Source of the DNA: an uncultured Lachnospiraceae bacterium
Lineage (GTDB): Bacteria; Bacillota; Clostridia; Lachnospirales; Lachnospiraceae
Reading direction: 5' to 3'
Assembly: GCA_947245585.1 (NCBI GenBank)
Contig: CAMXPV010000012.1
Span: 1 to 64,000 of the forward strand
Length of the DNA stretch: 64,000 bases
Shown here: in pieces, positions 1-64,000 of the stretch
Layout: each line of letters begins with the position of its first letter
Numbering within the stretch: position 1 is the first letter of the stretch
Position numbers and translations under genes: made by a program
Notes under the pieces: generated by a model
The model's database searches: none
Seen by the model: only the letters and a program-made list of their open reading frames with translations
What the model was told of the DNA's origin: nothing

Positions 1-61
1 CAGAAGGCTAAAATACAGGCTTTTTTGTGCAAAATAAATAAGAAAGTATAGAGAGATCAAA

Positions 62-2641
62 ATGAAGAAGAAGCGTAATGAAAGTAAGATGGATAAAGGG
101 TTTTCATTGCTTATTTCTATCATTTTGGTCTTTACGTTTTTAGCCATAATAGTTTTTTCTGTGTCACATAAAATTTCTAAAGAGATGGCGGCATCAGCCA
201 CACAGAATCTGAACGAAAGTCTTGACTTAATCAAATGTACAATAGAGGCGATTTTAAACAAGGAAGCAGAGTATCAAAGACTCATGGCACAGGGAATTGC
301 CGCAATGGAGGAGCCGGAGAAGTATATCCGGGAATACACGAGGAGCGAGACCATGATGAAGATCGCTCTGATACGATCAGGGGAAACAGAAGGCATCTCC
401 AGTACAGGAGAAGTGTTTACGGAGGCGGGCATGGATTTTTCCGCCGGAGGTACAATCGATGGACTTCCGGTATCCCAGTCGTATCTGAATTATATGGGAA
501 CGTGGGCTTACTGCATCAAGTGTCCTGTCGTGAGAGACGGACAGGAGATTGCAACGCTCTATGTAGAGTATGTTTACGATTCCTTTGACAAATCACTTCC
601 GGAAGGTTTTTATAATAAAAGGGCGATGCTTTATATTATGGATGCGGAGACAGAACGGTTTGTTCTGAAACCCAAAGGGATGGGTGAACGGAGCGCAGGC
701 CATTTGAATTTGACGGATTTCTATCGGGCGAACGATATTCAGGAGGAAGGCCTTCGCGAGGATGTGGAAGCGTGCCTGAAAGAGAACAAGAATATCATGT
801 TTTATCATGATGTCAGAAGTAAGAATTCCCTGAATTATATGTGGGCGGTAAATGATGGAACGATTTATCTGATCGGTTATGTGCCGATCGAGGCAATTCA
901 GCAGGAAGGCCGCTCTGTCAACCAGAATATTCTTATCGTTGTTGCAGTTATGCTGATTGCATTTTTCCTGTGCTGCCTGCTTTACTATCTTAACCAGAGA
1001 CAGCAGATCAAGATAAGAAAAGAGCGTGAGATTGAGAGAGAAATCAGCAACCAAAGGCTGGCGGAAGCATTGCAGGCAGCGCAGATTGCAAGCAATTCCA
1101 AGACCATGTTCCTCTCCAATATGTCCCATGATATCCGGACACCGATGAATGCAGTGATTGGGTTTACCACGCTGCTTGCCAGAGATGCGGAAAATCCGGA
1201 TAAGGTGCGGGAATATACAAAGAAAATAATGGCATCTGGGCAGCACTTGCTCAGTCTGATCAATGATATACTGGACGTGTCGAAAATTGAAAGCGGTAAA
1301 GTTGTTCTGAATGTGGAGGAATTTACGCTAAATGATTTGGTGTCTTCTGTGGATGCGATCATTCGTCCCATGGCGGAGGCGAGAGATCAGAGATTTTTTG
1401 TGGAGGTAACAGGCATTAAGCATGAATGCCTGCTTGGTGATGAGACGCGCATCAATCAGATTTTAATCAATCTGCTTTCCAATGCTGTAAAGTACACGCC
1501 CACGGGAGGGAAAATTTGGCTGCGAATCATTGGACTGAAGCAGCGCTCGAGTCAGTATGAGCATATTAGGATTGAAGTAGAGGATAATGGATATGGTATG
1601 ACGCAGGAGTATCTGAAGACTATTTTTGATGCGTTTACCAGAGCGGAAAACAGCACCACCAATAAAGTGCAGGGCACCGGGCTTGGCATGGCCATTACGA
1701 AAAATATCATAGAGCTCATGGGTGGCACCATTGAGGTCTCCAGTGAAGTGAACCAAGGCAGTCTTTTCAGGGTCGATTTGGAATTTCGCATTCCGGAGAG
1801 GCAAACGGATAAGTGCTTCTGGATGGAAAAAGGAATTTCACGTATTCTGGTGGCGGATGCAGAGGAAGAAGTATGTGGGAATATTCGAACACTGATGGGC
1901 GCTGTTGATGTTAAAGCGGATACAGTGCATAGTTTGGAAGAAGCGTTATCTTTGCTGCAAGGATGTGGCAGCGAACAGGATAAATACCATGTGATTTTAC
2001 TGGAAAGTAATCTGGTAAAGACAAGTGTGTTACAGACGGTTGATAGGCTCAGGGAAGAAGCGGGGTATATGATTCCCGTCCTGCTTCTGGCGGAACATGA
2101 CGAGGAGAAGATGGAGAGTATTTTGGAGGCGGAGAATACGGCCATTCTTATAAAACCGTTTTTTGTTTCGGCATTTAAAGAGAAGATAAAAGAAATGCAG
2201 GCAGAGGTGGCACAGTCTGGAGAAAACAAAACGGAAGAAAGTAACAGCCTGGAGGGAATGCATTTCCTTGCCGCGGAAGATAATGAGATCAATGCGGAAA
2301 TTTTACGGGAAATTTTGATGTTGGAAAAAGCGGAATGCGATATTGTTGAAAATGGACAGTTGGCGGTGGAGCGGTTTGACAGCTCACAGGAGGGCGAGTA
2401 TGACGCGATCCTGATGGATGTACAGATGCCGGTCATGAACGGGTATGATGCTACAAGGGCGATCAGGAATTTGAGGCGTGAAGATGCGAAAAAGATTCCG
2501 ATCATTGCCATGACTGCCAATGCGTTTGCGGAGGATGAAAGAGAAGCACTCAATGCCGGAATGGATGTTCATTTGGCAAAACCGATTGACATAGAATTAT
2601 TAAAGCAGGTAATCAGGCAATATACAAAGAACAATGAATAA
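62..2641 (+). CDS. Hybrid sensor histidine kinase with two receiver domains
   Basis: 859-aa membrane-bound hybrid kinase. There is a membrane segment at about residues 13-35, an extracytoplasmic sensor region of about 250 residues, and a second membrane segment at about 290-312. The HisKA box NMSHDIRTPMNAVIGF carries the phospho-accepting His356. The HATPase domain shows the N box (LINLLSNAVKYT), G1 (EDNGYGM) and G2 (GTGLGMAI). Two receivers follow. The first is degenerate: its phospho-acceptor position reads LLESN (Glu648 in place of Asp). The second is intact, with Asp786 in ILMDVQMPVMNG and the conserved Lys in LAKPID. No HPt domain or separate output regulator is visible nearby. The gene lies 46 nt upstream of a solute-binding lipoprotein and probably shares its operon, so the lipoprotein may present ligand to this sensor (inference). 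The start has AGAGAG a few bases upstream. Confidence 0.9.
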   Translation: MKKKRNESKMDKGFSLLISIILVFTFLAIIVFSVSHKISKEMAASATQNLNESLDLIKCTIEAILNKEAEYQRLMAQGIAAMEEPEKYIREYTRSETMMKIALIRSGETEGISSTGEVFTEAGMDFSAGGTIDGLPVSQSYLNYMGTWAYCIKCPVVRDGQEIATLYVEYVYDSFDKSLPEGFYNKRAMLYIMDAETERFVLKPKGMGERSAGHLNLTDFYRANDIQEEGLREDVEACLKENKNIMFYHDVRSKNSLNYMWAVNDGTIYLIGYVPIEAIQQEGRSVNQNILIVVAVMLIAFFLCCLLYYLNQRQQIKIRKEREIEREISNQRLAEALQAAQIASNSKTMFLSNMSHDIRTPMNAVIGFTTLLARDAENPDKVREYTKKIMASGQHLLSLINDILDVSKIESGKVVLNVEEFTLNDLVSSVDAIIRPMAEARDQRFFVEVTGIKHECLLGDETRINQILINLLSNAVKYTPTGGKIWLRIIGLKQRSSQYEHIRIEVEDNGYGMTQEYLKTIFDAFTRAENSTTNKVQGTGLGMAITKNIIELMGGTIEVSSEVNQGSLFRVDLEFRIPERQTDKCFWMEKGISRILVADAEEEVCGNIRTLMGAVDVKADTVHSLEEALSLLQGCGSEQDKYHVILLESNLVKTSVLQTVDRLREEAGYMIPVLLLAEHDEEKMESILEAENTAILIKPFFVSAFKEKIKEMQAEVAQSGENKTEESNSLEGMHFLAAEDNEINAEILREILMLEKAECDIVENGQLAVERFDSSQEGEYDAILMDVQMPVMNGYDATRAIRNLRREDAKKIPIIAMTANAFAEDEREALNAGMDVHLAKPIDIELLKQVIRQYTKNNE

Positions 2642-2687
2642 TATAATATCATGATGGATCTGTTATTGTTAAAACGAGGAGAAGAAA

Positions 2688-4007
2688 ATGAAATTATTTA
2701 GCAGAAGCTATGCCAGAAAAGCAAGAATTATTTGTATGATTGGAATAGTGGCTTTTATGGTAGCCGCATGTGGAAAACAGGGCGGATTTGATAATGAGCT
2801 GATTGTCATGGAAGATGAGGAAAAGCAGATTGTGAATCTGTTTAGCCCCATGGAGAAAACAGAGGCGGATGTGGAAAATGTTGCGAGGAGCGCGGCGGAT
2901 AAGACAGTTATCATGGCAGAGGAAAAGCTTGACGTGCAGGTAAGGTATGTGACGTACACAGCGGAGGATTATCAGGATAAAACATACGATGATGTGACGC
3001 TAGACAGGGCGCGCAACGATATGGACGATATCTATCTGCTGAATCCGGATACGCTTCGCATGTTGGCCGAAGAGGGTAAATTAAAAGACCTGTCGGGATT
3101 GGATTGTGTTAAAAATTTGAGAGACGTGGTGAAGGCTGCGAATGTGGTGGACGGAAAACTTGTTGCAATTCCGCAGGAAGTGGTGGCATATGGCCTGTTT
3201 GTCAACAAGGATATGTTTGACCAATATGGCTTGGCATTACCGGAGACACCGGACGAATTTTTGGAGTGCTGCAGGGTCTTTCAGGAAAATGGAATTGAGA
3301 CGCCGGTGGGGGCAAACAGATGGTGGTTGGAAACTTTTGCTTTGGCCCAGGCCTATGCGGATTTATATAATGGCGGGAACACAGAGGCGGAAATTGCAGC
3401 GTTGAACAGTGGCGAAAGCAAATACAGCGATTATATGCGTCCCGGATTTGAATTTTTACAGGAGATGATGGATAAGGGGTATATCGATGCAAAGAAAGCG
3501 CTTGTAAGCGAGGCGATTGAGGGGGAAGGAGAGGATTTTCTCGCCGGAAAGACACCCATAGTCATGGCATATTGGGGAGCGGCAAACACAGAGACGGCTT
3601 ATGGAAAAACTGATTTTGAGATGCAGGTTATCGGATTTCCAAGCAGCCGCGGGCAAATGCCGGTTATGCCCATGACAGGGTTTGGCGTGGGTATCAACGC
3701 AGAGCATGGAGAGGATGCGATGGCTGCTTTAGACGTGATGCTTTCCGATGAGGCGCTTCAAGTTTATGCGGAGACCAACCGGGTCATTTCCCCTTCCAAA
3801 AATGTGGAGGTGGAGTGCGTGGCATCACTGAAACCGTTGAATGACAGGATTCAGCAGAATATCTATGTCCTTGGTTCCAATGCGGGAATGAATGTGGAGC
3901 AGTGGGGAAACACATGTTTAATTGTGAGGGATTTACTTGGCGGCGCAACGGTGGATGAGTGCATGGCGCAGTTTGACCGTCTGCAGGAGGCAGCATTGAA
4001 CAAGTAA
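2688..4007 (+). CDS. Extracellular solute-binding lipoprotein (ABC family 1 type)
   Basis: 439-aa secreted lipoprotein. The N-terminus is basic, followed by a hydrophobic stretch and the lipobox VAAC with acylated Cys28. The rest is a soluble, bilobal solute-binding fold of the carbohydrate/spermidine type (KLVAIPQEVVAYGLFVNKDMFD; late MPMTGFGVGI region). Length fits family 1 binding proteins. No ABC permease or ATPase gene follows; the neighbours are a hybrid kinase upstream and an antiporter downstream. It may therefore act as a ligand-sensing partner for the kinase rather than as a transporter subunit (inference). The RBS is ACGAGGAGAAG just before ATG. Ligand unknown. Confidence 0.82.
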   Translation: MKLFSRSYARKARIICMIGIVAFMVAACGKQGGFDNELIVMEDEEKQIVNLFSPMEKTEADVENVARSAADKTVIMAEEKLDVQVRYVTYTAEDYQDKTYDDVTLDRARNDMDDIYLLNPDTLRMLAEEGKLKDLSGLDCVKNLRDVVKAANVVDGKLVAIPQEVVAYGLFVNKDMFDQYGLALPETPDEFLECCRVFQENGIETPVGANRWWLETFALAQAYADLYNGGNTEAEIAALNSGESKYSDYMRPGFEFLQEMMDKGYIDAKKALVSEAIEGEGEDFLAGKTPIVMAYWGAANTETAYGKTDFEMQVIGFPSSRGQMPVMPMTGFGVGINAEHGEDAMAALDVMLSDEALQVYAETNRVISPSKNVEVECVASLKPLNDRIQQNIYVLGSNAGMNVEQWGNTCLIVRDLLGGATVDECMAQFDRLQEAALNK

Positions 4008-4062
4008 AAAGGTATTGTTTATTGATAAGAGAGAACAGAGCGGCTGCAAGGAGAGACTACAT

Positions 4063-5568
4063 ATGAATCTGGAAATGATAGAGGCAGGGTGGCTGTCATT
4101 GCTGCCTCCGCTAGTTGCCATTACATTGGCGTTGATCAGTAAGGAGGTATACTCTTCTCTTTTTATGGGCGTTATGACAGGCATGTTTATTTACTGCTTT
4201 TCTACGGGAGGGAGTATTTTACAGGCAGTTACTTATGCGTTTGATATGATTGCGGCGAAAATCGGTGAAAACGGGTATATGATTATCTTTCTTGTTTTGT
4301 TGGGTTCCTTAGTCGTTTTGGTGACCCGGTCAGGAGGATCTAACGCATATGGAGAATGGGCAGGGAAACGGATCAAAAGCAAGGTCAGGGCGAAACTGGC
4401 AACTGCCTTTCTCGGACTTCTAATCTTTGTAGACGACGGATTTAACTGTCTTACAGTGGGGACAGTTATGCGTCCGATTACGGATAAATGTAAAATGTCC
4501 AGGGAGAAATTGGCCTATCTGTTGGATGCCACGGCAGCTCCCATCTGTATCATTGCACCGATTTCCAGTTGGGCAGTTGCGGTGGCCTCGGAGGTGGAAG
4601 AAGCGGGCGGTCTAAACGCGTTCATCAGGACCATTCCCTATAATCTGTATGCAATTTTGACAATTGTTATGGTCTTTTTTCTGAGTGTAACGGATTTTGA
4701 TTTTGGTCCTATGAAAAAAGCGGAGGAAGTTGGAAATCCGGAAAGGATGAACAGCCAAAAGCAGGATACAGCGGTAAAAAGAGGCACAGTGCCGGATCTG
4801 CTCGTGCCGATTATAACATTAATCGTCTGTTCCATTTTGGGAATGGCTTATGTAGGCGGTTATTTCGAGGGACGTTCCTTTGCGGAGGCTATCGGTGAAA
4901 ATCCAACGGCCGGACTTACGCTCGGAACTTTTGCGGCGCTTCTTACGGCGATGGTCTTGTATATTCCACGGAGACTGATGACCCTTCGGGAATTTATGAC
5001 GGGCGTAATCGATGGAATTAAGACCATGATTCCTGCGTTGACGATTTTAATTCTGGCATGGGCCCTTGGGGGCGTGTGCCGGGAAATGATAGGGACAGGG
5101 CTGTTTGTCAGTCATTTTGTGACAATGGCCGATCTGTCGCTTGGCTTTCTGCCTGCTATCGTGTTTGCCGTGGCGGCATTTTTGTCCTTTTCCATGGGAA
5201 CGGCGTGGGGAACTTTCGGCATTCTGCTCCCCATTGTATCTATGATCTGTGTTGGGGAGGAGGGGGCAGCGGTATTGATTCCTGCTTTGGGGGCTACTCT
5301 GGCGGGATCCGTATACGGGGATCACTGTTCGCCTATCTCCGATACGACCATTTTGGCATCCACAGGTGCACAGTGTGAGCATTTGCGTCATGTGGAAACG
5401 CAGATGCCCTATGCGACGCTAGTGGCAGGGGTATGTTTTGCCGGATATTTGGTGGCAGGGTTTGTCCGTAATCCGTGGATTACCATAGCGGCATCCGTGG
5501 TCTTGCTCTTTCTGGCATTTGCGGTGATTTGGCAGTTGGAGAAACGGGGACGGGAAAAAAGGGCTTAG
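4063..5568 (+). CDS. Na+/H+ antiporter, NhaC family
   Basis: 501-aa polytopic membrane protein of the NhaC family (PF03553 type), with about 11-12 hydrophobic segments. It contains family-like stretches such as FVDDGFNCLTVGTVMRPITD and, near the C-terminus, GSVYGDHCSPISDTTILAS. It exchanges Na+ for H+ (or a substrate such as malate/lactate in some homologues) at the cytoplasmic membrane; the actual substrate cannot be read here. I chose the ATG at 4063 because AAGGAGA lies 6-7 nt upstream; an ATG at 4015 would add 16 polar residues without an RBS. The stop overlaps the stop of the convergent AraC gene by 4 bp. It is probably cotranscribed with the kinase and lipoprotein. Confidence 0.87.
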   Translation: MNLEMIEAGWLSLLPPLVAITLALISKEVYSSLFMGVMTGMFIYCFSTGGSILQAVTYAFDMIAAKIGENGYMIIFLVLLGSLVVLVTRSGGSNAYGEWAGKRIKSKVRAKLATAFLGLLIFVDDGFNCLTVGTVMRPITDKCKMSREKLAYLLDATAAPICIIAPISSWAVAVASEVEEAGGLNAFIRTIPYNLYAILTIVMVFFLSVTDFDFGPMKKAEEVGNPERMNSQKQDTAVKRGTVPDLLVPIITLIVCSILGMAYVGGYFEGRSFAEAIGENPTAGLTLGTFAALLTAMVLYIPRRLMTLREFMTGVIDGIKTMIPALTILILAWALGGVCREMIGTGLFVSHFVTMADLSLGFLPAIVFAVAAFLSFSMGTAWGTFGILLPIVSMICVGEEGAAVLIPALGATLAGSVYGDHCSPISDTTILASTGAQCEHLRHVETQMPYATLVAGVCFAGYLVAGFVRNPWITIAASVVLLFLAFAVIWQLEKRGREKRA

Positions 5569-6401
5569 GAGGCTGAAAGCTTCCTAAACGCGCTTGGTGT
5601 CATACCTGTTTTTGCTTTAAATTGTGTACAGAGATAATCACCGCTGCAAAACCCTGTTTCCAGAGCGATTTCCGTAATGGATTTTTTGGTTTGGGAAAGC
5701 AGGACTTTGGCGTAGTGGATGCGCACATTGCTCACATACTCCGAGAAAGATATTCCAAGCTGTGCACGAAACTGGCGCGAAAAATACGCCTCGGAGAGAC
5801 ATGCCGTGCGGGCTGCCTCTGCAAGGGTAAGGTTTTGATTGTAGTGCGTTTCGATATAATAGATGGCATCGGTCATGGGCTTGGTAAGAGGGGATGGATT
5901 AATGGCAGGCGTTTCTTCTATCACTCGTTCTTCCCATACCGTGCATAAAAGCCGAAATAGCATTCCCTGCAAAATAAATTCTTTATAGGGTGTGTCTTTT
6001 TGATATTCTTCGTCCATTTCCACATACATTCTTTTTATTTTTTCCTGGGATGCAGTATGGAAGCGGCATACCTTCAGGCGAAATAATTCGTCGAAAATAT
6101 GCTGCCCCACATGGCTGATAAAAGGCGCGGCAAATTCCGGTGTGAACTTAATCAAAAAACGTTCATATGGCGTATCGGCTTCGGGTACGGTGCGGTGATA
6201 GATATAAGGAGACGACATAGAGACATCTCCGCTGTGGTAGGTGTATGTCTGTGTGGGCGTAATACATCTTCTGCTGCCGGAAACCATATAGCCGATGCTA
6301 TAGTGGTCGGATGCCATCTGTAGAGAAGGCATTTGGTAGTCGCCTGGTAAGAGGGAATGCTTTATTGTGAAATGTTGTCCTTCGGGAATTGGTTGCGGCA
6401 T
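5565..6401 (-). CDS. AraC family transcriptional regulator
   Basis: 278-aa regulator. The N-terminal ~150 residues look like an AraC-type cupin effector domain. The C-terminal ~100 residues form the double HTH: first helix-turn-helix NLTLAEAARTACLSEAYFSR, then SITEIALETGFCSGDYLCTQ with the closing GMTPSAFR signature. A MocR-like or kinase domain is absent. Start chosen at the Met of MPQPIPEG because AAAAAGGAG sits about 9 nt upstream; the frame is open for 18 more codons without an RBS. The gene converges on the NhaC antiporter gene with a 4-bp stop overlap. Target and effector are unknown; families of this shape usually control sugar-use genes, and a GH36 gene lies 1.5 kb away. Confidence 0.85.
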   Translation of the reverse strand: MPQPIPEGQHFTIKHSLLPGDYQMPSLQMASDHYSIGYMVSGSRRCITPTQTYTYHSGDVSMSSPYIYHRTVPEADTPYERFLIKFTPEFAAPFISHVGQHIFDELFRLKVCRFHTASQEKIKRMYVEMDEEYQKDTPYKEFILQGMLFRLLCTVWEERVIEETPAINPSPLTKPMTDAIYYIETHYNQNLTLAEAARTACLSEAYFSRQFRAQLGISFSEYVSNVRIHYAKVLLSQTKKSITEIALETGFCSGDYLCTQFKAKTGMTPSAFRKLSAS

Positions 6402-6510
6402 GGTCAGAATGCTCCTTTTTTTAACCATAATGTCATAAAAACTAAGAAAATGCAATCATTTTATTATTAAAATAAAATATTTTTTAGTTTTATTGTCCTA
6501 TAATAAGACT

Positions 6511-6567
6511 ATGAAAGAATCGCGCTTTCATCTAAGCGGCGGGAATGCCTAAGGCAGGAACGCCGCT
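6511..6567. other. Pair of intergenic hairpins, one with a symmetric GGAA internal loop
   Basis: The 214-bp gap between the AraC and kinase-fusion genes holds two adjacent perfect hairpins. The first is ATGAAAG (6511-6517) with CTTTCAT (6525-6531). The second is AGCGGCG (6535-6541) with CGCCGCT (6561-6567); inside it, GGAA faces GGAA and a second stem TGCC/GGCA closes a TAA loop. A TATAAT at 6499-6504 sits just ahead on the + strand, without a good -35. No T tract follows on either strand, so this is not a standard terminator. It could be a 3' end stabiliser of the minus-strand fusion transcript, a small RNA, or a dispersed repeat. Confidence 0.45.
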
Positions 6568-6615
6568 GCATACCCTTATTCCAGAAATCCCTTGGTGACC
6601 ATCATCATATAAAAT

Positions 6616-7776
6616 TCAAAAATTTTTTTTTTCGTTGTCCTGTATAAAATGAAATATGCGGACTGCATCTTGGGCGCGTTTGGTGTCGTTGATACGGATG
6701 AAATATGCTGCGCATAAAATTTCGATACACTTCATCACACAGGGGATAGCGGCTTTTTCTTTGGCGGAGAGTGGAAGGACGCTTTCGTATCCGGCAATCA
6801 CAGATGTGACGGTTTCAAGCCATTCGGTTTTGGTAAAAGCGTCGTTCGTGTCTTCTGACAGCAGTCCTGTCAGAAAATAACAGATATCAAATATTCTGAT
6901 ATTTCTCTGGCTTAAGTCAAAGTCGATATATCCTGAAAAAGCGCCTTCGTGGAATAAAAAGTTTCCAAAGTGTACATCCCGGTGAATTAACTGCTTGGGC
7001 AGATCGGGATATGCGGCTTCCAACGCCGCTGCCTCTTCTGTGTAGGTTTTCTGGTCTATGAGCTGCCATTCATGCGCCTCTAAAGTTTCCCGTACCCATC
7101 CTTTGATTTCATTTAAGAGACTGTTATCCCAAAATGTAATTGCCGTTTCGCATCTGGCAAACGCCTCATGTAACTGCGCGATGGCGCAGCCCATACTGCG
7201 GGCGGACGCAAGGTTTTTTCTGTCGGAAATATTGCTTCCAGGCAGTTTTTTTGCCATGAGAAAGCAGGAATTTTGATGCGTAGCATAAGATTCCCCGGTT
7301 TTTAAGGGAATCACTTTGGCGACCGGAATATCACAGTGTGATAATATTGCCGAGGTTTTGACATTTCGCTCTAACAGGTTTATATCGTCATATTTTTTTA
7401 GGACATAAGAACTGTCTATTTCCCATGCGGAGGGGTAGATCTGTTTTATCTGGCTATGTTCTATTCCCCACAAAGGCAGGATTTCCTCGATGGCTTTTTG
7501 CATGTTTTGATACCGCCCCTTTTCCTTGAAAATAATCCTCCGGATACTGGACTCTGATAAATGGTATATTTGTCCAAGCTGTCCGTTCGTTTTCCCTTCC
7601 AGATGCCTTAAATAGATATGCTGATTGCGCTTTTCCAATTCCGTTTTATAGTCGGTCGGTCGCACCGTCTTACAGGAATTTTCCATGGGAATATACAGAT
7701 AGCCGCCCTGGTAATATTTTTGAATTTCGGAAAGGATTTCGCCTGGCAAGATGTCATGTGCATTTACATATTTCAT
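6616..7776 (-). CDS. Fusion of CD3324-like HTH domain and APH-family phosphotransferase
   Basis: 386 aa. Residues ~1-90 resemble CD3324/Mor-like small DNA-binding proteins (MKYVNAHDILPGEILSEIQ; RNQHIYLRHLEGKTNGQLG, then the recognition-helix-like HLSESSIRRIIFKEKGRY). Residues ~100-386 are an aminoglycoside phosphotransferase/choline-kinase-type domain with the catalytic loop HRDVHFGN (catalytic Asp267) and the metal-binding GYIDFDLS. The start was set at the ATG giving MKYVNAHD, typical of CD3324 proteins; a GTG three codons upstream (7785) is the alternative and lies closer to GGAGTGA. The substrate is unknown: small-molecule resistance or a metabolic kinase are both possible. The DNA-binding part suggests a kinase-linked regulator (inference). 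Confidence 0.75.
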   Translation of the reverse strand: MKYVNAHDILPGEILSEIQKYYQGGYLYIPMENSCKTVRPTDYKTELEKRNQHIYLRHLEGKTNGQLGQIYHLSESSIRRIIFKEKGRYQNMQKAIEEILPLWGIEHSQIKQIYPSAWEIDSSYVLKKYDDINLLERNVKTSAILSHCDIPVAKVIPLKTGESYATHQNSCFLMAKKLPGSNISDRKNLASARSMGCAIAQLHEAFARCETAITFWDNSLLNEIKGWVRETLEAHEWQLIDQKTYTEEAAALEAAYPDLPKQLIHRDVHFGNFLFHEGAFSGYIDFDLSQRNIRIFDICYFLTGLLSEDTNDAFTKTEWLETVTSVIAGYESVLPLSAKEKAAIPCVMKCIEILCAAYFIRINDTKRAQDAVRIFHFIQDNEKKNF

Positions 7777-7968
7777 AGGTGTCACTCACTCCGTAAACAT
7801 ATTTATCTCATTATAACAGACGCAGTCTCTTTGCCGGTGATTATATCCGTTTCTGTATGGAATATAATCGTCAGGAAATCTTTATGGCGGAAGCGTTTTA
7901 AACATAGTATACTTGGATTATGGGATGGTAAAACGGGAAGGACAGGAAACTGATTTGGGGAGGATGAG

Positions 7969-10092
7969 ATGAAAAAGATATACAGCGAATTCGTATTGGG
8001 GGATATGCGCGCCTGCTATGTGCAGGATGAGGAGACAGGGAGCATGGAGCTTGTTCTGCTTCCTGCGGACATGGCTTATCAGGTGGCTTACAGAGAGAAG
8101 CCTTATCCGGATTCTCTGGTGCAGGTAAAGCTCGTGGGAGATACTTATGCAGGCGGCTATGCCGGGGGCAGAACCATGCGGCAGAGCGCTTCCGTGGCGG
8201 CGCTTGCCTTTGCGGGGCAGGAGAAGAAGCAGGAAGATCAGGAAACTGTGATCTGTACTTCCCTGTCGGATGAAAGAGGTTATTGCTATCGACATTATCT
8301 ATGTTGGAAAGAGGGAAAGAAAAGTCTGCTTTCTTATACGGAATTTGAAAACGCATCAAAGGAAAAAGTGGGATTGGAACTGTTGTCCAGTTTTTCATTG
8401 GGAGGGATTTCTCCTTTTGTGGGAGCTGACGAGAGCGGAAAGCTAAAACTGCACCGGATCAGAAGCGTGTGGAGCATGGAAGGAAGGGCAGAATCCCAAC
8501 TTCTGGAGGATTTACAATTAGAGCCTTCGTGGGGTGGTCATGCGGTGCGCTGTGAGCGTTTCGGACAGGTGGGTTCCATGCCGGTGAACGGATATTTTCC
8601 GTATGCGGTGGTGGAGGATACGAAGTCGGATCTGTTCTGGGGCGCGATGATTTGTCACAATGCCAGTTGGCAGATGGAAGTTTACAGGAGAGGTGATGAC
8701 GTGAATCTCTCCGGCGGGTTGGCGGATTATGATTTTGGACACTGGATGAAGGAGGCTGCGCCGGGAGAAAAATTTGTGACGCCCGCGGCAATACTGTCTG
8801 TGTGCAGGGGCGGCGGCATTGACTGTATTTCCCAGAGAATGACGATGGCGTTAAATGAAACGCTGGATGGAGGGCCGGAGCCGGAACAGGCGCTTCCCAT
8901 CGTTTTTAATGAGTATTGCACCACATGGGGAGAGCCTTCCCACGAAAATATCTGTGGGATTTTGGATGCCATAAAGGATAAGGGCTTTTCCTATTTTGTG
9001 ATCGACTGCGGTTGGTACAGGCAGCAGGGTATTCCCTGGGATGTGGCCATGGGAGACTATGTGGTATCAAAGGAACTGTTTCCGGAGGGGTTGGACAAGA
9101 CGGTTGATGCGATCAAATCCCACGGTATGAAGGCCGGTATTTGGTTTGAAATTGACAATGTGGGAGAACGGGCAAAGAGCTATCAGAGGACGGAACATCT
9201 GCTTACGAGAAACGGCGCACCGCTTACCACATCCATGCGCAGATTTTGGGATATGAGACAGGAGTGGGTGCAGAAGTACTTGGAAGAGCGGGTGATCGGC
9301 ACACTGAAAAAGTATGGTTTCTCCTATATGAAGATGGATTACAACGATACCATCGGTACAGGCTGTGACGGCGCCGAGTCCCTTGGGGAAGGATTACGGC
9401 AGAATATGGAAGCATCACTTGTGTTTATCCGCAAAGTGAAGGAACAGATACCTGGTATCATTCTGGAAAACTGTTCTTCCGGCGGGCATAAGTTGGAGCC
9501 GCTTATGATGAGCGAGTGCAGTATGGCTTCCTTTTCGGATGCCCATGAGTGTGAGGAGATCCCGATTATCGCTGCGTCCCTGCATCGTGTGATTCTGCCG
9601 AGACAGAGCCAGATTTGGGCGGTAATCCGCGAGGACGATTCTCTCAAAAGAATTGCCTATTCTATCGCGGCAACTTTCCTCGGAAGAATGTGTTTGTCGG
9701 GAGATGTGACGAAGCTGACGGATGACCAGTGGGATGTGATTGATCGCGGTATCGCTTTTTATAAAAAGGCGGCGCCCATCATTAAGGAAGGGTACAGCAG
9801 ATTGTATGGACCGAAGGTTTTAAACTACCGTCATCCCACAGGCTGGCAGTGCCTTGTCAGGACCGAGGGCAGCGTGGAGCAGGAAAAGAGGGGCGGACTT
9901 TTGGCGGTATTCCACAGTTTTAACGGGGAGCATGAGGGCGCGTTGGAGGTTTTGCTGCCTGCGGACGGGGAGTATCGGATCGAGACGGTCTATTCGGATG
10001 CGGAGGCGGATATCTGTATCATTGGCGGAAAGTTGGTGTGCCGGATTCCGGAGGATATGCGTGCTGTGGCGGTTTTGGCGAGAAGGGTTTAA
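7969..10092 (+). CDS. Alpha-galactosidase, glycoside hydrolase family 36
   Basis: 707 aa, with no signal peptide, so cytoplasmic. It hydrolyses alpha-1,6-galactosides such as melibiose and raffinose-type sugars. Architecture is an N-terminal beta-sandwich (~1-300), the GH36 TIM barrel (~310-640) and a C-terminal sheet domain. The nucleophile is Asp457 in YMKMDYND. The acid/base candidate is Asp524 in ASFSDAHE, following the family signature ENCSSGG. Length matches bacterial GH36 enzymes. The gene is preceded by a 183-bp divergent intergenic region with TATACT at about 7911. No sugar transporter is adjacent, so uptake must be encoded elsewhere. The AraC gene at 5.6-6.4 kb is a plausible but unproven regulator. 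Confidence 0.88.
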   Translation: MKKIYSEFVLGDMRACYVQDEETGSMELVLLPADMAYQVAYREKPYPDSLVQVKLVGDTYAGGYAGGRTMRQSASVAALAFAGQEKKQEDQETVICTSLSDERGYCYRHYLCWKEGKKSLLSYTEFENASKEKVGLELLSSFSLGGISPFVGADESGKLKLHRIRSVWSMEGRAESQLLEDLQLEPSWGGHAVRCERFGQVGSMPVNGYFPYAVVEDTKSDLFWGAMICHNASWQMEVYRRGDDVNLSGGLADYDFGHWMKEAAPGEKFVTPAAILSVCRGGGIDCISQRMTMALNETLDGGPEPEQALPIVFNEYCTTWGEPSHENICGILDAIKDKGFSYFVIDCGWYRQQGIPWDVAMGDYVVSKELFPEGLDKTVDAIKSHGMKAGIWFEIDNVGERAKSYQRTEHLLTRNGAPLTTSMRRFWDMRQEWVQKYLEERVIGTLKKYGFSYMKMDYNDTIGTGCDGAESLGEGLRQNMEASLVFIRKVKEQIPGIILENCSSGGHKLEPLMMSECSMASFSDAHECEEIPIIAASLHRVILPRQSQIWAVIREDDSLKRIAYSIAATFLGRMCLSGDVTKLTDDQWDVIDRGIAFYKKAAPIIKEGYSRLYGPKVLNYRHPTGWQCLVRTEGSVEQEKRGGLLAVFHSFNGEHEGALEVLLPADGEYRIETVYSDAEADICIIGGKLVCRIPEDMRAVAVLARRV

Positions 10093-10108
10093 GATTAATC
10101 GTATGCTA

Positions 10109-10137
10109 TTGACATTCCCGAAAAGGTGTGCTATTCT
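10109..10137 (+). promoter_or_regulatory. Sigma-A type promoter of marR-MATE
   Basis: Perfect -35 TTGACA (10109-10114), 17-nt spacer, -10 TATTCT (10132-10137). It lies 24 nt upstream of the marR start. The best -35 in the window. Confidence 0.8.
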
Positions 10138-10161
10138 CTTTCATAGATTGGAGGGTTGGCA

Positions 10162-10593
10162 TTGGATGAGCAAAATCATTGCGGAATATTAATACGCCAA
10201 ATAAACAACGCATTTGAGAAAAAGGCAAATACCCGGCTGAAAGAATCAAACCTTACCTTTTCTCAAATGTCTGCTTTAATGGAGATATTAAAGATGCCCG
10301 CAGGAAAAACCACTTTTAAGGAATTGGAAAAACGTCTGTCACTGGCGCAATCCACAACAGTTGGGCTGATTTCCCGCCTGGAACAGAAAAAACTGGTTCG
10401 CGTTTCCGGGGATAAGGACGATAAACGGATCAAGTATGTTGAAATTACCCCTCTTGGAGAAAAATTCTGCAATGAAGCAAAGCAGGAGATGGAAGACACG
10501 GAACAAAAATTGTTAGATAATCTTTCAGCAGGAGAAGTAGAAACGCTTTTGTCCTTATTGAGAAAAATAAATCTAGTAAGCAAGGATATATAA
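10162..10593 (+). CDS. MarR family transcriptional regulator
   Basis: 143-aa winged-helix regulator. After an N-terminal dimerisation helix (NHCGILIRQINNAFEKK), the MarR HTH is seen in FKELEKRLSLAQSTTVGLIS, with the wing RVSGDKDDKRIKYVEITPLG. Start chosen at TTG 10162, which sits 6 nt after GGAGGG; a TTG at 10156 directly abuts the SD, and the nearby ATG is out of frame. The gene directly precedes a MATE transporter, so it probably represses both in the absence of a toxic ligand, as in many MarR/efflux pairs (established pattern; ligand unknown). Base composition is more AT-rich than the glycan locus. Confidence 0.88.
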   Translation: MDEQNHCGILIRQINNAFEKKANTRLKESNLTFSQMSALMEILKMPAGKTTFKELEKRLSLAQSTTVGLISRLEQKKLVRVSGDKDDKRIKYVEITPLGEKFCNEAKQEMEDTEQKLLDNLSAGEVETLLSLLRKINLVSKDI

Positions 10594-10628
10594 AGTCTGC
10601 CTGTATAGGGCAGACAAAAAAACGCCCT

Positions 10629-10652
10629 TATCAATCGCTAACTATCAATCGC
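10629..10652 (+). repeat. Two direct copies of TATCAATCGC before the MATE gene
   Basis: TATCAATCGC occurs at 10629-10638 and 10643-10652, 14 bp apart, just upstream of the MATE RBS (AAGGAGGAG). It may be an operator or a small slipped duplication; its position in the marR-MATE gap is suggestive only. Confidence 0.4.
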
Positions 10653-10678
10653 AAGCATTGTTTAAGGAGGAGTGAAAA

Positions 10679-12043
10679 ATGGAAAATCAAAAATCAATGG
10701 AAGTATTTAGAAAAGCGCCTGTTTCACAGGCAGTATTAAAAAACGCCTTACCTGCAATAGCAGCTATGTTAATGGTATTGGTCTACAATTTAGCTGACAC
10801 ATTCTTTATCGGGCAGACGCATGACGCTTTACAGGTTGCGGCTGTTTCCCTTGCAACGCCCGTATTTTTGATGTTTATGGCAGTTGGGACAGCTTTTGGT
10901 ATCGGCGGCACTTCGGTCATATCCCGTGCTTTGGGAGAGGGAAAAAAGGAGTACGCAAAAAAAGTCTGCTCTTTCTGTATGTGGAGTTGTATCGTTGTCG
11001 GCATTGTAATGGCTGCCCTGTTTCTGATTTTTATGAACCCTATCCTGTCACTGATCGGGGCAAGTTCTGATACATGGGACTTATCAAAAACTTATTTAAG
11101 TATCGTAGCGTGCAGCGGTCCTTTCGTGTTGGTTTCAAACTGTTATGCAAATATAATCCGTGCTGAGGGAGAAGCCGGTAAAGCTATGATGGGACAGCTT
11201 CTTGGAAATCTTCTGAATTTTATTCTTGACCCGGTTCTGATTTTAGGATTTGGCTGGAATATTGCAGGCGCAGCAATCGCTACGGTAATAGGAAATCTTT
11301 TCGGCGCAGGTTACTATATTTTCTATTTTCTCCGTGGAAAATCAAGCCTCAGTATCCATATCAAAGACTTTACATTAAAAGACAAAGTTTGCAGCAGCGT
11401 ACTTGTAATTGGTATCCCCGCCGCATTAGGTTCTTTGCTAATGAGCGTTTCCCAAATCATCATCAACAGCCAAATGGCTGAATATGGCGATATGGCGATT
11501 GCGGGAATGGGTGTTGCCATGAAAGTTGTCATTATTGCAGGAATGGTATGTATGGGATTAGGACAGGGCGTACAGCCTTTGCTTGGCTATCTTGTAGGCG
11601 CAAAATTATGGAAACGCTTTAATGACGTGTTTAGGTTCTCTATGATTTTTTCCTTGATTTTAGGAGTTGTGTTAACTGCGGTCTGCTACCTGTTTGCAAA
11701 CCAGATTGTCAGCGCATTTTTAACAGATGTAACTGCTTTTGATTATGCGACACAATTTGCCCGGATTTTACTGACAACAAGTTTCCTGTTTGGCGTGTTC
11801 TATGTCCTTACCAATGCTTTACAGGCAATGGGTGCAGCCACGGCTTCACTCATTATCAATTTGAGCAGACAGGGAATTATTTTTATTCCCGCATTGTTCA
11901 TTCTGAAAGCTGCTCTGGGGCTTAACGGGTTAATTTGGGCGCAGCCGGTGGCTGATATACTTTCATTGGCGCTTGCCGTTGTCTTGTATGTCAGCACATA
12001 TGAAAAACTAAGCGTACAGAAAAAGGAATTGTCAATGGCATAA
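10679..12043 (+). CDS. MATE family efflux transporter
   Basis: 454-aa protein with about 12 membrane segments in two homologous halves (LPAIAAMLMVLVYNLADTFF in the first half; GIPAALGSLLMSVSQIIIN in the second). MATE proteins export cationic drugs or metabolites using Na+ or H+. Length is typical. It has a strong RBS (AAGGAGGAG) and lies 85 nt after marR, so it is the likely regulated target. A clear Rho-independent terminator follows. The specific substrate cannot be told. Confidence 0.92.
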   Translation: MENQKSMEVFRKAPVSQAVLKNALPAIAAMLMVLVYNLADTFFIGQTHDALQVAAVSLATPVFLMFMAVGTAFGIGGTSVISRALGEGKKEYAKKVCSFCMWSCIVVGIVMAALFLIFMNPILSLIGASSDTWDLSKTYLSIVACSGPFVLVSNCYANIIRAEGEAGKAMMGQLLGNLLNFILDPVLILGFGWNIAGAAIATVIGNLFGAGYYIFYFLRGKSSLSIHIKDFTLKDKVCSSVLVIGIPAALGSLLMSVSQIIINSQMAEYGDMAIAGMGVAMKVVIIAGMVCMGLGQGVQPLLGYLVGAKLWKRFNDVFRFSMIFSLILGVVLTAVCYLFANQIVSAFLTDVTAFDYATQFARILLTTSFLFGVFYVLTNALQAMGAATASLIINLSRQGIIFIPALFILKAALGLNGLIWAQPVADILSLALAVVLYVSTYEKLSVQKKELSMA

Positions 12044-12065
12044 TAATGAAGTAATGATTTTTATA

Positions 12066-12109
12066 GGGCGCGGGGACTTTTGCAAAAATTTGTCTGCCGC
12101 GCCCTTTTT
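12066..12109 (+). terminator. Rho-independent terminator of the marR-MATE operon
   Basis: Perfect 8-bp GC-rich stem GGGCGCGG (12066-12073) / CCGCGCCC (12097-12104), followed by TTTTT. It lies 22 nt after the MATE stop. Confidence 0.85.
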
Positions 12110-12113
12110 CCCC

Positions 12114-12142
12114 TTGCCAAATGGCGCGGGATGTGATATTAT
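12114..12142 (+). promoter_or_regulatory. Promoter of the tRNA-Glu/tRNA-Cys pair
   Basis: -35 TTGCCA (12114-12119), 17-nt spacer, -10 TATTAT (12137-12142). Predicted start is about 28 nt before tRNA-Glu. Confidence 0.75.
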
Positions 12143-12176
12143 AGCATACGTTAAGGCTACATGAAGCCTTTCGTCA

Positions 12177-12248
12177 GGCTCCATGGTCAAGCGGTTAAGA
12201 CATCGCCCTTTCACGGCGGTAACACGGGTTCGATTCCCGTTGGAGTCA
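12177..12248 (+). tRNA. tRNA-Glu (anticodon TTC)
   Basis: A full cloverleaf can be folded. Acceptor stem GGCTCCA pairs with TGGAGTC, with one G-T pair. The anticodon loop CTTTCAC gives TTC, and the T arm carries GGTTCGATTCC. The discriminator base is A; CCA is not encoded. Confidence 0.95.
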
Positions 12249-12278
12249 TCGGTCATTCGACCTATGTTAATAAGATAA

Positions 12279-12350
12279 GGCGCAGTAGCCAAGCGGTAAG
12301 GCGTGGGTCTGCAACACCCTGATTCACCGGTTCAAATCCGGTCTGCGCCT
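12279..12350 (+). tRNA. tRNA-Cys (anticodon GCA)
   Basis: Acceptor GGCGCAG pairs perfectly with CTGCGCC. The anticodon loop CTGCAAC gives GCA, and the T arm contains GGTTCAAATCC. The discriminator is T (U), as expected for tRNA-Cys; CCA is not encoded. It lies 30 nt after tRNA-Glu and is probably cotranscribed with it. Confidence 0.95.
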
Positions 12351-12356
12351 CTTGGA

Positions 12357-12385
12357 AAAATCCCCTAAATGCTAGGGGATTTTTT
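12357..12385 (+). terminator. Terminator of the tRNA operon
   Basis: Stem TCCCCTA / TAGGGGA around an AATGC loop, flanked by AAAA upstream and followed by TTTTTT. It sits immediately after tRNA-Cys. Confidence 0.9.
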
Positions 12386-12527
12386 GCTTGTGTTGCATTT
12401 TATGTTGTATAGTTCTGAGAAATAATTGTTTGCCATATTATCTATTGAATGCACTTGTTATTAAAAAATCGTTGTCTGGTTATGATGCTTTTGTGGGATA
12501 GATAATGACGAAATCCTAATAAAATAT

Positions 12528-12556
12528 TTGCTGAATCCTGCGTGATGTGGTAAGAT
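12528..12556 (+). promoter_or_regulatory. Predicted promoter of the small toxin mRNA
   Basis: -35 TTGCTG (12528-12533), 17-nt spacer, -10 TAAGAT (12551-12556). A start near 12563 would give a leader of about 60 nt containing the hairpin AAGGT-GTTG-ACCTT (12585-12598) before the SD. The rest of the 12386-12527 gap shows nothing else. Confidence 0.55.
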
Positions 12557-12625
12557 TGGGGTACGGGAACAACCGTGTCACTGCAAGGTGTTGACCTTCT
12601 ATTACATAGATGGGAGGTGGTGCAG

Positions 12626-12709
12626 ATGAAATATGATTTCAAAGATCTAATGTCTTTCGGAATGTTCATTCTCGCATTGCTGACCTTGATCGTAATGATT
12701 AGTCAGTAG
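12626..12709 (+). CDS. Small hydrophobic holin-like toxin (type I TA)
   Basis: 27-aa peptide starting MKYDFKDL, with a single membrane segment MSFGMFILALLTLIVMISQ. The FGMFILALLT pattern is characteristic of the Firmicutes putative holin-like toxins, which are membrane-acting peptides related in style to TxpA and Fst. A strong SD, TGGGAGGTGGT (12611-12621), sits 4-8 nt before the ATG. A convergent antisense RNA gene overlaps its 3' region, and the transcripts share a bidirectional terminator. Expression would depolarise the membrane unless the antisense RNA blocks translation (family knowledge). Its usual C-terminal Lys-rich tail is missing. Confidence 0.72.
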   Translation: MKYDFKDLMSFGMFILALLTLIVMISQ

Positions 12710-12739
12710 CGTTTTTCAAGTCCCAACGATGGGCATAGA

Positions 12740-12781
12740 AAAACCACCCTTGTATACTTGGTCGTTGAGAGGGTGGTATTT
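12740..12781. terminator. Bidirectional terminator shared by toxin and antitoxin RNAs
   Basis: Perfect 8-bp inverted repeat ACCACCCT (12743-12750) / AGGGTGGT (12770-12777). It is followed by ATTTCT on the + strand and by TTTTTCT on the minus strand, so it can end both convergent transcripts. Confidence 0.7.
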
Positions 12782-12828
12782 CTATCTTCACAATGGTCAA
12801 CCCCTTGTGGGAGGTTGTTTCCCTTTAT
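12740..12828 (-). ncRNA. Predicted antisense RNA antitoxin
   Basis: Inferred ~90-nt minus-strand RNA running from just downstream of a promoter at 12835-12863 to the shared terminator. It contains the complement of TGGGAGGTTGT (12808-12818), a direct repeat (10/11 identical) of the toxin SD region TGGGAGGTGGT (12611-12621). It could therefore pair with and block the toxin ribosome-binding site, in addition to full pairing over the terminator loop. Its 5' part can form a CACAA/TTGTG hairpin with a TTGA-containing loop. This matches the repeat-based logic of the Fst/par locus of Enterococcus. Confidence 0.6.
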
Positions 12829-12834
12829 GGTTAC

Positions 12835-12863
12835 AATATAACATATTTGCTTTAAATATGCAA
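12835..12863 (-). promoter_or_regulatory. Predicted promoter of the antitoxin RNA
   Basis: Read on the minus strand: -35 TTGCAT (12863-12858), 17-nt spacer, -10 TATATT (12840-12835). It faces the toxin gene. Confidence 0.55.
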
Positions 12864-12957
12864 GCCGCTTGCCAGAGCAGTTCAATCCGTTTACCAATTT
12901 TCGTATGCTATGTGTTATAATGTTTTTAAAAGTTTTAGGAGAAAAAGGGAGCGGCTT

Positions 12958-13155
12958 ATGGCTGATTTATATGATTATCCGGATATATACGATGAGCGAT
13001 TTACAGATGGCGCCAATAAAGGCTGTCTTACATTCTGTCTCGCTGAATTAGGATATCATGTGTCTGGAATGGGCTCTAAAAGTCGAATGGTATTGCTTGA
13101 TGGCACAGAAGCCGCAGAACACAGGAGGTTATTGAAAAACAAGGAGAAAATTTGA
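12958..13155 (+). pseudogene. Remnant of a class I SAM-dependent methyltransferase
   Basis: 65-residue open frame with a good RBS (AGGAG). Residues 1-21 (MADLYDYPDIYDERFTDGAN) match the start of a common clostridial class I methyltransferase. Residues 22-37 (GCLTFCLAELGYHVSG) match the segment that normally follows the SAM-binding DxSxGTG motif some 35-40 residues later. The intervening part, including motif I, is absent, and the remaining ~180 residues are replaced by an unrelated tail, GSKSRMVLLDGTEAAEHRR. It therefore looks like two internal deletions that kept the frame. No methyltransferase activity is possible. I do not recognise the origin of the tail. Confidence 0.7.
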
Positions 13156-13166
13156 AAAGGTGAAGA

Positions 13167-13817
13167 ATGAAAAAAGGAAATAAAGCATATCGGATTAATG
13201 GTGAAGATGGCCCCACATCTGTTTTTATACTTAAGAATACAAAGAATCGTACTCTTAAGCAACGATTATATAAAATGAAATATAGCCGCAGGAAGAAACG
13301 CATTGAAAGAATGATTACAGGAGAAAGCCATCATTCTATGGAGGATGTGCTTGCATTTGCGGTAAATGAATGCGGCTTAACAGAACTTGACAGGGATTCC
13401 AGTGAAGTAAGAGAAGAATACAATCAGTTACGGGCATCTTTCCTTTTGCAATACAAGCCGGAATTGCTTGGAGAATATGCTAAGCTTCCTCCACTTGCAA
13501 GTGAAGAACCGGAAGCAGTCATAGCACACCTGGAAAAATGCAAAGAGCAATGTCAGTATGCCATGGCTGTTCCGAAAGAGCTATTTGATATTGATATGCA
13601 TAAATATATTAAAAAATATTCGGATATAAATGAGAAATTGGACGTTGTAATTGAGACGAAGTATGGATATATCGGTGGAGGGGCCTGCGGAGCTAGGGCG
13701 GTAAAAGACTTGCATGAGATGATGAAACGCCTGCATAAATATTATGGAGTCACGCAGGAAGATATTGACAACCAAACTGAAAGATATAAAAATCTGATCA
13801 GGACATTATGCGAATAA
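13167..13817 (+). CDS. Hypothetical cytoplasmic protein with GEDGPTSVFI N-terminus
   Basis: 216 aa, not recognised. It begins MKKGNKAYRINGEDGPTSVF, followed by a strongly basic stretch (LKQRLYKMKYSRRKKRIER) and a mostly helical, charged body. A Gly-rich patch, YGYIGGGACGARAVKDL, lies near the C-terminus. No membrane segment or signal peptide is seen. The DGPTS(V/I)F string resembles one near the start of beta subunits of Na+-pumping decarboxylases (OadB/GcdB), but the rest is unlike them. The ATG lies 12 nt after the methyltransferase remnant. AT-rich codon use, like the surrounding accessory patch. Confidence 0.6.
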   Translation: MKKGNKAYRINGEDGPTSVFILKNTKNRTLKQRLYKMKYSRRKKRIERMITGESHHSMEDVLAFAVNECGLTELDRDSSEVREEYNQLRASFLLQYKPELLGEYAKLPPLASEEPEAVIAHLEKCKEQCQYAMAVPKELFDIDMHKYIKKYSDINEKLDVVIETKYGYIGGGACGARAVKDLHEMMKRLHKYYGVTQEDIDNQTERYKNLIRTLCE

Positions 13818-13880
13818 ATTTCAATTGATATCTATAAGTGGCAGCGAGGGTGGCGATTTTGTCATGTTGGGGGGATTGCA

Positions 13881-14539
13881 ATGGAATATATAAGAGTGAC
13901 AAAAGAAAATATTGATAAGGAACATATCTGTTGCGCAATATCCAGTAACAAAGATATACAGGTTTCTTCTAAAAAAGAGTGGATGATACAGTGTTTGGAT
14001 GATGGACTTGTTTTTTTAAAAAGTACAGAGAGAGGGAAATGTTTTATTGAGTATCTTCCGGCAGAAAATGCGTGGGTTCCAATTGTTTCTGAAAACTATA
14101 TGTATATAGATTGCTTCTGGGTATCTGGCTCATTTAAGGGACATGGATACTCAAATGATTTATTATATGAATGTATAAAAGATTCTAAAGAAAAAGGTAA
14201 ATCGGGAATGTGGGAATCAATTTAATGTATCTTACTTTTGATGAAAGGGCAATGATTCCGCAATTTAAAGAAGCGGCAAGACATCCGCATATTGAAGAAA
14301 AGGGCTATGTTTTGTATTATACAAGCCAATGCCCTTTCAATGGTAAATATGTGCCCATTGTTGAACAGGTTGCTTTTGAGAATAATATTCCATTTAAAGC
14401 TATTCATATTAAAACGAAAGAGCAGGCACAATCTGTACCAAGCCCGTGTACAACTTATGCAATGTTTTATAATGGAGAATTTCTTACAAATGAACAGTTT
14501 AGTGATAAGAAGTTTTTGAAAATGGTACAAGCGAAATAA
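13881..14539 (+). pseudogene. Broken YoaP-like GNAT acetyltransferase
   Basis: Two overlapping frames are needed. 13881-14225 encodes the N-terminal GNAT part (MEYIRVTKENIDKEHICCA; core FWVSGSFKGHGYSNDLLYEC), ending prematurely after KGKSGMWESI. From about 14210 to 14539 a shifted frame encodes the C-terminal YoaP-type domain (EEKGYVLYYTSQCPFNGKY; FKAIHIKTKEQAQ; TTYAMFYNGEF). About 30-35 residues expected between the two parts (the segment after KEKGK, leading to the YLxFD motif) are missing, so a deletion caused both the loss and the frameshift. YoaP-like proteins are GNAT enzymes of unknown substrate. Non-functional as one enzyme unless the second half is translated separately. Confidence 0.75.
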
Positions 14540-14606
14540 ATAACTTCAATTTATAGAGCAAAGAAAACCGGAATGCGGCAGCTGTCAGATCGTTATGCTT
14601 GATTAC

Positions 14607-14705
14607 TCAAATCATGTGACTGGAAAATCCTTTGTGATTTATCAAGTAGTATGTTGTAATTCCTTTTTTCGCCATCGTTTCCCATAGCGGTTCATAGTTA
14701 TACAT
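14607..14705 (-). pseudogene. N-terminal remnant of a Cro/CI-type HTH regulator
   Basis: Minus-strand 32-codon frame with an excellent RBS (AAAAAGGAGAT before ATG), starting MYNYEPLWETMAKKGITTYY and ending at TGA after LINHKGFSSHMI. The sequence matches helix 1 and helix 2 of the small (~65-70 aa) clostridial Cro/CI regulators, but it stops before the recognition helix. No continuation of the fold is seen in other frames. The rest of the 14540-14788 gap contains nothing else recognisable. Confidence 0.6.
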
Positions 14706-14788
14706 AGTATCTCCTTTTTCTATATCCATTATCCTGCAAATACTTAAAATGAACATATTGCGTATATTGAACGCATGGTGCAAAGTAA

Positions 14789-15508
14789 ATGTGTGTAAGG
14801 AGGTGTTCTGGTATAAATTACGGACAATTTATAACAGAAATTCAAAAATATTGTGACTTGCGAGACAAGGGGCTAAAAAAACAAGCCAATCGTTTTCTGT
14901 TTGAGTTTACCAAACATTTTAAAGAAAATGTTTCTGAAGACGAAGCAGACGCTATTCTGTTTCAGTTCTGTAAAGAATATATTGATGAGGAAAAATTCTC
15001 AGATTGGGACATGCCTTACGCTCCGCCGTTTCAGATCACAGAGCTGCTTAACAGTTATTTCATTCGGGAATGCGAAAAAAATAAGATGCCACAGCTGCGA
15101 TGGGCATTTCAGATTTTCGGAAAGTATTTCAATCCACACGACCCTAAGAATGAACATAACCCATACCTTATGTTGGAACAGGCATACGCACATGAGCAAT
15201 GCGACCAACAGACGGTTGACCTTTATTTTGGTAAACAGGTTGAATATTTATGGTGGGGCCAACATCATTTCCCGGAAGGCTGTATTATTTCCAGGGATGA
15301 CTTTGAAAACACTGTGTGCACAGCTAATAAAATCCTTTCTGAAAAGTCGGTTACTCCCCCGCTTGCTGCGGAATTTCAGTATTATCTGAAATTATATCGT
15401 ATTTATTTTGCGTGGGAGGATAGCGGCAGGAATGGCGATTTTTATGAACTGTGCCAGAATGAAGGCATAGAGTTTAAAGCGGTGGCCGCGTATTATTATG
15501 ACGAGTAA
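14789..15508 (+). CDS. Hypothetical protein, possibly with an ATA start
   Basis: Up to 239 aa, not recognised; soluble, acidic and helical, rich in Trp/Tyr/Phe (FPEGCIISRDDFENTVC; YLKLYRIYFAWEDSGRNGDF). The in-frame ATG at 14789 has no RBS. The only good SD, AAGGAGG (14797-14803), lies inside this frame and is followed, at ideal spacing, by ATA AAT TAC GGA at 14813. The natural start was therefore probably an ATG that mutated to ATA, or an AUA start is used. The product would then begin (M)NYGQFITEIQKYCDLRDKG. It may be weakly expressed or a very recent pseudogene. Last gene of the AT-rich accessory patch. Confidence 0.6.
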   Translation: MCVRRCSGINYGQFITEIQKYCDLRDKGLKKQANRFLFEFTKHFKENVSEDEADAILFQFCKEYIDEEKFSDWDMPYAPPFQITELLNSYFIRECEKNKMPQLRWAFQIFGKYFNPHDPKNEHNPYLMLEQAYAHEQCDQQTVDLYFGKQVEYLWWGQHHFPEGCIISRDDFENTVCTANKILSEKSVTPPLAAEFQYYLKLYRIYFAWEDSGRNGDFYELCQNEGIEFKAVAAYYYDE

Positions 15509-15527
15509 GAAATCATCTACAAATCAA

Positions 15528-15556
15528 TTGCGATAATTTGGATTATGGCATATAAT
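15528..15556 (+). promoter_or_regulatory. Promoter of the rfbD-led glycan operon
   Basis: -35 TTGCGA (15528-15533), 17-nt spacer, consensus -10 TATAAT (15551-15556). Predicted start is about 35 nt upstream of the rfbD ATG. Confidence 0.75.
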
Positions 15557-15598
15557 GGCATAATAGAAACATTATCTAAGGTGAAAGGATGCAGCAGA

Positions 15599-16438
15599 AT
15601 GAAAAAAATAATTGTAACGGGCTGCAACGGCCAGCTTGGACATGCTGTGAACAAACAGTATGCGGGCAGTACGGAATATGAGCTGATTAATACGGACGTG
15701 GGGGAACTGGATATCACATCGGTGGATGACGTGATGAAATTTGCGCGGGATATCAGGCCCTATGCGATTATCAACTGTGCCGCTTACACGGCGGTGGAAG
15801 CCTGCGAGAAGGAGGAAGATTTGGCTTTTCGCATTAATGCCATAGGCGCGCGCAACCTGAGTATTGCGGCCAATGAGACGGGCGCGAAACTGATGCACAT
15901 TTCCACGGACTATGTGTTTGACGGAGAGGGGACGAGACCTTACAGGGAGACTGATCCGACGGGCCCGCAGGGCGCTTACGGCAGAACGAAACTGGCGGGG
16001 GAAGAGTTTGTAAAAGAGTTCAGTGACAGACATTTTATTTTGCGCACGGCATGGCTCTATGGAGAGGGAAAGAATTTTGTGCGCACCATGCTTCGGCTTT
16101 CGGAGACAAACGATAAGGTGAGAGTTGTGCGGGATCAGGTTGGTTCGCCTACCAGTGCGGCAGAACTTGCCAAAGCGATTGCCTATCTGCTTCCAACGGA
16201 GAATTATGGTCTGTTCCATGCCACCTGCGAGGGGGATTGCAGTTGGGCGCAGTTTACGGAGGAGATTTTCAGACTGGCGGGAAAGAAGACTGTGGTGGAA
16301 GCGATCACCTCAGAGGAGTATGGAGCGGCGGTAAAGAGACCTTCTTACTCCATTTTGGATAATTATATGTTCCGCATGACTTCGGATTTTCAATTTGCGG
16401 ACTGGCATGACGCAATTCGGGAATACTTAGAAGGATAG
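15599..16438 (+). CDS. rfbD: dTDP-4-dehydrorhamnose reductase
   Basis: 279-aa short-chain reductase. It reduces dTDP-4-keto-L-rhamnose to dTDP-L-rhamnose with NAD(P)H in the cytoplasm. Visible marks are the Rossmann motif TGCNGQLG at residues 7-14, [13 protein letters not shown], the catalytic STDYVFDG and YGRTKLAGE (YxxxK), and [13 protein letters not shown], all typical of RfbD/RmlD. Start chosen at MKKIIVTG with AAAGGA upstream; an ATG 54 nt earlier lacks an RBS. RfbA, RfbB and RfbC are not in the window and must be elsewhere. First gene of the large glycan locus. Confidence 0.92.
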
Positions 16439-16454
16439 AAAAGGAGAAAAATAC

Positions 16455-17525
16455 ATGCAGAAAATAGCGCTTATCACGGGAATTACAGGACAGGACGGTT
16501 CCTATCTGGCGGAACTTTTGCTGGAGAAAGGATATGAAGTACACGGACTGATCCGCAGACACAGCATTGCGAATACGGGAAGAATTGATCATCTGACCAA
16601 CTCTGATTACCATAAGGTAAAGTTTTTCCTGCACTATGCAGATACCACGGATTCCAGTAACCTGATGCGGCTGATTGCGGAGATCAGGCCCACGGAGGTT
16701 TACAATCTGGCGGCACAGTCCCATGTGGGTGTGTCCTTTGAAGTGCCTGAGTACACGGCGGAGGCGACGGGCGTGAGTACCTTGAAGCTTCTGGAAGCGA
16801 TCCGCGTGAACGGCGGGACATGCAGATACTATCAGGCTTCCACATCAGAGCTTTTCGGCGGGATTCCGGAGACGGCCCCCCAGAGCGAAAAGACGCCTTT
16901 TTATCCGAAGAGCCCGTATGGCGTGGCCAAATTATACTCTTATTGGATTACGGTAAATTACAGGGAATCCTATAACCTGTTTGCCTGCAATGGCATTTTG
17001 TTTAATCATGAGTCCCCCAGAAGAGGAGAGAACTTTGTGACCAGAAAGATTACCCTTGCGATCGCCAACATCGTGGCGGGTAAGCAGGAGAAGCTTTCGC
17101 TTGGCAATATGAACGCGAAGAGAGACTGGGGATTTGCGGGTGATTATGTGGAAGGCATGTGGCTGATGTTACAGCAGGACAAGCCGGACGACTATGTGCT
17201 TGCCACCAATGAGACACATACGGTCAGAGAGTTTGTAGAGGCGGCATTTGCGGAGCTTGGCGTTAAGATCCGTTGGGAGGGCAGCGGCGTAAATGAGAAG
17301 GGGTATGACGCGGAGAGCGGCCGTCTTCTGGTAGATGTGAACCCGGAATTTTACCGTCCGGCCGAGGTGGAGTTTTTGTGGGGTAACTGTGCAAAGGCGG
17401 AGAAGGAACTCGGTTGGAAGCGGAAGATCGATTTCAAGCATCTGGTGGCTATGATGATGGATGCGGATCTGAGAGAAATTGCAGGGATGAGCTGCGAGGA
17501 GTATAAAGAAAAGAAAAAGGCGTAA
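16455..17525 (+). CDS. gmd: GDP-mannose 4,6-dehydratase
   Basis: 356-aa SDR enzyme converting GDP-mannose to GDP-4-keto-6-deoxymannose, the first step of GDP-L-fucose synthesis. It has the NADP Rossmann motif [18 protein letters not shown] near the N-terminus, [14 protein letters not shown], the active-site [18 protein letters not shown] (YxxxK), and the Gmd-specific [16 protein letters not shown]. Length is typical. It lies 16 nt after rfbD with RBS AAGGAGAAAA. Its partner fcl is two genes downstream. Confidence 0.95.
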
Positions 17526-17567
17526 CGAAGAGAGCGCCGGACATTTGCGAAAGCGATAAGTGACAGT

Positions 17568-19241
17568 ATGGTGTCAGTGATTTTGATTTGGGTTTATATG
17601 ATAACGACTACCTTTATAGTGGGATATGGCGTGCTGCGTTTTTTGACGCGGCATTTTCCCTATCAGGTAAAACATGCGGACGCTTATTTGGTGTGCGGGC
17701 TTGTCTGTGTCACGGTGTATGCGCAGTTTTTTAGTTTGTTTGCGGGTGTGGGACTTTGGGCGAATGTGATTCTCTGTGCCGTCTGTATTTTGATTGTGTG
17801 GTTTGAGAAAAAGACACTTTTGGAGACGGTTCGACGGTGGGTGCTTCCCGCGGGGGCGGATTTCCTGGTTATTTTTGCGGTGTTTCTGCTCTTTGCCTAT
17901 GGCGCTTCCCGGGGACAGATTCATTATGACACAGGCCTTTACCATGCCCAGAGCATTCGGTGGATTGAGGAGTATGGCGTGGTAAGAGGGCTTGGCAACC
18001 TACACTGCAGGTTGGCCTACAACAGCGCCTCTTTTGCCCTGTCTGCTCTGTACAGCATGGCTTTTCTGGGCGGGCAGTCCTATCACTGCGCAGCGGGATG
18101 GTTAGCCTTTGTACTGGCGGTGGTCTGTCTGCAGATCGGAAAATCCCTGCGGGAGGGACGGCTTCGGACGAGCGATTTTGCCAGAGTGATGTGTGTGTAT
18201 TATCTGGTGAATCTGTTTGATGAAATGATCTCTCCGGCTTCGGATTATTTCATGGTGCTTTTGGCTTTTTATATTGTGATACGCTTTCTCGATCTTCTGG
18301 AGGAAGGGGAGGCGGCAATTCTGCCCTATGGGCTCCTGTGCGTACTCGGCGTGTTTCTGATGACGGTGAAGCTTTCTGCGGCGTTGATTCTACTGCTGAC
18401 CATCTATCCTGCCGCCCGCCTTTTGCGGGAGAAAAAATGGGGCGAGACAGGCGCGTATCTGGGCATGGGGATCGTGACGGCGCTTCCCTTTTTTATCCGG
18501 AATATAGTGATTTCAGGGTGGTTGGTTTATCCTTTCACGCAGATGGATTTTTTCGATGTGGCCTGGAAAATCCCGAAAGGATTGGCGGATTATGACGCAA
18601 AAGAAATTCAGGTGTACGGAAGAGGTTACACGGATGTGCAGCAGTTTGAGCTGTCCATGCGGGAGTGGCTTCCCGGATGGTTTCGCGCACTTGCGGGAAG
18701 TGATAAACTTTTGACGTTGGCGGCCGCGGCCGCGGTTTTTGCCTTGATCGTGTATGCGGCGGGCATGGTTTTTGGATGGTGGGAAAGACGGTGGGAACTT
18801 CTGCTTGTACAGGGTACGGTGGCGGCTAGCTTCGTGTTTTGGCTGTGCACTTCGCCGCTGATTCGTTATGGCTGTGTCTGGGTGTATCTGGCTCCGGCGG
18901 TGGTGTTTGGCGGGATTCTGGAGGCCGTGCTGCATTCCGCGCGAATTGGCAGTTCGACGGTAAAGGCGGGATGGGCGGTTTCTGTGGCAGTGGTTTTGCT
19001 GCTTGCTTATAAAGGCTTTGCTCTGGGGCGGGAAACCGCAGGTTCCTTTGTGGATGATTATTGGCTTGCCCAGAAGGATTATGAAAATTATGAAACTTAT
19101 GCTTATGAGATTGAAGGCGTTACCTTCTACTGTCCGACGGAGGGCGACCGGGTGGGATATGAAGCGTTCCCGTCCTCTCCGGCCAGGGCGCAGATTGTGT
19201 TTTTGGGGGATGGACTTAAGGGGGGCTTTGTTGTAAAATAA
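17568..19241 (+). CDS. Large polytopic membrane protein, LIC_10190-like
   Basis: 557 aa with about 11-12 hydrophobic segments. The conserved loop HYDTGLYHAQSIRWIEEYGV and GLGNLHCRLAYNSASFA resemble the LIC_10190 family of membrane proteins. These accompany polysaccharide clusters and look like GT-C glycosyltransferases (acidic residue in the first outer loop). Its probable role is a polyprenol-linked sugar transferase or another step at the outer face of the membrane (inference). It sits between gmd and fcl in the same operon. The RBS is weak. Function unproven. Confidence 0.7.
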   Translation: MVSVILIWVYMITTTFIVGYGVLRFLTRHFPYQVKHADAYLVCGLVCVTVYAQFFSLFAGVGLWANVILCAVCILIVWFEKKTLLETVRRWVLPAGADFLVIFAVFLLFAYGASRGQIHYDTGLYHAQSIRWIEEYGVVRGLGNLHCRLAYNSASFALSALYSMAFLGGQSYHCAAGWLAFVLAVVCLQIGKSLREGRLRTSDFARVMCVYYLVNLFDEMISPASDYFMVLLAFYIVIRFLDLLEEGEAAILPYGLLCVLGVFLMTVKLSAALILLLTIYPAARLLREKKWGETGAYLGMGIVTALPFFIRNIVISGWLVYPFTQMDFFDVAWKIPKGLADYDAKEIQVYGRGYTDVQQFELSMREWLPGWFRALAGSDKLLTLAAAAAVFALIVYAAGMVFGWWERRWELLLVQGTVAASFVFWLCTSPLIRYGCVWVYLAPAVVFGGILEAVLHSARIGSSTVKAGWAVSVAVVLLLAYKGFALGRETAGSFVDDYWLAQKDYENYETYAYEIEGVTFYCPTEGDRVGYEAFPSSPARAQIVFLGDGLKGGFVVK

Positions 19242-19283
19242 GCGTGAAACATCGGCAAGATGACTTTGGAATGGAGATTGGAT

Positions 19284-20237
19284 ATGAATACTGGCATTGA
19301 AAAAACAGACAAAATTTATGTGGCGGGGCACAGAGGATTGGTGGGCAGCGCAATTGTGCGTTCCCTGCAGGCGAAGGGATATCAGAATATTATCGGTAAA
19401 ACGCACAAGGAGCTCGATTTGACCAATCAGCAGCAGGTTCGGGATTTTTTTGAAGTGGAGCGGCCTGATGCGGTGGTTTTGGCGGCGGCCAAGGTGGGCG
19501 GCATCAATGCGAACAATACGACACCGGCAGAGTTCGCCTATGAAAATATGCAGATTCAGTGTAACGTGATCCATTGCTGTCACGAGTATCAGGTGAAGAA
19601 ACTTTTGTTCTTGGGAAGCACTTGCATTTACCCGAGAATGGCACCCCAGCCGATTCCGGAGGATGCACTTTTGACGGGGCCTTTGGAGGAGACGAACGAG
19701 GCGTATGCCATTGCGAAAATAGCGGGACTTGAAATGTGCAAGTTTTATAAGCGGCAGTACGGGGATGACTTTATCAGCTGTATGCCGACGAATTTATACG
19801 GCCCTTACGACAATTATGATCTGGAGGGCTCCCATGTGATGCCGGCTATGATCCGCAAATTCCATGAGGCGAAAGTAAACGGTGAGCCTTTTGTGACGCT
19901 GTGGGGGACGGGTACGCCGCTTCGGGAGTTTCTGTATGTGGACGACATGGCGGATGCCTGTGTCTTCCTGCTTGAAAACTATAGTGGGGAACAGCATGTC
20001 AACATCGGCACGGGCAAAGAGGTTACGATCAGGGAGTTGGCTGAGACGGTGAAAAAAACCGTGGGATATACAGGACAGATCGTCTGGGATCAGACCATGC
20101 CTGACGGCACGCCGCGAAAGCTGACGGATGTGACGAAACTGCATGATCTCGGTTGGACACATAAGGTGGAGCTTGAGGAGGGCGTAGAGCTTGCCTATAA
20201 CTGGTTTCAGGAAAATGTTAAGGAGGCACGGCTATAA
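19284..20237 (+). CDS. fcl: GDP-L-fucose synthase
   Basis: 317-aa epimerase/reductase producing GDP-L-fucose from GDP-4-keto-6-deoxymannose. Motifs: NADP-binding [37 protein letters not shown], catalytic [11 protein letters not shown] (YxxxK), [10 protein letters not shown], and [17 protein letters not shown]. All are diagnostic of Fcl/WcaG. Start at 19284 because GGAG lies 7-8 nt upstream; an ATG 8 codons earlier is less well placed. With gmd it gives a complete GDP-fucose branch. Last gene of this first glycan operon. Confidence 0.94.
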
Positions 20238-20285
20238 AAATATTACTGAAAAATAGAATTATATTTTCCGTGCGATAACTTAACA

Positions 20286-20314
20286 TTTACAGTCCAATGC
20301 ATATTTGATATTAT
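20286..20314 (+). promoter_or_regulatory. Promoter of the Spo0A-C regulator gene
   Basis: -35 TTTACA (20286-20291), 17-nt spacer, -10 TATTAT (20309-20314); each hexamer is one base off consensus. Predicted start is near 20321. Confidence 0.7.
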
Positions 20315-20320
20315 GTCGAA
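20314..20320 (+). promoter_or_regulatory. Perfect 0A box overlapping the -10 end
   Basis: TGTCGAA, the core Spo0A-binding box, occupies 20314-20320, between the -10 and the predicted start. A weaker inverted copy (TTTTGTCGGGA on the minus strand, about 20346-20356) lies 30 bp further. Binding here would repress, consistent with autoregulation by the Spo0A-C protein encoded next or by Spo0A itself (inference). Confidence 0.55.
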
Positions 20321-20381
20321 TGGAACGATAAACTACAAATATCGTCCCGACAAAATAATATATGCAAAGGAGTAAAGGGGA

Positions 20382-20762
20382 ATGGCAGAACAGACTATGC
20401 TTAGCCGGAGGGATCTTGAGAAGACGATATCCGACTTTATGTTGGAACTGGGCATACCGGCGCATCTGCGGGGGTACCAGTTCTTGCGCAGTGCCGTGGA
20501 AATGTGTGTGGAGGACATGGAGCTGGTGGGAAGCGTCACAAAGCTTCTCTATCCGGATCTGGCGAAGTTATACCAAACCACGGACACGAAAATTGAGCGG
20601 GCAATCCGCAATGCGATCGAGGTATCATGGGAGAGAGGAAACTGCGAACTGTTTGAGGAGCTGTTCGGTTACTGTAACAGCCCGGAGTACACAAGACCGA
20701 CGAACAGTGAATATATCGCAGTCGTTGCGGATCACATACGTTTGAAAAATGATTTGATATAG
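20382..20762 (+). CDS. Stand-alone Spo0A C-terminal DNA-binding domain protein
   Basis: 126 aa consisting almost entirely of the Spo0A effector domain. It has the helices LGIPAHLRGYQFLRSAVEMC, the HTH region around LLYPDLAKLYQTTDTKIERA, the recognition-helix signature IERAIRNAIEVSW, the FGYCNSP turn and the terminal PTNSEYIAVVADHIRL. No receiver domain precedes it, so it cannot be controlled by aspartate phosphorylation and would bind 0A-like boxes constitutively. It has its own promoter with an overlapping 0A box and is closed by a strong terminator, isolated between two glycan operons. The RBS is AAAGGAG. A glycan-locus regulator is the simplest reading. Confidence 0.88.
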   Translation: MAEQTMLSRRDLEKTISDFMLELGIPAHLRGYQFLRSAVEMCVEDMELVGSVTKLLYPDLAKLYQTTDTKIERAIRNAIEVSWERGNCELFEELFGYCNSPEYTRPTNSEYIAVVADHIRLKNDLI

Positions 20763-20767
20763 GGCAG

Positions 20768-20799
20768 AAAGGGAAGAGATATGTCTCTTCCCTTTTTTC
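20768..20799 (+). terminator. Strong Rho-independent terminator
   Basis: Near-perfect stem AAGGGAAGAGA / TCTCTTCCCTT with loop TATG, then TTTT. It follows the Spo0A-C gene by a few bases and insulates it from the next operon. Confidence 0.92.
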
Positions 20800-20826
20800 T
20801 TAAGGCTTTTCTACTTGGGGCAAATG

Positions 20827-20835
20827 TGATACAAT
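20827..20835 (+). promoter_or_regulatory. Extended -10 promoter of the main glycan operon
   Basis: TG at 20827-20828, then one base, then TACAAT (20830-20835). No convincing -35 is seen; an extended -10 type is likely. It lies about 30 nt before the first glycosyltransferase start. Confidence 0.5.
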
Positions 20836-20866
20836 AAAAATACCTATGTTTGATATGGAGGTTATC

Positions 20867-21817
20867 ATGAAATTGTTGAGCGTCATTGTGCCCTGTTTTA
20901 ATGAAGAAGAGAATATCAGGGACTTTTATGATGAGTTGTGTAAAAATACTGATTTCTTTCGCGAAAAACAGATAGAATTGGAACTGATATATGTGGATGA
21001 CGGCTCGAAAGACAAAACGGTTGCAGAGGTAAAAAAGCTCCATGAGGAGGACGCAAGGGTACGGCTTGTCTCCTTTTCCCGCAATTTTGGCAAGGAGGCG
21101 GCGATTTATGCCGGTTTACAAAAGTGCAGAGGTGATCTGGCCGTGTTGATGGATGCAGATTTGCAGGATCCGCCGTCGCTTTTGCCGGAGATGTACGGCT
21201 ATATCGAACAGGGTTACGACTCGGTGGCGACCAGACGTGTGACGAGGAAAGGTGAGCCGCTGATTCGTTCCTTTTTTGCCAGAATGTTTTATCGTCTGAT
21301 GAACACCATTTCCAAGACGGAAATCGTGGACGGTGCCAGGGATTACAGGTTGATGACAAGACCGGTGGTAGATGCCATTTTATCTATGTCGGAGTATAAC
21401 CGCTTTACCAAGGGCATCTTTGGCTGGGTCGGATTTGAGACGAAGTGGTTGGAGTATGAGAATGTGGAGCGCAGGAAGGGAGAGACGAAGTGGTCATTTT
21501 GGAAGCTTTTTCTCTACTCTCTGGAGGGGATCATCGCATTTTCCACAGCGCCGCTTACGATCGCTTCCGTGATGGGTGTGCTTTTTTGTCTGGTTGCCTT
21601 CGGCATTATTATTGTGACGATTGTAAGAAAGCTTTTGTTTGGCGATCCGACTTCGGGCTGGCCTTCTTTGGTCTGCATTATTATGATGGTCAGCGGGGTG
21701 CAGTTGTTTTGTCTGGGCATACTCGGGCAATACTTATCTAAAACCTATATGGAAGTCAAGAGAAGACCGATTTATCTGGTCAAAGAAGAGATTGAGGGAC
21801 AGAGTGTTGCAGAATAA
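20867..21817 (+). CDS. GT2 polyprenyl-phosphate glycosyltransferase, GtrB-like
   Basis: 316 aa. The N-terminal GT-A domain has LLSVIVPCFNEEENI, VDDGSKDKT and the DXD-type LMDADLQDPP. NFGKEAAIYAGL and DGARDYRLM are typical of the DPM1/GtrB/YkoT branch. Two C-terminal membrane segments (~230-295) are followed by KTYMEVKRRPIYLVKEE, as in GtrB. It should transfer a sugar from its nucleotide to undecaprenyl phosphate at the inner face. Start at MKLLSVI because GGAGG is 5 nt upstream. First gene of the long operon; a similar gene is present at 57.5 kb. Confidence 0.88.
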   Translation: MKLLSVIVPCFNEEENIRDFYDELCKNTDFFREKQIELELIYVDDGSKDKTVAEVKKLHEEDARVRLVSFSRNFGKEAAIYAGLQKCRGDLAVLMDADLQDPPSLLPEMYGYIEQGYDSVATRRVTRKGEPLIRSFFARMFYRLMNTISKTEIVDGARDYRLMTRPVVDAILSMSEYNRFTKGIFGWVGFETKWLEYENVERRKGETKWSFWKLFLYSLEGIIAFSTAPLTIASVMGVLFCLVAFGIIIVTIVRKLLFGDPTSGWPSLVCIIMMVSGVQLFCLGILGQYLSKTYMEVKRRPIYLVKEEIEGQSVAE

Positions 21818-22640
21818 AGTGAGGGGGCTTGTCAGCATTATTGTGCCGGTATACCGGGCGCAGGCCTACATCGCAGAGACAATCAAAATGGCGCTTGCAC
21901 AGTCTTACAAAAAGTGGGAACTTTTATTGATAGACGACTGTTCCGATGATGAAAGCGCTGATGAGGTGAGACGGGCGCTTTGTGCTTGTACGTGCACGCC
22001 GGCGGAACATACGCTTGAAAATGTGGATTCCATAGAGGCGTATCAATGCGGCGGGGGCCAGAAGATTTGGCTCATCTGTAAAAATAAAAATGAGGGCGCA
22101 GCAAAGGCGCGCAATACCGGACTGGCATTTGCGAGAGGACAGTATATTGCTTTTTTAGACGCGGATGATGTCTGGCTTCCCGACAAACTCACAAAGCAGC
22201 TTGCCTTTATGGAAAAGAGGAGAACGGGGTTTGTGTTCTCTGCCTATGAATTCGGTGACGAGGCGGCCAAACCTACAGGGAAGGTGGTGCATGTGCCGGA
22301 AACATTGACTTACAGGGGCGCCCTGTCGCGGACGGTGATCTTTACCACCACCGTTGTGCTTAACAGGGATGTTGTACCGGATGAACTGATACGGATGCCA
22401 TTTGTGGAGAGTGAAGACACGGCGACATGGTGGCAGATTTTACGGGCAGGGTATGTCGCCCGCGGTTTGGATGAAGTGCTTGCAATTTACAGAAGACCTC
22501 CGAAATCTCTGTCTTCCAATAAACTGAAAGCGGTGAAACGGATCTGGAATCTGTACCGCAGGCAGGAGAGGCTCACTGTTTTATCTAGCGCATACTATTT
22601 TGTGTTTTGGGCTTACAGGGCGACGATGAGGCGGATATAA
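21807..22640 (+). CDS. Glycosyltransferase family 2
   Basis: About 277 aa. GT-A fold: LVSIIVPVYRAQAYIAETIK, LIDDCSDDESADE, NEGAAKARNTGLAFARGQYI and FLDADDVWLPDKL (DXD). A TGG-rich acceptor loop (ESEDTATWWQILRAGY) follows. Start is uncertain: TTG 21807 lies 7 nt after GAGGGA, while TTG 21792 would overlap the previous gene more. A 15-residue insertion with CACTCTPAEH between strand 2 and the DXD region is unusual. Adds one sugar of the repeat unit; donor unknown. Confidence 0.83.
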   Translation: MQNKVRGLVSIIVPVYRAQAYIAETIKMALAQSYKKWELLLIDDCSDDESADEVRRALCACTCTPAEHTLENVDSIEAYQCGGGQKIWLICKNKNEGAAKARNTGLAFARGQYIAFLDADDVWLPDKLTKQLAFMEKRRTGFVFSAYEFGDEAAKPTGKVVHVPETLTYRGALSRTVIFTTTVVLNRDVVPDELIRMPFVESEDTATWWQILRAGYVARGLDEVLAIYRRPPKSLSSNKLKAVKRIWNLYRRQERLTVLSSAYYFVFWAYRATMRRI

Positions 22641-22644
22641 AACT

Positions 22645-24063
22645 ATGAAGAAAATGGAAACCATAAAAAGACTGATTATCTTGCAGCTCTCTTTTATCGG
22701 GCTGATTTTTCAGACGGCAGTCTATGCCTATTTCTGGTTGGAGGCGTACTATCCGTTTTTGAGTATGCACAGAAGATTTCGTTTTTACTTTAAAGGCCAT
22801 GTGCTGATTCTTGCGATCTATTTTGTGCTGTTGTTTTTCTTTGCGAATACATACGGTGCGCTGAAGATCGGATATCTGAAAGCCGCGGATGTGTTTATCT
22901 CGCAAATTTTTTCCCTGCTCATTGTTAATGTGATTTCTTATTTCCAGATTTCCCTGATGGCAAACTGGGTTGTGGATGTGCGGCCCATTGTGTGGACGAT
23001 GTTATTGCAGACGGCTTTCGCCGGCTTTTGGGTCTTTGTCTGCAATCTCTGCTATTACAAGGCGTTTCCGCCCAGGGAAATATTGATTGTCCACGGGGAG
23101 AGGCCTGTTGACGACATGGTGGCGAAATTTGAGACGCGAAAAGACAAATATAAAATCAAAAAATGTATCAATATTGCCGAGGGCATGGAAACGGTTAAGC
23201 AGGAGATTCAAAATGGTTACGGCGCAGTGGCATTGTGGGATATTTCCGCCATGGACAGGAATGCGCTGCTAAAATACTGCTACAGCGTATCCATGCGGGT
23301 ATATACGATGCCTAAAATTTCAGACGTGCTCCTTCGGGGCGCGGATCAACTGCATTTGTTTGATACGCCTCTTTATCTGACAAGGGAATACTCCCTCAAG
23401 GTGGGACAGCGGGTGGCAAAACGCGTGATTGATCTGGTCTGCGCCTTGCTTTTGTTGGTGATTGCCTCGCCGTTTATGCTTGTGACGGCGGTTTTGATTA
23501 AGCTCTATGACGGCGGGCCGGTGCTCTATAAACAGATTCGCTGCACCCGTGACAGAAAAGAGTTTTCTATTCTGAAATTCAGAAGTATGCGTGTGGATGC
23601 GGAGAAGGACGGCGTGGCAAGGCTGGCGTCGAAAAACGATTCCCGCATCACGCCGGTGGGGAGGTTTATCCGGGCGACCAGAATCGATGAGCTGCCGCAG
23701 TTATTTAATATCCTAAAAGGCGAGATGTCCTTTATCGGGCCAAGACCTGAGAGACCGGAGATTATCGATCAGTACATGAAGGACATGCCGGAATTTGCCT
23801 TTCGCATGAAGGTGAAGGCGGGACTTGCGGGGTATGCCCAGGTTTATGGGAAGTACAATACCACGCCTTATGATAAGTTGAAACTGGATTTGACATATAT
23901 TGAGCAGTATTCCGTGTGGCTGGATATCAAGTTGATGCTGCTTACTCTGAAGATTTTGATTAAGCCTGAGAGTACGGAGGGTGTGGAGCAGAACCAGACC
24001 ACGGCAATGAAACAAGCACAGGGAAACGGACAGGAGAGGCTGCAGAATGATGAATCGCTATAG
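22645..24063 (+). CDS. Polyprenyl-phosphate sugar-1-phosphate transferase
   Basis: 472 aa, the likely initiating enzyme of glycan repeat-unit assembly. N-terminal ~130 residues contain 4 membrane segments, followed by a CoA-binding-like domain. One more hydrophobic helix then leads into the bacterial sugar transferase domain (PF02397): KRVIDLVCALLLLVIASPFM, KQIRCTRDRKEFSILKFRSM, RIDELPQLFNILKGEMSFIG with PRPERPE, and KAGLAGYAQVYGKYN. It transfers a sugar-1-phosphate to undecaprenyl phosphate. A polar tail (VEQNQTTAMKQAQGNGQ) overlaps the next start by 17 nt. Sugar specificity cannot be read. Confidence 0.9.
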   Translation: MKKMETIKRLIILQLSFIGLIFQTAVYAYFWLEAYYPFLSMHRRFRFYFKGHVLILAIYFVLLFFFANTYGALKIGYLKAADVFISQIFSLLIVNVISYFQISLMANWVVDVRPIVWTMLLQTAFAGFWVFVCNLCYYKAFPPREILIVHGERPVDDMVAKFETRKDKYKIKKCINIAEGMETVKQEIQNGYGAVALWDISAMDRNALLKYCYSVSMRVYTMPKISDVLLRGADQLHLFDTPLYLTREYSLKVGQRVAKRVIDLVCALLLLVIASPFMLVTAVLIKLYDGGPVLYKQIRCTRDRKEFSILKFRSMRVDAEKDGVARLASKNDSRITPVGRFIRATRIDELPQLFNILKGEMSFIGPRPERPEIIDQYMKDMPEFAFRMKVKAGLAGYAQVYGKYNTTPYDKLKLDLTYIEQYSVWLDIKLMLLTLKILIKPESTEGVEQNQTTAMKQAQGNGQERLQNDESL

Positions 24064-25057
24064 ATATCCGGATGATGGAGTGGATATGAAAAAATATATA
24101 TTACGCCTGTTGAGGCGGCTGCCGGTATTGTTGGGAGCGGTCATTGGCGGCGCGCTGCTTGGCGCAGTTATTTACACGATTGTGCGCACGGTGCCGGAGC
24201 GGGAGTATCAGGCTTTTGCAAAGATACAGCTTGATTTTGCGGCGGATGAGACGGGGGAGGCCTATCAGGCTTACAATGGTTACACATGGAACGACCTGAT
24301 GGCAGCGGACCCGATCATGAACCTGACGCTTAAAAACCTTTCTGCGGATTATGGCAGAGAAGAGGTGGCCGCGTCTGTGCGGGCGGAAATTCTGTCGGAT
24401 ATCCGCATTCTCACGCTGACGGTCACAACAGATTCGGCGGCCCGCACGGATGAGATTCTGGGCGCGGCGGTGCAGGCCCTTGAAACTTACGGCACACAGG
24501 CCAAGGAATTTTTGGCGATCACCGGGATTCAGACCACACAGGCGAAACTGGTGGTGGCGGACAGCCGGATGGCGCAGGCGGTGTTTGTTGGCGCTGTACT
24601 TGGTTTGTTGGTGAGCCTTTTCGGCATTTCCTTTTATTATATGATGGATAATCGGATTGTGGTGCCGGGAGATATCGACGAAACGGTGGGTGTGCCCTTT
24701 CTTGGTTATCAGTTTGAGGGGGATGGCCCGGCGATGTTACAAAAGGACTATGAGAATAATATTTCTTATCTCTGGGAAAGAAGACAAAAAGGCGGCGAGC
24801 TGTATTTCTATGAGGTGCGTCAGGGAGAGAGGCCGACGCAGGAAGAATTTCGGAAAATGCGGAAGGCGGAATGGGTGATCCTCTCCCTGCCTTTTAACGG
24901 TGTACAGAAGACTTATGCGACCTATGTCAGAGAACTTTTGAAAGCCCAGCAATGCAATGTGCGGGGGGCGGCGATCCGGCAGGCGGATGTGAAGTTTTTG
25001 CGCTGCTATTATGGCAGAGGAATTTTTGGCGGGAAAAAGGACGATACAAAGATCTGA
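24047..25057 (+). CDS. Wzz/YveK-like chain-length protein
   Basis: 336 aa. A membrane segment lies at about residues 27-49 (VLLGAVIGGALLGAVIYTIV), then an outer domain, and a second membrane segment at about 185-207. This is the two-helix plan of Wzz/YveK polysaccharide co-polymerases. The cytoplasmic part (~210-336) resembles a degenerate BY-kinase-like extension: VPFLGYQFEGDG and VILSLPFNGVQKTYATYVRE, with no Walker A motif. It probably sets chain length or assists export. The outer domain (~130 aa) is short for the family. An alternative start at MKKYILR (24086) also has a GGAG upstream. Confidence 0.75.
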   Translation: MMNRYRYPDDGVDMKKYILRLLRRLPVLLGAVIGGALLGAVIYTIVRTVPEREYQAFAKIQLDFAADETGEAYQAYNGYTWNDLMAADPIMNLTLKNLSADYGREEVAASVRAEILSDIRILTLTVTTDSAARTDEILGAAVQALETYGTQAKEFLAITGIQTTQAKLVVADSRMAQAVFVGAVLGLLVSLFGISFYYMMDNRIVVPGDIDETVGVPFLGYQFEGDGPAMLQKDYENNISYLWERRQKGGELYFYEVRQGERPTQEEFRKMRKAEWVILSLPFNGVQKTYATYVRELLKAQQCNVRGAAIRQADVKFLRCYYGRGIFGGKKDDTKI

Positions 25058-25080
25058 CAGGGAAAGAGATTGGGTGCGTC

Positions 25081-25863
25081 ATGAAACTGGAGGTTTTGGT
25101 CTCGGCGGTGGAGAAAGAAGCCGCAGAGCTTATTCCTAAGATGAATATTTGTACGGATGCGGTACTGGTCAATCAGTGCGACCGGTATGCCTATGACGTT
25201 GTCACTGCGGGAGAGGGAAAGGTGAAGTGCTTCTCCATGCCGGAGCGTGGCGTGGGCCTTAGCCGTAATACCGCGCTCTTACATGCGTCGGGCGACGTGG
25301 TGCTTTTTTCCGATGAGGACATTGTTTTGGCGGCGGATTATGAGGCGCAGATTGCAAAAGCCTATCAGAAACTGCCTGACGCGGATCTGATTTTGTTTAA
25401 CGTGCAGGTGGCGCCCGCCCGCAGGACCTATTGGAATGAGGAAATCCGCCGGGTTACCTATCGCAATTACGGGCGGTATCCGGCCTACAGCATTTCGGCA
25501 AAACTTGGGGCTCTTCGCAGGGCGAATGCCCATTATTCACTTTTGTTCGGCGGAGGTGCAAAATACAGCAACGGGGAGGACAGTCTGTTTTTGCGGGACT
25601 GCTTGCGGGCGGGGCTTCGGATTTACGCGCACACTGCATGTATCGGCGAGGAGCAGGAGAGAGAGTCCACATGGTTTTCCGGTTACCATGAAAAATTTTT
25701 CCGTGACAGGGGCGTGCTTTACCATCATCTCTACGGAAAGCTAGCGATACCCCTTTCTCTGCGGTTTTTGCTTTCGCACAGGAAAACCATGTGCCGGGAA
25801 ATAACGGTAGGAAAGGCATTTCATATCATGTGTATGGGTGTGCGGGAGGCGTGCGGCAGATGA
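25081..25863 (+). CDS. Glycosyltransferase family 2 (variant)
   Basis: 260 aa. It starts MKLEVLVSAVEKEA, then CDRYAYDVVTAGEGKVKCF, PERGVGLSRNTALLHASGD and the acidic motif VLFSDEDIVL in place of the usual DXD. GGGAKYSNGEDSLFLRDCLR provides the ED acceptor motif. This is a short GT-A variant seen in clostridial EPS loci. The stop overlaps the next ATG by 4 bp (translational coupling). Donor and acceptor unknown. Confidence 0.75.
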   Translation: MKLEVLVSAVEKEAAELIPKMNICTDAVLVNQCDRYAYDVVTAGEGKVKCFSMPERGVGLSRNTALLHASGDVVLFSDEDIVLAADYEAQIAKAYQKLPDADLILFNVQVAPARRTYWNEEIRRVTYRNYGRYPAYSISAKLGALRRANAHYSLLFGGGAKYSNGEDSLFLRDCLRAGLRIYAHTACIGEEQERESTWFSGYHEKFFRDRGVLYHHLYGKLAIPLSLRFLLSHRKTMCREITVGKAFHIMCMGVREACGR

Positions 25864-27050
25864 TTTTGTACATTACGGTTGCGGCTGTCACAGTGCTCCT
25901 TGCAAGGCAGATAGACAACCATCCGAAGAGAGAATTCTATATGCTTACCAGACAGCAGCTTTGCAACCGCATTTGCATGACGGCGATTTTTGTGATTTTA
26001 TTTTTGCTCTCCGCCTGCAGGTTGAATGTGGGGAATGATTATGCAAAGTATGTGGAGTTTATGCACCTTGTCAACTGTGACGCTTATGTGCCCACGGAGA
26101 TAGGGTTTAATCTCCTGGTGAAGTTCCTCTATGGACTGTCGGGTTATGAAAACTTTTTGCTCGTATTTGCTTTTTACTCCTTTGTGACAGTGTTCTTTTT
26201 TCTGCTTGCGATGTATGAGCAGAGCGATGAATTTGGATTTACATTTTTCCTTTTCATGGCATTGGGGTATTATTTCCAGACTTTCAGCACGGTGCGCTAT
26301 TATCTGGCTCTTGCCATCGCGCTCTACTCCATGAAATTTGTATTGCGCAGGCAGTGGGGACGGTTTGTGGCATTGATACTTTTGGGATCCACATTCCACA
26401 AGTCGCTGCTCGTAGTGATTCCGCTCTATTTTCTGGCATCTCTGGCATGGAAAAAATGGCAGCTTGCAATTGCGGCGCTCTTTTGCACGACCTTTTTATT
26501 CATGCAGGAGTATTATTTGCAATTGGTGGTTTTTCTCTATCCGACCTATGAGGATACGGAGTATCTGGAGGGCGGCACAAGCTATATCAGCATTTTGCGC
26601 TGCGCTGCGGTTTTATGTTTTGCGGGAGTTGTGTCTTGGTGGCGGAAGAAGGCGGGGTGCGCCGGGGACGGCAGTCGGGCGGAGGCGGAATGGCCGGCTC
26701 GCACCGCAGAATACGAGCGGGCGCAGGCAGCGCTGTGGGACTGCCGGTTCTGGTTTTATTTTTACCTGAATCTTGGTGCGCTGATCCTTTATGTGTTCTG
26801 TTCCTTTCTGCCGATCATATCGCGGATCGGATACTATTTGATGGTGAGCCAGATTTTATTTTTGCCGATGCTTGTCAAAGCGGTGCCGGATAAGAAATGG
26901 AGTCGGTTTTTCCGGTTGGGCATCGTTCTGGCGGCGGCCTTGTATTTTGCAATGTATCTTATAAAAGGAGCAAACGACGGGGTGTTGATTCTGCCCTACC
27001 GCACCTTTTTCTTTCACGACATGGTAAACATCTTATCAGAGGTAAACTAA
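25860..27050 (+). CDS. EpsG-family membrane protein, likely polysaccharide polymerase (Wzy-type)
   Basis: 396 aa with about 10 membrane segments. EpsG-like features are the early SACRLNVGNDYAKYVEF loop and FSTVRYYLALAIALYSMKFV, followed by FHKSLLVVIPLYFL. EpsG proteins are the presumed Wzy-type polymerases of exopolysaccharide. The start is coupled to the previous stop (ATGA) and has GGGAGG upstream. A hydrophilic Ala/Glu-rich loop near residues 275-300 separates the last helices. Confidence 0.82.
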   Translation: MILYITVAAVTVLLARQIDNHPKREFYMLTRQQLCNRICMTAIFVILFLLSACRLNVGNDYAKYVEFMHLVNCDAYVPTEIGFNLLVKFLYGLSGYENFLLVFAFYSFVTVFFFLLAMYEQSDEFGFTFFLFMALGYYFQTFSTVRYYLALAIALYSMKFVLRRQWGRFVALILLGSTFHKSLLVVIPLYFLASLAWKKWQLAIAALFCTTFLFMQEYYLQLVVFLYPTYEDTEYLEGGTSYISILRCAAVLCFAGVVSWWRKKAGCAGDGSRAEAEWPARTAEYERAQAALWDCRFWFYFYLNLGALILYVFCSFLPIISRIGYYLMVSQILFLPMLVKAVPDKKWSRFFRLGIVLAAALYFAMYLIKGANDGVLILPYRTFFFHDMVNILSEVN

Positions 27051-27051
27051 T

Positions 27052-27861
27052 ATGACGTTCAGTATTATTGTGGTCTGCCGGAATGCAGGCGAAAAGCTGT
27101 ACAAAACGATCGAGAGCATCAAGAGCCAGACGGCGGATGATTATGAAATCATTGTGCAGGACGGGTTTTCCACAGATGGATCGGTGGAACGGCTTGCCGT
27201 TGAAAGCGCCGGAGAAAAACTAAAAATTTTCAGGGAAAAGGATGCGGGCATTTATGATGCCATGAATCGGGCCGTTGTACATGCGTCGGGCAGATATTTG
27301 TTTTTTTTAAACTGCGGTGACTATTTTCAGGACGAAACGGTTCTTGCGCAGGTGAAAAGTGAGATCGGCCAGGCAAAGAAAGAAAGGGGCCCGCAGATTT
27401 TTTATGGCAATATCACGGAGAGAGCTACGGGCGCGCTTGTGATGTCAAATCCGAAAATAGATGAGTTTGCCTGTTTCCGGAATGTTCCCTGCCATCAGGC
27501 CTGCTTTTATGACAGACGGCTGCTGAAAAGGAGAGGATTTCGGGTTTGTTATCAGGTGCGCGCGGATTATGAGCATTTTCTCTGGTGCTATTATAAAGCC
27601 CATGCGGCTATGCATTATATGCCGGTTACAGTGGCATCCTACGAGGGGGACGGTTTCTCGGAGTCGAGGGAGAACAAAAGACGTTCCCTGGTGGAGCACA
27701 GGCATATCGTGGGGAAATATATGAGCCGTGGGCAGATTATAAAATACCGGCTGATTTTGCTTGTAACGCTTTCGCCGCTTCGGACGTGTCTGGCGCGGAA
27801 TGAGGCGACGGCAGAGCTTTACCAGAAGATTAAGGGCAGACTGTATTCGCGTGTCTCGTAA
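27052..27861 (+). CDS. Glycosyltransferase family 2 (WcaA/WcaE-like)
   Basis: 269 aa. It begins MTFSIIVVCRNAGEKLYKTI, with DGFSTDGSVERL, EKDAGIYDAMNRAVVHASGR and FLNCGDYFQ in the DXD position. YDAMNKG-type motifs mark the WcaE/colanic-acid branch of GT2. YQVRADYEHFLW is the acceptor-side acidic motif. Immediately downstream of the EpsG gene with a 1-nt gap. Adds one sugar from a nucleotide donor; specificity unknown. Confidence 0.86.
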   Translation: MTFSIIVVCRNAGEKLYKTIESIKSQTADDYEIIVQDGFSTDGSVERLAVESAGEKLKIFREKDAGIYDAMNRAVVHASGRYLFFLNCGDYFQDETVLAQVKSEIGQAKKERGPQIFYGNITERATGALVMSNPKIDEFACFRNVPCHQACFYDRRLLKRRGFRVCYQVRADYEHFLWCYYKAHAAMHYMPVTVASYEGDGFSESRENKRRSLVEHRHIVGKYMSRGQIIKYRLILLVTLSPLRTCLARNEATAELYQKIKGRLYSRVS

Positions 27862-27887
27862 ATTGCTCAACATGGAGGTGGGTACAA

Positions 27888-29174
27888 ATGAAGGTTTTAT
27901 GGGTGTGTAACATTATGCTGCCGGCGATTGCCAAGAGATTAAATCTTCCCTGCAGCAACAGAGAAGGCTGGCTTTCCGGACTGCTTGACCGGGTTGTGAT
28001 GGAGCAGGAAAGAAACCGTATTGAGTTGGGAATTGCTTTTCCGGTGGATGAATCTCTTGGAAATTTTGACCGGGTGATGCAGTTGGGAGAGAATATTTCC
28101 TGTCACTGTTATGGGTTTGTGGAAGATCTGACTACGCCGGAGCGCTATGATGTGGAGCTAGAAAAAGAGTTTGATTTGATCATTCATGATTTTGAACCGG
28201 ATATTTTGCATGTGTTCGGTACGGAGTTTCCCCATGCGCTGGCGTCGATCAAGGTGTTTGACAAGCCGGAGCGGACACTGATCGGGATTCAGGGTATCAT
28301 CTCTGCGATCGCAAAGGTATATATGGCGGATCTGCCCCTAAAAATACAGAGAAAAAGTACATTCCGCGACAAGGTGAGAAAGGACAGCATCAGACAACAG
28401 CAGAAGAAATTTGAGAAGCGCGGCGAGTATGAGATCGAGGCGATTAAGCGGGTCGGCCATATTGCGGGCCGCACGGATTTTGACCGGGAGGAGACCGCCA
28501 AAATCAATCCGGATGCAAAGTATCATTTCCTGAACGAGACGCTTCGCGGTGTGTTTTACCGCGACAGATGGAATAAAAATAATTGTCAGACGCACCGCAT
28601 TTTTTTGAGTCAGGGAGATTATCCGCTGAAGGGGTTTCACTATCTCTTAGAGGCGATGCCTAAAATTCTGGAACAATTTCCGGACACCGAGATTTATGTG
28701 GCGGGCGCAGATATATTGAAGGCGGAGACGTGGAAGGATGTGCTGAAACTTCCTGCCTACGGTAAATATTTAAAAAAGCTGATCAAAGATAATCATTTGG
28801 AAGAAAAGGTGTTTATGCTTGGCCGTATCGATGCGGAGGAAATGAAGGTGCAGTACTTAAGCTGCCAGGTATTTGTCTGTCCTTCGGCCCTTGAAAATTC
28901 TCCCAATTCCGTTGGAGAGGCGATGCTCCTCGGTGTGCCCTGCGTGGCGGCAAATGTGGGCGGCATACATAATATTCTGACGGACGGCGGCGACGGGTTT
29001 CTCTATCCGCCCGGCGATGTGGATGCGCTTGCGGACAGCATTATTGAGGTCTTTACGAAGGAAGCTATTGTGGACCGGCTTTCCGATAACGCCAGAAAGC
29101 ATGCCCGCATCAATCATGACGCGGATCAGAATTACTATCGTTTGATGCATATTTACCGGGAGATGATGGAATGA
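27888..29174 (+). CDS. Glycosyltransferase family 4
   Basis: 428-aa GT-B enzyme. N-terminal acceptor domain (VLWVCNIMLPAIAKRLNLP; IIHDFEPDILHVFGTEFPHA). C-terminal donor domain shows LSQGDYPLKGFHYLLEAMPK and the GT4 EX7E motif in CPSALENSPNSVGEAMLLGV, then PCVAANVGGIHNIL. Its N-terminal half matches a clostridial group of GT4s found in EPS loci. RBS GGAGGTGGG. Its stop overlaps the next ATG (ATGA). Confidence 0.88.
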   Translation: MKVLWVCNIMLPAIAKRLNLPCSNREGWLSGLLDRVVMEQERNRIELGIAFPVDESLGNFDRVMQLGENISCHCYGFVEDLTTPERYDVELEKEFDLIIHDFEPDILHVFGTEFPHALASIKVFDKPERTLIGIQGIISAIAKVYMADLPLKIQRKSTFRDKVRKDSIRQQQKKFEKRGEYEIEAIKRVGHIAGRTDFDREETAKINPDAKYHFLNETLRGVFYRDRWNKNNCQTHRIFLSQGDYPLKGFHYLLEAMPKILEQFPDTEIYVAGADILKAETWKDVLKLPAYGKYLKKLIKDNHLEEKVFMLGRIDAEEMKVQYLSCQVFVCPSALENSPNSVGEAMLLGVPCVAANVGGIHNILTDGGDGFLYPPGDVDALADSIIEVFTKEAIVDRLSDNARKHARINHDADQNYYRLMHIYREMME

Positions 29175-30322
29175 CCTTTACCTTTGTGTCCAACTATATC
29201 AACCACCACCAACTTCCTCTCTGCGATGCGCTGTATCAGAGGTTGGGAAAGGGATTTGCCTTTGTCCAGACCATGCCGATGGAGGCGGAGCGCGTCGAGA
29301 TGGGGTGGAGCGTTGCACTGGAGGAAATCCCCTATGTGATGTGCCTGTATGAGGATGAATACGAGTGTTTGAAGCGGATTATGGAGAGCGATGTGGTGCT
29401 CTTTGGCTGGACGGGCAGGGAAGACATTGTGACACCCAGACTGCAGTCGGGGAAAACGACACTTCGGGTGAGCGAACGGCTTTACAGGGAAGGACAGTGG
29501 AAGGCGGTTTCTCCGAGGGGACTTATGGCGAAATACAGGGAGCACATCCGGTATCGAAGGCAGAAAGTTTGTATGCTCTGCGCGGGCGCTTATGCCGCGT
29601 CGGATTTTCATCTGATCGGCGCGTACCCGGATAAGCTTTTTAAATGGGGCTACTTTACAAAACTGCGGACTTACAGTGAAGAGGCTTTTTCCTCCATGAA
29701 ACCGAAGGAGGGGCCGTTGCAGATTGTCTGGGCGGGCCGTTTTATTCCCTTAAAAAATCCGGATTATATGGTGCGGCTTGGGAAAGCGTTACGGGCAAAG
29801 GGATATGCTTTTTGTGTGCATATGTTGGGCGGCGGTGAATTGGAGACGGTGCTGAAGCAGGAGACGGAACGGGCCGGACTTTCGGATTCCTTTACTTTTT
29901 ACGGCTTTATGCGTCCGGAGCAGGTGAGGGATGTGATGGAAAAATGTCACATACACCTTTTTACAAGCAATCATCTGGAAGGATGGGGCGCTGTGGTAAA
30001 CGAGGGAATGAACAGCGGCTGCGTGGAAGTGGTGGATGCCAGAGTGGGCGCGGCTCCCTATTTGATTCGTCACGGGGAGAACGGGCTGCTTTATCAGAAC
30101 GGCAGTTACGACGAGATGGAGAAACTTGTCCTGGATCTTTTTGAGAATTGGGAGGCAAGAAAATATATGGGGCGTGCCGCTTACGAGACAATCCGTGATC
30201 TGTGGAATGCGGAGTACGCGGCGGCGGCGCTTTTGCGGTTTACGGACAGACTGCGGCAGGGAAGGATTGTGCCGGAGGAGGAGGGCCCCTTAAGCGAGGC
30301 GCCCATTATCAAACCCCGATAA
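29171..30322 (+). CDS. Glycosyltransferase family 4
   Basis: 383-aa GT-B enzyme coupled to the upstream GT4 by a 4-bp overlap. It begins MTFTFVSNYINHHQLPLCDA. The donor side has IVWAGRFIPLKNPDYMVRLG, then HLFTSNHLEGWGAVVNEGMN (EX7E catalytic acid/base) and GAAPYLIRHGENGLLY. The middle contains LFGWTGREDIVTPRLQSGKT, fitting a receptor-binding loop rather than a second domain. C-terminal tail is polar. Specificity unknown. Confidence 0.86.
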   Translation: MTFTFVSNYINHHQLPLCDALYQRLGKGFAFVQTMPMEAERVEMGWSVALEEIPYVMCLYEDEYECLKRIMESDVVLFGWTGREDIVTPRLQSGKTTLRVSERLYREGQWKAVSPRGLMAKYREHIRYRRQKVCMLCAGAYAASDFHLIGAYPDKLFKWGYFTKLRTYSEEAFSSMKPKEGPLQIVWAGRFIPLKNPDYMVRLGKALRAKGYAFCVHMLGGGELETVLKQETERAGLSDSFTFYGFMRPEQVRDVMEKCHIHLFTSNHLEGWGAVVNEGMNSGCVEVVDARVGAAPYLIRHGENGLLYQNGSYDEMEKLVLDLFENWEARKYMGRAAYETIRDLWNAEYAAAALLRFTDRLRQGRIVPEEEGPLSEAPIIKPR

Positions 30323-30356
30323 AGTCGAAAACGCCTCAGGAGGCGGGAAAGCAGAT

Positions 30357-31364
30357 ATGGATAGAAAGAAAATAAGCGTGATTGTGCCGGTATATAATTC
30401 CATAGATTGTCTGGAGCGGTGCGTCCGTTCCATCTGCGCACAGACCTATCCGGAGATAGAAATTCTACTGATTGACGACGGGTCCACGGACGGTACAGAT
30501 AAACTCTGCGAGAGGCTAGCGGCAAAAGATACGCGAATCCGCACTTACCACAAAAAAAATGGAGGGGCATCCTCGGCCCGAAATGTGGGTCTTAAGATTG
30601 CTGAGGGAGCCTATTTTGGCTTTGTGGACAGCGACGATTATGTGGAACCCTATGTCTATGAGGAGATGGTGCGGGCGATGGAAGAAGGCGGGTATTCTGT
30701 CGTGCAGATTTCCCGCGACGAGGTGGACGAGGAGGGGAAGCGCCTGCCGGATATTTGCATTCCGCCCGAAAAAGAGTGGTTTTGTGATTCGGAAACTTTT
30801 ATGAGAGAACTGCTTTTGCACAGGGGAGACTGTTCCTTCTGTACGAAGCTGTTTCCGAGGGAAGTGTTTGCCGGGCGGCGCTTTCCGGAGGGGAAACTGA
30901 ACGAGGATTTCAGCTTATTTTTGGAAATTTTACAGGAGATTCCGGGTGTCTTTATTCTGCCGAAACAGGGCTACCATGTGGTGTGCAGACAGGACAGCAC
31001 CACCAGAAAGAAGAGCAAGGACAGTTTTTCCCGTGTGTTTCTGGACATTGTGGACAATGCGGACGCGGTGCAGGAGCTTGTGGACAGCAAATATCCGGCG
31101 CTGCATCAATATGCGGTTCGCTTTAATCTCTATCAGCGGCTAGACTATATGCTGCATGTGCCCGTCTCCCAGATGCGGGCGGATAACGCATTTTACCGGA
31201 GGGTGAAAAAATATCTCCATTCACATCTGCGGGACACCGTTTTTTGTCCCTATCTGACAAGAAAAAATAAGGTGTATCTGCTTCTCTTGACAGCCGCACC
31301 GAAGACGGTCAGAAGGCTGCATGGGATGAAGATGAGACTGGCACAAAAAGCAGGGCAGGGGTGA
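30357..31364 (+). CDS. Glycosyltransferase family 2
   Basis: 335 aa, a standard GT-A enzyme: KISVIVPVYNSIDCLERCVR, LIDDGSTDGTDKLCE, NGGASSARNVGLKIAEGAYF and the metal-binding GFVDSDDYVEP. KLNEDFSLFLEIL is the acceptor-side ED motif. A roughly 100-residue helical C-terminal extension ends in a basic tail. RBS GGAGGCGGG. Adds one sugar of the repeat unit; specificity unknown. Confidence 0.87.
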   Translation: MDRKKISVIVPVYNSIDCLERCVRSICAQTYPEIEILLIDDGSTDGTDKLCERLAAKDTRIRTYHKKNGGASSARNVGLKIAEGAYFGFVDSDDYVEPYVYEEMVRAMEEGGYSVVQISRDEVDEEGKRLPDICIPPEKEWFCDSETFMRELLLHRGDCSFCTKLFPREVFAGRRFPEGKLNEDFSLFLEILQEIPGVFILPKQGYHVVCRQDSTTRKKSKDSFSRVFLDIVDNADAVQELVDSKYPALHQYAVRFNLYQRLDYMLHVPVSQMRADNAFYRRVKKYLHSHLRDTVFCPYLTRKNKVYLLLLTAAPKTVRRLHGMKMRLAQKAGQG

Positions 31365-31379
31365 GAACGGGAAACGGAT

Positions 31380-33101
31380 ATGAGCGGGTTGACAGACGGC
31401 AGAAAGAAAAGGACAGAACGGATATGGTTTGCGGCAATCTGGGCCGTACTGATGGCGGCAGCCTTCTATTTTTGCACCCAAAAACAGGGCTTTCACGAGG
31501 ATGAATTTTACACCTACTATTCCACGGCCCGCACAAATGGGTTTTATGTGGAAGACGGGAAGTGGATGGATCGGGAGACGTATTATAAGGAGTTTGTGGT
31601 GCTTCCGGAAGAACGGTTCCAGTATGGACTGGTTAAGCAGGTGCAGGCATGGGATGTACACCCGCCCATGTATTACTGGGTGTTTCATACAGTGGCATCT
31701 TTTGTGCCCGGGGTGTTTTCCAAGTGGATTGGGTTGTCTGTCAATCTCTTTTTTCATGGCATCAACCTTGTTTTGCTGACATATTTGTCATATCTGGCAG
31801 GCGGAAAAAATGGAAAACTTGCCTGTCTTGTGACCGCATTTTTCGGTCTCAGTCCGGCATCCATGAGCGGCGTAGTGTTTATACGGATGTATGAGATGCT
31901 TACGGTATTTGTACTGCTCTGTGCCGTTTTGCATGTGCGGGCCGTGCAGGGACTGGAATGCGGGGCGGACAGGGAGAACAGACTGCCTGTTCTTTCCTTT
32001 TTGCTGCCCATGGCTGTTGTGACATATGTGGGGTTTTTGACGCAGTATTACTATTTTATTTTCTTGTTTTATGTGGGGGCGGCCTTCAGTGTTTATCTCC
32101 TGTGGCGGAACCGAAATCTGCGCAATTTTCTGCGGTACGGAATCAGCCAGGGGCTGGCCTTTTTGCTTGCTTATCTGACATACCCGGTCTGTCTCGGCCA
32201 GATGTTTCGGGGGCAGCGGGGAGCGCAGGCAACGGAAAATTTTTTTGATCTGTCAAATACTTTTGTGCGGTTCCGGTTCTTCTTTGATCTTTTGGATGAG
32301 TATGTGTTCGGGAACATGCTGTCGGTTTTTCTGCTGCTGATCATTGTGATGGCATTGGCGTTGTATTTCAGAAGGCACAGAAAACGGCAGCAGGGGGAGC
32401 CGGGAAACGGCGTGCACGGACGCAGACAGCCGGATGCCGGCGGGATTGTTTACGGGATGCTTTTGTTTGCGGCGGTCGGCTATTTCCTTACAGTGGCAAA
32501 GACCGCCCTGCTTTTGGGCAACACGTCGAACCGCTATCAGCTTCCCATTTACGGGATCGTGGTCTTGCTTGTGTTTTGGACGATAAGCGGGCTGTGGCAT
32601 CGGTTTGGAGAAAAGAGTGGTTTTCTCGGAAAAGGGAAAAAGGACAGCAGGCGTTTGCTCGTGCCGTTAACTGTGATGGTGTTTTGCCTGGCCGTCGATC
32701 TGTCCGGACTGTCCGCGGACCGGGTTGCCTTTTTATATCCACGGTCAAAAGAGGCGGTGGCTTTGGCGAGAGAGCAGGCGGCGGCGAATATTCCGGTGGT
32801 TTATATCTACAAGCCCGGTGAGGAGTGGTGTGTCTGGGCTGTGGCGGATGAACTGATGGAATATGACAGGGTATACTTTGTCTCAGCCGCCAGCGAGGAT
32901 GCGATCACGGAACCTGTGATTGCAAATGCGGATGCCGTGGTGGCTTATACGCCCTTGTATGATGACGTGAAGGACGAGGCGGCGCAGGGTATGCGGATCC
33001 CTTCAGGAAGTGATAAGCTGAACAAGAGCTATCTGCAGTATCTCTATAAGTATTGCATGAAATCGTATTATTGCAGGGATGAGAATTTGACAGCCCCCTG
33101 A
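31380..33101 (+). CDS. GT-C-type membrane glycosyltransferase (ArnT/PMT-like)
   Basis: 573 aa with about 11 membrane segments and a soluble C-terminal domain (~440-573). The first outer loop contains FHEDEFYTYYSTARTNGF with the DE pair expected of GT-C enzymes, followed by VQAWDVHPPMYYWVFHTVA, a typical PMT/ArnT-like DxHPP motif. It should use a polyprenyl-phosphate sugar donor at the outer membrane face, so it may accept the lipid-linked sugar made by one of the GtrB-like proteins (inference). Two neighbouring GT-C-like genes lie downstream. Confidence 0.78.
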   Translation: MSGLTDGRKKRTERIWFAAIWAVLMAAAFYFCTQKQGFHEDEFYTYYSTARTNGFYVEDGKWMDRETYYKEFVVLPEERFQYGLVKQVQAWDVHPPMYYWVFHTVASFVPGVFSKWIGLSVNLFFHGINLVLLTYLSYLAGGKNGKLACLVTAFFGLSPASMSGVVFIRMYEMLTVFVLLCAVLHVRAVQGLECGADRENRLPVLSFLLPMAVVTYVGFLTQYYYFIFLFYVGAAFSVYLLWRNRNLRNFLRYGISQGLAFLLAYLTYPVCLGQMFRGQRGAQATENFFDLSNTFVRFRFFFDLLDEYVFGNMLSVFLLLIIVMALALYFRRHRKRQQGEPGNGVHGRRQPDAGGIVYGMLLFAAVGYFLTVAKTALLLGNTSNRYQLPIYGIVVLLVFWTISGLWHRFGEKSGFLGKGKKDSRRLLVPLTVMVFCLAVDLSGLSADRVAFLYPRSKEAVALAREQAAANIPVVYIYKPGEEWCVWAVADELMEYDRVYFVSAASEDAITEPVIANADAVVAYTPLYDDVKDEAAQGMRIPSGSDKLNKSYLQYLYKYCMKSYYCRDENLTAP

Positions 33102-33164
33102 AAACTGCCTATAATGGATGTGTCGCCGATTGAGCAAGCTCGATCGTGGCTAGGGAGAAATGAT

Positions 33165-34226
33165 ATGAACGCATTGGAGCTTAACACAGTTCTTCTATCC
33201 GAGGACAGAAGCTGTCTGGAAATTTTGGATCAGACGCTTCTGCCGGGCACAGTGAAGGTGCTGCGGATAGAAAAAATAGAGGATATTTACGAGGCCATCC
33301 GTTTTCTGAGAGTCAGGGGAGCCCCGGCCATCGGCGTGTGTGCAGGATACGGGATTGCCCTTACGGCCTCCCGCATAGAGACGCAGGATTACGAGACCTT
33401 TTTGCAGACCTTTCTGGAGCAGAAGAAGTATCTGGCCTCTTCACGGCCAACGGCAGTGAATTTGTTCTGGGCGCTTGACCGGATGGAACGGACGCTGCGG
33501 GCCCATAAGGACAGGCCGGTGGATGAGATTAAGGAAATTTTGTTTGCCGAGGCGCAGGCCATCCGTGATGAGGACGTGGCCATCAGCCGCAGCATCGGGG
33601 AGATCGGCTTTGGCCTGATCAAGCCGGGGGACGGCATTCTCACCCACTGTAATGCGGGCACCCTCGCCACGGCGAAATACGGCACCGCCACGGCACCCAT
33701 GTACATTGCGTTAGAGCATGGGATGCGGGACTTTCGGGTATACTGTGATGAGACAAGACCCCTTCTGCAGGGGGCGCGGCTGACGGCCTTTGAGCTTTTC
33801 GGCGCGGGCATTGATACGACTTTGATCTGTGACAACATGGCTTCCACGGTGATGAAAGGCGGCTTGGTGAATCTGGTTTTTGTGGGGTGTGACCGGGTGG
33901 CGGCAAACGGGGATACGGCCAATAAAATTGGTACTTCCGGGGTGGCCGTACTGGCAAAGCATTACGGAATTCCCTTTTACGTATGTGCACCTAGTTCCAC
34001 CATAGACATGTCGCTTGCAGCGGGAGACCAGATACCTATTGAGGAGAGGGCGGCAGAGGAAGTGACGGAAATGTGGTATCAGGAACGGATGGCTCCCGAG
34101 GGTGTGAAGGTATTGAATCCGGCCTTTGACGTGACGGACCATTCGCTGATTTCAGGGATTATCACGGAGAAGGGACTTTGCAGAGCGCCTTATCAACAGG
34201 CTTTTTTGGAACTTGGCATCGGTTAA
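33165..34226 (+). CDS. mtnA: S-methyl-5-thioribose-1-phosphate isomerase homologue
   Basis: 353 aa of the eIF2B-alpha/MtnA isomerase family. It interconverts 5-methylthioribose-1-P and methylthioribulose-1-P in methionine salvage. Catalytic pair is present: Cys162 in LTHCNAGTLATAKYG and Asp243 in GCDRVAANGDTANKIGT (equivalents of Cys160 and Asp240 of the Bacillus enzyme). RGAPAIGVCAGYGIAL is also conserved. Start at 33165 with GGGAGAAA upstream. No other methionine-salvage gene is near; it sits inside the glycan operon between a GT-C gene and pseB. Either a hitch-hiker or a moonlighting aldose-1-P isomerase. Confidence 0.88.
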   Translation: MNALELNTVLLSEDRSCLEILDQTLLPGTVKVLRIEKIEDIYEAIRFLRVRGAPAIGVCAGYGIALTASRIETQDYETFLQTFLEQKKYLASSRPTAVNLFWALDRMERTLRAHKDRPVDEIKEILFAEAQAIRDEDVAISRSIGEIGFGLIKPGDGILTHCNAGTLATAKYGTATAPMYIALEHGMRDFRVYCDETRPLLQGARLTAFELFGAGIDTTLICDNMASTVMKGGLVNLVFVGCDRVAANGDTANKIGTSGVAVLAKHYGIPFYVCAPSSTIDMSLAAGDQIPIEERAAEEVTEMWYQERMAPEGVKVLNPAFDVTDHSLISGIITEKGLCRAPYQQAFLELGIG

Positions 34227-34256
34227 ACTGTATTCATATAAGAGGAGACATACGGT

Positions 34257-35252
34257 ATGTTAAAAGATAAGACCATATTGATTACCGGGGGGACGGGTTC
34301 TTTCGGAAAATGTTTTACCAAATATGTGCTGACCCACTATGAACCGAAAAAAATCATTATTTATTCCAGGGACGAGTTCAAACAGTGGATGATGGCGGAA
34401 GAGTTTAAGGCCTATGCGGAAAAGCTCCGCTTTTTTATCGGCGATGTGCGCGATGTGGAGCGCTTAAAACGTGCCTGCGAGGGCGTGGACTACATCATTC
34501 ATGCAGCGGCATTAAAGCAGGTGCCGGCCTGTGAGTACAACCCCAATGAGGCCATTAAGACCAATATTCACGGTGCCATGAACGTGATTGACGCGGCGCT
34601 GGATACGGGCGTGAAAAAGGTGGTGGCCCTGTCTACTGACAAGGCGGTGAATCCGGTGAATCTCTATGGCGGGACGAAACTTGTGTCGGACAAACTTTTT
34701 GTGGCGGCCAACGCCTATGTGGGGACGAAGGATATCAATTTCTCCATTGTGAGGTACGGCAATGTGGCAGGAAGCCGTGGGTCGGTGATTCCTTTCTTCC
34801 ACAAACTGATTCAGGACGGGGCGAAAGAACTTCCGATTACAGATTTGCGCATGACCAGATTCTGGATCAGCCTGACGCAGGGTGTTGAGCTTGTGATCAA
34901 GGCGCTTGCGGAGGCCAACGGCGGAGAGACTTTTATCAGCAAAATTCCCTCCTTTAAAATCACGGATCTGGCGGAGGCAATGCTGCCGGGCTGTCAGATG
35001 AAGGAGACCGGAATCCGGCCGGGAGAGAAACTGCATGAGATTATGGTGACCACAGAGGATTCGGCGACAACCTACGAGTACGACAAGCATTTTATCGTCT
35101 ACCCGCAGATGACATGGAACAACAGACAACAGCCGGATCTGTCAGGTAAGAAAGTGCCGGAGGGTTTTCATTACAGTTCCGACAACAATACCGAGTGGCT
35201 CGGCGTGGAAGATATACGAAAGCTTTTAGACGATGTGGAATTGGAAAAGTAG
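34257..35252 (+). CDS. pseB: UDP-GlcNAc 4,6-dehydratase (inverting)
   Basis: 331-aa SDR enzyme. It makes UDP-2-acetamido-2,6-dideoxy-beta-L-arabino-hexos-4-ulose, the first step to pseudaminic acid. Motifs: Rossmann LITGGTGSFGKCFTKYVL, IIIYSRDEFKQWMM (PseB/FlaA1 signature), HAAALKQVPACEYNPNEAIK and the catalytic STDKAVNPVNLYGGTK with Asp128, Lys129 and Tyr137/Lys141. IRPGEKLHEIM near the C-terminus is also typical. Short length and absence of a membrane domain separate it from PglF/CapD, the type found at the end of this window. RBS AGAGGAGA. Confidence 0.93.
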   Translation: MLKDKTILITGGTGSFGKCFTKYVLTHYEPKKIIIYSRDEFKQWMMAEEFKAYAEKLRFFIGDVRDVERLKRACEGVDYIIHAAALKQVPACEYNPNEAIKTNIHGAMNVIDAALDTGVKKVVALSTDKAVNPVNLYGGTKLVSDKLFVAANAYVGTKDINFSIVRYGNVAGSRGSVIPFFHKLIQDGAKELPITDLRMTRFWISLTQGVELVIKALAEANGGETFISKIPSFKITDLAEAMLPGCQMKETGIRPGEKLHEIMVTTEDSATTYEYDKHFIVYPQMTWNNRQQPDLSGKKVPEGFHYSSDNNTEWLGVEDIRKLLDDVELEK

Positions 35253-35262
35253 AAAAGGCAGT

Positions 35263-35325
35263 ATGAGAAGAACTTTCAAAGATATCCCGCCATGGAACGG
35301 GATGTCCGGAAGTTCTATGTCTCAT
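35263..35325 (+). other. Intercistronic hairpin between pseB and pseC
   Basis: A roughly 63-nt bulged stem-loop: ATGAGA (35263) with TCTCAT (ending 35325), AGAACTT with AAGTTCT, and GATATCCCG with CGGGATGTC around a CCATGGAA loop. No T tract follows, so it is unlikely to be a terminator. It occupies most of the 109-nt gap and could stabilise, process or attenuate the operon mRNA. Confidence 0.55.
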
Positions 35326-35361
35326 GCGGTTTATGCTACAGAAACAGAGAAAGGTTGAAAA

Positions 35362-36555
35362 ATGGAAAAACCTGCAATAGAAGGCGGTAAGCCGGTTAGG
35401 GAGACCCCTATATTTTACGGACATCAATATATAGATGAGGCGGATATTCAGGCCGTAACTGAGGTGCTAAAAAGCGATTTTCTCACCTGCGGTCCCAAGA
35501 TTGCGGAACTGGAAGAAAAGCTTTGTGCACTGACAGGGGCAAAGTATGCAGTGGTCTGTGCAAACGGAACGGCAGCGTTACATATCGCGGCGCTTAGTGC
35601 CGGTGTGGGAGAGGGAGACGAGGTGATTACAACGCCCATCACCTTTGCAGCTTCGGCCAACTGTGCGCTCTACTGTGGGGCCCGGCCTGTCTTTGCGGAT
35701 ATTGATCCCGAAACGTACAATATTGATCCTGTTAAGGTAGAGGCAGCCATTACGCCCCGTACAAAGGCGGTGGTGGCGGTGGATTACACAGGACAGTCCG
35801 TGGATCTGACACCGCTCACAGAGATATGCAGAAAGCATGGCTTAACGCTGATTGAGGACGGTGCCCATGTGATCGGCACCACCTATAAAGGACAGCCAAA
35901 TGGTTCCATCGCGGATATGACCACCTTCAGTTTCCATCCGGTTAAGACTGTGACAGGCGGTGAGGGCGGCGCTGTTTTGACTAACGATGAAACCCTGTAT
36001 CAAAAGCTGCTTTTGTATCGCACCCACGGTATTACGAGGGACGAAAGTCTGATGGAACATGAGCAGGACGGGCCGTGGTATTATGAGCAGATTTTGCTAG
36101 GCTATAATTTTCGCATGACGGATATGCAGGCGGCCCTTATCATCAGCCAGTTGGACAAACTGCCGATGTTTCGGGCACGCAGAAAAGAGATTGTGAAACG
36201 GTATGACGAGGCGTTTGGAAAGATGCCGGAGCTGTTTGTGCAGAGGGAAATTCCAGAGTCGGATACCACAAGGCATTTGTATATTCTGCGCATTGTACCG
36301 GAAAAATTAAAGATTGACAGGAGGCGGTTTTTCGACGCGTTGGCGGCGGAAAACGTGCACTGCAATGTACACTATATTCCGACCTATTATTTCCCCTACT
36401 ATGAAAAGATGGGATACAGGCGGGGAATCTGTCCCAATGCGGAGAAGCTGTACGAAGAAATTTTATCGCTGCCGCTCTATTATGCAATGAACGACGAGGA
36501 CGTGGAGAGTGTGATCGAAGCGGTGAAAAAGATCGTAGACTACTATCGTGTATAG
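35362..36555 (+). CDS. pseC: UDP-4-amino-4,6-dideoxy-N-acetyl-beta-L-altrosamine transaminase
   Basis: 397-aa PLP aminotransferase of the DegT/DnrJ family, which aminates the 4-keto sugar made by PseB using glutamate. Visible: the start EGGKPVRETPIFYGHQYIDE, YAVVCANGTAALHIAALSAG, the TPITFAASANCALYCGARPV strand and LIEDGAHVIGTTYKGQPNGS. The PLP-binding Lys195 lies in FHPVKTVTGGEGG. The downstream FRMTDMQAALIISQL is a DegT hallmark. RBS AAAGG. Directly follows pseB, the standard order. Confidence 0.93.
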   Translation: MEKPAIEGGKPVRETPIFYGHQYIDEADIQAVTEVLKSDFLTCGPKIAELEEKLCALTGAKYAVVCANGTAALHIAALSAGVGEGDEVITTPITFAASANCALYCGARPVFADIDPETYNIDPVKVEAAITPRTKAVVAVDYTGQSVDLTPLTEICRKHGLTLIEDGAHVIGTTYKGQPNGSIADMTTFSFHPVKTVTGGEGGAVLTNDETLYQKLLLYRTHGITRDESLMEHEQDGPWYYEQILLGYNFRMTDMQAALIISQLDKLPMFRARRKEIVKRYDEAFGKMPELFVQREIPESDTTRHLYILRIVPEKLKIDRRRFFDALAAENVHCNVHYIPTYYFPYYEKMGYRRGICPNAEKLYEEILSLPLYYAMNDEDVESVIEAVKKIVDYYRV

Positions 36556-36581
36556 AAGGACAAACGGATAAGGGAAACAAG

Positions 36582-38873
36582 ATGACGGAAGAGATTTCAC
36601 TGAGAGCGAAAATAATATATGTGGTATTGACGGCGCTATTTGTCCTTTTTCTTTGGCTCGGAGATGAGGGAAAACAGCCTATGATTTACCATGGCACCGA
36701 ATTGCAGCACTCTGTTGGGCTGATTGACTCGGAGGATGCACTGGTACTGCAGGAATCCGTGGCCCGGAACGGCGTGGTGGCGCACACACCCGCTTATGTC
36801 ATGAACAAAGGCAGTTATACGGTGAACCTGAGCTATCTTTCTGAACAGCAGGGAAACGTGCTTGAACTCTGGGAACAGGGGGATAAGATCGCGGCCTGGC
36901 CGATCAATCCTGCGGAAAATGAAATCTCCGCGGATTTCACATTGGCCAAGGACACGAAACAACTGCAAGTCTGTGTCAACTACGTGGGAAAGGGCGCGCT
37001 TACGATCAGGAAACTTTCGGTGTCGCCCCAAAGACTTTTTTATACGGACACCTATCTGATGATCGTGGTTGTCCTGCTTTTGCACCTCGCCGGGTGGTGG
37101 TATATCAAGGGCGGAAAGGACCGGATTCCCAGAGGAATGCTTTTGGATGGCTGTGTGATTTTGGGGGTAGCGCTTCTTGCGACCACGCCCATGATGCAGA
37201 CATATCTCTACAACGCGGATGATCTGTGCTATCATCTGGCTCGGTTGGAAGGGGTAAAGGACGGCATACTGGACGGACAGATCCCGGTGAATATTTTGCC
37301 GGAGGGTTTACAGGGAAATGGGTACATGAATGCCATGTATCCCTATCTGTTTTTATATATAGGCGCTTTTTTGAGAATATGCAGAGTATCTCTGGCCTTT
37401 TCTTACAAGGTTTTGATCTTCCTGTCCAATCTGGCTTCTGCGTGTTGCATTTACGCTGCAGTAAAATCTGTGGTGAAGTCCAGACGAAGCATTTTGCTGG
37501 CGGTGGTGCTTTATACGCTCATGCCCTACCGATTTACCAATATTTTGTCGAGGGGAGATTTGGGCGAGACATTGGCTTTGATTTTTTGGCCGATGTTACT
37601 TGCGGGGCTTTATCATCTGACCATGGGCGATAAGAAGAAATGGTACTATTTGGTGATCGGTTTTTCCGGCATCCTGCAAAGCCACATTCTGAGCGCGGCT
37701 TATGCGGCGGCCATCTGTGTATTGACGGCGCTTGTTTACTGTGTGCGTCTTGCAAAAGATAAGCGGTATCTGGAAGTTTTGAAAGCGGCGGGACTTACGG
37801 TGCTTTTGAATGCGTGGTATATCGTGCCGTTTTTGTATTATTATTTTACGGAAAATCTGGACAAGGAAGTGCTGCGGTGGAGCGGTTATTTTGAACAGTC
37901 GATCAACCTCTCCAATATGACGCAGTCCATCAGCCTTTACAATAAACAGTATTTTTCTCTGGGTCTGGCGCTGCTTGGCGGTGTGGGAATTGCTGTCATT
38001 TACTTTTTGTGCGAGCGGCGAAAAAAGTTTGGCGATTCGGATGGGTTCCTACTCTATCTCCTGATTTTAGGCGGTGCGCTTGTTTTCATGTCGACGGGAT
38101 ATTTTCCGAGCAGGGCGTTGATGGCCAGTCCCTTTTTCAGCAATATTGCTACCATGCTGCAGTTTCCGTGGCGCTTTCTGGGACCGGCATCGGCCTGCTT
38201 CACCTTTGTGGGCGCGGCGGCTCTCGAGCGCTCAACGCTGATCAAAAATTACCGAAACGGGCTCTTTGCGATGTTGGTCGGGCTCAATCTTCTGGTGATC
38301 GTCACGGTGCCGGCGGACAACAATCATGTGCCCTATAAAAATGCGGAGGCTGTGGCCTCCAAGGGGCATGAGACCAAACTGATAACCAGTGTGGGGCTGT
38401 TTTATCCGCATGAATGGCGGCTGTTTGACGCAATGGATGAAAAATTGACGAGAAGTGTTCTGATATCCGACATTGGTTCTGTTTCCATACATGACTATAA
38501 GAAAGAGGGAACGAAGGCGGCAGTGTCCTACACGGCCATTTCCGACAAGGCTTATATCGAGCTGCCGCTACAGAATTATCGTGGATACCGCGCAACCGAC
38601 GAACTCGGAAATCCGGTGGAGATTACCCAGGGAGACGGCGGCCGTATGCGTTTTCTGGCGAGAGGGGATGGCGTAGAGCATCGAATTTATGTGCGCTACG
38701 GCCCGGTGCCGGGATTTGTGGCCGCCAATGTGGTGTCGGCGCTTACGATTTTTGCATGTCTGTATCTGTGCGTGGGACGGTTTTTTAACATAAATCTGCC
38801 TTATATAAGGGGACGTCAAAAAGACGGGGATTCTTCATCCGGGGTTGAGAGGGAGGAGACGCTTGAAGCTTAG
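36582..38873 (+). CDS. Large polytopic membrane protein, 6-PTPS-related/YfhO-like
   Basis: 763 aa. After an N-terminal signal-like helix (~12-24) comes an outer domain of ~130 residues, then about 11 membrane segments (~150-600), then an outer C-terminal beta domain and a final helix near 720. MMQTYLYNADDLCYHLARLE and LSRGDLGETLALIFWPML resemble PF10131 (6-pyruvoyl-tetrahydropterin synthase related) membrane proteins, GT-C-like proteins of EPS loci. A lipid-linked sugar transferase role is inferred. Short cytosolic tail; the stop overlaps the next gene's start. Confidence 0.72.
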   Translation: MTEEISLRAKIIYVVLTALFVLFLWLGDEGKQPMIYHGTELQHSVGLIDSEDALVLQESVARNGVVAHTPAYVMNKGSYTVNLSYLSEQQGNVLELWEQGDKIAAWPINPAENEISADFTLAKDTKQLQVCVNYVGKGALTIRKLSVSPQRLFYTDTYLMIVVVLLLHLAGWWYIKGGKDRIPRGMLLDGCVILGVALLATTPMMQTYLYNADDLCYHLARLEGVKDGILDGQIPVNILPEGLQGNGYMNAMYPYLFLYIGAFLRICRVSLAFSYKVLIFLSNLASACCIYAAVKSVVKSRRSILLAVVLYTLMPYRFTNILSRGDLGETLALIFWPMLLAGLYHLTMGDKKKWYYLVIGFSGILQSHILSAAYAAAICVLTALVYCVRLAKDKRYLEVLKAAGLTVLLNAWYIVPFLYYYFTENLDKEVLRWSGYFEQSINLSNMTQSISLYNKQYFSLGLALLGGVGIAVIYFLCERRKKFGDSDGFLLYLLILGGALVFMSTGYFPSRALMASPFFSNIATMLQFPWRFLGPASACFTFVGAAALERSTLIKNYRNGLFAMLVGLNLLVIVTVPADNNHVPYKNAEAVASKGHETKLITSVGLFYPHEWRLFDAMDEKLTRSVLISDIGSVSIHDYKKEGTKAAVSYTAISDKAYIELPLQNYRGYRATDELGNPVEITQGDGGRMRFLARGDGVEHRIYVRYGPVPGFVAANVVSALTIFACLYLCVGRFFNINLPYIRGRQKDGDSSSGVEREETLEA

Positions 38874-39903
38874 TATCATCGTGCCGGTCTACAATATGGC
38901 GGCGGAGAAGAAACTGGAATATTGTCTGGACTCATTGGTGGGTCAGACGGTGTCGGACTATGAGATCATTGCGGTGGACGATTGTTCCACCGATGAGTCA
39001 TGGGAGATTCTGCAGGCCTACGAGAAGCGTTTTCCGGAAAAATTCCGTGCGGTGCACCTTGCGGCAAACCGTCATCAGGGCGGCGCCAAAAATGTGGGTC
39101 TGAAGATGGCGCAGGGTGATTGGATCGGTTTTATTGACAGCGATGACTGGATAACGCCGGACATGTATGAGCGGTTGATCGGGAAAGCGGAGGAGACAGG
39201 GGCTGATCTGGCGGGCTGTGATTACTGCCTTACCGCAGAGCACTCCATGAAAGTGGGACAGGTGGTGCACAACAATAAAAAAAGCCAAACAGGCGTATTG
39301 GATGACGAGAAGAGGCGCAGCCTGATTTTGGACGGGGGAAGTCTGGTAGTAAAAATATTTCGCCGCTCCATGATTTTACAGTATGATCTCTGGTTTCCCG
39401 AAGATATTTTTTATGAGGACAATGCGCTTGGCAACTCCTATTTGATTCTGGCAAACCAGTTTGTCTATATTGAGGAACCGCTTTACTTTTATTACCAACA
39501 TGAGTCTTCCACCGTTCACACGATTTCCGAGAAACGCTGTGAGGATCGCTGTGAGGCCGGCAGACTGATGCTTGAAGAGGCGAAACGCCATGATTATCTG
39601 GACAGATACCGCCCGGAACTGGAATACAGCTTTACGCTGCTCTTCTATGTGAATACGCTTTTCACATATATGGCGGGTGTGAAGCGGACGAAATACCGTT
39701 TTGTGAAAAAGTTGGGAGAGGAAATGCGGTGTACGTTTCCTGATTTTCAGAAGAATACCTATTACTGTGAACGGACGGGAGAGGAAGAGAAAAAATTGAT
39801 CCGTATGCAGATGCGGTCCACGGTTTTGTTTATGGGGTATTATAAGCTGCTTTGGACATACAGAAAGCTGAGGAAAAAACTGTCGAGCAAAAGCGCGCGC
39901 TGA
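38863..39903 (+). CDS. Glycosyltransferase family 2
   Basis: 346 aa. GT-A motifs: LSIIVPVYNMAAEKKLEYCL, VDDCSTDESWEIL, RHQGGAKNVGLKMAQGDW and the DXD-type GFIDSDDWITP. FPEDIFYEDNALGNSYL is the acceptor-side acidic motif. TTG start at 38863, preceded by GGGAGGAG and overlapping the upstream stop by 11 nt; a TTG 18 nt earlier overlaps the SD. Ends in a strongly basic tail. Specificity unknown. Confidence 0.84.
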   Translation: MKLSIIVPVYNMAAEKKLEYCLDSLVGQTVSDYEIIAVDDCSTDESWEILQAYEKRFPEKFRAVHLAANRHQGGAKNVGLKMAQGDWIGFIDSDDWITPDMYERLIGKAEETGADLAGCDYCLTAEHSMKVGQVVHNNKKSQTGVLDDEKRRSLILDGGSLVVKIFRRSMILQYDLWFPEDIFYEDNALGNSYLILANQFVYIEEPLYFYYQHESSTVHTISEKRCEDRCEAGRLMLEEAKRHDYLDRYRPELEYSFTLLFYVNTLFTYMAGVKRTKYRFVKKLGEEMRCTFPDFQKNTYYCERTGEEEKKLIRMQMRSTVLFMGYYKLLWTYRKLRKKLSSKSAR

Positions 39904-39915
39904 GGGGGAAAACAT

Positions 39916-42078
39916 ATGGAGATTGGGAGTATCTTTGAAGTAAATCCGGCGGAGGCGGAGGAAGGCGGGGAAACCGCAGGGTTTCATCTTGCACAGGTGG
40001 ATAAGTACGGGAAAAGGAATCAGTGCTATACGGCTTCCGGCAGGGAGGCGATCGAGCTTGCCTTGATCAGTCTGGAGCGTGAAAAGCCGGAGACACCGAA
40101 ACGATGCCTGATGCCGGCCTATATGTGCGATTCGGTTTTTCTGCCCTTTTTGCATCGGGGTTGGGAACTTGTTTTTTACTCTGTGGACAGGGAGTTGGAA
40201 ACGGCCGGGGAGGAGATTTTCAGGTTGGCCCTGGAAAAGGATCCCGGACTTGTCTTCATTCACCCCTATTATGGAACGGATACCTGTTGGGGGCTGCGCA
40301 GACAGCTTTCCGCACTGCGCCGCAGCGGCGTAATGGTTATGGAGGATGTGACGCAGGCTTATTACTTGCCGGAGACAGGAAAGGATGCTGATTTTATCGT
40401 GGGAAGTCTGCGCAAATGGTACGCGGTTCCCGACGGCGGATTTGTGGCATCCGATCTGCCTATTGCGGATGATGTGTTACTGGATGGGGAGGCCTATGCG
40501 AGGGAAAGGCTTGCGCCCCTTGTACAGAAGTGGGAATATCTGAAAGACGAAGGAGCGCCGAAGGAGGAAAGGCAGAAACGCAAAGCAGAGTTTTATACAA
40601 AGAACCGTGCTCTGGAGGAGGAACTTGACCATTATGAGGGCGTGCGCCGTCTTTCACAGCTTTCCGTTCACATTCTGTCAGAGGTCGATGAGGAAGCGGC
40701 GAGACAGAGAAGAGCGGAGAACTACAGTTATCTCTATGAAAAAATCGGCGGCATGAAGAGACTATGGCCCATCCTCATGAAAGGGGACGAAGCGCCTCTC
40801 TATTTTGCGGTTTATGTGAAGGAGAGGGATGAGCTGCAGCGGTTTCTGGGAGAAAGGGATATTTATGTGCCCGTGCTCTGGCCGGTGGGCGAGTTAAACA
40901 GGGACGAGCTTCGGGGGGACGAGGCGTATATTTTTGAACATATGCTTGCGTTTCCTGTTGACCAGCGTTACGGCATAGAACAGATGGAACAGATCGTACA
41001 GACACTTGCCCTGTATGAAAACCAACCCATAGTCGGTATCCGTGTAGATGCCAATATGACCATCGGTATGGGGCACGTGATGCGGTGTATTGCCATTGCG
41101 AGACAGCTGATGAAAAAGGGGTGCCGCGTTTTGTTTCTCACGGCTGACGAGTGGGCTAGGGATACCATTTCGGAGACAGGCATGGATCAGCTCTGTCTGC
41201 ATACAAGGTGGGACTGGATGGAGGAGGAGCTGCCGAGGCTTCGGGAGATCCTGTCCATGGCCGGGATCAAGACGCTTTTGGTGGACTCCTATCAGGCGAC
41301 AACGACTTATTTTGAAGGATTGAAAGATCTGGTGCGGATCGTTCGTATCGACGATTGTTTTGAGCCGGTTTGTCCGGTGGATCTGTTGATCAACTATAAT
41401 GCTTATCATGTGAGATTTCCCTATGAAGAGACTTATACGGACGGGACCAGACTTCTTTTGGGGACGGATTATGTGCCTTTGCGGGAAGAGTTCGCCCGCG
41501 GGGATTTGGTGAATGCGGCGTGCGGGAAGGCGCAAAACGAAGAGGAATTCTCGGTACTGCTTACCAGTGGAGGCGGTGATACGCAGGATGCGTTGATGGG
41601 GCTTTTGCAGAAAGTTGTGGAGGAGGAAGCCTTTAAGAAGGTCACTTTTCATGTGGCAATCGGAGGGCTGCATCCCCGTGGAGACGAGATTGAACTTTTT
41701 TCCATGGAATATGATTCGCCACGCATAAAAGTATACCGGCCCTGCCGGGATGTGGCGGGCTTGATGGCAAGGTGTGATGCGGCGGTGTCGGCGGCGGGCA
41801 CCATGCTGTTTGAATTATCTGCGCTTGGCGTTCCCACTGTGTTTTTTGAGACGGCGGACAACCAACGCTATGACAGGGAATTTTTTGGGGAAGAGGAACG
41901 TATGCTCTATGCCGGAGATATCAGACAGGACAGGGAGGCGTGCCTTACGGCAGTCTGCGAGAACCTGAAAAAGCTGCTTGCAGATCTGGCGCTCAGACAG
42001 CACATGAGAGAGGCGCTCTTTCAGGTGACGGACGGACACGGTGCAGAGAGAATTGCGGAGGAGATTGTAAAGCTGTAA
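39916..42078 (+). CDS. pseG: Fusion of PLP aminotransferase-like domain and PseG hydrolase
   Basis: 720 aa in two parts. Residues ~1-370 look like a PLP aminotransferase of the DegT/AHBA-synthase fold: CYTASGREAIELALISLERE, PAYMCDSVFLPFLHRGWELV, VMEDVTQAYYLPETG, and a candidate PLP lysine, Lys167, in GSLRKWYAVPDGGF. Residues ~371-720 are PseG (UDP-2,4-diacetamido-2,4,6-trideoxy-beta-L-altropyranose hydrolase): VDANMTIGMGHVMRCIAIAR with catalytic-type His387, LVDSYQATTTYF, LLTSGGGDTQD and SAAGTMLFELSALGVPTV. PseG removes UDP in the pseudaminic pathway, just before PseI. It lies between the pseC side and pseF-pseI. The role of the first domain is unknown. RBS GAGGGGG. Confidence 0.85.
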   Translation: MEIGSIFEVNPAEAEEGGETAGFHLAQVDKYGKRNQCYTASGREAIELALISLEREKPETPKRCLMPAYMCDSVFLPFLHRGWELVFYSVDRELETAGEEIFRLALEKDPGLVFIHPYYGTDTCWGLRRQLSALRRSGVMVMEDVTQAYYLPETGKDADFIVGSLRKWYAVPDGGFVASDLPIADDVLLDGEAYARERLAPLVQKWEYLKDEGAPKEERQKRKAEFYTKNRALEEELDHYEGVRRLSQLSVHILSEVDEEAARQRRAENYSYLYEKIGGMKRLWPILMKGDEAPLYFAVYVKERDELQRFLGERDIYVPVLWPVGELNRDELRGDEAYIFEHMLAFPVDQRYGIEQMEQIVQTLALYENQPIVGIRVDANMTIGMGHVMRCIAIARQLMKKGCRVLFLTADEWARDTISETGMDQLCLHTRWDWMEEELPRLREILSMAGIKTLLVDSYQATTTYFEGLKDLVRIVRIDDCFEPVCPVDLLINYNAYHVRFPYEETYTDGTRLLLGTDYVPLREEFARGDLVNAACGKAQNEEEFSVLLTSGGGDTQDALMGLLQKVVEEEAFKKVTFHVAIGGLHPRGDEIELFSMEYDSPRIKVYRPCRDVAGLMARCDAAVSAAGTMLFELSALGVPTVFFETADNQRYDREFFGEEERMLYAGDIRQDREACLTAVCENLKKLLADLALRQHMREALFQVTDGHGAERIAEEIVKL

Positions 42079-42102
42079 AGGCGGAAAGGAAGAAACGCCA
42101 AC

Positions 42103-42807
42103 ATGAAAAAAGAATTGAACGCAGTGGCGATCATTACGGCCCGGGGCGGCAGCAAGCGGATCCCGGGGAAGAATATCAGAGAGTTTATGGGAAAGCCAAT
42201 GTTGGTTTATGGGATTGAAGCGGCGCTTGCGTCAGGACTTTTTCGGGAGGTTATGGTTTCCACCGACGATGAAGAGATCGCGCGGATTGCGTTAGAGGCG
42301 GGCGCGGCGGTTCCCTTTATGAGAAGCCCGGAGACATCGGGGGATTTTGCCACCACGGACGATGTGCTCATGGAGGTGCTTGAGACTTATGAGAAACGGG
42401 GAGAAACCTTTGACTATATGGCCTGCATATATCCGACGGCACCCTTTGTGACGGCAGGGAAGCTTGCGGAGGCCATGAAAGTTTTGGTGGAGCAGGATGC
42501 GTCAGGGGTCATGCCGGTGGTACGCTATTCTTTCCCGCCGCAGCGGGGTATGGCGATCCGGGATGGGAAACTGGTGTACTGCTATCCTGAAAACGCCGTG
42601 AAACGGTCTCAGGATTTGGAGCCCATGTACCACGACAGCGGGCAGTTTTACTGTTACCATGTGGAGCGTTATAGGGCCTGCAGGGGCGAGCTGCCGGACG
42701 GATATCTACCGATCGTTGTATCAGAAATGGAAGTGCAGGATATCGACAATCCGACGGATCTGGAACTGGCGGAAATCAAATTTCGCATGATGCAGAAGAA
42801 GGGATAA
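42103..42807 (+). CDS. pseF: Pseudaminic acid cytidylyltransferase
   Basis: 234-aa CMP-sugar synthase. Activates the nonulosonic acid with CTP. Motifs: VAIITARGGSKRIPGKNIRE (CTP-binding signature), VSTDDEEIARIALEAGA, IYPTAPFVTAGKLAEAMK and the late QDIDNPTDLELAEIKF metal-site region. Length is typical. Its adjacency to pseI and the PseG domain favours PseF over NeuA, though the sugar cannot be proven from sequence alone. RBS AAGGAAG. 4-nt gap to pseI. Confidence 0.92.
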   Translation: MKKELNAVAIITARGGSKRIPGKNIREFMGKPMLVYGIEAALASGLFREVMVSTDDEEIARIALEAGAAVPFMRSPETSGDFATTDDVLMEVLETYEKRGETFDYMACIYPTAPFVTAGKLAEAMKVLVEQDASGVMPVVRYSFPPQRGMAIRDGKLVYCYPENAVKRSQDLEPMYHDSGQFYCYHVERYRACRGELPDGYLPIVVSEMEVQDIDNPTDLELAEIKFRMMQKKG

Positions 42808-42810
42808 AGC

Positions 42811-43866
42811 ATGAATCAGGATAAAATAAAAATCGGCAATCGCTTGCTTGGAGAGGGGGAACCGACCTATATCGTGGCGGAGATGTCGGCCAATCACTTG
42901 CAGGACTATAACAGGGCCGAGGCCATTATACGGGCGGCGAAGGAGGCGGGTGCCGACGCAGTGAAGCTCCAGACCTACACAGTGGACACCATCACCATGG
43001 ACTGCGACAACGAGTATTTTCGGATTACCCAGGGGACGATCTGGGACGGTATGACCTGTTATGAACTATTTAAAGAGGCATACACGCCATGGGAATGGCA
43101 GCCAAAGCTTGTGAAGCTGGCAAATGAGTTGGGGATGGACTGCTTTTCTGCTCCCTTTGATTTTACAGCGGTGGATTTCATGGAGGAGATGGGGATGCCG
43201 GCCTATAAGATCGCTTCCCCTGAAATTTGGGATATTCCCCTGATTCGTAAAGTCGCCAAACTGGGAAAGCCTGTCATTATGGCCACGGGGCTTGCTTATC
43301 TGGAGGACATTGAGAGGGCGGTGAGAACGTGCAGGGAGGAAGGGAATGAACAGATCATCCTTTTAAAATGCACGGCCACGTATCCAACGCCCTATGAGGA
43401 TATGAATATCAGGGTGGTTCCCCATATGGCGGAGGCTTTTGACTGCCTGACGGGGCTTTCCGATCACAGCATGGGTTCGGCGGTGGCGGTGGCTTCGGTG
43501 GCGCTCGGCGCTCGGATGGTGGAAAAACATTTCACACTTTCCAGGGCGGACGGCGGGCCTGACGGGGCCTTTTCCATGGAGCCTGCTGAGTTTAAGCAGA
43601 TGGTGGATGAGATCCGCATGGTGGAGAAGGCGCTTGGCAAGGTGACTTACCGCCTGACCGAAAAGCAGGAGAGAAGCAGGGAGGAAGGGAGATCCCTGTT
43701 CGTCACGGAAGATATGAAAAAGGGAGAAGTCTTCACGGAGAAAAACCTGCGCTCCATACGTCCGGCTTTCGGCATGGCACCCAGACACTATGAGGAGGTT
43801 TTGGGAAAACGGGCCAGGTGTGATATTGCACGGGGAACACCGATGGAATGGAAATATGTGGAGTGA
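42811..43866 (+). CDS. pseI: Pseudaminic acid synthase
   Basis: 351-aa NeuB-family enzyme that condenses PEP with the 6-deoxy diacetamido sugar. TIM-barrel part: YIVAEMSANHLQDYNRAEAI, DAVKLQTYTVDTITMDC, FSAPFDFTAVDFMEEMGMPA, YKIASPEIWDIPLI and LLKCTATYPTPYEDMNI. A SAF/antifreeze-like domain closes the protein from about residue 285 (RSLFVTEDMKKGEVFTEKNL). The DCDNEYF-containing early loop and neighbours point to PseI rather than NeuB or LegI. Directly follows pseF. Confidence 0.9.
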   Translation: MNQDKIKIGNRLLGEGEPTYIVAEMSANHLQDYNRAEAIIRAAKEAGADAVKLQTYTVDTITMDCDNEYFRITQGTIWDGMTCYELFKEAYTPWEWQPKLVKLANELGMDCFSAPFDFTAVDFMEEMGMPAYKIASPEIWDIPLIRKVAKLGKPVIMATGLAYLEDIERAVRTCREEGNEQIILLKCTATYPTPYEDMNIRVVPHMAEAFDCLTGLSDHSMGSAVAVASVALGARMVEKHFTLSRADGGPDGAFSMEPAEFKQMVDEIRMVEKALGKVTYRLTEKQERSREEGRSLFVTEDMKKGEVFTEKNLRSIRPAFGMAPRHYEEVLGKRARCDIARGTPMEWKYVE

Positions 43867-43869
43867 AAT

Positions 43870-45096
43870 ATGCAGAAAAAAATGATGATTCTGGGAGCCA
43901 GTGCGTTACAGGTTCCCGCCATAAAAAAGGCGAAAGAATTGGGCTACCAGATCATTCTGGTGGATTATGACGAGAACGCGGTGGGATTTGCACTGGCTGA
44001 TGTGAAACTGGTGGTCAGCACCCTGGATCAGGAGGAGGTTTACCGACAGGCGCTCTTGTATGAGCCGGATGTGGTGATTACCTCCACCAGCGACGGCCCT
44101 GTGCGGACGGCGGCCTATGTCAATGAAAAGCTTGGGAAACGGCCAGATTTATCTTATGAAAATTCTCTTTGCGCTACGATAAAGAGCAATATGAGAGAAC
44201 GCTTGCAAAAGTGCGGCGTACCCATACCGGAATTTTATGCGGCAGCGGATTTTGAGGATTTTTCAAGGGCGGTCGATCGGTTGGACGGACGCTGTATTGT
44301 GAAGCCTGCGGACAATGCGGGGAGCCGGGGCGTGGTTCTTTTGGATGCCAAAAAGGCGGAAATGGAACCGGAGGATTTCCATGCGGTAAAGGAGCGCGTT
44401 TATCGTTATAGCCGTGAAAATTCCAGAGGCGGTACGGTGATGGTGGAGGAATACATGGAGGGCCCGGAGGTCAGCGTGGAAATTATGGTGGTGGAAGGGG
44501 AGCCCCATATTCTTGCGATTACCGATAAGTATATCACGCCGCCGCCTTATTTTGTGGAGTTGGCGCACTGTGAGCCCAGCAGGCTGGACGCAGAGGTACA
44601 GGATCAGATAGGGGAAGTGGCGGCGCAGGCGGTGCGGGCTGTGGGCATTGAGAATGCGCCGGCCCACGTGGAGATAAAAGTGACAAAGAACGGGCCCAAG
44701 ATCGTGGAACTGGCGGCAAGGCTTGGCGGTGATTTTATCACATCCAGATTGGTTCCTCTTTCCACAGGAATTGATATGGTGGGAGCGTCCGTGATTCTGG
44801 CGACGGGAGAACAACCGGAATTGACCCCGGCGAGGAAGAAAGGCGCGGCGATCCACTTTATTCACGCCAAAGAGGGGCAGCAGGGCGTGATTAAAAACAT
44901 AACCGTGCCGGAGACGCTTTATCAGGCGGAGGGCGTGGAGGAGATTGCGCTGTACAAAAAGCCCGGTGAGAATGTGCAAGGAACGCACTCCAGCAACGAT
45001 AGACTGGGCCATGTGATCACAGTAGGGGAAACTGCAAAGGAGGCCATGGAGCGCGGAGAATGGGCGCTTTCGCAGATCAGGGTGGAAATCCTGTGA
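43870..45096 (+). CDS. ATP-grasp domain protein
   Basis: 408 aa. N-terminal Rossmann-like pre-ATP domain (MMILGASALQVPAIKKAKEL). Central ATP-grasp fold: GRCIVKPADNAGSRGV and GGTVMVEEYMEGPEVSVEI, with Mg/ATP residues in KIVELAARLGGDFI. C-terminal domain ~90 aa. ATP-grasp ligases couple a carboxylate to an amine or similar nucleophile via an acyl phosphate. Next to pseI it could ligate an amino acid or another acid onto the sugar, or act on the nonulosonate carboxyl (inference). 3-nt gap to pseI. Confidence 0.82.
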   Translation: MQKKMMILGASALQVPAIKKAKELGYQIILVDYDENAVGFALADVKLVVSTLDQEEVYRQALLYEPDVVITSTSDGPVRTAAYVNEKLGKRPDLSYENSLCATIKSNMRERLQKCGVPIPEFYAAADFEDFSRAVDRLDGRCIVKPADNAGSRGVVLLDAKKAEMEPEDFHAVKERVYRYSRENSRGGTVMVEEYMEGPEVSVEIMVVEGEPHILAITDKYITPPPYFVELAHCEPSRLDAEVQDQIGEVAAQAVRAVGIENAPAHVEIKVTKNGPKIVELAARLGGDFITSRLVPLSTGIDMVGASVILATGEQPELTPARKKGAAIHFIHAKEGQQGVIKNITVPETLYQAEGVEEIALYKKPGENVQGTHSSNDRLGHVITVGETAKEAMERGEWALSQIRVEIL

Positions 45097-45120
45097 AAAA
45101 GCACATGGAAATATTCCGAA

Positions 45121-46206
45121 ATGGGGCGTATGATGAAAGATCGAATTTATGTCTGCCACACGTACTATCATGTGTATGTGGCGTGCTTGAAGGAACTGAA
45201 TCTGGCGCGGGATGAACGCGGAAACGCCACTCTTGTGATGAGCACCATGTCCAATGATTTCGGGGATTTGAAGGAGCGGGCTTTGGCCTGCGGACTCTTT
45301 GAGGCGGTGTATATGTTCGAGGAAAAAGAGGATGTGAACTTCCCTGAGATTATGAAATATCATGTGGACAGGGGAAATCTTTTTTTCAATCTGCTTGCCC
45401 GCATCCGTTACACAAAGCTTTTGGGCAGAGCGCAGGAGCCCTATGTGCCGGTGGATTTTAAAGCGTACAGGGATATCTATGTTTTTTGCGACTCCGATCC
45501 CATCGGTTATTATCTGAGTTATAAAAAAATCCATTACCATGCGTTGGAGGACGGGCTTGACTGTATCAGCACCTATGATACCGCCCGCTACGATAACAGG
45601 GGACATTTTAAATTAAAGGCCTTTCTCGCTTCCCTGAACCTGATTTTCATTCAAAACGGATGGGGAAAATATTGTCTTGATATGGAGGTCAACGATATCT
45701 CCATTCTGCCTTATCCGTGCCCCAAATATATTGAGAAGCCCAGACAGGAGCTGACCGAGCGGCTGACAAGGGAAGACCGGGCGATGTTGGTGCGGCTTTT
45801 TGTGGCGAATATAGAAGAAATTAAGGAAAAGCTCGCCACTGGCAGGGAAAATGTGCTTCTTTTGACGGAGCCTTTGTGTGAACTGCCGGTTCGGGAAAGG
45901 ATTTTTCAGGATTGCATTGACTTATATGGTCAAATAGATGGAAAGGAGTCGGTGGTTTTGATTAAGCCCCATCCGAGAGATCTGTTGGATTATGAAACCC
46001 TCTTTTCGGAGCACATCGTTCTTGACCGGAAGTTTCCGATGGAGGTGTTAAATTATATTGAAGGACTGCAGTTTCGACGTGTGATCTCTGTTTTTACGGT
46101 GGTGCGCAATATTCAGTTTGCCGAGGAGATCGTTTATCTGGGAGAAGATTTTATGGACAAGTACGAAGACCCAAGACTGCACCGGCAGAATGAAGACATC
46201 TATTAA
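45121..46206 (+). CDS. GT52-like (sialyltransferase-type) glycosyltransferase
   Basis: 361 aa. It begins MMKDRIYVCHTYYHVYVACL, then VFCDSDPIGYYLSYKKIHYH, LEDGLDCISTYDTARYDNRG and ESVVLIKPHPRDLLDYE. The early TYYHVY and the late KPHPRD strings resemble GT52-type CMP-sialic acid transferases and poly-sialyltransferase-like GT-B enzymes. Coming right after the CMP-nonulosonate genes, it is the best candidate for the pseudaminyl transferase (inference). Start uncertain among ATGs at 45121, 45130 and 45133. Followed by the structured intergenic element. Confidence 0.68.
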   Translation: MGRMMKDRIYVCHTYYHVYVACLKELNLARDERGNATLVMSTMSNDFGDLKERALACGLFEAVYMFEEKEDVNFPEIMKYHVDRGNLFFNLLARIRYTKLLGRAQEPYVPVDFKAYRDIYVFCDSDPIGYYLSYKKIHYHALEDGLDCISTYDTARYDNRGHFKLKAFLASLNLIFIQNGWGKYCLDMEVNDISILPYPCPKYIEKPRQELTERLTREDRAMLVRLFVANIEEIKEKLATGRENVLLLTEPLCELPVRERIFQDCIDLYGQIDGKESVVLIKPHPRDLLDYETLFSEHIVLDRKFPMEVLNYIEGLQFRRVISVFTVVRNIQFAEEIVYLGEDFMDKYEDPRLHRQNEDIY

Positions 46207-46242
46207 CAGTTTGCGTGAAATGCGCTCCTGTGGTAAGATAAT

Positions 46243-46403
46243 CAACAGTTCAGCCAGACTGAATCTGTATCGCAAATTGTGCTTGCAGAAATTTGCAATG
46301 CAGATGATAGTCTGAGGGAATGCCCGCTTATGAGCAAAAAGAGCTGCGGAGCAGCGGAAAGCGACAAAGTCGCGTTTTGCGAATGGCATGAGCTGAACTG
46401 TTG
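46243..46403 (+). other. Multibranched inverted-repeat element, candidate structured RNA or MITE
   Basis: The 221-bp gap before the ABC transporter gene is filled by a highly ordered fold. The outer stem is perfect over 12 bp: CAACAGTTCAGC (46243-46254) / GCTGAACTGTTG (46392-46403). Arm 1 (46255-46314) is a long hairpin: CAGACT/AGTCTG, ATCTGTAT/ATGCAGAT, GCAAATT/AATTTGC. Arm 2 (46320-46389) is closed by ATGCC/GGCAT and GCAAAA/TTTTGC and carries two side hairpins, GCTGC-GGA-GCAGC (46343-46355) and GCGAC-AAA-GTCGC (46361-46373). No coding potential is seen inside. It ends about 25 nt before the next start. No other copy was noticed in this window. Confidence 0.7.
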
Positions 46404-46427
46404 TATATAAAGAAAAGGAAACACGGT

Positions 46428-48182
46428 ATGCTTAAGATTTTAAAGAAAATGAATCTTCTGTTGGATGCCAGGCAGAAGCGGACTATGGTGGCGCTTATCT
46501 TTATGATGTTGATCGGCGGTGTGTTGGAAAGCCTGGGAATTTCCATGATTGTGCCTATTGTGACTGTGGTAATGGATCCGGCGGCGGTGCAGGAAAATGA
46601 GCTGCTCTCTTCCATCTATTCGGTGATGGGGATGAAGAGCAACACGGAGTTTGCCATGTTTGCACTGCTTGCCTTTGTGGGAATGACGGTTGTGAAAAAC
46701 ATTTATCTGTTCTTCCAACAAAAAATGCAGCTTCGTTTTGTCTACACGAACCAGTTTGCGACATCCAGACGCATGATGATCAACTTTATGCAGAGGCCCT
46801 ATGAGTATTATCTGAATGCGGATACTTCTGTCATCCAGAGAAACATCACTTCCGATGTAAATAATATGTACGGCTTGATTTTAAGCTGTCTGCAGCTTTT
46901 CAGCGAGTGTATCGTTTTCGCCTGTCTGGTGGTTGTTTTGTTCATTTATTCGGATCCGATGATGATCATGTTGGTGGCGGCGCTCATGGTGATCCTGCTT
47001 TTTGTGATTAAGAAGGTATTAAAACCCATTATGATCAGGGCGGGACAGGACAATCAGGATTTTTACAGCGGTTTGTACAAGTGGATTGAGCAGTCCGTGA
47101 TGGGAATTAAGGAGATCAAGATCGGCTGTAAAGAAAATTACTTTATCAACGAGTATGCGAAATGCGGCGAGGGCTACGTCAACTCCGTGCAGAAGTATAA
47201 TCTATTCAATGCGACACCGAGACTTTTGATTGAGACGGTGTGTATTGCGGGAATGATAGGATATTTTGTCCTGATCATCGGGCAGGGCGTGCAGATGAAA
47301 GATCTGCTTCCACAGCTCTCGGCCCTTGGGGTGGCGGCTATGAGGCTGCTTCCCAGCGTAAACAGAATCAATAATTACCAGACTTCGATTTCTTATTTTG
47401 AACCTTTCTTTATGGGGGTCAGCGATAATTTACAGGAAGAGATTCACGACAGGGCGGTGACTTACGATCCGGAAGCCTACAGAAAGAAAGAGAATGTGGA
47501 AAAACTGCCTGTAAAGAAAGAAATTCGACTGGAAGATATCACCTATAAGTATCCGAATACGGAGACATATATCTTTGACCATGCGGATATGAAGATACCG
47601 ATCGGCGCATCCGTGGGTATTGTGGGTGTTACGGGCGCGGGAAAGACGACGATTGTGGATATTTTGTTAGGACTTCTGCAGATGGAGAGCGGCCGTATTT
47701 TGGCAGACGGCGCGGATGTCAGCGAAAACTATGCGGGGTGGTTGAAAAACATCGGCTATATTCCGCAGACCATTTTTATGATAGACGATTCCATCCGTAA
47801 AAATGTGGCCTTTGGCGTGCCGGAGGAGGAGATTGACGACAAAAAGGTGTGGCGTGCCCTTGAGGAGGCGGCTCTCGACGACTTTGTAAAGAGTCTGCCG
47901 GATGGCGTAGAGACTGGGATCGGGGAGCGGGGCATCCGTATTTCCGGCGGTCAAAGACAGCGAATCAGCATTGCCAGGGCGCTCTATGAAGACCCGGAGG
48001 TGCTTGTGTTGGATGAGGCGACTTCCGCCCTTGACAATGAGACTGAGGCGGCCATCATGGATTCCATCAACAGGCTGCACGGGAGGAAGACGCTGGTTAT
48101 TATTGCCCACAGATTACAGACCATAGAGAAATGTGATATGGTGTACCGGGTTCAGGCGGGGAAAATTTCCCGCGAGAGATAG
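46428..48182 (+). CDS. ABC transporter, fused permease/ATPase (PglK-like flippase)
   Basis: 584-aa half-transporter: 6-helix membrane domain (~1-330), then the nucleotide-binding domain. Walker A GVTGAGKTTIVD (Lys406), Q-loop YIPQTIFMIDDSI, signature ISGGQRQRISIARAL, Walker B VLVLDEATSALD and H-loop IIAHRLQTIEKCDM are all intact, so it should work as a homodimer. Its look and place resemble PglK, which flips lipid-linked oligosaccharides. It could therefore move the undecaprenyl-linked repeat unit in place of Wzx; no Wzx is seen in the window. Start chosen at 46428, after AAAGGAAA. Confidence 0.87.
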   Translation: MLKILKKMNLLLDARQKRTMVALIFMMLIGGVLESLGISMIVPIVTVVMDPAAVQENELLSSIYSVMGMKSNTEFAMFALLAFVGMTVVKNIYLFFQQKMQLRFVYTNQFATSRRMMINFMQRPYEYYLNADTSVIQRNITSDVNNMYGLILSCLQLFSECIVFACLVVVLFIYSDPMMIMLVAALMVILLFVIKKVLKPIMIRAGQDNQDFYSGLYKWIEQSVMGIKEIKIGCKENYFINEYAKCGEGYVNSVQKYNLFNATPRLLIETVCIAGMIGYFVLIIGQGVQMKDLLPQLSALGVAAMRLLPSVNRINNYQTSISYFEPFFMGVSDNLQEEIHDRAVTYDPEAYRKKENVEKLPVKKEIRLEDITYKYPNTETYIFDHADMKIPIGASVGIVGVTGAGKTTIVDILLGLLQMESGRILADGADVSENYAGWLKNIGYIPQTIFMIDDSIRKNVAFGVPEEEIDDKKVWRALEEAALDDFVKSLPDGVETGIGERGIRISGGQRQRISIARALYEDPEVLVLDEATSALDNETEAAIMDSINRLHGRKTLVIIAHRLQTIEKCDMVYRVQAGKISRER

Positions 48183-48236
48183 GACGGGGAAAGGATGAGC
48201 AGGAAATTATCCCCGGGAAAATTTCCAAGGAGAGAT
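48159..48236 (+). repeat. Short near-duplicate spanning the ABC-gtrA junction
   Basis: GGGAAAATTTCC-NNN-GAGAGAT occurs at 48159-48180 (end of the ABC gene) and at 48215-48236 (19 of 22 identical). The second copy contains the AAGGAG used by the gtrA-like gene. Confidence 0.5.
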
Positions 48237-48240
48237 GAAT

Positions 48241-48681
48241 ATGAAAAAATTATGGGATTTCGGATGGGGAATGTACAAGAAGCATGAGGAGGGAATCAAT
48301 TATCTGATTTTCGGTTTCCTCGCCTTTGTGTTAAACTATATTTTATATTTTTTGTTTGCGGATGCGATTGCGATGCACTATATGGCGGCTACGGTGCTGT
48401 CATGGGTGCTGACGGTGGTGTTTGCCTATTGGACGAACAGAACGTTTGTATTTAAGAGTCAGAATAAGGAAGTGGGCGCTGTCTGGAAAGAGTTTGTCTC
48501 CTTTATCGGCGCGAGGGTGGCCACGGAAGTGCTCGAAGTTGTCATGATGTATGTGATGGTGGATGTCTGTTCCATTAACGATAAGGTATCCAAACTGGTC
48601 TGTCAGACCATTGTGATTCTGGCAAACTATGTGCTCAGCAAGATTTGGATTTTCAAGGACACCTCAAAAAAGGCAGATTGA
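48241..48681 (+). CDS. GtrA-family membrane protein
   Basis: 146 aa, 4 hydrophobic segments: GINYLIFGFLAFVLNYILYF, ATVLSWVLTVVFAYWTNRTF (GtrA signature region), ATEVLEVVMMYVMVDVC and a final helix ending in KIWIFKD. GtrA proteins are thought to flip polyprenyl-phosphate sugars for O-antigen or wall glycan modification. This one could serve the GtrB-like proteins at 20.9 and 57.5 kb. Start at 48241, with AAGGAG 8 nt upstream; 48235 is too close to the SD. The SD lies in a 22-nt near-duplicate of the previous gene's end. Confidence 0.88.
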   Translation: MKKLWDFGWGMYKKHEEGINYLIFGFLAFVLNYILYFLFADAIAMHYMAATVLSWVLTVVFAYWTNRTFVFKSQNKEVGAVWKEFVSFIGARVATEVLEVVMMYVMVDVCSINDKVSKLVCQTIVILANYVLSKIWIFKDTSKKAD

Positions 48682-48749
48682 TGCGCGGAGGGGAACCATA
48701 CAGACCGTGGCGCGCACAGATGAGGATTGGATAAAGAAGGGACAGGCGT

Positions 48750-49838
48750 ATGGGAGTGGGAAATAAGAGACAGGCGAATTTTGAGCTGCTTCGCATTGTG
48801 GCGATGCTTATGATTATCACGCTTCACTATCTGGTGAAGGGCGGGGTTATTGCAGCTTCCAATGTCCCTCTGGTGATAAAGGAAAATCCCACAGGCGCTT
48901 TTGCATGGCTGATTGAGGCCTTCTGTATTGTAGCTGTGAATTGTTACGTGTTGATCAGCGGATATTTTGGCGTAGAATCTGTGTGGAAGCCGGGAAGAGT
49001 GATTTCTCTGCTTTGTCAGGTTCTTTTTTATTCTCTGTCGGTTCCCTGCGTTTTGCTTCTGATTGGTGCAGAATCCGCAAAGAAAATGGAGCTTTATGAC
49101 TGGATTGACTGTGTGCTGCCGATCGAGACGGAGCACTATTGGTTTGCGACCGCCTATCTGATTATGTACCTCTTTGCGCCCCTTCTGTCGATCGGTATCC
49201 GGCAGATGGAAAAGCGGCAGCTTCAGCTTGTGATCGTGTTTCTTCTTGGCTTCTTCTCGCTAGGAAAAACCATCTTTCCAGTATATCTTGTGACAGACCG
49301 GAGCGGTTATGATTTTGGGTGGCTTATGTGTTTGTTTGTGGTGGCAGGGTATATCAGAATGTATGGGATTCCATGGTTGGAAAAACTGTCTCATGCGGCC
49401 GCGGCGTATCTTCTTTCTAGCTTCGGGATATGGCTGTTTGCGCTGTTTGTGAATCTGGCGGCAAGCAAATTCGATGTGTCGTTTATTCATTATATAAACA
49501 TGCTCTATGCTTATAATCATTTACTGTGCCTGATCAGTGCGGTCGCCCTGTTTTATCTGTTTAAGAATCTGCGGATCAGGGAGGGGCGTTTTGCCGGCGC
49601 GGTGAGAAGGCTTGCGCCCTATACTTTTGGGGTATACCTTTTGCATGAACACAATCTGGTGCGCTATGAATGGATGACATGGCTTGGCGTGGAGAAGGTA
49701 AATGAGAGCTTTTGGTTCATACCACACATGATTGGCTGCGTGCTGCTTGTGTATGTGATCGGCACAGCGGTGGATGCGGCGCGGGCGTGGCTGTTTGCGC
49801 GGGTAACTGCTGCGGTTCGGGGAGGCAGAAAACAATGA
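48750..49838 (+). CDS. Acyltransferase family 3 membrane protein
   Basis: 362 aa with about 10 hydrophobic segments. N-terminal NFELLRIVAMLMIITLHYLV contains the conserved acyltransferase-3 RxxA...H pattern, with His in TLHY. LLHEHNLVRYEWMTW is near the C-terminus. These integral membrane O-acyltransferases acetylate exported sugars. It probably decorates the glycan with O-acetyl groups. RBS AAGGGA. Its stop overlaps the next ATG. Confidence 0.88.
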   Translation: MGVGNKRQANFELLRIVAMLMIITLHYLVKGGVIAASNVPLVIKENPTGAFAWLIEAFCIVAVNCYVLISGYFGVESVWKPGRVISLLCQVLFYSLSVPCVLLLIGAESAKKMELYDWIDCVLPIETEHYWFATAYLIMYLFAPLLSIGIRQMEKRQLQLVIVFLLGFFSLGKTIFPVYLVTDRSGYDFGWLMCLFVVAGYIRMYGIPWLEKLSHAAAAYLLSSFGIWLFALFVNLAASKFDVSFIHYINMLYAYNHLLCLISAVALFYLFKNLRIREGRFAGAVRRLAPYTFGVYLLHEHNLVRYEWMTWLGVEKVNESFWFIPHMIGCVLLVYVIGTAVDAARAWLFARVTAAVRGGRKQ

Positions 49839-50350
49839 TGGTAAGAGCTTATCGGAAACAGGATATTCCCGCTATGATTTCTATTTGGAATGAAGTGGTG
49901 GAGGAGGGGATTGCCTTTCCTCAGGAGGAGCTTCTGGAGAAAAAGACAGGGGCTGCTTTTTTTGCGGAACAAAGTTTTTGCGGCGTGGCGGAGAAAGAAG
50001 AAAGCGGGGAAATTTTGGGATTATATATTCTGCATCCGAACAATGTGGGAAGATGCGGGCACATCTGCAATGCAAGCTACGCGGTAGCTTCGGCAAGCAG
50101 GGGATTGCATATCGGAGAGAAGTTAGTATTGGACTGTATCGGGCAGGCACGTCGGATCGGCTTCCGGGTGTTGCAGTTTAATGCGGTTGTGGCCTCCAAC
50201 ATCCATGCCAGACATCTGTATGAGAGAATCGGTTTTACACAGCTTGGCACGATTCCGGGCGGGTTTCGGATGAAAGACGGGCATTATGAAGACATCTGTC
50301 CGTATTATATCACGTTAGCAGGAAATCAAGCGGCTGCGAAGCAGATATAA
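49835..50350 (+). CDS. GNAT N-acetyltransferase
   Basis: 171 aa. GNAT motifs: MVRAYRKQDIPAMISIWNEV at the start, YAVASASRGLHIGEKLVLDC (acetyl-CoA loop region, here with an R/QxxGxG/A variant SRGLHIGEK) and FNAVVASNIHARHLYERIGF. Most like the amino acid N-acyltransferase/Pat-type group. Coupled to the membrane acyltransferase by an ATGA overlap. It could acetylate an amino-sugar precursor, but its family placement does not point clearly to PseH. Confidence 0.82.
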   Translation: MMVRAYRKQDIPAMISIWNEVVEEGIAFPQEELLEKKTGAAFFAEQSFCGVAEKEESGEILGLYILHPNNVGRCGHICNASYAVASASRGLHIGEKLVLDCIGQARRIGFRVLQFNAVVASNIHARHLYERIGFTQLGTIPGGFRMKDGHYEDICPYYITLAGNQAAAKQI

Positions 50351-50363
50351 GAAAGGAAACAAC

Positions 50364-52346
50364 GTGGGCATTTACCGTAAATATCAAAATTTCATAGAAA
50401 AATTATGTTTTCCGGTGATTCTATTGCTGTACCCGTTTCTCATTGTCAATCAGGGACTGGATGTGGCGGATTCCACGTACAGCCTGACGAATTTCCAGTA
50501 TTTTGGCTCCATGGACGGCACCTGGATGGTGGCCACCTTCCTGTCCAACGCGGCGGGGTGGCTCTTGATGCACCTCCCCTTCGGGGAAACGCTGCTCGGC
50601 ATGAAATGTTATACCGTGTTGGTGCAGTCTGCGACGGCGCTTATGGTTTATTTCGGATTGCGGAAAAAAATAGCCGCGCCGCTTTTGTTTTTAGGAGAAT
50701 TTCTTGCGCTAGGGCTTTGTTGGTGTCCCTCCACGATCCTGTACAATTACCTCACGTATCTGCTGATGATGGCGGGGATTCTCTTGCTTTACCGGGGGAT
50801 TACGGGCGGTGAAGCGGCAAAAACGTTTTCGGGGGATGTGAAAAAACGGCGGCTGTGTTTTATTGCGGCAGGGATCTGTCTTGGCGCCAATGTGGCGGTG
50901 CGGATGCCGAATGTGGTGCAGGCGGCTTTTATTCTGGCTGTGTGGTACGGGATTGTGCTGATGTGTAAGCCAGGAGACGGCAAGACGGCAGGAGAAATGC
51001 CGACGGCCGATCCGGGAAACGCGGAAAGGCGGCCGCTACTGTGGCGGGAGCTTTTTAGGGTTACCGGGTGGTGCCTGTCGGGCTATGTGATCGGCTTTGG
51101 CCTGCCTCTTGCGGCGATCTGCATTCGGTATGGCGTATCAGCCTATCCGGATATGATTTATACGATGTTTGCCATGACCGAACAGGCTGTGGATTATAAA
51201 CCCACATCTATGCTGACGGGGATGTTTGGCGATTATGGGAAGGGTTTGTATTGGCTTTCGTTTGCGGGAGTATGTGCGGCGGCGGCAGGCTTTGCGTTCT
51301 GGGTGCGGGAGCGGAAATATGGTGCGGGAAAGGCTGATGGTCTTTCGGAAGGGCGGGACGCTTATAGAATAACGGGCGTGATTATAAAAACGGCTTATGT
51401 GCTGCTTTTATTCGTGCTTCTCCGGTTCTATTGGGGCAGGGGAATGTTTCATTTCCGTTACTATGAGTACGGCAACGGCAGTATCTATTATCCGGCGGTG
51501 CTGTTGCTTCTGGCGGCGATTGCGGCGGCGGTGCTTTGCCTGACGGGCAGGAAGGTGTGCGCGGAGCAGAAGATACTGGCGGCTCTTGTGCTCTTGCAGA
51601 TATTCCTGACACCGCTTGGCAGCAATAACGATCTGTATCCGATTATTAACAATCTGTTTCTGGCGGTGCCTTTTTTGCTGTGGGCAGTGTGGAACCGGTG
51701 TGTGTGCCATCGCGCAGAAGGCGCGGCGGTTGGCGGTGCAGGGAGTGAGAAGGCCAGCCGGACGCAAAAATACGATTTTTTGTGGATGGCGCCTTTTTGC
51801 GGCTTGGTGGCGTTTATTCTGGTGCAGAGCATCGGTTCCCATGCCAATTTTGTCTTCCAGGACGGCATTTACGGGGAGCCTCGTAAGATGTGCGTAAAGA
51901 TACCGGAAAAAGCGGCGGGGGTTTACACGAATCTGGAAAATGGCGCGCTGTTGGAAGAATTGTCTGCCTTTGTAAAAGAAGAAGGGCTGACGGGCAGGGA
52001 AATGATTACCTATGGCGAGCTGCCGGGTCTTTTCTATCTGCTCGATATGCCGCCGGCTCTCTCTACAGGCTGGCCTGATCTGACATCCTACCGCATGACA
52101 GAGTATATGCGGGATCTGGCGGCTTTGGAGGCGGAAGTCGTGGCGGGGAAAGAAGCGCCGGTTATTATCGTCTCTTCTGCGGTGGCGGCTTACTGGAGCG
52201 ATGACGGTGAGGCCATCAGTTGGTTTGGTGTGGATATGGAGAAGATGGCCGCAGATGAAAAATTGCGGATTCTGGGGAAATGGGTTAGAGATTACGGTTA
52301 TACGGAACGGTTCGGGAACGCGCGGTATGTGGTTTATGTAAAATAA
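50364..52346 (+). CDS. Large polytopic membrane protein of the glycan locus
   Basis: 660 aa, GTG start after AAAGGAAAC. About 11-12 membrane segments (~15-510) and a soluble C-terminal domain (~520-660) ending in RFGNARYVVYVK. An early outer loop, VNQGLDVADSTYSLTNFQYF, carries an Asp-containing motif as in GT-C proteins. No named family recognised with certainty. It probably transfers or modifies lipid-linked sugars at the outer face (inference). It is followed by a palindrome and promoter for a separate gene. Confidence 0.65.
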   Translation: MGIYRKYQNFIEKLCFPVILLLYPFLIVNQGLDVADSTYSLTNFQYFGSMDGTWMVATFLSNAAGWLLMHLPFGETLLGMKCYTVLVQSATALMVYFGLRKKIAAPLLFLGEFLALGLCWCPSTILYNYLTYLLMMAGILLLYRGITGGEAAKTFSGDVKKRRLCFIAAGICLGANVAVRMPNVVQAAFILAVWYGIVLMCKPGDGKTAGEMPTADPGNAERRPLLWRELFRVTGWCLSGYVIGFGLPLAAICIRYGVSAYPDMIYTMFAMTEQAVDYKPTSMLTGMFGDYGKGLYWLSFAGVCAAAAGFAFWVRERKYGAGKADGLSEGRDAYRITGVIIKTAYVLLLFVLLRFYWGRGMFHFRYYEYGNGSIYYPAVLLLLAAIAAAVLCLTGRKVCAEQKILAALVLLQIFLTPLGSNNDLYPIINNLFLAVPFLLWAVWNRCVCHRAEGAAVGGAGSEKASRTQKYDFLWMAPFCGLVAFILVQSIGSHANFVFQDGIYGEPRKMCVKIPEKAAGVYTNLENGALLEELSAFVKEEGLTGREMITYGELPGLFYLLDMPPALSTGWPDLTSYRMTEYMRDLAALEAEVVAGKEAPVIIVSSAVAAYWSDDGEAISWFGVDMEKMAADEKLRILGKWVRDYGYTERFGNARYVVYVK

Positions 52347-52385
52347 AGGGAACGATTCAGGGAAACGGGATTAAAAAGTTATGAA

Positions 52386-52441
52386 TACAAACATTATGTT
52401 TTGGAACATAATGTTTACAAACATATAATATGTGGTATACT
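52386..52441 (+). promoter_or_regulatory. Promoter with palindromic operator before the ATPase gene
   Basis: -35 TTTACA (52414-52419), 16-nt spacer, -10 TATACT (52436-52441) preceded by TGTGG. Overlapping its upstream edge is the perfect 10-bp palindrome AAACATTATG (52389-52398) / CATAATGTTT (52407-52416). A TACAAACAT direct repeat lies at 52386 and 52416, giving three similar half-sites. This looks like an operator for a dimeric repressor. Confidence 0.55.
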
Positions 52442-52490
52442 CTTTATAAGGACGATCAATAGACAGGAGAGCGAACGATCGGGAGGGTAT

Positions 52491-53870
52491 ATGGAACAAT
52501 TTGTAGACCGTGAACTGGAACTTGGTACGCTTGAAAAGGAATATGCGAAAAAAGAATCCTCGCTAGTTGTGGTATACGGCAGGCGGCGGGTGGGAAAGAC
52601 GACGCTTCTTGCAGAATTTAAAAAAGGCAAAAAGGCCCTATATTTTCTGGCGACGCAGGAGGCGGAGGCGCTGAACCGCAGTGCGTTTCAGGAAAAGGCG
52701 GCGGCTTTTACCGGAAATGAACTGTTGGCGGAGACTTCCGTGGATAAGTGGGATACGATTTTTAAAGCCATTGTCTCCTGCGCGTGGGAAAAGAAGCCGG
52801 TTTTGATCATAGACGAATTTCAATATCTTGGGAAAGCAAATCCGGCGTTTCCTTCGGTTTTCCAGAGGATATGGGACGAGGTTTTGATGAAAAGCTCTGT
52901 CATGGTGATTCTTTGCGGGTCGCTGATCTCCATGATGGTGTCCCAGACGCTTTCTTACAACAGTCCGTTGTATGGCAGGCGGACGGCGCAGATTCGGCTC
53001 AAACAGATCCCGTTTCGGTATTACCGGAAATTTTGCCCGGGATTATCCAGAAAAGAGCAGATTGAGCGGTATGCGGTGACCGGAGGCGTTCCCAAGTATA
53101 TAGAATCTTTCTCGGATTGTGCGGATATCTTTGCGGGGATTGAGGAAAATATCTTAAGCCGCACGGGGTATCTGTATGAGGAGCCGCATTTTTTGCTACA
53201 GCAGGAAGTGGCGGAGGTGGGCGGCTATTTTTCTGTCCTGCGGGCCATCGCCTTTGGCAGGACGAAGCTGTCGGAGATCGCTTCTTTTATGGAGGTTAAG
53301 GCCACCGATCTGACCAGGACATTGAAAACGCTCATAGAGCTTGATTTGGTACAGAGGGAGGTGCCCGTTACGGAGGAAAATCCCGAAAAGAGTAAAAAGG
53401 GCCTCTATCGGATTACGGATTATTATATCCGGTTTTGGTTTACGATGATTTATCCCAATCAGGGAGATATAGAGCAGGGAAACACAACATATGTTATGGA
53501 AAAGATAAGGAAAAGTTTTACGCGCAGTCATGCGGCCTTTGTCTATGAGGATATTTGCCGGGAGGAATTGGCGGCAAAGAAGGATATTCCCTGGCATTTT
53601 TCAAAAATCGGGCGGTATTGGGATAAGAATACGGAAATTGACATTGTGGCGGTAAACGAGGAGGAGCGGGTGATCCTGTTCGGAGAATGTAAGTATTGGA
53701 GCGGGCAGGTGGATGTGGACGTTTTTTATCAGCTTCAGGAGAAGGCGAAGCGGGTGCCTTGGAGCAAAGGCAGCAGAAAGGAGCTGTACTGCATCTTCTC
53801 CATGGGTGGATTTACTCCCCGCTTACAGGAGCTTGCAAAGGACAGGGATGACCTGATTTTGTCGGAGTAG
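52491..53870 (+). CDS. Archaeal-type AAA ATPase with DUF234 nuclease-like C-terminus
   Basis: 459 aa. N-terminal MEQFVDRELELGTLEKEYAK, Walker A YGRRRVGKTTLLAEF (Lys36) and Walker B PVLIIDEFQYL mark the archaeal ATPase family. A winged-helix segment follows at ~260-310 (SEIASFMEVKATDLTRTLKT). The C-terminal DUF234 region has NTEIDIVAVNEE...GECKYWSG, a PD-(D/E)XK-like pattern. Cellular role of these proteins is unknown. It has its own promoter/operator and no glycan-related motif, so it looks like an inserted single-gene unit. Start at MEQFVDRE after GGGAGGG; 30 upstream codons lie in the promoter region. Confidence 0.85.
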   Translation: MEQFVDRELELGTLEKEYAKKESSLVVVYGRRRVGKTTLLAEFKKGKKALYFLATQEAEALNRSAFQEKAAAFTGNELLAETSVDKWDTIFKAIVSCAWEKKPVLIIDEFQYLGKANPAFPSVFQRIWDEVLMKSSVMVILCGSLISMMVSQTLSYNSPLYGRRTAQIRLKQIPFRYYRKFCPGLSRKEQIERYAVTGGVPKYIESFSDCADIFAGIEENILSRTGYLYEEPHFLLQQEVAEVGGYFSVLRAIAFGRTKLSEIASFMEVKATDLTRTLKTLIELDLVQREVPVTEENPEKSKKGLYRITDYYIRFWFTMIYPNQGDIEQGNTTYVMEKIRKSFTRSHAAFVYEDICREELAAKKDIPWHFSKIGRYWDKNTEIDIVAVNEEERVILFGECKYWSGQVDVDVFYQLQEKAKRVPWSKGSRKELYCIFSMGGFTPRLQELAKDRDDLILSE

Positions 53871-53890
53871 GAATTTATTTTATAGTGTGG

Positions 53891-53896
53891 TATACT
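53891..53896 (+). promoter_or_regulatory. Extended -10 promoter before wecE
   Basis: TATACT (53891-53896) preceded by TGTGG, about 30 nt before the wecE start. The -35 is weak. It shares the TGTGGTAYACT string with the sites at 52436 and 60153. Confidence 0.45.
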
Positions 53897-53927
53897 GGGT
53901 GGAAAGCAAACGGGAGGAGAAGTGGCG

Positions 53928-55061
53928 ATGATTAATTTTAACGTTCCCCCTTTTACGGGGAAAGAATTTGCATATATGAAGGAGGCCGTGGAGAATCAGA
54001 AAATTTGTGGTGACGGCCCATTCACGAAGAAATGCAGCGAGTGGATCGAAGCGCAGACCGGTACGGCAAAATGCCTGCTTACTACCTCCTGCACCCACGC
54101 CACGGAATTGGCGGCGCTGTTGGCGGATATTAAGCCGGGGGATGAGGTTATTTTGCCATCCTACACCTTTGTGTCCACGGCGGATGCGTTCGTACTGCGG
54201 GGAGCCACGGCGGTGTTTGTGGATATCCGGCCAGACACCATGAACATAGACGAAAAACTGATTGAGGATGCTGTTACGGAGCGCACAAAGGTGATTGCGC
54301 CGGTGCATTATGCAGGCGTAGGGTGTGAGATGGATGCCATTATGGACATTGCAGGAAGACATCATCTGATGGTGGTTGAGGATGCGGCCCAGGGTATTAT
54401 GGCTTCTTATAAAGGAAAGGCGCTTGGAACGTTCGGTGAGTTTGGATGTTTCAGCTTTCATGAGACAAAAAATTTCAGCATGGGCGAGGGCGGCGCACTG
54501 TTGATTCGGGATGAAAAATATATTGAGCGTGCGGAAATTTTCAGAGAAAAGGGCACGGACAGAAGCAAGTATTACAGGGGGCAGGTGGACAAGTACCGTT
54601 GGCAGGAGTACGGCTCTTCCTATCTGCCAAGTGATATGAATGCGGCTTATCTGTATGCGCAGTTGGAGATGGCGGAGGAGATCACGCAGGCCAGAATGGA
54701 CAGATGGAACCAATATTGGGAGCTGCTTTCCCCGCTTGCGCAGGCAGGACGGATAGAGCTGCCTTATATACCGGAAGAATGCGCCCATAACGCCCATATG
54801 TTTTATATCAAGACCAAGGATATGGAAGAGAGAAGCCGTCTGATTGCCTATTTGAAGGAGAGGGAGATCTTGTCGGTATTTCACTATATCCCCCTTCATT
54901 CAGCGCCTGCGGGGATGAAGTATGGCAGATTTCATGGGGAAGACAGATACACCACGAAAGAGAGTGAGCGTCTGCTCCGTCTGCCGCTGTTTTATAAACT
55001 GACGGCGGATGAGACGCAGTACATTGCAGAGCAGGTGAAGGCGTTCTACGCGGCAAACTAA
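53928..55061 (+). CDS. wecE: dTDP-4-amino-4,6-dideoxygalactose transaminase
   Basis: 377-aa PLP aminotransferase, very close to E. coli WecE/RffA in motif order: INFNVPPFTGKEFAYMKEAV, KICGDGPFTKKC, LPSYTFVSTADAFVLRGATA, PVHYAGVGCEMDAIMDIAG, VVEDAAQGIMASYKGKALGT. The PLP Lys181 lies in FHETKNFSMGEGGA, the same number as in E. coli. HAPAGMKYGRFHGEDRYTTK-like C-terminal residues are also shared. It makes dTDP-Fuc4N from the dTDP-4-keto-6-deoxyglucose intermediate shared with the rhamnose path, linking it to rfbD. Start at ATG 53928, 8 nt after AGGAG. Confidence 0.93.
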   Translation: MINFNVPPFTGKEFAYMKEAVENQKICGDGPFTKKCSEWIEAQTGTAKCLLTTSCTHATELAALLADIKPGDEVILPSYTFVSTADAFVLRGATAVFVDIRPDTMNIDEKLIEDAVTERTKVIAPVHYAGVGCEMDAIMDIAGRHHLMVVEDAAQGIMASYKGKALGTFGEFGCFSFHETKNFSMGEGGALLIRDEKYIERAEIFREKGTDRSKYYRGQVDKYRWQEYGSSYLPSDMNAAYLYAQLEMAEEITQARMDRWNQYWELLSPLAQAGRIELPYIPEECAHNAHMFYIKTKDMEERSRLIAYLKEREILSVFHYIPLHSAPAGMKYGRFHGEDRYTTKESERLLRLPLFYKLTADETQYIAEQVKAFYAAN

Positions 55062-55094
55062 TGTTTGTGGCAAACGGTTTGGAGTATGTGGCTG

Positions 55095-56948
55095 ATGGAA
55101 CAGAAAAAGATGCGGGGATATGAAAACTGCATACTGACGTTTGCCGTCATAGGAGCCGGTGCGCTTCTGATGGGGTTTTTCTTTGACTTTTACTATGACC
55201 TGAACGATGATACCATGATGCGGGATATTATGTCGGGAGTCTACAGCGGTGCGCCCGACGGGCACAATATGCAGACGCTCTATCCGTTGGGGGCGCTGAT
55301 TGCGCTGTGTTATCGGATATCCGGCTCCTTTCCATGGTATGGAGCGTTTCTGTTCTTATGCCAATTTGGCTGTTTTTTTCTGGTGGGCGTCAGGCTGTGT
55401 ACACTGGCGGATTTTTTTTATGCGCGGAGGCAGGCGGTTTTGGAAAAGGGCGGCGGAATGTGGCGGCGTTTTGCGGGGAAGCTGTTCTGTCTTTTGTCGG
55501 TGGCAATGATTCCGTGGGGCATATGGCTGACCCATATGGTCAATGTCCAGTATACCATTACCTGCGGCATGCTTGTGGGAACGGCTGTTTTTCTTTTTCT
55601 GACCACGCCGGGAGCAGGAGCTTTGAGGGGGGAGTCCGGGGAACTTTCCGTGAAAACATTTTTTGGAGAACATTTGCCGGCACTGCTTCTGTTTCTATTG
55701 GCATTTCAACTCCGGTCTGAGATGGCGCTTCTTACCCTGCCGTTTCTGGGCCTTGCGGGGGCTTTTCGTTGGTGGGAAGACAGACCTTTCTTTGGGAAAA
55801 GGAATTTGCAAAAATATGGCGGTCTGCTTCTGCTTCTCCTTGCAGTCATGGGTTTTTCCTTGGGAGCGGACAGTCTTGCCTACGGCGGAGAGTGGCAGGC
55901 ATTTCGACAATTTTTTAATGACAGGACAACGATTTATGATTTTTATCCCGAAGTGATTTCTAAGGAGCCGCCTGATACGGATTTGGAGCGTCTTGGTGTT
56001 TCTGTCGGCGCGCAGATTCTGCTCAAAAATTATAATTTTGGTCTTGACGAGAGAATCGACGGGCGGATGCTGTCGGATATAGCGGACTATGCCGGAGAGC
56101 ATGTGGGCGGTGAGAGAGATTGGAGCGCGGTTTTGAAAGAAAAACTGCTGCTCTATCGGTACAGAAGCCTTCATGCAGACGATGCGCCTTATAATTGGCT
56201 TGTAATGATCGGATATGGGATCAATATAATAGCGATTGTTATTTTAATGCGGCGGGATATATGGAGCCAACTTGCCGGGGCGATCTGGCTGCTTTTGATT
56301 TTCCTGATGAGAAGCGCGCTGTGGATGTTTGTATTAATGCGGGGACGCGATCCGGAACGGATCACCCATCCTCTTTATCTGGTGGAGTTCTGCCTCCTGG
56401 CCGGGCTGTTTTTACGGCAGTTGCAGCGCGATCGCGTTTCGGCGGCGCAAAGCATTCTGTGCGGGGCGGAGGCCCTTCTGCTCCTGCTTTCTATATGGGG
56501 GCTGTGGAGGGGGGGTCCCGCAGTGCGGGCCGACCAGGCAAGACGGCAGGAGATCAATCGGGATTGGGAGGCCATAGACGCTTATTGCAGGGGAAAGCAG
56601 GACATGTTTTTTTTCGAGGATGTCTATTCCACGGTGGCCTTTTCGGGAAAACTTTTGGAGTGCAGGGATAACGCGCCTGCCAACTATGACATTGCCGGGG
56701 GCTGGATGTGCAAGAGCCCGCTATACCGGGAAAAACTGGCGGCTTTTAACATAGAGGATGCGTCAGATGCACTTGCGGAAGGGAAAGCCGGTTTTATTAT
56801 GTCGGACGAGGAGGTAAGACTGAGGGGGCTTACCTGGCTTGTGATTCCCTATGCGGAACAGGGCCTGGACGTGTATGTCGAGGAGTGTGACAGAATAGGT
56901 GCAGACTATGGCATATATCAGATTGTTCCTGTTTCAGAGAGCAAATAG
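55095..56948 (+). CDS. Large polytopic membrane protein of the glycan locus
   Basis: About 617 aa with about 11 membrane segments (~12-465) and an outer C-terminal domain. The first outer loop, FDFYYDLNDDTMMRDIMSG, carries the acidic DD motif found in GT-C-like clostridial EPS proteins. No named family is certain. The ATG at 55095 is 10 nt after GGAG; a TTG at 55065 would begin only 3 nt after wecE. Probable lipid-linked sugar transferase (inference). Operon mate of wecE. Confidence 0.65.
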   Translation: MEQKKMRGYENCILTFAVIGAGALLMGFFFDFYYDLNDDTMMRDIMSGVYSGAPDGHNMQTLYPLGALIALCYRISGSFPWYGAFLFLCQFGCFFLVGVRLCTLADFFYARRQAVLEKGGGMWRRFAGKLFCLLSVAMIPWGIWLTHMVNVQYTITCGMLVGTAVFLFLTTPGAGALRGESGELSVKTFFGEHLPALLLFLLAFQLRSEMALLTLPFLGLAGAFRWWEDRPFFGKRNLQKYGGLLLLLLAVMGFSLGADSLAYGGEWQAFRQFFNDRTTIYDFYPEVISKEPPDTDLERLGVSVGAQILLKNYNFGLDERIDGRMLSDIADYAGEHVGGERDWSAVLKEKLLLYRYRSLHADDAPYNWLVMIGYGINIIAIVILMRRDIWSQLAGAIWLLLIFLMRSALWMFVLMRGRDPERITHPLYLVEFCLLAGLFLRQLQRDRVSAAQSILCGAEALLLLLSIWGLWRGGPAVRADQARRQEINRDWEAIDAYCRGKQDMFFFEDVYSTVAFSGKLLECRDNAPANYDIAGGWMCKSPLYREKLAAFNIEDASDALAEGKAGFIMSDEEVRLRGLTWLVIPYAEQGLDVYVEECDRIGADYGIYQIVPVSESK

Positions 56949-57011
56949 TTTCTGCGAAAGACAAAGTGGGAGCGAGATATGACACGGCGGCGGGGTGAAA
57001 GGGGGAGGCAG

Positions 57012-57551
57012 ATGAGCGCAGAGAAAGTGTATCTGCGGCCGATTGCGGAGTCGGATACGGCGAAGGTCGTGAATTGGCGGAACAAGGATTTTGTGAGAAA
57101 AAATTTCATCTATCAAAAGCCCTTCACGGAGGAAGGGCATAGGGCGTGGCTCCGCGAACAGGTGGAACCGGGACATGTGGTCCAGTTTATTATCTGCGTG
57201 ACGGACGTAGGCGAGATCGGCAGTGTTTACCTGCGGGATATCGACAGAGAGGCGGGCACAGCCGAGTATGGCGTTTTCATCGGAGAGAGAGAGGCTCTTG
57301 GCCGGGGATACGGCACGGCAGCAGCGAAACTGGCGCTTGCCTGTGGGTTTGAAACATTGCATTTACAAAAAATATTTTTGCGACTTTTGGAGGACAATGA
57401 AGGTGCAAGAAGAAGCTATGAGAAGGCGGGATTTCGGATGATGAAGGACAGGCGGGAGACAGTTACGCTGGAACAGGGCGTGCGGAAGGTACTCTTTATG
57501 GAAATAGGACGTGGGGAGTGGGATAAGACCCACGGCAAGGAGGCGACATGA
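57012..57551 (+). CDS. GNAT acetyltransferase, PseH/RimJ-like
   Basis: 179 aa. Features: VYLRPIAESDTAKVVNWRNK, where the WRN motif is typical of PseH/RimJ-type sugar N-acetyltransferases, then GEIGSVYLRDIDREAGTAEY, the acetyl-CoA loop REALGRGYGTAAAKLAL (RxxGxG) and LRLLEDNEGARRSYEKAGF. PseH acetylates the 4-amino group between PseC and PseG, and no other clear PseH exists in the window, so this is the best candidate although it lies ~15 kb from pseI. RBS GGGGGAGG. Overlaps the next gene by 4 nt. Confidence 0.75.
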   Translation: MSAEKVYLRPIAESDTAKVVNWRNKDFVRKNFIYQKPFTEEGHRAWLREQVEPGHVVQFIICVTDVGEIGSVYLRDIDREAGTAEYGVFIGEREALGRGYGTAAAKLALACGFETLHLQKIFLRLLEDNEGARRSYEKAGFRMMKDRRETVTLEQGVRKVLFMEIGRGEWDKTHGKEAT

Positions 57552-58489
57552 GTAAACTTGTCAGTTTTGTGATTCCCTGTTATCGGTCAGCACAGATGAT
57601 CGGCGGGGTGGTGGAAGAGATTGACCGGACGATGGAGGGAACAGACGGTTATACGTATGAAATTATACTTGTAAACGATGCTTCCCCGGACGATACCTTT
57701 GAGGCGATACGGGCCTTGTGCGCAGGGCGGAAGGATATCTGCGGTGTGAATCTGGCGAAAAATTTTGGACAGCATGCGGCTTTGATGGCGGGATTTCGCC
57801 ATGCGAGAGGAGATGTGGTGGTCTGTCTGGATGATGACGGGCAAACCCCTGCCAATGAGGTGGGAAAGCTGCTTGCCAAGTTGGAGGAAGGATATGATGT
57901 GGTCTATGCCAAATATGCACATAAGCAGCATTCGATGTTTCGAAACTTTGGCAGCAGGATCAACGAGCGGATGACTCGGATTATGTTGGGAAAGCCGAAA
58001 GAACTCTATCTTTCCAGTTATTTTGCCATGAAGAAGTTCGTGGCGCAGGAGCTGATCCGCTATGAAAATCCGTTTCCCTATGTGATCGGCCTTGTGCTGC
58101 GCACCACAAAAAAGATCGCCAACGTGGAAGTGACCCACAGGGAGCGTGAGATCGGCACATCCGGCTATACCATGGGAAAACTTTTGGGGCTCTGGTTTAA
58201 CGGGTTTACGGCCTTTAGCATAAAGCCGCTTCGCATTGCGACAGTGGTTGGCGTGGCCTCCGCCTGTGTGGGATTTGCGTATGGCATTTATACGATTGTC
58301 AAAAAGTTTGTAAATCCGGCGGTTCCGGTGGGATTCAGCGCTTTGATGGCAACCCTTGTATTTTTCTGCGGACTGATTCTTATAATGTTAGGGATGATCG
58401 GCGAGTACATTGGGCGGATCTATATTTCCATGAACAATTCCCCCCAATATGTGGTCAGAGAGTGTGTGGATGAGAGAGATGCAAAGTGA
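57548..58489 (+). CDS. GT2 polyprenyl-phosphate glycosyltransferase, GtrB/ArnC-like
   Basis: 313 aa. GT-A domain: LVSFVIPCYRSAQMIGGVVE, LVNDASPDDTFEAIRALC, KNFGQHAALMAGFRHARGDV, VCLDDDGQTPANE (DXD). Two C-terminal membrane segments (~230-290) and GEYIGRIYISMNNSPQYVV, the closing signature of GtrB/ArnC-like proteins. YLSSYFAMKKFVAQEL is family-typical. Makes a second polyprenyl-phosphate sugar; with GtrA and the GT-C-like proteins it could form a side-branch module. Coupled to the GNAT gene by an ATGA overlap. Confidence 0.88.
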   Translation: MSKLVSFVIPCYRSAQMIGGVVEEIDRTMEGTDGYTYEIILVNDASPDDTFEAIRALCAGRKDICGVNLAKNFGQHAALMAGFRHARGDVVVCLDDDGQTPANEVGKLLAKLEEGYDVVYAKYAHKQHSMFRNFGSRINERMTRIMLGKPKELYLSSYFAMKKFVAQELIRYENPFPYVIGLVLRTTKKIANVEVTHREREIGTSGYTMGKLLGLWFNGFTAFSIKPLRIATVVGVASACVGFAYGIYTIVKKFVNPAVPVGFSALMATLVFFCGLILIMLGMIGEYIGRIYISMNNSPQYVVRECVDERDAK

Positions 58490-60146
58490 CAACAAACGAA
58501 GCGCAGTCAGGAGCTGCCTGATTGCGGGCGCTTTTTCCCTTTTGTTTTCGGCGGCGATTTTGTTTGGGGCGCGGCTGGACAGTGTGGAGAACGTGGATGT
58601 AAAAGATGTGACGCTCTGGCTTCAAATGGTGGCGTTTACGGTTATTTTCACGGGAATTGTGCTGCTGTTGTGGCGGCTGCTTGACGGGCTGCAAGGCAGA
58701 GGCGCGTCTTTTCCGGAAAAAGCAATCAATAGAATAACAAGTGCTTTTAAATTCACGGACACACAGATAGATATCGCAGTCTTTCTCTTTTTGCTTCTGT
58801 GTTGGCTGCCTGTGTTTTTGGCGGTATATCCGGGCTTTTTTGTCTATGATGCACAGGATGAATATGTGCAGGTGGCGACAAGAACGTTTTCCACCCACCA
58901 TCCCCTCGTGCATGTGCTTCTTCTCGGTGGGATGATCTGTGGCGTTCACAAGCTGACGGATTCCTATAATCTGGGTATCGCCTGCTACACCGCCCTGCAG
59001 ATGCTGGCTGTTTCGGGGGGCTTTACCTTTTTATTCTGGTATCTTCGGAAAAAGAAGATATCCCGTGCGGTACGGCTGATTGGGATGGTTTATCTGGGGC
59101 TGTTTCCGACGGTGGTAATGTTTACGCTTTGCTCGGCGAAGGATGGGCTGTTTACGACGGCGCTTCTGCTTTTGCTGATCTGTCTGTTGGAGATGGGGAC
59201 GCAGGAGTCGTTTTTTTCTTCCAAAGGTTGGAGGCTTCTCTTTGTATTAAGCGGCATGGCCATGATGCTTCTTCGCAACAATGGATTTTACGCGTTTCTT
59301 GTGATGATTCCCATTCTGCTTTTTTTGCAGAGAAAGCAGTGGAAACAGGTGCTTCTTTTGTCGGTTTGTGCGGTGGCGGGATGCCTTTTGGTGAACGGCG
59401 GCTTAAAGACGGCGCTCCACGCCGAAAGCGGGGAATATCAGGAAATCCTGACCGTGCCCATTCAGCAGATGGCCAGAACATACAAATATGCGCCGGAAGT
59501 TTTTACGGAAGAGGACAGGGAGATTTTATACGAGGTCTTGCCCGATGAGGCGCTCTCCCTGTACACGCCGAGGCTTTCCGATCCGGTAAAATACCGCTTT
59601 GACAATGCGGCTTTCGCAAAGGATAAGGGCAGATATGCAGGACTTTGGCTGCGGGTGGGCATGAAAAAACCGCTCATCTATCTCAACGCATGGTGGATGA
59701 CTTCCTACGGTTTCTGGTATCCGGACACGGTGATCAATGTGTACGGCGGAAACACGGTTTTTACCTTTACTTATAAGGATAATTCGTATTTTGGGTACGA
59801 GGTGGAAGAACCGGGAGTCAGGGAGAGTAAAATCCCATGGCTTGACGAGGTGTATCGAAAGCTGTCTTTGGAAGTTTGGAAGGAGAATGTGCCGGTTGTC
59901 TCCTGGCTGTTTTCACCGGGGGCGATGTTCTGGCTTTATGCGCTTCTTTTTGCATGGCTATTAAATAACAGACGATATAAAATAATGTATCCGTTTTTGC
60001 CGATTTTTCTTTTGTGGCTGACGGTCCTTCTGGGTCCCACCTATCTGCCCCGGTATGTATTGTTTCTCTGGTACGGACTGCCGCTTTTTTGGGGGATGGC
60101 GGTAATGAAGCCGACAGAGGCGGCATTTGTTGTAAAAAAAGGATGA
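58470..60146 (+). CDS. DUF6020-family membrane protein
   Basis: About 558 aa, roughly 11-12 membrane segments. The motifs WLPVFLAVYPGFFVYDAQDE, THHPLVHVLLLGG and FTLCSAKDGLFTTALLLL match DUF6020, a GT-C-like family common in clostridial cell-surface loci (Asp-containing first outer loop, then HHP). Presumed glycosyl- or other group transfer at the outer face; no biochemistry known to me. Start uncertain (ATGs at 58449, 58470, 58479), overlapping the preceding gene. Acts with the GtrB-like gene next door (inference). Confidence 0.75.
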   Translation: MREMQSDNKRSAVRSCLIAGAFSLLFSAAILFGARLDSVENVDVKDVTLWLQMVAFTVIFTGIVLLLWRLLDGLQGRGASFPEKAINRITSAFKFTDTQIDIAVFLFLLLCWLPVFLAVYPGFFVYDAQDEYVQVATRTFSTHHPLVHVLLLGGMICGVHKLTDSYNLGIACYTALQMLAVSGGFTFLFWYLRKKKISRAVRLIGMVYLGLFPTVVMFTLCSAKDGLFTTALLLLLICLLEMGTQESFFSSKGWRLLFVLSGMAMMLLRNNGFYAFLVMIPILLFLQRKQWKQVLLLSVCAVAGCLLVNGGLKTALHAESGEYQEILTVPIQQMARTYKYAPEVFTEEDREILYEVLPDEALSLYTPRLSDPVKYRFDNAAFAKDKGRYAGLWLRVGMKKPLIYLNAWWMTSYGFWYPDTVINVYGGNTVFTFTYKDNSYFGYEVEEPGVRESKIPWLDEVYRKLSLEVWKENVPVVSWLFSPGAMFWLYALLFAWLLNNRRYKIMYPFLPIFLLWLTVLLGPTYLPRYVLFLWYGLPLFWGMAVMKPTEAAFVVKKG

Positions 60147-60158
60147 TTGTGGTACACT
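60130..60158 (+). promoter_or_regulatory. Candidate promoter before the ligase-like gene
   Basis: TTGTAA (60130-60135), 17-nt spacer, TACACT (60153-60158) preceded by TGTGG, an extended -10. About 90 nt before the next start. Confidence 0.4.
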
Positions 60159-60251
60159 ATGTACGCGAAGGCAATGAGCAGTGCGCAGACAGAGGATAAA
60201 TGAAGTGAAACGGAATTGAGTGTGCACTGCGGGATAGATAAGAGGAAATAT

Positions 60252-62780
60252 ATGAACCGGATTTTAAATAAAAGACAGGCTATCTGCGGTACAATTTGGA
60301 TTTTTGTGGTGTGCGCGGCGCTTACACTCTGGCCTTTTCGTCTGATCCATGAGGAAGTGCGGTCTGCAGGCGGCAGTGAAAATACAGAAGTTTCCGAGGC
60401 AGTCAATGCGGATCATGTGGTACAGCAGAGATTTATCGCCCAGTATGACAGGCTGAAAGAGATTGATATTTATCTGGCGGATGTGACGAGGGGGGACAAG
60501 TTTAATTTTGTGCTCCGGGATGCGTCCATGCAGACCATTATGCAGCAGGTGATCAATCTCGATGACGGGGAGACGATTCCCGGCTATTACACAATTCAGA
60601 TCAATACGGATGTGGAAGTGGGGCGGGATTACTATTTCCTGCTTCAGGGCGTGGAGTCGGAGTTTCACGTGGCTTACGCTGACAATTCGGGGGATCGCGC
60701 CAATATTTATATCAGCGCGAGCGCCTATGACGGCGTGGAGGATGCAGACCGGTGCGTGATGGCGGACTATAGCTATGAGGTGCCTTTGCGCAAAGGTAAA
60801 ACAGTTGTGTTGGCGGCGGCTTTTCTGCTTTTGGGCGCGCTTGTCACATGGCTTTCTTCCGTCTATTATGGAAAGAACCCGGAGCGCAACGGACTGGTCA
60901 TGGTAGAACGGGCGATGCGCTTCGTTCTGAATCCGTTGATCGTGGCGGCGGGTGTGTTCTGTGCGGTGGCGATCGGCCCCTGCCATGTCCTGACGACGGA
61001 TATTTATTCCATTGCTTTTTATGAGTTGGGTGTGGTTCTTGCTGTGGCAGCGGGACTTTACGCGGTCAATCATGACAGGACGGGGATTGCCACGGACAGG
61101 ACCGTTTTCAAGGTGCTGCAGGGCAGATGGCAGGATGACCTGCAGTCGGTTATGATTGCGGGCGCGATCTGGGGATGCTGCAACTATATGAACGCCCTGT
61201 ATGAGATTCACCATACGGTGGCCTACAGGCAGGTGCTGATCTTTTCCGCACTTGCGCTGATCGTTACCTATAAAAAGAGAGAACTTTTTCACTGGATGAA
61301 TCTGGTTCTGGCCGTTGTGGCGGCGGTGGCCGGACCGATGTATTATAAAAATGCGTTGGCGGCGCTTGTAGACCAGGCGGTGTTGGCGGGAAAGGCCGCG
61401 CCGGATGAACTGGAACTTTTGGCTTTGAAACTGACGGTGTGGTCCGGCATTCTTGCCGGGTTTGTAATAGCCAACACGTTGGCAGGCCTTTTCAGAAGAA
61501 AGATTCGGGGGATCTCTCTACCCTACGGAATTTTGGTGGGCGCTTTTTTTGCACTGATCATTCTCTACCGCAACACCAGAGGCTGGCCCATCTTTTTGGT
61601 ATGCGTTTTTGTGCTGATCTATCTGCGGATGGCGGCCGGTGTAAAAAGGACGGTATTGTTACACAATATAGTAAACGGAATCCTGCTTCATTTTGTCTTG
61701 ACGGTGGGATATTGTCTGCTGCACAGACCCTATATGTATTTCCGGTATTACCGCTATCCGTTCCATTTCCATACGGTGACGATTTCCGCTGTGTATCTGG
61801 CTTTGGTGGTATGCGCGGCGCTGATTAAATTCATGGATGCCTATGGCAGAAAACCAAGCCTTGCCGGCACCTATAAGGAGCTTGCGGTGTTTGGCCTTTC
61901 CGCCATGTATCTTTTGTTTACGCTATCCCGGACCGGGTATCTTTCGATTCTTGTGACGGCGGTTGTGGTGATACCGATGGCGTTTTTTTCGGGAAAGACA
62001 CGTTCGTTTCGGGAAAAAGGGAAGCATTTTGTGCGGGGCGTGGGTTTGATGGCGCTTTCCGTGCTGGTCGGTCTGCCAATCGTGTTTACGGCGCAGCGGG
62101 CGGTTCCGGCGGTGGCTGCGGATATCAGGGCTCATGAGATCGAGGATTTTCCGGCGGAATTGGTACACGGCAGAAAAATGGATTCCTATTATTATATTAC
62201 GGTGGAGCGTTTTATCCAGACATTTCAGATGAAGGTGTTGGGCATTCCGGAGGACAAATGCCTGAATGCTTTTCTCTATTTCAGCAGGGGGAACGGTGAA
62301 TCGGAATACCGAAGCCCTTATTTGGAAGAGGGGAGTAAGAGACTGCTTGCCTCTGCAGAAGATATGGCGGCGGCGGAAGCGGCGGAAGAGGCATCTTTTA
62401 CAAATGGCAGGCTATATATATTTGAACGGTATTACGAGAGACTTGACAAAAACGGCCATGACGATATGGGTGTCATGGAACCCGACGGCAATTATCTGGC
62501 CCATGCGCACAACATCTATCTGCAGGTTGCCTACGACCATGGAATCTTTGTGGGAGGTGTGTTCCTGCTGTTGGGGATAGGGACGCTTGTGCAGGCATGG
62601 ATTTACTTTAGACGGCACAGAGAGGACAGGGAATGCGCGCTGTTTCCGTTAGCGCTGCTACTATTGTTCGCGGTGGCAGGATTGACGGAGTGGATCTTTC
62701 ATCCCTGCTGTCCGATTGCCTTTTGTCTGCTTCTGACTATGGGCCCTCTGCTTGTGGATATACGAAAGGACGAAGCTTAA
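60252..62780 (+). CDS. O-antigen ligase-like membrane protein with extracytoplasmic domain
   Basis: 842 aa. One N-terminal membrane segment (~10-28), an outer beta-rich domain (~35-185; VQQRFIAQYDRLKEIDIYL) and then about 14 membrane segments. The closing region has FTLSRTGYLSILV and, near residue 750, NYLAHAHNIYLQVAYDHG, the outer-loop signature of O-antigen ligase/polymerase (WaaL/Wzy) proteins. It probably joins the finished glycan to its acceptor or polymerises it. Twice the usual length because of the outer domain. Start at MNRILNK with GAGGAAA upstream. Another Wzy-like gene (EpsG type) is at 25.9 kb. Confidence 0.76.
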   Translation: MNRILNKRQAICGTIWIFVVCAALTLWPFRLIHEEVRSAGGSENTEVSEAVNADHVVQQRFIAQYDRLKEIDIYLADVTRGDKFNFVLRDASMQTIMQQVINLDDGETIPGYYTIQINTDVEVGRDYYFLLQGVESEFHVAYADNSGDRANIYISASAYDGVEDADRCVMADYSYEVPLRKGKTVVLAAAFLLLGALVTWLSSVYYGKNPERNGLVMVERAMRFVLNPLIVAAGVFCAVAIGPCHVLTTDIYSIAFYELGVVLAVAAGLYAVNHDRTGIATDRTVFKVLQGRWQDDLQSVMIAGAIWGCCNYMNALYEIHHTVAYRQVLIFSALALIVTYKKRELFHWMNLVLAVVAAVAGPMYYKNALAALVDQAVLAGKAAPDELELLALKLTVWSGILAGFVIANTLAGLFRRKIRGISLPYGILVGAFFALIILYRNTRGWPIFLVCVFVLIYLRMAAGVKRTVLLHNIVNGILLHFVLTVGYCLLHRPYMYFRYYRYPFHFHTVTISAVYLALVVCAALIKFMDAYGRKPSLAGTYKELAVFGLSAMYLLFTLSRTGYLSILVTAVVVIPMAFFSGKTRSFREKGKHFVRGVGLMALSVLVGLPIVFTAQRAVPAVAADIRAHEIEDFPAELVHGRKMDSYYYITVERFIQTFQMKVLGIPEDKCLNAFLYFSRGNGESEYRSPYLEEGSKRLLASAEDMAAAEAAEEASFTNGRLYIFERYYERLDKNGHDDMGVMEPDGNYLAHAHNIYLQVAYDHGIFVGGVFLLLGIGTLVQAWIYFRRHREDRECALFPLALLLLFAVAGLTEWIFHPCCPIAFCLLLTMGPLLVDIRKDEA

Positions 62781-62795
62781 AAAACGGATACAAAT

Positions 62796-64000
62796 ATGGA
62801 AAAGACAAGAAAACCTTTCAATGCAAAATTATTTTACAGACGCACGTGCCTGGTGATTTACGATATCATCAGCATTATCTTGGCCAGTTACGTGGCCATT
62901 TTGTGGCGGTATGATTTTCATTTGGACGAGATTCCGGCGCATTTTATGCAGCCCATCGAACATTTCCTGCCGGTCAACATTTTGGTGACGCTGATCATTT
63001 TTTATATCATGCATCTGTACAGCAGTTTGTGGGCGTTTGCGGGAGAAACGGAGCTGCAGAATATCGTGGTGGCGTGTGTGCTGTCCATGCTTGCAGGCGC
63101 TGTCGGCCTGCAGTTTTTTAAGGTGACGAGCCGGGCGGTGCCGAGAAGCTACTATCCTGCTTACATGGCGGTTTTGGTGGTCTGTATCTTTGCAAGCCGC
63201 TTTTCCTATCGGTTTTTCCGTGGATTGAAGCATAAGCAGCAGAATAAAAAGAACCGGATCTCTGTCATGGTGATCGGGGCCGGCGAGGCGGCCAATCTGA
63301 TTATCAAGGAGATTGTGAACAGCAACTTCTCCACGATGGTGATTAAATGTATCATCGATGATGATAAGGGAAAATGGGGGAGATACATTCAGGGAATCAA
63401 GGTCGTGGGCGGCCGGGACAAGATTGTGGAGTGCGCGGATGTCTATGATGTGGATGAAATCATAGTGGCTATGCCCTCCGCGCCCAGAACGGAGATCAAA
63501 GAGATACTGGATATCTGTAAGGATACCAACTGTAAGCTGCGTTCCCTGCCGGGCATGTATCAGCTTGTAAACGGGGAAGTCAACGTCAGCAAACTGCGGG
63601 ACGTGGAACTGGAGGACCTGCTTGGCAGAGAGCCGATTGCCGTGGATATCGATTCCATTCTCGGTTACGTGCAGGGTAAGGTGGTGCTTGTCACCGGCGG
63701 CGGCGGTTCCATTGGAAGCGAACTTTGCAGACAGATTGCCAATCATAAACCGAAACAGTTGGTGATCGTGGATATTTACGAAAATTCCGTTTATGACGTA
63801 CAGCAGGAGCTGCGGCAGAAATATCCGGATCTGGATTTGGTGGTGCTGATCGCTTCCGTGCGGAACACTAACCGGATGAATTATATTTTCTCTAAATACA
63901 AGCCCAATATTGTCTATCATGCGGCGGCTCACAAGCATGTGCCTCTGATGGAGGACAGCCCTACGGAAGCCATCAAGAACAATGTTTTCGGCACTTTCAA
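62796..64000 (+). CDS. FlaA1/PglF/CapD-type nucleoside-diphosphate sugar dehydratase (partial)
   Basis: Runs off the end of the window; 401 codons are visible of a family usually 600-640. N-terminal 4 membrane segments (~20-135; RRTCLVIYDIISIILASYVA), then a CoA-binding-like domain (VMVIGAGEAANLIIKEI). The SDR domain follows: VVLVTGGGGSIGSELCRQIA, IVDIYENSVYDVQQELR and YHAAAHKHVPLMEDSPTEAI. These membrane dehydratases make UDP-4-keto-6-deoxy-HexNAc for bacillosamine- or QuiNAc/FucNAc-type sugars, so the locus may add a further amino sugar. No strong RBS before the ATG, which lies 16 nt after the ligase-like gene. Confidence 0.9.
   Translation, partial: MEKTRKPFNAKLFYRRTCLVIYDIISIILASYVAILWRYDFHLDEIPAHFMQPIEHFLPVNILVTLIIFYIMHLYSSLWAFAGETELQNIVVACVLSMLAGAVGLQFFKVTSRAVPRSYYPAYMAVLVVCIFASRFSYRFFRGLKHKQQNKKNRISVMVIGAGEAANLIIKEIVNSNFSTMVIKCIIDDDKGKWGRYIQGIKVVGGRDKIVECADVYDVDEIIVAMPSAPRTEIKEILDICKDTNCKLRSLPGMYQLVNGEVNVSKLRDVELEDLLGREPIAVDIDSILGYVQGKVVLVTGGGGSIGSELCRQIANHKPKQLVIVDIYENSVYDVQQELRQKYPDLDLVVLIASVRNTNRMNYIFSKYKPNIVYHAAAHKHVPLMEDSPTEAIKNNVFGTF

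Follow-up and report, generated by a model that had tools for sequence, protein, structure and literature searches.

A structured repeat before a Lachnospiraceae flippase gene is probably a MITE-like relative of the Clostridiales-1 RNA

Introduction

Is an elaborately folded sequence in front of a gene a switch that belongs to that gene, or something that came to lie there? The window analysed here, a stretch of 64,000 nt from an uncultured Lachnospiraceae bacterium (contig CAMXPV010000012.1), raises this question with a 161-nt structured repeat placed directly before a flippase-like ABC exporter gene. A preliminary description of the locus left three options: a cis-acting RNA controlling the flippase gene, a trans-acting RNA, or a MITE-like mobile repeat.

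Structure and position of the element

The structured repeat occupies positions 46243–46403 of the forward strand, and the features drawn in the preliminary description are present in its sequence. A perfect 12-bp outer stem, whose left half (46243–46254) is the exact complement of its right half (46392–46403), encloses two arms, all read on the forward strand. Arm 1 (46255–46314), previously described as a long hairpin, is imperfect and has a conserved GCTTGC loop region; it is defined by fold and covariation, and Arm 2 (46320–46389) by consensus fold and covariation. Arm 2 carries the pair of side hairpins that had been described, each of five perfect base pairs closed by a 3-nt loop, at 46343–46355 (loop GGA) and 46361–46373 (loop AAA), and an internal loop of conserved letters, AUGAGCA/UGCGAAU, with its 5′ side at 46330–46336 and its 3′ side at 46378–46384. 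The extent of the whole element is based on sequence, fold, BLASTN copies and the covariance model R1 described below.

The two halves of the outer stem also form inverted ends: the left one has the shared core GTTCAGCC, and in many copies similarity ends at TGAAC in the right one. The element thus has the terminal inverted repeats of a MITE, as perfect 12-bp ends, and, being 161 nt long, no transposase of its own. The listed open reading frames that cross it lie on the opposite strand and extend into the flanks.

Downstream, 25 nt separate the end of the element from the ATG (46428) of the ABC exporter gene (46428–48182, +; Pfam PF00005 and PF00664). Upstream lies a glycosyltransferase family 52 gene (45121–46206, +; Pfam PF07922, 43.2 bits), followed by a candidate native promoter of the flippase gene, identified by eye outside the element at 46211–46239 (+), with a −35 TTGCGT, a 17-nt spacing and TGG before the −10 TAAGAT. 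The glycosyltransferase gene stands with cytidylyltransferase, NeuB-family and ATP-grasp genes (42103–46206) in a sialic-acid-like sugar cluster before the flippase gene.

Copies in the genome, the genus and beyond

BLASTN found four near-full copies in the element's own genome, including that of the window, and one 3′ fragment; the other three near-full copies are 73–82% identical to the window copy. Matches occurred in 21 of 61 genomes, all of the window's genus. From 53 aligned copies we retained 47 near-full ones as alignment A1, leaving out rows that lacked more of their ends, the odd rows L057, L058 and L060, and duplicates. A covariance model, R1, was built from A1, with a match defined as E ≤ 0.001 (E-values are rough). 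In the same 61 genomes, R1 matched 29 of 37 from the genus and 0 of 24 others. The best E-value was below 1e-10 in 20 of the 37 genus genomes, the rest of the matches being weak, and the number of matches was 7 in the own genome and 35 in the richest. The window copy, itself among the 47 sequences of R1, was matched at 46241–46402 with 167.1 bits. Homologues therefore exist by both methods, and the objection anticipated in the preliminary description, that a covariance-model search and BLASTN might return none, falls away.

An exact pattern scan of public genomes recovered 85 stretches, with titles that mostly read Lachnospiraceae bacterium. At one locus (L040, positions 730–1162) three copies, one of them partial, stand head to tail with short spacers. 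No match was found in a plasmid collection, nor in IMG/VR with the exact pattern. In a phage collection, 5 of 50,697 records matched partially (45–54% of the query), the best row being unannotated. These records (MT835743.1, MT837746.1, MT838565.1, MT836949.1 and MT836794.1) are labelled as bacteriophage from human faeces and may be bacterial DNA.

Fold stability and covariation

Folded alone, the window element has a minimum free energy of −69 kcal/mol as compared to a shuffle mean of −44.4 (z = −6.40), and none of 200 shuffles was as stable, in agreement with the earlier statement that the pairing is far from chance. The single-sequence minimum-energy fold departs from the proposed pairing in part of the second arm, where the 47-copy consensus agrees with the first proposal.

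RNAalifold analysis of A1 yielded 51 consensus pairs, 35 of which show compensatory changes in at least one sequence. Pairing is kept in 95.8% of cells, and none of 500 shuffles, in which relatedness remains, attained any of five measures. Sliding the columns by 1–3 positions lowered the covariation score from 0.322 to at most 0.070, in a comparison that favours the structure over its slid versions because it was derived from the same alignment. Across the 47 copies, pairing in helix 1 (a stem of 7 pairs) is kept in 99.7% of cells. Changes on both sides were found in 17 of 21 pairs in Arm 1 (helices 2–4) and in 16 of 23 pairs in Arm 2 (helices 5–8), as well as in all five pairs of each side hairpin. 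The covariation is thus real, indicating an RNA structure under selection in the family.

Among the non-Watson–Crick cells, G-U outnumbered A-C by 57 to 25, with one GU-dominated pair left out (binomial p = 5e-4, which ignores relatedness). The two kinds of mismatch are indistinguishable to a double-stranded DNA palindrome, so that their imbalance favours RNA of the window strand and points to selection acting on that RNA. The internal loop AUGAGCA/UGCGAAU is nearly invariant, its 5′ side reading ATGAGC in 37 of 47 copies and ATAAGC in 6. The G-to-A change in the loop is paired with an A-to-C change opposite (41/0/2/4; Fisher p = 8e-5, which ignores relatedness), and the loop can be viewed as a candidate for tandem G-A pairs.

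Relationship to Rfam Clostridiales-1

At the Rfam gathering threshold the window yields two tRNAs only, from neighbouring genes at 12177–12350 (RF00005), and the element is absent from the list. In a permissive scan of five loci chosen from 69, all five aligned to RF01699 (Clostridiales-1) along model positions 1–166, covering the consensus architecture of the whole model, with scores of 43.6, 33.7, 28.1, 25.6 and 23.7 bits against a gathering cut-off of 48. The weakest score is that of the window copy (E = 0.15). SNORD67 and mir-785, each below cut-off at one of these five loci, were set aside as chance. RF01699 has two matches at E ≤ 0.001 in the own genome; neither is above the cut-off and neither is the window copy.

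In the reverse direction, R1 (E ≤ 1) hit the Clostridiales-1 site itself in 11 of 15 loci, nine of them with E below 0.01, and missed it in four; a match in L116 (E = 0.42) fell off the Clostridiales-1 site and was left out of the 11. The two families have in common the two-arm layout and the AUGAGCA/UGCGAAU loop. Since the matches run over the full length, yet all fall below the cut-off, the window element is a diverged relative of Clostridiales-1 and not a member by Rfam's rule. The comparison with Rfam suggested earlier therefore did uncover a relation, although not to the trivial known element that had been envisaged: the family is itself unexplained, and the window copy scores below its cut-off.

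Surveyed across the order, RF01699 was present in 57 of 295 genomes, 41 of which had it above the cut-off, and none of 14 controls had it. At least nine candidates, with copies of equal scores, were found in several genomes. The table of Weinberg 2010 (PMC2864571) rates Clostridiales-1 as probably RNA and probably not cis-regulatory, and mobility is not stated in the portion of that source available to us. In the open-licence literature that we searched, there was no link of Clostridiales-1 to a mobile element.

Transposition marks and the search for a mover

The 18 best-scoring Clostridiales-1 copies with flanks were taken from genomes G313 and G282 (another genus), where copies lie above the Rfam cut-off and include ones of equal score. 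Sixteen of them are one 190-bp element that starts with TGACGTAAGGGTCAAAAG and ends with its near-inverse CTTTTGACACCTACCTCA (at most one mismatch, both ends); the two copies with other ends were not scored. An exact target-site duplication flanks all 16 scored copies, of 5 bp in 13 cases and of 6 bp in three, as compared to 22 matches in 240 when 5-bp flanks were re-paired between copies. At these loci (L117–L123 and L126–L134) the target duplications are AT-rich and the 190-bp elements bear a 3′ tail hairpin, a part that is missing in the window family. Inspected by eye, nine copies of G146 have similar ends and partly clean repeats, and 11 copies of G180, G188 and G218 show no clear duplication.

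Within the window's genus the ends of the copies are the outer stem itself, and similarity stops directly outside it. At these fixed ends no target-site duplication was found among the 53 same-genus copies, either by an exact scan or by a mismatch-tolerant scan against re-paired flanks, where the best z was 3.6 for one of 342 offset pairs per length. The top hits of the exact scan, of length 3, lay inside the element and are no duplications. The same-genus copies are old, and duplications there could have faded. The MITE label is thus incompletely borne out, there being no clean duplication in the own genus.

No autonomous partner was found in G282, either by end-pattern searches or in 20 regions surrounding ends that were unpaired or paired in an odd way. 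A 2.1-kb end pair in this genome was rejected as a partner, as its open reading frames resemble, by eye, a two-component system. Many one-ended or truncated copies of the 190-bp element were seen in the same genome (L215–L234), and at L226, L230 and L231 end pairs of this element total only 39 bp.

Neighbouring genes, orientation and stop codons

We grouped 112 distinct copies by flank similarity into 82 sites and called genes by a simple open-frame rule. The element was in sense with both neighbouring genes at 37 sites and antisense to both at 18; 15 sites were divergent and 11 convergent, and one had no upstream call. Within same-direction gene pairs, sense thus exceeds antisense (37 vs 18, p = 0.014), making some selection on the element's transcript possible. 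The upstream gene was in sense at 48 sites. At 35 of these its stop codon fell between −5 and +4 nt of the element start, with 20 exactly at −2, and at none between 5 and 33. The adjoining stop codon was TAA in 28 of the 35 cases. We infer that this adjacency could arise from an element end that completes a TAA, together with tight operon spacing.

TATAAT-like hexamers (at most one mismatch) were present in the 20 nt upstream of the element at 19 of the 47 sites away from stops, and at 5, 14 and 11 of the 47 in three successive 20-nt bins farther out. As hexamers also occur in the farther bins, the idea that copies in general follow a promoter at constant spacing was dropped, and a promoter is proposed, by eye, for the window site only.

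A multicopy family of genes for trans-acting small RNAs, perhaps as a secondary role, would account for the conserved fold and the conserved unpaired letters, and Rfam lists RF01699 under the type 'Gene; sRNA'. Against this reading, copies often lie directly at the stop codon of an upstream gene in sense; the promoter-like sequence of the window is also present where the element is not, and shortened copies exist. We accordingly give this reading little credence.

At the dnaK–dnaJ site, recognised by HSP70 and DnaJ domains, the element begins right at the dnaK stop codon, and orthologs without the element stop there too. Among 30 loci, four have elements above 130 bits and five have shortened or degraded ones at 44–77 bits; most others are without. 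These loci (L155–L184, one genus) display a series from intact through shortened elements and bare ends to sites without the element. Dispersed copies and sites without the element, both expected of a MITE, are thus found. The losses at this site and at the flippase site, where relatives have shortened copies or none, make it very improbable that the element is an mRNA stabiliser which positive selection maintains at gene ends and leaders and whose mobility lies wholly in the past. The sense bias, the stop-codon adjacency and the excess of G-U over A-C would agree with such a role, but the adjacency would also follow from the TAA-completing end and operon spacing.

The flippase site

We collected 20 flippase loci including that of the window; three were dropped because the upstream match was missing, and the 16 others were compared over both flanks. 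R1 detected a full element at none of the 16, with a faint trace (E = 0.07) in G016. The closest relative found, G033, has flanks 88–89% identical and no element at this site. Shortened traces lie at the same point in G016 and, by eye, also in G025 and G353, so that the insertion may predate these species. These traces suggest that the species inherited an old insertion in common, which G033 later lost, and speak against a recent gain in the lineage of the window. Whether old or recent, the element is not maintained on behalf of the flippase gene. Promoter-like counterparts were seen by eye at orthologous sites without the element (for example L186, L189, L194, L198 and L201), which identifies the candidate promoter as the gene's own.

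The proposal that the element is a dedicated cis-acting leader, a riboregulator or attenuator of the flippase gene, draws on the position of a stable, covarying fold, which follows a promoter-like sequence and precedes a start codon; it is nevertheless highly unlikely, given that none of the 16 other flippase loci compared has the full element, that copies stand at 82 sites with dissimilar flanks and by other genes such as dnaK–dnaJ, that 18 of 55 are antisense within same-direction gene pairs, and that no U-run is visible by eye after the element at the window site. Compensatory changes upstream of the same gene had been named as support for a riboregulator, and here the expectation divides: the covariation is genuine in the family, but it is not tied to this gene.

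Discussion

Taken together, we consider it probable that the window element belongs to a family of small, non-coding mobile repeats of MITE-like character that fold as RNA. This copy, a diverged relative of Clostridiales-1, would have landed downstream of the flippase promoter and ahead of the gene's start codon. As a scattered repeat whose Clostridiales-1 relatives bear insertion scars, it most likely came to rest here as a passenger and did not arise as a switch for the flippase. Among the three original options the MITE-like repeat is thus the favoured one, on the basis of its dispersed copies, the empty orthologous site and the duplications in Clostridiales-1 elements of two genomes, and with the qualification that its own genus offers no clean duplication.

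Prokaryotic MITEs, as characterised in the sections of PMC10969869 at hand, have inverted ends, stem-loop transcripts and direct repeats that fade with time, and are thought to derive mainly from insertion sequences. The window family resembles them in its inverted ends and differs in that no parent insertion sequence was seen (in G282) and no target duplication was found in the window's genus. A covarying, strand-biased internal RNA structure is a trait of the window family that those sections do not name for MITEs; a plain MITE has no need of it, and it counts against that simple label.

Other small repeats offer parallels. BOX elements of Streptococcus pneumoniae are, according to the parts of PMC3049150 that we could draw on, small interspersed folded repeats, some of them co-transcribed with genes; in one pneumococcal genome a BOX repeat encodes the stop codon at 36 gene 3′ ends, with dnaJ among the genes named. 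The stop-codon positions of the window family recall this, as a resemblance of behaviour only, since BOX, in the same excerpts, is pneumococcal and built of the modules boxA, boxB and boxC. Correia/NEMIS repeats of Neisseria are presented in excerpts of PMC2649163 and PMC3049150 as short repeats with inverted ends and possible RNase III targets in transcripts; compared by these descriptions, they share shortness and inverted ends with the window family, and the hosts differ. Our search of the open-licence literature found no related MITE for Lachnospiraceae or Butyrivibrio and no interspersed repeat noncoding RNA in Lachnospiraceae.

For the mobile repeat that we favour, the copies would have spread at the DNA level through a transposase acting in trans, a step that we infer because no partner was seen in G282. 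Because the element follows the native promoter and precedes the start codon, transcription of the flippase gene probably starts at the element or within a few nt of it, and the mRNA would carry a tightly folded 5′ leader. By analogy with BOX or Correia/NEMIS, the effect on the flippase may be passive, through transcript stability or spacing, and is presumably not ligand-controlled.

A bolder extension, to which we give only a minor share of our confidence, is that Clostridiales-1, instead of being a small RNA gene of the cell, would be the conserved RNA of a selfish element widespread in the order. The folded RNA, with its conserved tandem G-A loop, would then be required for the element to spread or to insert harmlessly. 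Such an RNA might protect the new 5′ end or space cistrons after stop codons. If this were true, the family would represent a miniature element that depends on its RNA, as opposed to a passive hairpin in DNA.

Overall, the MITE-like reading suggests an explanation for a family of RNAs that was catalogued in 2010 with no function assigned and whose above-cut-off copies in two genomes bear transposition marks, and it reveals a Clostridiales-1 lineage below the Rfam cut-off. If the fold matters for spread, this would be a mobile repeat selected via its transcript. The case is also a warning that such leaders should not be taken as riboswitches of the next gene.
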